From Bacteroidetes bacterium 4572_117 (lineage in GTDB: Bacteria; Bacteroidota; Bacteroidia; Bacteroidales; NBLH01), in NCBI GenBank assembly GCA_002084525.1, contig NBLH01000005.1, positions 1 to 33,867 of the forward strand: DNA of 33,867 nucleotides, given 5' to 3'. A program made the translations under genes and the position numbers. The notes below the pieces were generated by a model. The model was given only the letters and a program-made list of their open reading frames with translations, was not told the origin of the DNA and searched no databases. Below, in pieces: positions 1 to 33,867 of the stretch. Every line of letters begins with the position of its first letter. Positions within the stretch are counted from its first letter, which is position 1.

Positions 1-1
1 T

Positions 2-1675
2 TCAGGCAGTTTAATTGTGCGTGGTGGTTCAGTTATTATTGAACAAGATGCTGAAAAATCGGATTACAAAACCGAAATAATTGTTGCTTCAACCGAAGTT
101 TATGGTGGACAAATTATAATTGGTAAATTAAGTAACGCAAAAGTTACCGGCTCAGGTTTTAGGACAGGATCGATAATAATAGAACAGGATGCTGAAAAAT
201 CGACAGATGTTGATACTTCATTAATCGTTAAAACAGGTGGCTCCTTATTATTTGATGCAAGCTTAAACACCGGTTACGACTATTGCCTAAAACTTGGGGC
301 AAATACATATACCACTTTTGAAAACGGGAGCACAATTGACCTTGATGTTACAGAAACAGGAAACCCGAAACCAATATTAATAGGGCAAAATGCTTCATTA
401 CTCGATTTAAATGAAAATAGTGAACTTGCAGCTAAGTTTGAGCATTTGTTTACCTTAAATAAAGCAGAGTTGTTTTCTGTGCCATTCGCAAACCAAAATT
501 CTGAGATATTTACCGTTGATGCGAAAATTAAAACCTGGAGCGAAGCAAATTATGAAATGGATGATTTAACCAACGCACAAACCTTTAATTATATGCAAGG
601 TTTCAGTATAATATATCCAGCTGCCGATTATTTATCTATTACTGAAGGTATATTAAACACTGGTACATTAAGCTTAGGTTTGGAATATACCGATGGTATA
701 AGCATAGACCAAAATGGTTGGAATTTATGTGGGAACCCATATCCAAGTGCAATTGATTGGGAACTGCAAACAGAGCTAGGCAATATTTCATCAACTATAT
801 ACCAATACGATGACATAAGCAAACAGTATAAATTATACCAAAAAGGTGGGCTAGCATTAAATGGTGGCTCTCAGTACGTTAAGCCCGGACAAGGGTTTTT
901 TGTAAGGGCAAGTGGTTCCGGTGCGTCTTTATCGTTAAATAATGATATGAGGCTACATTACGCTGTTGATGGTTCATCTACGAAAGAAACCCCTTCCGAT
1001 TTTTTGAGATTAAAAGTTGAAGGCAACAGTTATTCAGACGAAACCATTATCCGTTTTGTAAATGGTGCCACTAATGGCTATGATGAAGGTACTGATGCAT
1101 ATAAATTGTTATCGCCGGTTACTGATGCCCCTCAATTATTTTCATTGATGGGAAGCGAAAAATCAAAAACCGCAATTAACAGCCTACCGACACATGAGCC
1201 TATAGGAGCTACGGTACAATTATGCTTTAAGGCCGGTGTTGATGGCACTTATAAAATCACAGCTTCAGAATTAAATTTTGAATCATCGGTTGATGTAATT
1301 TTAAAAGACTTAAATGATAACACCACCTATAATTTGAAAACAACTAGCGAGTACAGTTTTAATTACACAACTAGCGATGCCGAGGAACGGTTCGAGCTTA
1401 AATTTGGAGATGGTGCAGTTGGTGTTAATAATCTGGATAACAATAAATTAAAGCTTGATATATATGCATTTGGCGATAATGTTTATATTAAAACTTTTGA
1501 TGATAAAAATTACAAGTATGAGCTATATAACATTAACGGTAAACTTATAAAAAGTAACAATTTAACAAAAAAAGGATTAAATGCCATTAATGTAGCTAAT
1601 TTACCAGGGATTTATATAGTTAAAGTAATTTCAGGCAACAAAATATACCAAAAATCAGTATCATTAGTCAAATAA
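2..1675 (+). CDS. Surface/secreted protein with C-terminal type IX secretion sorting domain (5'-truncated by window edge)
   Basis: Reading frame is open to the window start (the given start at 17 is GTG inside an open frame). C-terminus ...LDIYAFGDNVYIKTFDDKNYKYELYNINGKLIKSNNLTKKGLNAINVANLPGIYIVKVISGNKIYQKSVSLVK resembles T9SS type A sorting domains. Confidence 0.85.
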   Translation, partial: SGSLIVRGGSVIIEQDAEKSDYKTEIIVASTEVYGGQIIIGKLSNAKVTGSGFRTGSIIIEQDAEKSTDVDTSLIVKTGGSLLFDASLNTGYDYCLKLGANTYTTFENGSTIDLDVTETGNPKPILIGQNASLLDLNENSELAAKFEHLFTLNKAELFSVPFANQNSEIFTVDAKIKTWSEANYEMDDLTNAQTFNYMQGFSIIYPAADYLSITEGILNTGTLSLGLEYTDGISIDQNGWNLCGNPYPSAIDWELQTELGNISSTIYQYDDISKQYKLYQKGGLALNGGSQYVKPGQGFFVRASGSGASLSLNNDMRLHYAVDGSSTKETPSDFLRLKVEGNSYSDETIIRFVNGATNGYDEGTDAYKLLSPVTDAPQLFSLMGSEKSKTAINSLPTHEPIGATVQLCFKAGVDGTYKITASELNFESSVDVILKDLNDNTTYNLKTTSEYSFNYTTSDAEERFELKFGDGAVGVNNLDNNKLKLDIYAFGDNVYIKTFDDKNYKYELYNINGKLIKSNNLTKKGLNAINVANLPGIYIVKVISGNKIYQKSVSLVK

Positions 1676-1968
1676 CTATTAATCTCGCTTGTGAATATGG
1701 GAAAGTGGTATAATTCTGCTTTCCCTTTTTTTTATTTCGTAAAACACTAAAGTTACTGGCTAAATAGCCTGATAAACAACACTTTGATTTTTTTTATTTT
1801 ACCTTGGAATTAAAATTTGCATAACAATTGTCGTTTGTAATTGTTGTCATTTGTAAATAATGCATCAAATGAAAAAAATATTTGTAAAATAAATAGAAAA
1901 ATTTTGCATATAATAATTATATTGCAAGCCCTTATATTTGCTAAAAATAATGAGCTATGAAGTTTCAG

Positions 1969-2151
1969 AACTCACAAGAATTAGAAATTTGTAATTTTAA
2001 ATCGCAAACAGTCGTTAATATTTGGGATGAATTGTTAAATTGTTAAACTGTTATATTGTTGTTTTTTAACAATAAAACAATTTAGCAATATTCTCAGTAA
2101 ATTTCCACATACTTGCGATTTATTTTTACATACTAATCATTTTTGTGAGTT
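1969..2151. repeat. Imperfect inverted repeat, two 76-nt arms (1969-2044 and 2076-2151)
   Basis: AACTCACAA...AAATCGCAA...AAATTGTT on the left arm and the reverse complement on the right arm with identical internal spacing; about 50/76 matches by hand alignment. Confidence 0.6.
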
Positions 2152-2173
2152 CAGAGTTTATAGTTTAACTTTG
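2142..2173 (+). promoter_or_regulatory. Candidate Bacteroidota promoter (TTTG, 20 nt, TAACTTTG) for the TPR/SpoIIE gene
   Basis: TTTG at 2142-2145 and TAACTTTG at 2166-2173 match the -33 TTTG / -7 TAnnTTTG consensus with 20-nt spacing. Confidence 0.55.
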
Positions 2174-2233
2174 GTTTAAAAAACGGGAAAAATATGAATT
2201 TTTTATAAATTCAATAAAAATATTAGATTTTAT

Positions 2234-4411
2234 ATGAAAGGTTATACATATATAAGCATTATTTTAACATTTTTGTTTAATTTAAACATTAATGGCCAGC
2301 AAAACCAAACCGATAGCTTAATTACAGCTGCCCTAAAAATGCAGGACGATACAAATAAAATAAATGCATTAAATGATATTGTTTGGAAAATAAAGACAAC
2401 AGATATTGAATCTGCAAAAAGTTTGGGTGAACAAAGCATTGCTTTAGCAGAGGGATTAAATTTCAAAAAAGGTTCAGCTTATGCCAATAAAAACCTTGGG
2501 GTAGTTTATTATTACCAAGGCGATTATGATAAGGCTAAAGAGCTGTATGATATTAGCTTAGAGGCATTTAAAGTAATAGAAGATAAAAAAGGTATTGCCA
2601 TTATGTTACGAAACATTGGTAACATTTACGATCAGGAAGGGAATACAAAAGTAGCTTTAGATTATTTCCTTAAAAGTTTGGCCTTACGCGAAGAAATTGG
2701 CGACAAAAAAGGTGTTGCAGCAGTTAATGCAGCTATTGGCCTTGTTTACGATAAATCGGATGAAAAAGAGCAAGCATTAGGTTATTTTGATAAGGCACTA
2801 AAAAGTTATACCGATTTAAATAACCAGAAAGGTATTGCAAAAATGAATTTTTATTTGGCCAATACATTTTATAATAAATTCCAAGATAACAAAGATACTG
2901 ACCTACCCGACTCTAATAGCTTAAATAAAGCTGAACACAACTTAATTGAAGCACAATCTATTTTTGAAGAAATAAACGATACAAGATATATTGCAAGCAT
3001 ATACGAAATGCTGGGTTTAGTATATATGGACAAAAATTTATCTAAAATATCATTATCATACCTAAACAAAAGCCTTGAATTAAGAATTAAAATGGGTAAT
3101 AAATTTGGGATGGCAAACGGATACATTAATTTAGGTAATTACTACAAAGACAAAAATGTAAAAAAAGCACTAAAACACTATCAAAAAGCATTGGATTTAT
3201 CTATTGAAATTAATGCCAACGGAACAAGGAGAAATGCATACAGTGGGCTTGCAGTTTCTTATTTTCAATTAAAAAAAACTAGCAAGGCATATACAAACTT
3301 GTTAAATTTCATTAATCTGAAAGACAGCCTCCAGAATGAAGATAACACAAAGAAAATGACCCAGTTGGCTATGCAGTACGATTTTGATAAAAAAGAAAAA
3401 TTACAAGAAGCCGAACAGCAAAAAAAGGATGCAATACAGAAAGAACGCCTAAAACAGCAACAAATGATTACTTCTTTTTTTGTTGTCGGGTTTTTGCTTA
3501 TGTTGGTACTTGCATTTTTCATTTATAAAAGTTACCGTACCAAACAAAAAACGAATATATTACTCGAAGAAAAAAATCAGACTTTACAACGGCAAAAAGA
3601 TAAAATTGCTGAACAAAATAAAAACATTACCGATAGTATAAAATATGCACAGCGCATACAGAGTGCTTTACTGCCGCCAAACGAGTTTTTTCAAGAAAAA
3701 TTAATTGATTATTTTATCATTTATCGCCCACGGGATATAGTTAGCGGCGATTTTTACTGGGCAACTGAAAAACATGGTAAAATTATACTTGGAGCAGCTG
3801 ATTGTACAGGGCATGGCGTTCCAGGTGCGTTTATGAGCATGTTGGGTATTTCTTTCCTAAACGAAATTGTAAACAAATACAATCCTGACGAAGGCAAACC
3901 TATGCGTGCCAATATAGTTTTAAATTATTTGAGGCATGCGGTAAAAACTTCGCTGCGCCAAACCGGGGAAGATGACGAAGCAAAAGATGGGATGGATATG
4001 GCTTTGGTAATTATTGACAAAGAGAACAACAAGGTTCAATATGCCGGGGCACATAACCCTTTATTTTTATTACGTAATGGCGAACTGATTAAGTATAAGG
4101 CAGATAGCATGCCAGTAGGTATTTATATCCGTGAAAAAGAATCATTTACCAACCATGAAATTGATGTTCAAGAGGGAGATACTATTTATATGTTTTCTGA
4201 TGGGTATGTTGATCAATTTGGTGGTAAAAACGGGAAAAAATATATGATTTCAAGATTACGAAAATTAATACTTGCCAACTACACCAAACCAATGGGCGAA
4301 CAAAAGGAAATTTTTGAAACAGAATTAGACAACTGGATAAACTACCCTAACCCAACAGACGAACAATATCAACAAATTGATGATATACTGTTTATTGGTT
4401 TTAGGATATAA
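2234..4411 (+). CDS. TPR-repeat protein with transmembrane segment and C-terminal SpoIIE/PP2C-type phosphatase domain
   Basis: N-terminal TPRs (GDYDKAKELYDISLEAFKVI...), TM segment MITSFFVVGFLLMLVLAFFIY, then IYRPRDIVSGDFYWATEKHGKIILGAADCTGHGVPGAFMSMLG, typical SpoIIE phosphatase. Confidence 0.93.
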   Translation: MKGYTYISIILTFLFNLNINGQQNQTDSLITAALKMQDDTNKINALNDIVWKIKTTDIESAKSLGEQSIALAEGLNFKKGSAYANKNLGVVYYYQGDYDKAKELYDISLEAFKVIEDKKGIAIMLRNIGNIYDQEGNTKVALDYFLKSLALREEIGDKKGVAAVNAAIGLVYDKSDEKEQALGYFDKALKSYTDLNNQKGIAKMNFYLANTFYNKFQDNKDTDLPDSNSLNKAEHNLIEAQSIFEEINDTRYIASIYEMLGLVYMDKNLSKISLSYLNKSLELRIKMGNKFGMANGYINLGNYYKDKNVKKALKHYQKALDLSIEINANGTRRNAYSGLAVSYFQLKKTSKAYTNLLNFINLKDSLQNEDNTKKMTQLAMQYDFDKKEKLQEAEQQKKDAIQKERLKQQQMITSFFVVGFLLMLVLAFFIYKSYRTKQKTNILLEEKNQTLQRQKDKIAEQNKNITDSIKYAQRIQSALLPPNEFFQEKLIDYFIIYRPRDIVSGDFYWATEKHGKIILGAADCTGHGVPGAFMSMLGISFLNEIVNKYNPDEGKPMRANIVLNYLRHAVKTSLRQTGEDDEAKDGMDMALVIIDKENNKVQYAGAHNPLFLLRNGELIKYKADSMPVGIYIREKESFTNHEIDVQEGDTIYMFSDGYVDQFGGKNGKKYMISRLRKLILANYTKPMGEQKEIFETELDNWINYPNPTDEQYQQIDDILFIGFRI

Positions 4412-4635
4412 ACACCCAGACAAAATTAATTGTATATTCACTTTTACGCAACTTGCATATTGTAAGATATTTGCACCAGTGCGTAAGCAACATTAAATAG
4501 CACTTAGTGCTTATTAACATTTATTAAGAAGCCTTTAACTATTTTAACAGAAACTTGCTTTACTTTTGTACCATACAAAAAAGGAAAAAGTTTTTTCATA
4601 AATAGTTTTAGGTTAGTAATTAGGTTAATAATACA

Positions 4636-4662
4636 GGCGGGAGTGGTTACCCGCCTTTTTTA
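4636..4662 (+). terminator. Intrinsic terminator overlapping the 3' end of the convergent comB-like gene
   Basis: GGCGGG-agtggtta-CCCGCC followed by TTTTTT. Confidence 0.7.
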
Positions 4663-5399
4663 TTTATAAATTTTCCATTTTCAAGCATAGGTAAAGCATC
4701 TGTTACATCCATTTTTAAGCAATATCGGATATCATTACCAAGATTGCTGATTATATTTTTAAACCGCATTGATTGATCCATTATAAAACCGAACAAATCG
4801 TCTTCTGCAAGGCTATAAATTAGTTTTGCATGATTTGCAGAATCGGAAGGATGTTCAAAACTACTATATTTTTCCAGCCCGGCTGCCAATTTCCCGGCAA
4901 AAAGGGTATCTTCAACGCTAACATTACCTTTCCAACCTGAGCAAAGCAACAAAATATTTTTATTTGCCGATATTAAATAATCAAACAACACTTTATAATT
5001 AACAAATGCACCAACAATGATTTCTGTTCCAGTATTTTCTTTAAGTTTTTCAGAAATAAGGCTAATGGTTTTTGTGCCATTTGTTGTTGTAATAGCAAGT
5101 TTTTTACTTTTTAACCCCGGTGTCATAAAACTAAGCGGCGAGTTGCCCATGTCAAAACCTTCAAGCTTATCGCCACCACGTTCACCGGCTGTTATATATC
5201 CCTTATTTTTATAATCAATGGCTAATTCCACATCAGCAAAGGTAATTATTTCGTCAACTCCATAATGTAATGCCGTACATATAGTTGTACTGGCTCTAAT
5301 TATATCAATTATAACAATAATAGTATTATCTGTCTTAAAATTCCCAATTAAGTCAGGACTTAAGCAAACATCAAGTTTTAGTTTTTCAGTTTTTGTCAT
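4647..5399 (-). CDS. comB: 2-phosphosulfolactate phosphatase (ComB) family protein
   Basis: DVCLSPDLI...IVIIDIIRASTTICTALHYGVDEI...AGERGGDKLEGFDMGNSPLSF...TTNGTKTI and GWKGNVSVEDTLFAG match ComB family motifs. Confidence 0.85.
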   Translation of the reverse strand: MTKTEKLKLDVCLSPDLIGNFKTDNTIIVIIDIIRASTTICTALHYGVDEIITFADVELAIDYKNKGYITAGERGGDKLEGFDMGNSPLSFMTPGLKSKKLAITTTNGTKTISLISEKLKENTGTEIIVGAFVNYKVLFDYLISANKNILLLCSGWKGNVSVEDTLFAGKLAAGLEKYSSFEHPSDSANHAKLIYSLAEDDLFGFIMDQSMRFKNIISNLGNDIRYCLKMDVTDALPMLENGKFINKKGG

Positions 5400-5437
5400 T
5401 TAGTCATTGGTCATTTGGTCATTAGCCAGTTAGCCAG

Positions 5438-6526
5438 CTAACCTTTATAAAAAGGGAGCTTAATAATTTTTGCTTTCACTTTTTTATTCCTGATTTTGAT
5501 GAAAATTTCTGTATCAAGCTTCAAATGGCCGGCTTTGATATAACCCATACCAATACCTTTTTTCAAGCTCGGCGACATTGTACCTGATGTTACAATCCCT
5601 AAATAATTACCTTCTGCATCAACAATTTCATAGCCCTTTCTTGGTATCCCCCTATCAATTAATTCAAAAGCTTTTAACCTTCTAACTATTGGCTCTTCTT
5701 TTTGTTTGGCAAGAATATCCCTATCAATAAAATTATTCCCATCTACAAATTTTGTTATCCACCCTAAACCTGCCTCAATAGGCGATGTAGTATCATCAAT
5801 ATCGTTCCCATACAGACAATAACCCATCTCTAGCCTCAATGTGTCGCGGGCTGCCAAACCAATTGGTTTAATATCTTCTTCTTTACCTGCTTCAAAAATA
5901 GCATCCCATATTTTACCGGCATCGCTGTTGTACATATATAATTCGAAGCCTCCAGAGCCCGTATAGCCTGTAGCTGAGATAATTACATTTTCAACATCGG
6001 CAATTTTACCAACAACAAAAGTGTAAAACTTTATTTGCGATAAGTCAATGTCAGTTAATTTTTGTAGTACTTTTATGGCAAGCGGTCCCTGAATTGCCAA
6101 CTGGGCTGTTTTATCCGAAGCGTTTTCAAGCTCGGCACCATCAGTATTTTGTTCATTCAACCAGTCCCAATCTTTTTCAATATTAGATGCATTTACGACC
6201 AGTAAATATTTTTCATCTTCAAAATGATATACAATCAAATCGTCGACAATACCCCCTTTACCGTTTGGGAAACAAGAATACTGTGCCAAACCCGGTGCCA
6301 GTGCCGCAACATTATTTGTTGTAACTTTTTGGACAAAATTAAAAGCTTTTGGCCCTTTTACCCATATTTCGCCCATATGCGAAACATCAAAAACCCCTAC
6401 CCCATTACGTACCGCTAAATGTTCATTGGTAACACCTGTGTACTCAACAGGCATGTTATAGCCAGCAAATGGTACTAATTTGGCACCAAATTCTTTGTGA
6501 TATTTTAAAAATACAGTTTCTTTCAT
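5438..6526 (-). CDS. gcvT: Glycine cleavage system T protein (aminomethyltransferase)
   Basis: [106 protein letters not shown]. Confidence 0.96.
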
Positions 6527-7029
6527 AAGTTTATGATTTAATTATTATAATTTCCGTATTACTAAAAATATTTTGATGGATATTTCAAAAAATAAAAACA
6601 AAGGTAAATAATCATTAAATTAAAATAGATGTTAAACATCATAAATGCAATATAATTTCTTTATATTTATAACAAATAATATCAAAAACGATGCATAATT
6701 ATGGCGTATTGCGGTTGAAAATTTGACTAAAAAAATAATCTGCCCAATGTTTATTTCAAAATAATTAAGTTTATTGCTTTTATACAATATTACTTGACTT
6801 GTTTACGATAAACCCGTAAATTTACTAGATATTACTATTTCTAAGAAAGTCACATCACCTAATTTCAATTTTTTATTTAGAAAATGAGTATCACACAGAT
6901 AATTTTTTCTGGTACTTTGTAGGTATTTTACTACCATTTGCCAATTAATTGTTTGCCACCCCTCATAGATAATAAAATACGTAAATTAATTAGTTTAGAA
7001 CTTATGTCTAATTTAGAAAGGAGAGTATT

Positions 7030-8388
7030 ATGAGAAAAAGAAAGGAGAGTGTTAGGATGTCAGAAAATGAATGTTGCCCTAATCTGGAGAAACAGCCCAT
7101 CTGTGACTCGTTAAGATTTCGTTACCAATTACCATTCTTTCCCATTATTAAAGGGATGAAAAGTGGTATTCCTGTGGATGTCATATTGTATTTTGAACTT
7201 GTACGTTGCTCTGGGCCACTGGTTATTGGTGATCCGATTTATTCAATAACTCTTTTGCCGGGTGAACGTGTAAAATTATTTACAAGCGACCGGCACACAA
7301 AATGGTCATACGATAGTGAATCAAAGCTTTCATATCGACATCAAACAACATCTGAGGAATCATACTTTGCTGCTGGTATGGCAGAGGCAATAAGTAATTT
7401 AACCATCAATGAAAGCGGATCTAGTCAGTCTTCATACGAAGACTCATGGGCTGAAGGCGGAGGCGGTGCAAGCTTTTCATTTCTTGGGTTGATAAAAGTG
7501 GGTGGGGGCGGCAGTGGAGGTTCTTACGATTCAGAATCTGCATCTAGCTTCAGCCATAGCTTATCACGGCATGCAGAATCTGCTTCGAGATATGTGGCAG
7601 CAAGTGTCAGGGCTAAAAGCACAACCTCAATTGGTGAAGTTGAACAAAGGCAACATGCTGAGGGTGAGACAGAAGCCCACTATGAATCTGCTTCAAGAGT
7701 ATTTAGCAATCCCAACAAATGTAGGGCAGTTACCTATTTATTCCATAAAATCAATAAGGTTCAGAATGTCCATTTTAAATTAGTAGCAGTTGAAAGAAGG
7801 GTGGCAGACCCAAAAGCACCAACTGGGGCCTATCAGCGTACACCTGTAGATACAACAGGCAGGCTTTCTGTAAAACCTGAAATTATATCTGCTGCAAGCA
7901 AAGAACGACTAGAAAAAGAGGCAATTGCCCGCACCAGTGCATCGGAGCGTCAACAATTGACAACATCAGCTATTAGTTTACAGCAAGCAGGCCTTTTGGC
8001 GGCAGCATCCTATAAAACTGCCCAAACAGTATTTGAACGTGGATATCCAACTTATGATAAAGACACGCGTAAAGCTGCTATTGAAGCAGTAGACAGAGAA
8101 CTTATTAGTGACGGGATATTAGATGAAAAAACACGTGAACCCTCTGATCGGTTTGTGAAATCCTTGTTTTGGGAAAGAAAAGAAATTCTACCAACGCCAG
8201 GTGTCATTGTTAAAGGTTGCCTTGATGAATGTGCTACATGCGAACCTAGCCTGATAAAGGAAATTAAATTAGATTTAAAGCGCAAAAAGCTTGAAAATGA
8301 TTTACTTAAACGACAGATTGAATTATTGGATAAATCAAATGAATACAATTGTTATGAAGATGAACCTACATTTGATAATGAGCTTTAA
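7030..8388 (+). CDS. Uncharacterised protein with conserved-looking LLPGERVKLFTSD motif and Ser/Gly-rich centre
   Basis: 452-aa ORF with good RBS; start may be 7057 (second RBS+ATG, MSENECCPN). No recognised named domain. Confidence 0.85.
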   Translation: MRKRKESVRMSENECCPNLEKQPICDSLRFRYQLPFFPIIKGMKSGIPVDVILYFELVRCSGPLVIGDPIYSITLLPGERVKLFTSDRHTKWSYDSESKLSYRHQTTSEESYFAAGMAEAISNLTINESGSSQSSYEDSWAEGGGGASFSFLGLIKVGGGGSGGSYDSESASSFSHSLSRHAESASRYVAASVRAKSTTSIGEVEQRQHAEGETEAHYESASRVFSNPNKCRAVTYLFHKINKVQNVHFKLVAVERRVADPKAPTGAYQRTPVDTTGRLSVKPEIISAASKERLEKEAIARTSASERQQLTTSAISLQQAGLLAAASYKTAQTVFERGYPTYDKDTRKAAIEAVDRELISDGILDEKTREPSDRFVKSLFWERKEILPTPGVIVKGCLDECATCEPSLIKEIKLDLKRKKLENDLLKRQIELLDKSNEYNCYEDEPTFDNEL

Positions 8389-8724
8389 TCTGAATAAAAT
8401 TATTTGTCCATAATTCTAGGCAATTGTGTTTAAAATAAAGCAAATATCGTTTTGCTACAATCCGGAATGGATAAAGTAAAAATCTGAAAATACAGTTTTT
8501 ATATAAACGAACGTGTCACAGCAATGCTATGCAGGGTATTTTATAACAAACTTTACGATGATTGTATCCAAAAAAATTTAAACCCGATTGCCCTGAAATT
8601 TATATGAGTAATTTGGATTATTAGCATATAACTTGTAAATTGCAGCAAACAAAATATTCTAATATTGAGCTTGAAAATGCCGGTTGCATCTTATTGCTGC
8701 AAATGGTGAAAAGCATACAACAAT

Positions 8725-9930
8725 ATGACTAAAAAACCTAATCCTTCCACAGATATTCAGGCAGCCAGCCAATTAACAATAGATGGCGTTGAAGGTATCG
8801 TAGATATTGTTGAAGCAATGTATTATACCATTACCCGCTTTGGTGGTTTGTTTGGTAGTTCTGAAAAAAAACGTACAACCGGTATCACAGGCTTTGTTTT
8901 TTTAGTTATCCGCAAAGTGCTGGGATTGGTGGGAGGCGGTCTTGATGTTTTATTGAATAAACTTAGTTTAGTTATCCAGGATAAAGAGTCTACCCCTGCA
9001 CGTGAAGCAGTACTTTCTGCATTAAATGGTGTACTAGGTGATTATCTTACAAAAAAGAAAAACCCACTTGCTATTTCAATGAAATTAAAGAAGAATGGAA
9101 AAGCTATAACTTTTGAAGATAATATTTTTTCTGAATCAATTAAAAAACTCAACGGGAAAATTGTTTTATTGGTACACGGTTCCTGCATGAATGATTTACA
9201 ATGGAACAGACAAGGACATGAACATGGTATTGCCCTGGCAAACGATTTTGGATACCTGCCGGTATATTTACATTATAATACAGGTCTTCATATTTCGGAA
9301 AATGGCAGGGAATTCGCCAATTTACTTGAAACATTTATCAATAAAATACCACAGCCGACTGAACTGATAATTATTGCCCACAGCATGGGTGGCCTTATTG
9401 CACGGAGTGCCTGTTATTATGGAAAACTTTTGGGGTATAACTGGCTGAATAGTTTACAGAAACTTATTTTTTTAGGTACACCACATCATGGTGCACCATT
9501 AGAACAGGGTGGTAACTGGATTGATAATATACTGGAGATAAGCCCTTATAGCAAACCTTTTTCCAAATTGGGGAAAATAAGAAGCACAGGAATAACCGAT
9601 TTACGTTATAGCAACTTATTGGATGAAGATTGGAAAGGACTCAATCGCTTTGAGCTTTCAGGTGATCCCCGCACACCTGTGCCCTTGCCAAAGAATGTGC
9701 AGTGTTACACAATTGCAGCTACCATTAGCAAAGAACCGAATAAATTTAGTGATGGTTTGGTTGGAGATGGTTTGGTTCCATTAAAAAGTGCCCTGGGGCA
9801 ACACAACAATCCTAAAATGAACCTTTTATTTCCAGAGCACCATCAATGGATTGGCCGCAATATGAAACATTTAGATTTATTGAACCACCCAGATGTTTAT
9901 GAAATGATTAAAAAGTGGGTAAAAAATTAA
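8725..9930 (+). CDS. Alpha/beta hydrolase (lipase/PGAP1-like)
   Basis: VLLVHGSCMNDLQW oxyanion region, nucleophile elbow IIIAHSMGGLIARSACYYG, FLGTPHHGAPLE, late DGLVGDGLVPLKSALG and HHQWIGRNMKHLDLL supplying plausible Asp/His. Confidence 0.88.
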   Translation: MTKKPNPSTDIQAASQLTIDGVEGIVDIVEAMYYTITRFGGLFGSSEKKRTTGITGFVFLVIRKVLGLVGGGLDVLLNKLSLVIQDKESTPAREAVLSALNGVLGDYLTKKKNPLAISMKLKKNGKAITFEDNIFSESIKKLNGKIVLLVHGSCMNDLQWNRQGHEHGIALANDFGYLPVYLHYNTGLHISENGREFANLLETFINKIPQPTELIIIAHSMGGLIARSACYYGKLLGYNWLNSLQKLIFLGTPHHGAPLEQGGNWIDNILEISPYSKPFSKLGKIRSTGITDLRYSNLLDEDWKGLNRFELSGDPRTPVPLPKNVQCYTIAATISKEPNKFSDGLVGDGLVPLKSALGQHNNPKMNLLFPEHHQWIGRNMKHLDLLNHPDVYEMIKKWVKN

Positions 9931-10205
9931 TTTTATATCAATTTGATGATAAACGTCGTTACTAAACTTCTATTTCCTTAAATCCGCAAGTCTTTCTGCA
10001 AATAATTGAAATTTACAGTTTTACCCCTCAAAACATTGCTTGAATACGAAAATTGTGAAATGCACTATTAAAATTAAGGCCTTAGAACAAGGTCCTGGGG
10101 AAACTTTAAAGACAAATACCCGTGCAGCATTTGAAATATTGACCGATGACAATGGGCATGGGATTCATATTTTGGTATAAAAATTAGTTTTACAACAAAT
10201 TATTT

Positions 10206-10252
10206 AACCATTTTCCTATTTCTTCCTTTTCAAATATAGATAATCTAAATTA
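10206..10252 (-). pseudogene. Duplicate of the 3' terminus of the DUF5916 gene (encodes ...NLDYLYLKRKK*)
   Basis: Reverse complement AAT TTA GAT TAT CTA TAT TTG AAA AGG AAG AAA TAG matches the C-terminus YLDYLYLKRKK* of the gene at 10934-13399. Confidence 0.75.
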
Positions 10253-10305
10253 TTACTATCTTTATTATAATTATATATTTATTAGAAAAAAGGAATTGTA
10301 TAGTT

Positions 10306-10512
10306 ATGGGAAGTAAAGAAATTCTAAGCCAGGCCATTGAGCTTAAGCCTGAAGAACGATTTATTATTGTTGAAGGTTTGTTGAAGAGCCTTGATGAGCC
10401 TGATAAGAAGTTAGATAAAATATGGGTAGAGGAAGCAGAAGAAAGACTTATTGCCTATAGGACAGGGAAACTGGAAGGGATACCTATGGAAGAAATATTC
10501 AAGAGCAAATAA
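10306..10512 (+). CDS. Putative addiction-module antidote (TIGR02574-like antitoxin)
   Basis: MGSKEILSQAIELKPEERFIIVEGLLKSLDEPDKKLDKIWVEEAEERLIAYRTGKLEGIPMEEIF matches the small addiction-module component pattern; followed by a RelE/ParE-like frame. Confidence 0.85.
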   Translation: MGSKEILSQAIELKPEERFIIVEGLLKSLDEPDKKLDKIWVEEAEERLIAYRTGKLEGIPMEEIFKSK

Positions 10513-10803
10513 TGAAGGTCATTTTCTCAAAATATGCAAAAATGGAACTGGATGATGCAGTTTGTTTTTATGAATTAAGATATACAGGTTTTAGGGCAGA
10601 GATTCAAAAAAGAAGTCCAGGTTGCGGTAGTTAGAATATCCGATTACCCAAGAGCATGGTCAGTAGAAAAGGGGGATATTAGAAAATGTTTGCTACACAA
10701 GTTTCCATATAAACTACTATACTCTGTGGAAGCAGATCACATATTTATAATTGCTGTTGCACACCAGCACCAGAAACCAAATTACTGGACAGATAGGAAG
10801 TAG
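10512..10803 (+). pseudogene. RelE/ParE-family toxin, frameshifted
   Basis: MKVIFSKYAKMELDDAVCFYELRYTG (frame 1), then after a +1 shift LGQRFKKEVQVAVVRISDYPRAWSVEKGDIRKCLLHKFPYKLLYSVEADHIFIIAVAHQHQKPNYWTDRK*; shift at TTTT run 10589-10592. Confidence 0.88.
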
Positions 10804-10933
10804 ATACCACACAGTTATAAATATTTTAAAAAAAATGTAGCGAGTGGGTAAAATTTGAATAAAAAAACATCTTAATAAATGAGCGCAATTTCATCCAACA
10901 AACATATAACGTTTTAATAATATAATCGTTTTC

Positions 10934-13399
10934 TTATTTCTTCCTTTTCAAATACAAATAATCTAAATAATAAAGCACTTTTATTGAAAAACGGTTGGTT
11001 TGCGGAGCTTCAAATGTATTTTTTAAATTTTCAAAATAGTCTTTTATAACTAGTTCGTTTTCATCATATATAGAATTTTTCCACACTACCAGCATGTCGC
11101 TTCCGGGTGCAAAACGCCATGTGTAAACCATATCAATGTTAAACGCATTAAAGCTAACATCCTCATTATCCGCATATTGGCTGTTTTGAGTAAGTGTACC
11201 ATCAGTATTTAGCATAAAAAATTGTTTGTAAATTGCTGATGACCAATAATGGCGCATACGTAAACTAAACGACATTTTATTGTTAAACGTAAAATTGGTA
11301 ATAAAGGTATTTGATATTGTTTTTCGGTTACGTCTGCCAAAATATATCACATCTGATATTTCGTTTACATAACCAATATCATTATTCTGTATTGCAGGAT
11401 TAATATTTACGGTAAAACTCAGCTTGTTGGTGACACGCCATGTTGGTGATAGTCTAAACTTAAATGTGTTTTCATTATATTCTGAACTCGATTTCCAATA
11501 CATTGCAAATAAACCAAACGATAGTTTTTTCCTTATGTCGCTGCCAATAAATGTACCACCGTAAACCTCAGGTGCTTTTTTATATACTTGCCCATCTTTT
11601 CGTGCCTCGTAGTAGTCATGTTCGCCCAAAGGCACCATATCGAAAAAAAAGCCCCAACGCCATTGGTTTTTAAACATCGAACGCATATTCATACCAATTT
11701 GCCATCTCATAAAATTTGCGGTGTTAAATTGGTTTTGGTACTCAGAGTCAAACCTTATTAACCATTCAAGAAGTTTCCAATGCGGCTGTAGGATTTGGTA
11801 ACTGATTTCAGCCTGGCTTTCAACATAATTGTTGTATGGCAAAAATCCCATATCGTTAGGGTCAAATTTATTGTCAATCAATTCCTGGGCTAATTCAAAC
11901 CTGACATGCCCACCTGTTTTAGCAAACTCTAATTCATGCTTATAGCCATACTCGGCATTGTTTTGCCCATCGTATATTTGGCTAAGGCCTATGATACCAT
12001 TAAAATGATAGTTTTGTTTTTTATTTTTCAATAAAAATTCACCAGCCGTAACATTTGCAGTATATTTACTGTCGGGTATAAGCATATTGGTATTAATTAG
12101 GCTGATATATGAATTATTTTTTAAATTTTGATCAAAAACAAGGATATTATAATTTGTAAATGCCTGGGTTATGTACTCCCTTTCAACACCTGTTACGGTA
12201 TTATTGATTTTTGCGGTTGATTTAAGTGTAATTGCATTAAAAAGACCTACCCCAAGTCCATTTTTTGAGCGACCAGTAATTTTAGTAGCATTAATAATTT
12301 TAGTTTCAATAGGGTTACTAATAAGTTCTTCATTTTCTGCCATTTGACCTTCAACATCGTCAAATTTTTTAGGGTAAGAACCTATCCGTTTCGAGTAAAA
12401 TATTTCTCCTTTGGTAAACAATTCAGTCCCTTCGGTAAAAAATGGCCTTTTTTCTTCGTATTGTGTTTCAAATGCCGATAAATTAAGGATTGCATCATCG
12501 GTTTGTACCTGCGAAAAATCAGGTATCAACATCATATCCAGCGTAAGGCTTTCATTAATCCCGTATTTTAAGTCCATGCCCCCCCTTATCCCTTTTGCCC
12601 AGTCATCGTTTTCAGAATCGTGCTGTACAAAGGTTGAAAAATATGGTGTAAACGACAACCGTAAAGGCGGTTTAATGTTTTTTATCCCTGTAAGCTCACC
12701 AGTTTGATTTGTAAAACCATCTATTCCGTTATTTATCCAGTTCCAGCTTGAAACTTCTTGTTTCCTGGTAATTCCCCTGTATATGTTAAAGCCCCAGGTT
12801 TGCTCCTCATCTTTTGAAAAACGCAAGGCCGAATATGGTATTTTTATTTCAGCTACCCATCCTTCATCGGTTATCTTAACTGCGCTTTCCCAAACAGCGT
12901 CCCAATTTGTAGCTTCATTGTTTGATGAACCTTTAACATCGGATTGTACGCCGGCAGCGGTTACGACAAATGAATTTGAATTAATCCCGTCGTTAAAAGT
13001 GCCAATTGACACAACGAACATATCAGCACCAGCATCATATCCTGCATCACGTCTAGTTAATATTGTAAATATGCTGTCCGGGTAATCGTCGTATAGGGTT
13101 GCACCAATAAAAATTGCATTATTATTATAAATTACTTTAACTTCAGTTTTTTCTGTAGCAGGTTTTCCGTTATAAGGTGTAAACTGTACAAAATCTTTAG
13201 CAACCGGAACATTCTCCCAACACTTATCATCAAGTTTCCCATCAATTTTGGGTACACTCTCTATTTTTGTTATTTGTAGCTTTTTTTTGCTATGTTGCGA
13301 ATAAAGCTGGCCAAAAAACATTGATTGAACAAAGAATAATAAGATAAACGCTACGTATTTACTTTTCATATAGTTTTTTTTATGGCAACGAAAATACAA
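10934..13399 (-). CDS. DUF5916 domain-containing protein (N-terminal CBM9-like domain, C-terminal outer-membrane barrel-like)
   Basis: ITKIESVPKIDGKLDDKCWENVPVAKDFVQFTPYNGKPATEKTEVKVIYNNNAIFIGATLYD, FFTEGTELF; likely start at internal ATG 13369 (MKSKYVAFILLFFVQSMFFGQLYSQ signal peptide). Confidence 0.88.
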   Translation of the reverse strand: MYFRCHKKNYMKSKYVAFILLFFVQSMFFGQLYSQHSKKKLQITKIESVPKIDGKLDDKCWENVPVAKDFVQFTPYNGKPATEKTEVKVIYNNNAIFIGATLYDDYPDSIFTILTRRDAGYDAGADMFVVSIGTFNDGINSNSFVVTAAGVQSDVKGSSNNEATNWDAVWESAVKITDEGWVAEIKIPYSALRFSKDEEQTWGFNIYRGITRKQEVSSWNWINNGIDGFTNQTGELTGIKNIKPPLRLSFTPYFSTFVQHDSENDDWAKGIRGGMDLKYGINESLTLDMMLIPDFSQVQTDDAILNLSAFETQYEEKRPFFTEGTELFTKGEIFYSKRIGSYPKKFDDVEGQMAENEELISNPIETKIINATKITGRSKNGLGVGLFNAITLKSTAKINNTVTGVEREYITQAFTNYNILVFDQNLKNNSYISLINTNMLIPDSKYTANVTAGEFLLKNKKQNYHFNGIIGLSQIYDGQNNAEYGYKHELEFAKTGGHVRFELAQELIDNKFDPNDMGFLPYNNYVESQAEISYQILQPHWKLLEWLIRFDSEYQNQFNTANFMRWQIGMNMRSMFKNQWRWGFFFDMVPLGEHDYYEARKDGQVYKKAPEVYGGTFIGSDIRKKLSFGLFAMYWKSSSEYNENTFKFRLSPTWRVTNKLSFTVNINPAIQNNDIGYVNEISDVIYFGRRNRKTISNTFITNFTFNNKMSFSLRMRHYWSSAIYKQFFMLNTDGTLTQNSQYADNEDVSFNAFNIDMVYTWRFAPGSDMLVVWKNSIYDENELVIKDYFENLKNTFEAPQTNRFSIKVLYYLDYLYLKRKK

Positions 13400-13548
13400 T
13401 TATTAGTCGATAATCAAAAACAATTGGCATGTGCCCTATCAAATAATTACTGGATTGGGTTGAGTATTAAATACAGTGTAAAAATCAGTTTTTAAACTTA
13501 TAACCTGATAAAACCAATTATTTGTTAAGTTTCACAAGGTTGTTCTTA

Positions 13549-13804
13549 CGTGACGAAGTTTCGTTTACAAATCATGAAATTGATATTCAAAAAGAAGATA
13601 GGTTTTATATTTTTACCAATGGGTATATTGATCAATTTGGCGGTTCAAATGCCAGAAAATTTTAAACCAAAATTTTCTGGATTTACTTCTGTCTACTCAA
13701 AACACAACCCTAGCTGAACAAAAACAAATACTTGATGAAACCTTTGATAATTGGAAAGGCAACTTGATGATGTGTTGGTGATAGGGATGAGATGGGGTGA
13801 TTAA
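13549..13804 (+). pseudogene. Remnant of the C-terminal end of a SpoIIE-type phosphatase
   Basis: RDEVSFTNHEIDIQKEDRFYIFTNGYIDQFGGSNARKF...LAEQKQILDETFDNWKG...QLDDVLVIGMRWGD* across several frames, paralogous to the C-terminus of 2234-4411 (REKESFTNHEIDVQEGDTIYMFSDGYVDQFGGKNGKKY). Confidence 0.88.
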
Positions 13805-14184
13805 AACCAAGATGTTTGTGTTTTTTTCTTCGTTGTAGTTTCTAAAGTACCAAAAGATAGGCATCATCAATAGCAAAGGGTAAAGCCCTTTGTTGTGTGT
13901 AATCTCCATACTGAAAAATTCTATTGAATATTATAGCTAACGACAAATATACAATAAATATAGACACCTGAAAAAGTGTTAATAACTCGTTTTAAAAAGC
14001 AAAGACCTTAAAGCCTTAACCACCTGAAATTAAAATATTTACAATTTTAATTATATGTAATTCAACTGGCATTAATAAGTAGCTCATATTTTTAGGAATA
14101 AAACTGATAGATAAAATGTTTAAATAATAAAATTTTGTACTTTTGAAGAGAATTTCATGTTTCACAAAATGAAAAATTAAAGAA

Positions 14185-15645
14185 ATGAAAATTGAAATAG
14201 AAAATTTAGGCCCGATAAAACAATTTGAATTTGATATAGAAAAGGACTTTCACATTATTTATGGTGAAAATAATATCGGAAAATCTTATGCAATAAATAC
14301 TATATACATATTACTAAAATATTTAGTTGTTGAACCTATTAATTTAAGTAAATTAATATCTCGACACCTTTTAGACCAAGAAAAATTGCCAGAAATTGAA
14401 GATTTAAATGATATTGTTAATGCTAAATTGACGGATGAAAAATATCGAGAGTTTACTATAACAAAAAAATGCGAAGAAATATTAAAAAAAGGAATCGAAG
14501 CTGAATATGTTACTTCAATATCAAAAAGTTTTAAGAATTCGTTTTCGAGTTTTTACAATATGCGAAATAAACTGAGTAACAAACAGCTTGTTTTAAAAAT
14601 TTTACTGCGTAATTTTAACTTGATTATAAAATTATCAAAAAATAATGAATTATACTTAGATGAATTACAGCTAAAAAAACGAATTACTGTTCGATTTATA
14701 GATACAAATAGAAACGTCAAAATAGAAGAAGATAAGATTATTTTATATATAAAAAAGTCTGAGTTTGGCTTGGAAAATTTTCAAAAAGAAATACTTTTTG
14801 TTGTACATCACGAAATGGAAAATTCTATCAGAAGTCTAAAAAACAGTATTAGTGATATTTACTTCTTTCCTGCATCTCGTTCCGGCTTGTATCAGGCAAT
14901 GAATATTTTTAGTTCTGTTTTTGCAGAACTATCAAAAGTAAGACATATTGTAAATAGTCAAATAAGTATTCCGGCACTCTCAGAACCCGTATCTGACTAT
15001 TTTTTAAAACTTTCGACAATAAAAATAAATACAACTTCCGACAAATATGCGAAAATAGCAAAGGAAATGGAAAAAAACCTTTTAAATGGCGAAGTAGTAT
15101 TCAATAAAGAAACAAAAAAGATTGAATATGTGGAAAAAAAGACAAAACTACGATTAGATTTATCAGAAACATCTTCAATGGTATCTGAAATATCACCCAT
15201 TGTTGCATATCTGAAATATGTAATAAATGAGATTCAGATTAAAGATGATAGTTCAGACGCATACAACTTAATATGGGGCTCGGAAGAAGGTTTAGAATAT
15301 AATAATTCAAAAAAACTTATTTTTATTGAAGAACCGGAAGCACACCTGCACCCCAAAATACAGATAAAATTGATTGAATATTTTTCGAAATTGATAAATA
15401 ATAATATAAAAATTGTACTTACAACGCATAGTGATTTTATATCTAACAAATTAACTAACCTTATCTTGTCTGAAGACTTGAGTTTTGAAAAAATATCAAG
15501 TTGTCATTTAATAATGACCAAGGAAGGAAGTATTGATAAAGGTGATATGCAAGCAACCCAAGAGGGTATTGATGACTATAATTTTCTGGGGGTTTCAGAA
15601 GAGTTATATGAAGAAAGAATGAAGTTATCTAATCCAGAAAACTAA
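14185..15645 (+). CDS. AAA/ABC-type ATPase (AAA_15/OLD-like, no TOPRIM visible)
   Basis: Walker A IIYGENNIGKSYAINTIY, Walker B LIFIEEPEAHLHPKIQIKLIEYF, H-motif IVLTTHSDFISNKL. Confidence 0.9.
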   Translation: MKIEIENLGPIKQFEFDIEKDFHIIYGENNIGKSYAINTIYILLKYLVVEPINLSKLISRHLLDQEKLPEIEDLNDIVNAKLTDEKYREFTITKKCEEILKKGIEAEYVTSISKSFKNSFSSFYNMRNKLSNKQLVLKILLRNFNLIIKLSKNNELYLDELQLKKRITVRFIDTNRNVKIEEDKIILYIKKSEFGLENFQKEILFVVHHEMENSIRSLKNSISDIYFFPASRSGLYQAMNIFSSVFAELSKVRHIVNSQISIPALSEPVSDYFLKLSTIKINTTSDKYAKIAKEMEKNLLNGEVVFNKETKKIEYVEKKTKLRLDLSETSSMVSEISPIVAYLKYVINEIQIKDDSSDAYNLIWGSEEGLEYNNSKKLIFIEEPEAHLHPKIQIKLIEYFSKLINNNIKIVLTTHSDFISNKLTNLILSEDLSFEKISSCHLIMTKEGSIDKGDMQATQEGIDDYNFLGVSEELYEERMKLSNPEN

Positions 15646-15650
15646 AAAAC

Positions 15651-16160
15651 ATGATTTTAAACACAATACGAAATCATCAAATATTGTCCAATTATATAGA
15701 AGAAAAATGTGATGAAGAAGGTGTGTGCGTTGAAATAGATAGTCGCATCCCAAAGAATAATTACGTCATTATTAAAGTAGATAATTATTATAACAGTTTG
15801 AATATTGCTGAACGACCTGCTTCACCTGATTGTTTGATTATTTTGGAATGCCAAAACTCAGGTTACGCCATGTACATTGTCGAATTAAAAAGCATTCATT
15901 CTTCAAGTGGATTTGAAATAAAAAATATGGACGAAAAGTTTAAAACATGCCTATATGATTTCATTAGCAATAAGTTCAGCGATGTATTAGAAATTGAATA
16001 CAAACGAATAACATTATATTTTGTCAGCAAAATTGAAATATATAGACGCGACATGGGATTAAAACTAAAAGTTTTACAAAATAAAAGATATAAGTATCAT
16101 GATAAAAAATGTTTTATTGAACCCTTAATGCCAGTTCCTGCAATTAAACCTTGTTATTGA
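15651..16160 (+). CDS. Small protein with PD-(D/E)xK nuclease-like motif, partner of upstream ATPase
   Basis: Starts 5 nt after the ATPase stop; SPDCLIILECQNSGYAMYIVELKSI fits PD-x(n)-ExK, followed by a predicted helix and beta strand (NMDEKFKTCLYDFISNKFSDV, YKRITLYFVSK). Confidence 0.75.
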   Translation: MILNTIRNHQILSNYIEEKCDEEGVCVEIDSRIPKNNYVIIKVDNYYNSLNIAERPASPDCLIILECQNSGYAMYIVELKSIHSSSGFEIKNMDEKFKTCLYDFISNKFSDVLEIEYKRITLYFVSKIEIYRRDMGLKLKVLQNKRYKYHDKKCFIEPLMPVPAIKPCY

Positions 16161-16303
16161 AACAAATACACACAACATACTACTGATCGTCAGTCGATTG
16201 AAGGTGCTTTATTCCAAAATAAATACTTATAGTTGGAAGATAATTATTTTTGTACTTTATCCGATTTATGACACCCCAGGTATGAGGTTTTAAAAAAATT
16301 TAC

Positions 16304-16642
16304 TTATGATAAATCTATCCCATCTTCAATTTCTTTAACCGAATTATCGCACGCAACAATAAAGCGATCTAAAAAATCTTTGTAAAGGTGGATATCTTGT
16401 TCTTTTTGGCAAAGAATTTCGAGTTGTTGCAGATTATTAGCCTCATCTTGCATGCCTACAATTTGAAAAGAGTTTTTTGCTTTATGGGCAACTTCCCCAA
16501 GTTCACCCCAGTTTTTTTCATCAAATGCCTTTTGTAAGCCTAATTTTTGTACTTGTATCTGTGATTTATACATTTCTAAAAGTGCTGTGATCATAGTAAC
16601 GTCATTATCTGTGTTGACTTTTAGATAGTTTAAATTAATCAT
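16304..16642 (-). CDS. Stand-alone histidine phosphotransfer (HPt) domain protein
   Basis: LGEVAHKAKNSFQIVGMQDEANNLQQLEILCQ resembles the HPt AHxxKxx phosphorylation helix; overlaps the upstream hybrid kinase by 8 nt. Confidence 0.82.
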   Translation of the reverse strand: MINLNYLKVNTDNDVTMITALLEMYKSQIQVQKLGLQKAFDEKNWGELGEVAHKAKNSFQIVGMQDEANNLQQLEILCQKEQDIHLYKDFLDRFIVACDNSVKEIEDGIDLS

Positions 16643-18515
16643 TATCCGTGTTTTTTGTTTTTTTCGTCAAATATAATACTTTTGAAATTAAATCTTCCCT
16701 TTCGAATGGTTTTATTAGGTAATCGTTCATACCAACATTAAAGCATCTATTTATTTCATCTATTGTTGCTGCCGCTGTTACGGCTATAATAGGGATGTTT
16801 TTTATTTTGTTGCTACCATCTGCCCTAATTTTTGTAGCTAAGCCATATCCATCCATTTCGGGCATATGTAAATCGCATAAAACTATGTCAAAGTCCGAAT
16901 TCGACAGCTTTTTTAAGGCATCAAGGCCATTTATTGCTGTTTCAACTTTAAATTTGCCTTTTTTTAATACTGATATTGTAAACATCAGGTTCATCGGATT
17001 ATCATCAACCAAAAGAATATTTATATCCGACATTGCATTAAGAGCATCATTATCTATAACTTGAGGAACTATAATTTTTGAATACGGGATATTAAAAATA
17101 AATGTGCTGCCTTTTCCTTTTTCACTTTCAATCCTTATTTTGCCGCCTTGTAATTCAATCAATTGTTTGGTTATTGCAAGCCCTAAACCTGTTCCCCCGT
17201 ATTTTCGTGTTGTCCCGTTGTTCTCTTGGGTAAAACTCTCAAAAATAGCGTCTTGCTTCTCTTTTTCTATTCCAATACCTGTATCTTTTATTCTAAATTC
17301 AAGATCAATAATTAACTCGTTCTCAAATATTTTTTTCACATAAACTTCAATGCTTCCTTGTGGGGTAAATTTTAAAGCATTACCAACCAAATTAATAAAA
17401 ATCTGGTTTAACCTATAATCATCTCCTATAACAATTTGAGGTATATTGTCATTAATATCAGAGCTGAAATCCAGATTCTTCCTTTGAAATTCATAATGCA
17501 TTGAGTTATACAATCGCTCTATTGACTGGCGAATATTAAATTTCTTTTTCTCAAACTGTAGCTTTTTGCTGCCCAATTTCGAAAATTCCAGCAAATCGTT
17601 AATAACAGATAATAAATGGTCCGACGACAGTTTAATGTTCTTTAAAAATTGTTTTTGTTCATCATTAAGCGGTGTTTCATCTAAAAGGCTTGTAATACCT
17701 ACAATTGAACTAAGCGGGGTTCTTAGTTCATGGGTTGTATTTGCCAAAAAACGTTCCTTAGCTTTTAGCGAGACTTCAGCCATTTGCTTTGACCGTTTAA
17801 GCTCATTATTTTGTTTTTCAATTTGCTCAAGCATTTCGTTAAATCCAGTGCTCAAACTACCAATTTCATCCTTTGAATTATTAACAGACCTAACAGAAAA
17901 ATCTTTTGTCGATGAAATTTTATTCATTAATTTATGTAAATGAAATATGTGCTGTGTAATTATTTTTTGAAAAAAGTAGGCTAATATAAATGCAATAATT
18001 ACAGTTAATACAAGTATAATGGCAATTACCTTAAAATAATTATCCTGTTTTACTTTTAATTCATCCAAATTATATTTAATTCGGATATATGCGGTAGTGT
18101 CATTCTTGAAAATAACAGGAATATTTGCGATAATGTTTTCCGCTAAAAATAAAACCGTGTCTGTTTTGAGCGGAAGTGGGTAATTCATCTCACTAGCAAC
18201 GCCGTTTTTATCATAGCTGACAAAAATACTCGAATCAGGTAATATTATGCTTGCTTTTTCTACAGATTTTTCAACCTTTAGGGTTGACATGTACTCTTTG
18301 GCTGATTTTTTATCGTTGAATAAAATCGTTGCTGAATTGCTATCGCCTATTACTTTCGAAAGTATTAACAGTTTTTCTGATATCTCCCTGTTATATATTT
18401 TCTTGTCGGTTCTATAATATATAACAGATGCAATGATAGTGTTTATTATACTAATAACGACAATTAGGAAAATAATTTTTGTCCTTATAGAAAGGTCTTT
18501 TATTTTTTGCATCAA
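16635..18515 (-). CDS. Hybrid sensor histidine kinase/response regulator (HAMP, HisKA, HATPase_c, REC)
   Basis: FLANTTHELRTPLSSIVGITSLLDE (H-box), DTGIGIEKEKQDAIFESFTQENNGTTRKYGGTGLGLAITKQLIELQGGKI (N/G boxes), ILLVDDNPMN...FDIVLCDLHMPEMDGY...PIIAVTAAA (REC). Confidence 0.96.
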   Translation of the reverse strand: MMQKIKDLSIRTKIIFLIVVISIINTIIASVIYYRTDKKIYNREISEKLLILSKVIGDSNSATILFNDKKSAKEYMSTLKVEKSVEKASIILPDSSIFVSYDKNGVASEMNYPLPLKTDTVLFLAENIIANIPVIFKNDTTAYIRIKYNLDELKVKQDNYFKVIAIILVLTVIIAFILAYFFQKIITQHIFHLHKLMNKISSTKDFSVRSVNNSKDEIGSLSTGFNEMLEQIEKQNNELKRSKQMAEVSLKAKERFLANTTHELRTPLSSIVGITSLLDETPLNDEQKQFLKNIKLSSDHLLSVINDLLEFSKLGSKKLQFEKKKFNIRQSIERLYNSMHYEFQRKNLDFSSDINDNIPQIVIGDDYRLNQIFINLVGNALKFTPQGSIEVYVKKIFENELIIDLEFRIKDTGIGIEKEKQDAIFESFTQENNGTTRKYGGTGLGLAITKQLIELQGGKIRIESEKGKGSTFIFNIPYSKIIVPQVIDNDALNAMSDINILLVDDNPMNLMFTISVLKKGKFKVETAINGLDALKKLSNSDFDIVLCDLHMPEMDGYGLATKIRADGSNKIKNIPIIAVTAAATIDEINRCFNVGMNDYLIKPFEREDLISKVLYLTKKTKNTDND

Positions 18516-18649
18516 TTATTTAAACTATGGTTTGCTAATAGAACGAAGTTTTTTGAAATAAATTTTTAATCTCTTTTTTATAATTATTTTTTCATGTAAA
18601 AAGAATTACAAAACCGAACATAATCACTTAACCTACTTTGACTTACAGG

Positions 18650-19126
18650 TTAAATAATAGTCGCTAAATCAAGCAATCCGGAACTTATTTCCAATTTTGC
18701 AAAACTCAGGGCACTTTGGCTTATTTCAAACCCCAAGTTTGGTACATCACCTGTAATATTTATCATACCACCCGACTCGCAAAAATGCGGGATATTGTCG
18801 CCAATTGTTAATACATGCTTGTTTTTAAAATGCCTGATTAAGCTCGCTGTTTGTTGTGTATTACTACCTGTGGTAAAAATTAAATGGCAGCCCTGTATTT
18901 CATTCGTGTTTTTATATAAATCAACTTCCCAAGCACGTCCATTTATTTTTTTCCCACTTAGGGTTTCTATTAAGGCCAATTCTATCGATTTATCGCCAAA
19001 AACACCTATCCTGAAAGGCGCTTCATCAGAACCAAAAGCATCTATAGGCCAGCTAACAAATTTAGTGACATTGAATATATACGATGATTTTATAACTTCC
19101 GGACTATTCTTTTTCATGTTAAACAC
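18650..19126 (-). CDS. YfiR-family (DUF4154) protein, no visible signal peptide
   Basis: IKSSYIFNVTKFVSWPIDAF...FRIGVFGDKSIELALIETLSGKKINGRAWEV...CHLIFTTGS...VLTIGDNIPHFCESGGMINI. Probable ATG start at 19117. Confidence 0.85.
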   Translation of the reverse strand: MFNMKKNSPEVIKSSYIFNVTKFVSWPIDAFGSDEAPFRIGVFGDKSIELALIETLSGKKINGRAWEVDLYKNTNEIQGCHLIFTTGSNTQQTASLIRHFKNKHVLTIGDNIPHFCESGGMINITGDVPNLGFEISQSALSFAKLEISSGLLDLATII

Positions 19127-19134
19127 ATCAATGT

Positions 19135-19662
19135 TTATAAAATTTTCGCTAAAGTTAATAATTTTGAGCTAATTTCAATGTCTCTATCCTGAATTTCCTG
19201 ATAGTTTATTTCAATTTCTTTTTTCCCATATATATTTTTAATGTTTATCATACCTCCGTTTATACAGAAATCATCAATATTATCGGCAATTGTTAAAATA
19301 TTTTTAATTTTTGAGATTTTAATAATATCATCTGTTCTTAATTTTTGTTCATTAGTGATAAAAACTATCGACCCATTTACTATTTTATTGTATTTTTTCC
19401 CTACTATAACTTGCCAATTTTTGTACTTAACAGTATTTTTTGTTTGAATCTCGTAATTAATTGCATGAGTTTCATCAGATATAACAAATATTAATTTTTC
19501 TGAATTATTATTATAAACCGTTTGCCAATTAATAAATTTTGAAAGATTGATTATAGTATTAATCTTTTCTAACTCTATTGATTTTTGTGCAGCAGAATTA
19601 ATTGATATATTGTGAATTATAAAAAATAAAAAAAAATTTAACACTAAATTTAAAGTCTTCAT
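19135..19662 (-). CDS. YfiR-family (DUF4154) protein with signal peptide
   Basis: N-terminal MKTLNLVLNFFLFFIIHNISINSAAQ; ILTIADNIDDFCINGGMINIKNI matches the YfiR C-terminal motif; 8 nt upstream of the second YfiR gene. Confidence 0.78.
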   Translation of the reverse strand: MKTLNLVLNFFLFFIIHNISINSAAQKSIELEKINTIINLSKFINWQTVYNNNSEKLIFVISDETHAINYEIQTKNTVKYKNWQVIVGKKYNKIVNGSIVFITNEQKLRTDDIIKISKIKNILTIADNIDDFCINGGMINIKNIYGKKEIEINYQEIQDRDIEISSKLLTLAKIL

Positions 19663-19902
19663 TTCAAGTATTGTTAGATTTTGGTTTATAAATATTCGGC
19701 TAAAGTATACAACACTTTACATAAAGACAAGAGAAAAAGTATTTTTTTTTGAAAAATTGTTTAATATTGTTAAAATTCCTTAAAAAAATGACTATAAACC
19801 GTGAATTACAATTATTAATAATACAATTGAAAAAAAATAAGCCCTAATTAATTATGCTTTTTTTGAGCAAGATTGCATAAAATATTTAAATTTGTAAACT
19901 AA

Positions 19903-19955
19903 GAGCTTGTTAAGAAATAACTTTTACATTATAAACATTATTCCTAAACAAGCCC
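19903..19955. repeat. Inverted repeat, 18-nt arms (GAGCTTGTTAAGAAATAA / TTATTCCTAAACAAGCCC)
   Basis: Arms match at 15 of 18 positions after reverse complement. Confidence 0.5.
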
Positions 19956-20055
19956 TATGGTAAAAAAAGGTAGATTGCATCAATAAAAAATACATGTAGT
20001 TAATACCAAATTTAAAAATGTTACGTTGCATTAATCGTAAAGCTTAAACAGAGTT

Positions 20056-20187
20056 TGTCTATAAAGTCCGACTTCTGCGTTGTTGCTCAAAATCTAAATC
20101 CTCAAATACAGTTAGTATTCTGCGGTTTAGACTTATCACACGCCTTGAACTCAAACTTTCTAGCCCAAACTCTCGACTTTATTGACA
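20056..20187. mobile_element. Candidate MITE-like element, about 132 bp with terminal inverted repeats
   Basis: TGTCTATAAAGTC (20056-20068) and GACTTTATTGACA (20175-20187): 12/13 inverted match; no ORF inside. Confidence 0.5.
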
Positions 20188-20268
20188 GATACTAAATAGA
20201 GTGTTTATAGTTTTAAATACCGTATGAAAATTTTTTAATATTAATATTACATAAAAAAATGCTTTGAT

Positions 20269-21324
20269 ATGAAGAAACTGATTTTATTTGTATCCCTTTC
20301 ATTTGTTTTCAATTTTGGTGCTTTTGCCCAAGTTGAAAAAACGGAAACACTGGTTGTTGATGATAATCAGGAAGCAGAACTTGCATATAACAAAGGTATT
20401 ACAAGTTTTCAAAAAAAAGATTACAAAAAAGCGATTACAGGGTTCACTTCTGCAATTGAAAATAAAAAAAGCTTTTATCAAGCTTACTACAACCGAGGTA
20501 GAGCTAAAAGCGAAATGAAAGACTATAAAGGGGCACTTGGTGATTTTAACAAGGCAATTGAACTTAAAAAAGACTATGCAAAGGCATATTTTGGAAGAGG
20601 CATTGCTAAAATATATGCTAAGGATACTACTAAAACAGCAGTATTGGATTTTAGCCAGGCTGCGGTTTTAGGTGAAAAAAACCCAAAACTATTCTATTAT
20701 AGGGGTATTGCAAAATTCCTTAACAAAAATTACCATGGGGCCTTGTCTGATTTTTCGCAAACAATAAAACTTGACACTTTAAATGCTTTTGCATACAATG
20801 AAAGAGGCAGTACAAAAAGGCAACTTAAAAGTTACAAAGCTGCGATTTCTGATTATTTAATGGCGCTAAAACTTGACCCAAAAATGCTAGTTGCCTACGT
20901 AAATATGGGAAGTGCAAAAAAAATGATGAAGGATTATGATGGGGCTGTGGCAGATTATAATACAGCAATAAAGCTAAAGCATGATTACTACATTGCGTAC
21001 AATAACAGGGGGTCGGTTAAATTTGAACAAGAAAAATATGACGAGGCCGAAAAGGATTTTAATAAAGTTATTAGTTTGGAACCCAAATACGCTTTTGCAT
21101 ACAACAACCTAGGCATGGTTTATATGAAACAAAATAAATATGATAAAGCTTTAACAAATTTCAATAAAGCAATTGAACTAAATGCTGATTTTGCCAAGGC
21201 TTTTGCTAACAGAGGAAGTACTAAAGAAATGTTGCTGGATTTTGAAGGGGCTTGTAGCGATTGGAAAAAAGCAGTCGAGCTGGGTATTGAAAATCCTAAA
21301 GAATTTTTAGAAGGATGCAAGTAA
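20269..21324 (+). CDS. Secreted TPR-repeat protein
   Basis: Signal peptide MKKLILFVSLSFVFNFGAFAQ and many TPRs (AYYNRGRAKSEMKDYKGALGDFNKAIELKKDYAKAYFGRG). Confidence 0.93.
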   Translation: MKKLILFVSLSFVFNFGAFAQVEKTETLVVDDNQEAELAYNKGITSFQKKDYKKAITGFTSAIENKKSFYQAYYNRGRAKSEMKDYKGALGDFNKAIELKKDYAKAYFGRGIAKIYAKDTTKTAVLDFSQAAVLGEKNPKLFYYRGIAKFLNKNYHGALSDFSQTIKLDTLNAFAYNERGSTKRQLKSYKAAISDYLMALKLDPKMLVAYVNMGSAKKMMKDYDGAVADYNTAIKLKHDYYIAYNNRGSVKFEQEKYDEAEKDFNKVISLEPKYAFAYNNLGMVYMKQNKYDKALTNFNKAIELNADFAKAFANRGSTKEMLLDFEGACSDWKKAVELGIENPKEFLEGCK

Positions 21325-21396
21325 TTTTGTTGTTATCACAAGCAAATAAATACAATAATAATTAAACACACATAATACGTATTAAAATAATAACCT

Positions 21397-23469
21397 ATGA
21401 ACTCAGTTAAGTTTATTATCGCCATAAGTTTTTTGACATTCATTTTCACTTTCTCTGTTGCCCAGGAAAGAGTCTATATCAAAAAAAAGGAATTTTTTAC
21501 TACAGACGAAGGGTTTAAAGAGGCTTGGAAAAATATTAAAAAAGGCAATTTTCTTTTTTACCAACACCGCCCGGCAAGTTATAAAGATGCAATCCCTTTT
21601 TATAAAGATGCCATTGCATATAACACTGAAAATGCAGAATTAAACCTGATATTGGCCATTTGTTACCTAAGGTCCGACCCAAAAGCCGAGGCTCTTAAAT
21701 ATATTCAAAAAGCAATTGACCAGAAAGAAGATGTTCATGAAAAGGCAAACTTTTTCCTTGCCAGGGCATTACACCATAATCTTGAGTTTGCTAAAGCTAT
21801 TGTTGAATACGATGCATACAAAGAGACCTTAAACGGAAAAAAACTAAAAGAACAATCACCTATTATTGATAAATATATCTCTGAGTGTGAATCCGGAAAA
21901 ATTTTAAAGAAAAAAACAGCAAGGATAATTATCAACAACCTTGGCCCACAAATTAATTCAGCTTTTGATGATTATGGTGCCGTATTATCCTCTGATGGGT
22001 TACGTTTGGTTTTTACTTCACGCAGGGGTGAAAAAGGCGACAGGATAAACCCGATGGATGACAAATATTTTGAAGATATTTACACCTCAGATTTCGTTGA
22101 TAGTGGATGGAAAGAGGCTGAGAACATTGGCAAACCTGTAAATACCGACTGGAATGATGCCGCTGTTGATTTTCTTGATGAAAAAAACATGTTGATTTTT
22201 TATAGAGGCCGTGAACGTGGTGGCGATTTATATACCACATTGTATAAAAAAGGCAAATGGAAAAACATTAACAGCATATCCAATAAAGTAAATTCAAAAA
22301 AATCAAAAGAGTCAGCTATTAGCTTCAACGCAGATGGTACCACTATGTATTTTGTAAGCAATATGGATGACGATAGTTTCGGTGGCAAGGATATATATTA
22401 CTGTATTTTAGACGATAAAGGTAAAAAATGGTCAAAACCCATAAATATTGGGGATGATATTAATTCAGAATTTGATGAAGAATCTGTATTTATCAGCCCG
22501 GATGAAAAAACCATTTACTTTAGTTCAAAAGGGCATAACACAATGGGGGGCTATGATATTTTTATTTCTGAATATAAATACGATTCATGGACAACACCAG
22601 TAAATTTAGGGCTGCCGATTAATACTGCCGACGATGACCTTTTTATGACAATATTACCAAATGCACGCGATGCATACTTTTCGGCAATAAGAAAAGAAGG
22701 CTTTGGCAGTTTTGATATTTACCATGCAACAATATTAGGCCCCGAAAAACCTTTGTTACTGACAAACGAGGATGAATTGCTTGCCGGTATCGCTACCCCG
22801 ATAGAAGAGTCGTTTATTGAAGAATCGATGAAAATTAGCTACACCAGGATGACAATTGTTAAAGGTAGCGTTACTGATTTTAATACAGGGACCCCATTAG
22901 CATCAACAATAGAACTGGTTGATAATGCAACCGGTAAACTAATCAAAAAAACAACATCGAACAAAAACACAGGTTCGTACCTTATAAGTTTGCCATCGGG
23001 TAAAGATTATGGGTTTTCGGCCAATACCGATGGTTACATGTTCCATTCAGAGAATTTTGTTGTGCCTGAAGCACAGGACTATAAAGAAATATTTAAAGAC
23101 ATTAAATTACAACCGATAACACCGGGGTCAAAAATTATTTTACATAATACTTTCTTTGAAACAGCTAAATCGACACTAAGGACAGAGTCTTTTTCTGAAT
23201 TGAACAGGTTGGCAAAAATGTTTGAAAAATCCCCTAACTTAGTTATTGAAATTTCGGGACATACAGATAGCCGGGGATCAAGATCTGCAAATCAGCGTTT
23301 ATCGGTTGCTAGGGCAAAATCAGTGGTCGATTATCTTAAAGCCCAAGGTGTTAAAGCTGCAAACCTTAAGGCGGTAGGTTATAATTTCAAGTTTCCTGTG
23401 GCATCAAATAAAACAAAAGAAGGCCGCCAAAAAAACAGGAGGGTCGAGGCTAAGGTTTTAAGCAATTAA
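21397..23469 (+). CDS. OmpA-family protein with TPR, PD40 propeller and carboxypeptidase-regulatory-like domains (PorE-like architecture)
   Basis: Repeats such as DDYGAVLSSDGLRLVFTSRR, FNADGTTMYFVSNMDDDSFGGKDIY, FISPDEKTIYFSSKGHNTMGGYDIF; VKGSVTDFNTGTPLASTIELVD; OmpA motif VIEISGHTDSRGSRSANQRLSVARAKSVVDYLKAQGV...GRQKNRRVE. Confidence 0.94.
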   Translation: MNSVKFIIAISFLTFIFTFSVAQERVYIKKKEFFTTDEGFKEAWKNIKKGNFLFYQHRPASYKDAIPFYKDAIAYNTENAELNLILAICYLRSDPKAEALKYIQKAIDQKEDVHEKANFFLARALHHNLEFAKAIVEYDAYKETLNGKKLKEQSPIIDKYISECESGKILKKKTARIIINNLGPQINSAFDDYGAVLSSDGLRLVFTSRRGEKGDRINPMDDKYFEDIYTSDFVDSGWKEAENIGKPVNTDWNDAAVDFLDEKNMLIFYRGRERGGDLYTTLYKKGKWKNINSISNKVNSKKSKESAISFNADGTTMYFVSNMDDDSFGGKDIYYCILDDKGKKWSKPINIGDDINSEFDEESVFISPDEKTIYFSSKGHNTMGGYDIFISEYKYDSWTTPVNLGLPINTADDDLFMTILPNARDAYFSAIRKEGFGSFDIYHATILGPEKPLLLTNEDELLAGIATPIEESFIEESMKISYTRMTIVKGSVTDFNTGTPLASTIELVDNATGKLIKKTTSNKNTGSYLISLPSGKDYGFSANTDGYMFHSENFVVPEAQDYKEIFKDIKLQPITPGSKIILHNTFFETAKSTLRTESFSELNRLAKMFEKSPNLVIEISGHTDSRGSRSANQRLSVARAKSVVDYLKAQGVKAANLKAVGYNFKFPVASNKTKEGRQKNRRVEAKVLSN

Positions 23470-23475
23470 GTAAAT

Positions 23476-24444
23476 ATGGTATCACCTGACACATCACGTA
23501 AAATTTCGCTTGCCCCATTACAAGGTATTACTGATTATCATTTCAGGAATGCTTTCAATACGCATTTTATTAGGATTGATAAAGCATATACGCCTTTTTT
23601 AAGGTTGGATAAGGGGGATATTAAAAAATCGCAAATAAAGGATGTTTTACCTGAGAATAACAAAGGTTTACATTTGATACCCCAAATACTGACAAATTCT
23701 GTTGACGAATTTATTTATTTCTCGAAATATTTATCCGATTTAAATTATAAGGAAATAAATTGGAACTTGGGTTGCCCTTTCCCGATGATTACAAAACGGC
23801 AAATGGGTTCAGGCTTGTTGCCATTTCCTGAAAAAATAGAACATATCCTCGAAAAAGTACTGGATATTATCCCAACAAAAGTTTCTATTAAAATGCGTTT
23901 GGGATACGAAAACGATGGCGATATCCTTAAAATTTTACCTATTCTTGATAAATTCCCCCTATCAGAAATAATAATACATGCCAGGGTGGGAAAACAAATG
24001 TATAAGGGTAAACCCAATATAGAGGCTTTTGAAAAGTGTGTGGGTTTAAGTTCGCATAATATTTGTTATAATGGCGATATTGACAGTGTAGCGACTTTTG
24101 ATAAATTAAACAAACAGTTTAAAAATATCAATAATTGGATGATTGGCAGGCCTGCCATTTCAAACCCATTTTTAATTGAAGAAATAAAAGAGGGGAAAAC
24201 AATTAGTGCCTCTGAAAAATTAGAAAGGTTCAGCAGCTTGCATTCATATTTGTATGAGCAACTAACAGGCAATTTATCGGGGCCCGGTCATACTTTAAGC
24301 AAAATGACCCATTACTGGGAATATTTTTCAAAATCTTTTTCAAATAGCCGAAAAGTGTATAAAAAAATTAAAAAAACGAACACTTTTAGCAAATTTGAAG
24401 AAAACATACACGATATTTTTAATAACGAAGAGTGGGTTGCATAA
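23476..24444 (+). CDS. tRNA-dihydrouridine synthase family protein
   Basis: LAPLQGITDYHFRNAF, EINWNLGCPFPMITKRQMGSGLLPFPEKIEHIL, KVSIKMRLGY, IIIHARVGKQMYKGKP, CYNGDIDS, WMIGRPAISNPFLIEEI. Confidence 0.92.
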   Translation: MVSPDTSRKISLAPLQGITDYHFRNAFNTHFIRIDKAYTPFLRLDKGDIKKSQIKDVLPENNKGLHLIPQILTNSVDEFIYFSKYLSDLNYKEINWNLGCPFPMITKRQMGSGLLPFPEKIEHILEKVLDIIPTKVSIKMRLGYENDGDILKILPILDKFPLSEIIIHARVGKQMYKGKPNIEAFEKCVGLSSHNICYNGDIDSVATFDKLNKQFKNINNWMIGRPAISNPFLIEEIKEGKTISASEKLERFSSLHSYLYEQLTGNLSGPGHTLSKMTHYWEYFSKSFSNSRKVYKKIKKTNTFSKFEENIHDIFNNEEWVA

Positions 24445-24668
24445 AATCAGACATCTTTACTTATCATAAACTGTACTGTCATACATTGACCATTTTCCTT
24501 ATCTAAAATTTATGGTCATTAGTATATTAGTCATTGGCCATTAGGTTGTTATATGCTACTTTCAATGACTAATGACCAATTTCTAATGACTTTTAACGAC
24601 GACTCTATTTTATAAACAAAACCCATAACGTATTTATAATCTGTTTATACGGCAGAAATTTTGAACTT

Positions 24669-25372
24669 TCACCAGCCGATCAAATTGCCTTTTACTGTGG
24701 TATTTACTTGTTTTTCAACATCAAATGTAAAAATATTTTCGGGTTTTGATAAACGTACAAGCATAACTTCTTGTATTTTACTGAAACCTTTTTTCCCATT
24801 CCTGAATATTGTACCAGTGCAAAATTATTACCATACCCATCAGCATTCCAATTGCCCCAAAACTTTATACCATCTTCGCGCCTGCCGTTATCAAGCTCCT
24901 GCATCCTTATAGCTTCGTGCCTTTCTTTTGATAAAACATGTGGTTTGTTCCCATACATCAGGTTTAAGCTTTCAATAAACACCGAATACGACGAACCGCT
25001 ACAATAACTGGTTTTGCGGGGTGCCTGTAACAATTTATTGCCAAAAAGTTCAATATTATATCCTATTGGCGACTCAGGCGGGTCGGCCTTTATGCCAATA
25101 AAATATCCGCCGCCATCCATTGCAGAAGATTGTACCAAATCAATAGCCCTAAGAACATAAACATTATATCCGGAAACATATTTCCCAAACAATTTTGCAT
25201 GTTGGGTATGATAATTTCCATTCAACAAATCTTCTTTTTTAAGGATAAGCCTTGTCCCATCATCTTTTGTAACAGCTAAATTTTCATTATCTGTTTTTTG
25301 GTTTTCGCAAGCAAATATTACAAGTAAAAATAACATAAATACAAGTTTTGACCTATTAATTGTTTTATTCAT
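24669..25372 (-). CDS. Putative lipoprotein of unknown function with a frameshift at A AAA AAG (24788-24794); 0-frame product ends at 24704, -1 frame product at 24669
   Basis: MNKTINRSKLVFMLFLLVIFACENQKTD lipobox-like N-terminus. The -1 frame continues GFSKIQEVMLVRLSKPENIFTFDVEKQVNTTVKGNLIGW*, more protein-like than the 0-frame tail. Confidence 0.7.
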
Positions 25373-25404
25373 AACTTTTTGTTTAATATTTTATTTTTGA
25401 TTAA

Positions 25405-25638
25405 TCACTTCGGTTTGCCCTGGGTGAAAAAGTTCAGAGTTATCATCCCTTTTCGTACATTTTCTTTGTCTTCAATAGCAGAACATATTTCTGGATTTTC
25501 GGCTATCTGACTAAGCAATTTATCTGTTTTTTGTACAAATTTTTTAGCACTGGCTTCCGACCACTTCTCTTCAAGGTATTTTACTATTTTGTCGAAACTT
25601 TTCTCAGCCCTCTTCGTCCACTGTATTTTTAGAGCCAT
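25405..25638 (-). CDS. RelE/ParE-family toxin, apparently shortened by an internal deletion
   Basis: MALKIQWTKRAEKSFDKIVKYLEEKWSEASAKKFVQKTDKLLSQIAENPEICSAIEDKENVRKGMIT then directly LNFFTQGKPK*; family members usually have about 20 more residues here. Confidence 0.8.
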   Translation of the reverse strand: MALKIQWTKRAEKSFDKIVKYLEEKWSEASAKKFVQKTDKLLSQIAENPEICSAIEDKENVRKGMITLNFFTQGKPK

Positions 25639-25856
25639 TTTTGATATTTTTTTATTACCTTTTCGTGCGATACAATTTCACCATTTTCGGCTTGTTCAAG
25701 TCCTTCCTCAATTTCCTCTTTCAAAGCAGCTGGCAGGTCGGCCCATTTTTCGATCTTACTTGTAGGCGCATGTTGATGGGTAATCATTACATAAATAGCT
25801 TTTAGAAGGGTTTCATTTTCCATTTCTTCTTTTCTTTTAAATATTCCAAAGGCCAC
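25629..25856 (-). CDS. Putative antitoxin partner of the downstream RelE/ParE toxin
   Basis: 75-aa ORF overlapping the toxin start by 10 nt; probable start at internal ATG (MENETLLKAIYVMITHQHAP). Confidence 0.7.
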   Translation of the reverse strand: MAFGIFKRKEEMENETLLKAIYVMITHQHAPTSKIEKWADLPAALKEEIEEGLEQAENGEIVSHEKVIKKYQKWL

Positions 25857-26351
25857 TGTTTATTGTATATTTAGCCTATTTGTTACGGAATACCAACCAA
25901 TCCCTTAATTTGCATTAATCACCAAAAAAACATATATCACCATACAAAAACAACTCCTAACAACCCCTATAAAAAAAGAAATTCCTTATGCCTGAATATG
26001 ACCCCAAACCCCTGAAAAAGGGGCTTTACCTCACAACAAAATAATCAACCCTAAACAATGATTAAACTATTAATTATTAAACTGAGAACTAAAGTCCCCT
26101 ATTGGAGCCTGTTCCGCTACTGCGGAGGGATTTTGGGGTGTTTTAAATACCTGCCGATTTTTTAATTTTATAATGAATATACTTTGATTAATGCAATAGT
26201 GCAAAGTTTTTACAAATACAGGCATAACCTGTTTCGTCTTTTAAGGGAAGCCTGTTTAAATATATCCGACGAAGGTAAAACCTTAGCCGAACGACACCGC
26301 TTTTTTATCCCTGCTTAACGGGGGTTGCCCTTAATCCAATTTTTAAATAAG

Positions 26352-29300
26352 TTATTTTCTTGTATTTGAAATATTAAAGTTTGAAAGGTAATCTATAAAT
26401 TTTCTGAAACTGTTGAATAATAGCATTACGTACATTAGTAAAATACTTAGCCATATTACTATCATATTAAACAAAAGCGTAGATATTTCTATACCAAAAA
26501 GGTATTTTTTTGATGTATAAAAGTGGGCACGCCCATATTCTGTTTCAGGTTTTTTGAATATCGGGTCTTTCATCTGTATTAAACGGTGGTCTTCTGTTTC
26601 TACAATCTTTTTAATATCCGATTTGTTTAAAACAAATGTCGCTAATTGCTTATTGTAATAGTCTTTTTTTAAGGTAGCTACTGCTTCGCTGCTTCCCATT
26701 TGTTCTACTAAATTTAAGTAAATTTTATCTTTTATTTGATTAGCCTTGTTTTGCCGCTGCCTTAAGTATTGTTTCAGCTTATCGATATAAATTGTTGCCG
26801 CTTCTGCTGTTTTGCTATTATAATTTTCAGGCGTTAAATCCTCAATATCAACAAATTGAATGTTTTTCACCATTCTGTTCAAAATTAAAAATTCATTTGA
26901 AATCAATAGTAAATCATTTTCCATTCGTTCTTTGTCGCCGCCATTTTTCTTGATTTTTAAGCTACGGTCAACCCTCGATTGCAACTCGGGTAAAAGAAAC
27001 ATCGATTTATACGAAACACTGCTTATTTCTTCATCTACCTTAAAAAAATGTTTTTCGTATTGGTTATTCTTAAACTGTTCAACCGCCATGGCTTCGTATG
27101 CCCAACGCGAAATCATTAAATCGCCAATTACCGGGACATATTTAACTGTTGTAACACTTTTATGTAGTTTGTTAAAATTAACCATTACCCCACTAAACAG
27201 CAATTGGGGCACAATTATAAACGGAATAGTTATATATATGGTTACCACAGAGTTTAATGCCGACGATATATTCAACCCGATAAGGTTTGCCGCTGCCATT
27301 GTTGAAAAAAGCACAGCAAAATGGCTCATTGTCATCCATTTTATCTCTAAAACCAAATTACCGACCAAAACAAACGAAAGCGACTGTATGGCAGACATAA
27401 CAAAAAGCACAACAATTTTTGAGTTCAGGTAGCTCATCCAACTGAGGTTAAGAAACGACTCGCGCATCAGTATCCTGCGGTCTTTTATAATCTCTTCGGC
27501 ACTTACCGTAAGCCCAATAAACATTGCGACTATTACACTCATAAAAAGGTAAGCTGGGATATTTTCGTTTTCGCTGAACAAATATTGTGAAGGGTTTTCA
27601 GCAGTACCAAAAATGTATTTTGTAAAAAACCCTAAAATAATTGCCAATAAAGGTGCCTCAAAAAAATTAATCAGCAAATATTGTTTATTTGTTAGTTTCG
27701 ACAATATATTCCTTATGCTAAATATTTTGAATTGTTTAAACTTTGCCGGGATTTTAAAAGAGTTTTGCGGTAAGTCCAGTTTTTCTTTTTGTTCAGGCAG
27801 TTTAATTTTACCATCTATTTTTTCTAAGTATAATTTATACCATTCTTTTGGGCTTACTTTTCGTATCCTACTTAGCTTCCCATACTCATTAACTATCTTA
27901 GCTTCAAGTATTTGCAATGATTGCTCAGCATTTACGTTACCACAGGTAATGCATTCGCTTTCGTCGGCGTTTACATGCTTGCTTGCTTGTTTAAAATACA
28001 CAACCGCATCAATAGGGTTTCCGTAATATACAGGGTGGCCACCTTTATCAAGTATCAACAAACGGTCAAATAGTTTATAAATATCGGACGATGGCTGATG
28101 GATGTTTACAATAACCAATTTCCCTTTTAAGGTTTGCTCTTTAAGCAGGCTCATTACAATTTCTGAGTCTTGCGACGATAAGCCAGAAGTAGGTTCATCA
28201 ACAATTAAAATTGAAGGTTCGCGCATTAGCTCAAGGGCAATATTTAGCCTTTTGCGTTGCCCGCCGCTAATAAATTTATTTAATGGCCCACCAACTGTAA
28301 GGCTTTTGGTCTCAAGCAGATCAAGATCTGTTAAAATATCTTCAACAACAAGTTTAATTTCTTCCTCGGTAAAATTTGTAAAACAAAGCTTTGCATTATA
28401 ATAAAGGTTTTGATAAACTGTAAGCTCTTCAATCAATAAATCATCTTGTGGCACAAAACCAAGCACCCCGGCAAGTTGTTCCTTATCGTCGTGTAAATCG
28501 TACCCGTTTATTGTAATTTTTCCCGAGTTAAGCGCAAAATTTCCATTTAGTACGTTTAGCAATGTTGATTTACCAACACCGCTCCCCCCCATTATTCCTA
28601 TTAAATGGCCCGATTCTTCAGAAAAGCTAAAGCGTTGGATACCATTTTCGCTGTTTTTGAAACGGAATTCGATATTATTGGCTGTTAAAACAATTTTTGC
28701 CTTGCCTTGTTCATGTATAAATTTTCCGGCAACATCGCTGTAATAAACAGAATTTATACGCCCGCCCTTAATAACAGAACCATTATCGAAAACATAAGCA
28801 CGTTTTGGTATGATATTCATTGAGTTCAGATACAAAACATCATCGCCATGGTAGTTTAACACATAAGTATTGGTGCTTTCGATATGTAAAATTACAATTT
28901 GCCCATTTATGTTTTTGTCTTCGATATGCCTATATGCATTCGCTTGCCCTAAAACTTCGGTATTTTTTATTTGCTTGGCATTTTTTTCGCTTTCATATTC
29001 ATCTATACTACTTATTAATAATATCCTTTTATTTTCTTTTATAAATTCAATCCCATCGATTATAACTGCCTTAAGGTTAAGATATTCCTTTTCGTTAATA
29101 TTAAAAGTCCCGGCAACGGTTTGTACAAAATCGAGTTCTTTTTCGGTAATAATAAAATCTTCGTTAATAAATTCCAACAAACGTATCAATACTATTATTT
29201 TATCGCCCTGCTCAAGTTGTTCATTAATTTCATGACAAATCTTTAATACCTTTACAGAATTAAGCGATGTCCTTTTACGCTCATTCCTATCGTTTTTTTT

Positions 29301-29489
29301 GTCTTTTTTATGATGTATCATTAAAAAATCATCGAAAAGCTTGAGGTATTCCTTAACAAGTTTCCTATTTAATTGCAAGGATAAATACGATTCAACAATT
29401 TTCCTGGCATTTTGAGAAACTCCTTCGGTATTCACATTTGCAACTATTGCAAAAAGTTTCATCAAGGCACGTAAAATAGATTCGTTCAT
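26352..29489 (-). CDS. Large ABC transporter, ABCG-like ATPase fused to ABC2-type permease, with long N-terminal region
   Basis: Walker A IGIMGGSGVGKSTLLNVLNG, signature ISGGQRKRLNIALELMREPSILIVDEPTSGLSSQDSE, several TM segments in the C-terminal half. Confidence 0.93.
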   Translation of the reverse strand: MNESILRALMKLFAIVANVNTEGVSQNARKIVESYLSLQLNRKLVKEYLKLFDDFLMIHHKKDKKNDRNERKRTSLNSVKVLKICHEINEQLEQGDKIIVLIRLLEFINEDFIITEKELDFVQTVAGTFNINEKEYLNLKAVIIDGIEFIKENKRILLISSIDEYESEKNAKQIKNTEVLGQANAYRHIEDKNINGQIVILHIESTNTYVLNYHGDDVLYLNSMNIIPKRAYVFDNGSVIKGGRINSVYYSDVAGKFIHEQGKAKIVLTANNIEFRFKNSENGIQRFSFSEESGHLIGIMGGSGVGKSTLLNVLNGNFALNSGKITINGYDLHDDKEQLAGVLGFVPQDDLLIEELTVYQNLYYNAKLCFTNFTEEEIKLVVEDILTDLDLLETKSLTVGGPLNKFISGGQRKRLNIALELMREPSILIVDEPTSGLSSQDSEIVMSLLKEQTLKGKLVIVNIHQPSSDIYKLFDRLLILDKGGHPVYYGNPIDAVVYFKQASKHVNADESECITCGNVNAEQSLQILEAKIVNEYGKLSRIRKVSPKEWYKLYLEKIDGKIKLPEQKEKLDLPQNSFKIPAKFKQFKIFSIRNILSKLTNKQYLLINFFEAPLLAIILGFFTKYIFGTAENPSQYLFSENENIPAYLFMSVIVAMFIGLTVSAEEIIKDRRILMRESFLNLSWMSYLNSKIVVLFVMSAIQSLSFVLVGNLVLEIKWMTMSHFAVLFSTMAAANLIGLNISSALNSVVTIYITIPFIIVPQLLFSGVMVNFNKLHKSVTTVKYVPVIGDLMISRWAYEAMAVEQFKNNQYEKHFFKVDEEISSVSYKSMFLLPELQSRVDRSLKIKKNGGDKERMENDLLLISNEFLILNRMVKNIQFVDIEDLTPENYNSKTAEAATIYIDKLKQYLRQRQNKANQIKDKIYLNLVEQMGSSEAVATLKKDYYNKQLATFVLNKSDIKKIVETEDHRLIQMKDPIFKKPETEYGRAHFYTSKKYLFGIEISTLLFNMIVIWLSILLMYVMLLFNSFRKFIDYLSNFNISNTRK

Positions 29490-29599
29490 TTGGCTAAAAT
29501 AATTTGATAAAATTTGAACCTGTTTTCAATATAATTGCAAAAAAAGGAACACGATAACCATGCTCCTTTTATTTTGAAAAACACTAAATAGTTACTTTT

Positions 29600-30448
29600 T
29601 TAAGTTGTTTCAACCACAGATTTTCTTAAAGCTTCAATTTCTTCTTTAATTTTATTGAATTGTTCTTGTGTTAACTCAACAACACCGTCTTTTTCAACAA
29701 CTTCGTTGTAAATAGTTTCAATGTTGTTTAAATCTGTCAGTACTTTTGCTACATTCTCATCTTCTTTATAAGTTTCAAGAAGCGGTATCAATGTTTTTAA
29801 AGTTTCTTTTTGGTCTGCTATACCTTTAAGTATTTCTGCATTATTATCGGTTAAAAGGGCCAATTCAGTTGATAAATACACACCTTCGATCCATCCACCT
29901 GTTAAAATCATTACTGAAACAGCACCTTTGCCATTATCATTAAGATATTCAAATGTTTCATGAAACGATGTTGTCAATATCTGATAAAGAGAGTCTTTAT
30001 TTTCTATATTTGTCTCTACTTTTTCAAGTAAACTTGCATTAAGCGGTGTTTCTATCGCTAAACCATCGCGAAGTTTTATTGTACAAGCCAAGTAATTATT
30101 GGTTTCTTGAGTTTTGTTGTATGTACTTGCATAACTTAAATCGGCACCGTAAACACCCAAATTCATTGCTTTGGCCATTTCAGTAAAATATTTATCAACA
30201 TTTTCGGGGCTGTTAGCAATATCTAAAATATAACTTGCACCTGCCTTGTTAAGCATTTCTGTTATTTCTAAAGGGGTTGGGAGCGGATAAACCAGCTTAT
30301 CGGCTTTTTCGATTACCGTAGTTTCTTCAATAGAATCCGTTTCGTCATTAATTTGATCATCTGATCCGTTACCACAACTAATAATCATTACCGAAAATAT
30401 AGCTGTAAGTAAAATACTACCCAAAAGTGATAAAGTTTTTTGTTTCAT
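29600..30448 (-). CDS. Putative lipoprotein, function unknown
   Basis: Lipobox-like MKQKTLSLLGSILLTAIFSVMIISCGNGSDD; 282 aa. Confidence 0.85.
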   Translation of the reverse strand: MKQKTLSLLGSILLTAIFSVMIISCGNGSDDQINDETDSIEETTVIEKADKLVYPLPTPLEITEMLNKAGASYILDIANSPENVDKYFTEMAKAMNLGVYGADLSYASTYNKTQETNNYLACTIKLRDGLAIETPLNASLLEKVETNIENKDSLYQILTTSFHETFEYLNDNGKGAVSVMILTGGWIEGVYLSTELALLTDNNAEILKGIADQKETLKTLIPLLETYKEDENVAKVLTDLNNIETIYNEVVEKDGVVELTQEQFNKIKEEIEALRKSVVETT

Positions 30449-30577
30449 CTGTTTATTTTTTAATTATTTTGCTTTATACTGATATTTAAGTTACAAATAT
30501 ATAATTTGCATTACAATAAAAAAAATATCAAAAATATAATAGTTAATATTTTATAAAATAATTATTAATTTTATAAA

Positions 30578-31648
30578 ATGTTATTTAAAAAACCCATTAT
30601 TACCCTATTTGGAATTATATTTTTGCAGTTTTGCATATTTGCACAAACAAAAGCCCCTTTCCCTGATTCCATAGCGCAAAAGCAACGCAATTTGCGTATA
30701 TTATTTTATAATGTCGAAAACCTTTTTGATACAGAAAACGATAGCATAAAAAACGACGATGAATTTCTGCCTGACAGGGGTAAATATTGGACAAAAGGCA
30801 GGTATTACAGTAAACAAAACCATATTTCGCAAGTAATTGTTGGCGTAGGCGGATGGAAGCCACCTGAAATAATAGGTTTATGCGAAATTGAAAACCGGGG
30901 CGTATTAACAGGTTTGGTCAAGTATTCGGCCTTACGCAAATTAAACTATAAAATAATACACAAAGAATCGCCCGATAAAAGGGGCATTGATGTTGCATTG
31001 CTTTACCAAAACAAGTATTTTATACCGTTGATGTACAAGCCGATTGAAATACATTACCCATTTTCACCTACATCTACCACTCGCGACATTCTATATGTTA
31101 AAGGCAAGACCAAAAAAAACGACACATTGCATATTTTTGTCAACCATTGGCCATCGCGTTGGGGCGGACAGCTAGAAACCGAAAGAAAACGTATGTTTGT
31201 GGCATCGGTTTTAAAAAACGAGACCGATTCTATATTTAAAATCAATATAAATGCCAACATTATTATTATGGGCGACTTAAACGATTACCCTGATAATAAG
31301 AGTATTACAAACATTTTAATGGCTAACAAAACATTTGATAAGCCTAAAGCCGGAAAGTTATATAATTTATCTGCATATTTACAAGATGTAAAACATAAAG
31401 GCACGCATAAACACGATGGCAAGTGGGCAACATTAGACCAATTTATTATTTCGGGCTCTTTATTGTCAGGCAAAAACAATATTTACACAACAGTTAACGA
31501 CGTACATATTTACGATGCCGGTTTTTTACTTGAACGCGACGAAAATTATAGCGGTTTTAAAACAAACAGGACTTATATTGGCTTTAAATATAATGGGGGT
31601 TATAGCGACCATTTGCCAACTTTTTTAGATTTAAAGACAACCCTATAA
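30578..31648 (+). CDS. Endonuclease/exonuclease/phosphatase family protein
   Basis: LRILFYNVENLFDTEND, IIGLCEIENRGVL, FVNHWPSRWGG, IIIMGDLNDYPDN, YSDHLPTFLDLK. Confidence 0.93.
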   Translation: MLFKKPIITLFGIIFLQFCIFAQTKAPFPDSIAQKQRNLRILFYNVENLFDTENDSIKNDDEFLPDRGKYWTKGRYYSKQNHISQVIVGVGGWKPPEIIGLCEIENRGVLTGLVKYSALRKLNYKIIHKESPDKRGIDVALLYQNKYFIPLMYKPIEIHYPFSPTSTTRDILYVKGKTKKNDTLHIFVNHWPSRWGGQLETERKRMFVASVLKNETDSIFKININANIIIMGDLNDYPDNKSITNILMANKTFDKPKAGKLYNLSAYLQDVKHKGTHKHDGKWATLDQFIISGSLLSGKNNIYTTVNDVHIYDAGFLLERDENYSGFKTNRTYIGFKYNGGYSDHLPTFLDLKTTL

Positions 31649-31689
31649 TTTTGTCCTGCATTTTTAATATTTAACTTTTATTTATTTTT

Positions 31690-32730
31690 ATGAAAACATT
31701 TAGTTCACTATCCCTTGTTTTAGTTTTAATTTTAGGATTCAGCTATCATACTGTTTACCAACCACATAACAAACTCATCCCAAATGCGAAGGCTGTGATA
31801 AAGTTTAAATTTGTGAATTGTACCGATACAAGCAGTTATAAGTATTTTTACAATACCCAACTACCATTTAACCAGTACAGGGCTAATTTTACCATCCACT
31901 CCGACACATTGTTCAATATGGAAATAAAGGAGGCACAACCTACAATTATTAATTTTCATGATAACAAAGCTATGTCTCGTTTTATGGGTATTACCAAATG
32001 ACACGTTAAATGTTGTAATAAACAGAAAAAAGGAAGGCAAGCTAAGCGATAAAATTACATTTAAAGGTACGGCAAGTAAAATTTCGGAATATTTATCGAA
32101 AACCAAGTTTTATTATTACGACATTAAGCCAAACAAAGAGGAATTACCCCGTGATTATAATTCAAGAATAGATTCGTTAACATTGGTTGCCCTAAATAAA
32201 TTTAACGATTTTAAACGTAACAATAAATTGCCTGGTTGGTTTGTTGAATACGAAAAAATAGATATATTCTTGTTCTCTGAATCGTTAAAACAAAGTCAGT
32301 ATAATCAAAGATATTGGATGTATAAGCAAGCCGTAAAAACCAAAGCTACTGAAACACAAACAATTAACAGAATCATTAATGAATACAAAATTAATCAGTA
32401 CAATAAGTACCTGAGTCGAAAAATGCTGGTAATGGCCCCTAACCCTAAAGGGCGTCCTGATTTTCAGCAACTTCGCCCTTTAGGGTTGGGGTAATAAGTT
32501 GCTAAAAATCTCGTATAAAGGCTTTTTAGACTGGACTCAAAGATATTATCGCTAAAAATAAATTTGATGGGGTACACTTAAAGTGCAAAGGTAATTGGGC
32601 AAAACTTTTAAGCAGTAAATATAACATTATTGGAGTACCACAATATACAATAATCGACAAAAAAGGCAACTTAATAATGAACAAAGCTAACAGGGATTCG
32701 TTAAGTTATTATATTGAGCAAAATCTATAA
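31690..32730 (+). pseudogene. TlpA/thioredoxin-like protein gene, frameshifted and interrupted by a 101-bp repeat
   Basis: Signal peptide and N-terminal region (31690), frame change near 31986, TlpA-type linker to about 32436, repeat 32439-32539, then GLKDIIAKNKFDGVHLKCKGNWAKLLSSKYNIIGVPQYTIIDKKGNLIMNKANRDSLSYYIEQNL* (thioredoxin-fold C-terminus). No CxxC segment between. Confidence 0.78.
32439..32539 (+). repeat. 101-bp structured repeat, copy 1
   Basis: 97/101 identical (hand count) to 32991-33091; perfect 14-bp stem AACCCTAAAGGGCG/CGCCCTTTAGGGTT. Confidence 0.92.
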
Positions 32731-32803
32731 ATTTCTGACTTTAAGCTAGTTAAAAAACACATTGGTTATAGTACAGATGTTCTGTGATACTAATTTGTTT
32801 TAT

Positions 32804-32992
32804 CAAGCACCAACGGTGCGCTTATCAATAGCATTGGGCGTAGCCCAATGTTAAAAAACGAATCAAAATCAAGCACCAACGGTGCGGTATAAAAATGGAA
32901 ATAACATTTCGCACCTTTGGTGCTTGTGGCAATACATGTTTAATTTACCCAACCCTATGGATTGGGTTATTGATTATCGCACCCTTGGTGCT
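32804..32992. repeat. Cluster of REP-like hairpins: four GCACC-NNN-GGTGC plus CATTGGGC-GTA-GCCCAATG and ACCCAA...TTGGGT
   Basis: GCACCAACGGTGC at 32807 and 32873; GCACCTTTGGTGC at 32911; GCACCCTTGGTGC at 32979; CATTGGGCGTAGCCCAATG at 32832-32850; ACCCAA/TTGGGT at 32947/32962. Confidence 0.9.
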
Positions 32993-33091
32993 AACCCTAA
33001 AGGGCGTCCTGATTTTCAGCGACTTCGCCCTTTAGGGTTGGGGTAATAAGTTGCTGAAAATATCGTATTAAGGCTTTTTAGACTGGACTCA
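32991..33091 (+). repeat. 101-bp structured repeat, copy 2
   Basis: See copy 1; abuts the last GCACC hairpin. Confidence 0.92.
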
Positions 33092-33243
33092 TTTATTATA
33101 AACAAGAAAAAAGCAATATATCCAAACAAATAGAGACTATGAAAAGCACTCTCATTTTTTAATCTAAAATTCTCTTTTTTAATAAGCTTTCCTATTAATC
33201 CTATTATTCCAAGTGCAATAATTATTAATAAATATACTGTCAT
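33016..33243 (-). CDS. Small predicted membrane protein whose C-terminus is encoded by the 101-bp repeat
   Basis: MTVYLLIIIALGIIGLIGKLIKKENF...GYIAFFLFIINESSLKSLNTIFSATYYPNPKGRSR; last ~25 residues lie in repeat copy 2. Confidence 0.4.
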   Translation of the reverse strand: MTVYLLIIIALGIIGLIGKLIKKENFRLKNESAFHSLYLFGYIAFFLFIINESSLKSLNTIFSATYYPNPKGRSR

Positions 33244-33432
33244 TATATAAAAATCATTTTAATTGGGCACAACAATAATATAACGCTGTTGCACATTTAC
33301 ACCTTTCATGTGCAAGTGTATTTTTTTATCTATATGCAATAATAGTGAATAAAAACTAAAGAGAAAAACTATTAAGTATATTTTTTCTTTTTTGCGGTTT
33401 TCTAATAAATTATCTAAAGGTCTACATTTTAT

Positions 33433-33867
33433 TTACAACTTATACGACAAACCAATACTCAACACCTCTTTAAATTGTACAGCAGGCCCCTCCCCTATTT
33501 TTTCGCCTTGCCCGTTATATTTGGGTATGGCCAAATCATCATCGTAAATTAAATGTGTGCTAAGGGTGGTATTTATCAAATTGGTAAATTTAAAAGTTAA
33601 GGTAAGTTCCCAATCAATATCTATGTTTTGGGGCTTGTTTTTATAATTCGTAAAAAAATCAAGTTTGTTCAACAAATGGATATTTTTATTCATATTCCAG
33701 TTTAATACCGTTTTTACTATTGCACCCGATTCACTTTTATAAGTTTTATCTGCTTCAATGCCATAAACAGTATGTTCTATAATAGATGTGTCACGTACAG
33801 AAGTAAATTTTTGCGTTAAAGGGGAAAAAAAAACCGAAAATTGTGGTAAAGGGTAATAATTCATCCC
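33433..33867 (-). CDS. DUF3078-like outer-membrane protein, C-terminal part (truncated by window edge)
   Basis: LLNKLDFFTNYKNKPQNIDIDWELTLTFKFTNLINTTLSTHLIYDDDLAIPKYNGQGEKIGEGPAVQFKEVLSIGLSYKL resembles DUF3078 C-termini; frame open at window end. Confidence 0.75.
   Translation of the reverse strand, partial: GMNYYPLPQFSVFFSPLTQKFTSVRDTSIIEHTVYGIEADKTYKSESGAIVKTVLNWNMNKNIHLLNKLDFFTNYKNKPQNIDIDWELTLTFKFTNLINTTLSTHLIYDDDLAIPKYNGQGEKIGEGPAVQFKEVLSIGLSYKL

Follow-up and report, generated by a model that had tools for sequence, protein, structure and literature searches.

WonAB, a two-gene system from a Vibrio cholerae WASA-1 prophage, is the best-studied relative of the operon described herein (PMC12137116). 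WonAB requires both of its genes as well as the active-site lysine of WonB, which is predicted to dock on the C-terminal extensions of WonA; its toxicity depends on the presence of WonA, translation being blocked with the DNA left intact, and the infection is aborted (PMC12137116). The authors regarded WonAB as part of a larger, uncharacterised family in which ABC-ATPase sensors are paired with nucleases (PMC12137116). PD-T4-4 of Escherichia coli (Vassallo 2022) and the PADLOC candidate PDC-M47 are likewise composed of an AAA_15 ATPase followed by a small protein. In the PARIS (AriAB), Gabija and OLD systems, the ATPase head likewise belongs to the OLD/ABC class and the effector is a TOPRIM nuclease, and the partner of PtuA in Septu and the retron PtuAB systems is PtuB, a nuclease of the HNH type (9n69 entry title; PMC10952713).

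The pair of genes considered here lies in a 33,867-nucleotide stretch of Bacteroidota DNA, termed the window. The sequence-only reading had interpreted it as an ATPase sensor with a nuclease effector, which is now supported by a predicted nuclease-like fold and by constant pairing, and had sought its nearest relatives among OLD, Gabija, PARIS and retrons, a place that is taken instead by WonAB, PD-T4-4 and PDC-M47. The two genes are probably an anti-phage operon of the same kind as WonAB and PD-T4-4.

The ATPase gene and its surroundings

Both open reading frames of that reading were recovered at the positions and with the motifs that it had quoted, the second beginning 5 nt after the first (Table 1). 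The ATPase harbors Walker A (GENNIGKS, residues 27-34), the segment LIFIEEPEAHLHP at residues 378-390, comprising Walker B (378-383) with the catalytic glutamate E383, and TTHSDF at 413-418, which includes the H-loop residue H415; PASRSGLY is located at 229-236 and a signature-like TSSM at 329-332. The complete set expected of an OLD/ABC-type ATPase, namely Walker A, a signature-like SS motif, Walker B with its catalytic Glu and the H-loop, is thus present, and these elements are invariant or near-invariant among 27 ATPases. The protein matches Pfam AAA_15 over the cut-off (8e-23), together with the PADLOC models AriA (6e-25), PDC-M47A (1e-24) and PD-T4-4_A (6e-24); the latter two matches are unspecific, as the AriA and GajA models also match via the common ATPase core. 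An AlphaFold2 model (pLDDT 82) retrieved with Foldseek, as its best matches, PtuA of retron/Septu complexes (1e-8 to 1e-11), followed by Rad50/SMC heads.

Table 1. Positions of the features in the window and of selected cassette loci in other Bacteroidota
Feature	Location	Strand	Basis
SpoIIE-type phosphatase 3' remnant, neighbour outside the module	13540..13795	+	tblastn 1e-15
Candidate Bacteroidota-type -7 element TACTTTTG	14138..14145	+	pattern match; 39 nt before ATPase start
OLD/ABC-type ATPase, 486 aa	14185..15645	+	AAA_15, AriA/PDC-M47A/PD-T4-4_A matches, AF2 + Foldseek
Small PD-(D/E)xK-like predicted nuclease effector, 169 aa	15651..16160	+	AF2, Foldseek, 27-sequence alignment
Cassette between rnfB- and rnfC-like genes	L015:3151-7382		translations
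Cassette between surA-like and moxR-like gene	L016:5205-9757		translations
Cassette adjoining 2Fe-2S ferredoxin gene	L020:5501-8833		translations
Cassette just upstream of ispG	L022:5750-10369		translations
Cassette after asnS	L018		translations

Conservation, expressed as the mean frequency of the commonest residue per region among the 27 ATPases, amounts to 0.60-0.67 in the main catalytic segments and 0.52 in a C-terminal extension (residues 432-486, GIxDxNF...LYEER), and to just 0.28-0.29 in a variable insert at about residues 49-225. Most of this insert is missing from two natural ATPases, 350 and 364 aa long (loci L018 and L026). Such a pattern in the alignment would suit a conserved core, made up of engine and effector dock, that carries a variable arm for sensing, and the short-insert ATPases provide a handle on which part senses the phage.

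The consensus of the Bacteroidota -7 element is TAnnTTTG, and the candidate TACTTTTG upstream of the ATPase gene is by itself weak evidence, since the pattern has 34 matches on the same strand of the window. The G+C content of the pair is 27-29%, compared with 33% for the window, and that of one neighbouring gene is lower still. The decayed SpoIIE gene that had been proposed on the upstream side was verified as its last ~90 codons, broken over three frames and recognised by comparison with the genome's own SpoIIE proteins; an intact SpoIIE gene is situated at 2234-4411 of the window. The flanking signalling cluster was confirmed as well, with genes for Hpt, a hybrid histidine kinase (CHASE8) and two YfiR-like proteins at 16304-23469, divergent from TPR and OmpA genes. 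This gene order is retained in two same-genus genomes (L073, L074), which suggests that the cluster is one signalling unit. The second YfiR-like gene (19135-19662) has a G+C content of just 21%, against 33% for the window, and two window ORFs, at 7030-8388 (452 aa) and 24704-25372 (222 aa), have no Pfam match at E 0.1. The further proposal of an insertion hot spot drew weak backing from the neighbour beyond Hpt, which varies in each of three same-genus genomes, but none from integrases or tRNAs, of which none was seen at the site in the window among the part of the ORFs scanned.

A predicted nuclease behind the ATPase

In Pfam, NCBIfam, PADLOC and PHROGs, no match of the small protein reaches the threshold. 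A sub-threshold match to Herpes_UL24 (0.015) falls exactly over its PD...ELK stretch, and another family member has a sub-threshold TnsA-like N-terminal match (0.002); UL24 and TnsA both adopt PD-(D/E)xK folds. It was modelled by AlphaFold2 from a 19-sequence alignment with pLDDT 93 and pTM 0.90. Each Foldseek match to the PDB is weak (best E 0.013, TM-scores about 0.3), and the top rows are mostly PD-(D/E)xK nucleases, including EcoO109I, N.BspD6I, Card1, BstEII, MspJI, HamA, FokI and Bse634I, while the viral library returned UL24, VRR-NUC and Mrr-like proteins. In the model, D60 begins strand 61-66 and E78-x-K80 ends the neighbouring strand 72-80, which is followed by helix 90-108 bearing K96 and F104. 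The model therefore has an alpha-beta core in which D and E-x-K stand at the ends of adjacent strands, the arrangement by which PD-(D/E)xK enzymes are recognised, as the sequence-only reading had anticipated from SPDCLIIL...YIVELK (residues 58-80), and the protein is accordingly a predicted nuclease with a PD-(D/E)xK-like fold.

The proposed motif D60...E78-x-K80 is unchanged in 27/27 sequences. D44, K96 and F104 are equally invariant throughout this set, which covers Bacteroidota and proteobacterial prophages, and most other positions vary; at L027, a contig-edge locus outside the set, R occupies the K80 position. A cysteine-based metal site was ruled out as a family feature, the cysteines being lineage-specific and mostly absent from the phage-borne relatives. 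A chance ORF was likewise ruled out by relatives of 31-61% identity behind the same ATPase in many genomes. The protein had been described as an unusually small effector, a view that does not hold, as its size is ordinary for the kind: related partners have 137-211 aa, and WonB is 16.1 kDa (PMC12137116).

These folds also bear on an alternative in which the pair is a direct restriction system: ends or structures of phage DNA would be recognised by the ATPase, and the nuclease would degrade the DNA and spare the cell. PD-(D/E)xK enzymes are mostly DNases, the nearest fold matches of the effector are restriction enzymes and Card1, and the Rad50/SMC-type ABC ATPases that are fold neighbours of the ATPase bind DNA. 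Nevertheless, WonAB spares DNA and blocks translation (PMC12137116), and no DNA-binding or modification gene is regularly found near the pair, so that we consider restriction of this type a possible but somewhat doubtful explanation.

Pairing, distribution and genomic setting

It had been asked of the ATPase homologues that they co-occur with the small gene, and every ATPase of the clade with contig left downstream has it. In the window's order, 393 genomes yielded 9 clade ATPases that scored below 1e-112, with the next-best ATPases at just 1e-37; the small gene stands behind each of the nine that has downstream sequence, the ninth (G035) stopping at a contig edge. In the GTDB set, the ATPase is directly upstream of the small gene in 17/18 loci, and the remaining locus is cut by the contig end. 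Six viral contigs possess the full ATPase (32-36% identity) with the small gene, and an ATPase match was obtained in 8/5426 complete E. coli genomes, the same pair being present in 2/2 that were opened. The gaps between the two genes range from -20 to +14 nt across loci. Moreover, the phylogenies of the ATPase and the effector are congruent (Mantel r 0.79, p 0.0001, n=27). The ATPase and the small protein are a co-evolving, horizontally distributed unit.

The distribution of this unit is patchy. It is present in about 2% of the genomes of the window's order, and within the window's genus the ATPase occurs in 1/7 species, with a decayed copy left in a second. The latter (L077, 2653-3963 and 4671-4763) retains the final 31 codons of the effector gene, with an apparent group II intron reverse transcriptase gene some 700 bp away. 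The E. coli pair (L174:8305-10391) is inserted between icd and intE, at the integrase edge of an icd-integrated prophage, a site that we take to be the position of e14. It corresponds to WP_024246526.1 and WP_024246527.1, annotated merely as an AAA family ATPase and a hypothetical protein, on which no literature was found. The pair adjoins an integrase in the viral contigs L100 and L102 and lies inside P2-like tail regions in L099 and L103, as read from the translations. Prophages thus carry the pair at typical defence-cargo positions. No effector relatives were found on plasmids or deposited phages, and the literature search returned no phage assay for any member of the clade.

The overlapping or near-overlapping genes, the patchy distribution and the occurrence in prophages would also suit a toxin-antitoxin pair or a module for maintaining mobile elements, with the ATPase doing no more than holding a toxic nuclease in check. 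The cargo position at a prophage edge, beside the integrase, speaks against this explanation, such placement being typical of phage-exclusion genes. Furthermore, the toxicity of WonAB needs the ATPase, which argues against simple sequestration (PMC12137116) and leaves either form of module unlikely.

The Bacteroidota copies are mostly bare two-gene cassettes, co-directional with core genes and separated from them by less than 100 nt in many cases (Table 1); the names of the neighbouring genes are readings of the translations rather than results of a family search. The neighbourhood of the pair differs in nearly every Bacteroidota locus. No integrase was noticed in the cassette loci L015, L016, L020 and L022, and no conserved junction motif or target duplication was apparent by eye at the cassette borders in 19 loci, nor in the window. 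In L022 and L031, the effector stop runs into the start of the core gene that follows. A 60-nt direct repeat, 98% identical, flanks the cassette on the 3.7 kb contig of L014 (1434-1493 and 3652-3711); it is exclusive to this locus and may represent a mobile border or an assembly effect. In L078, the pair adjoins a DNA methyltransferase-like gene and an apparent BamHI/BglII-type restriction enzyme, the latter read from its translation. A defence-island setting in Bacteroidota was rejected for most copies, with mostly core-gene neighbours and few that resemble defence ATPases (L014, L021, L025), a point that weighs against the anti-phage reading.

The many co-directional copies inside core gene clusters, with their short gaps, could be taken as a sign of a housekeeping regulator or repair pair devoid of any phage role. 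This is very improbable for genes that occur in so small a share of the order's genomes and in a different neighbourhood at nearly every locus, and that have decayed in a same-genus genome and are carried by a prophage in E. coli. Because the ATPase and the small predicted nuclease accompany each other in bacteria that are far apart, E. coli prophages among them, the pair is very probably devoted to virus defence, as a system of a kind recognised only recently.

Proposed mechanism and relation to known systems

In the anti-phage operon that we favour, a dimer of the ATPase would bind and hold the nuclease via the conserved C-terminal extension, and would sense infection via the fast-evolving insert. 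A phage cue would then cause the ATPase to let the nuclease cut nucleic acid. The docking and sensing roles are assigned by analogy. By analogy with WonAB, the outcome would most likely, if by a narrow margin, be abortive infection via translation shut-off, with tRNA or rRNA cleaved; DNA restriction as the outcome instead is a substantial possibility.

It is conceivable, at somewhat short of an even chance, that the clade constitutes a distinct, as yet unnamed family within the ATPase plus small PD-(D/E)xK kind, which is spread over Bacteroidota and proteobacterial prophages, has an effector missed by current defence models, and travels as a bare cassette between co-directional core genes. If this is true, cassettes in core clusters, such as the rnf cluster or the position before ispG, may use core transcription and need no island. 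The clade, whose catalytic residues are established from 27 sequences, adds to the little-known ATPase-sensor/nuclease-effector systems, and its E. coli member is immediately testable in laboratory strains.

Concerning the described systems, Septu and the retron PtuAB share with the window pair the combination of an ATPase and a small nuclease, PtuA being a fold neighbour of the window ATPase. PtuB and the PD-(D/E)xK-like effector differ in fold, and identity with these systems was ruled out, the partner having no HNH match. Identity with OLD, Gabija or PARIS was also ruled out by the absence of TOPRIM from both window proteins in Pfam, NCBIfam and PADLOC, as the sequence-only reading had held for the ATPase.

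WonAB is similar to the window pair in its ATPase-first two-gene operon, with an OLD-type ABC ATPase lacking TOPRIM and then a small PD-(D/E)xK variant nuclease, and similar to the clade in being prophage cargo. Both ATPases have a C-terminal extension, which in WonA is the proposed effector dock. The spacing from Walker B to the H-loop is alike (E300/H333 in WonA, E383/H415 in the window ATPase), and the catalytic lysines are K71 in WonB and K80 in the window effector. By published residue positions, Walker A and Walker B lie some 85 residues closer together in WonA, and these spacings suggest that WonA is the shorter protein. The wonAB primer sequences had no match in the viral contigs. The 'OLD-ABC ATPase + novel REase' operons of Krishnan et al. 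2020, as far as they are described in PMC12137116, resemble the window pair in layout and fold classes, and that set, on the same description, may well include this clade.

PD-T4-4 and PDC-M47 share the order of the window pair, and their effectors bear a (C/A)DY...ELK motif alignable with that of the window effector family. The window effector itself has no match to the PD-T4-4_B or PDC-M47B models, and only two of its relatives touch them (L026, PDC-M47B 1e-5; L098, 0.004). Behind each of the next-nearest ATPases stands a protein of 137-211 aa with (C/A)DY...ELK, matched by both models, and hhalign profiles of the two effector families align over the motif and the next helix (E 1e-4, probability 55%). 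The clade ATPases stand apart from those of PD-T4-4 and PDC-M47 with branch support 100/100, some end branches being long, and identity between the two groups is mostly 25-35%, over partial stretches only. Because the effector families align and the next-nearest ATPases have (C/A)DY...ELK partners, the clade is, as judged from sequence, a member of the ATPase plus small restriction-fold nuclease kind, well separated from PD-T4-4 and PDC-M47.
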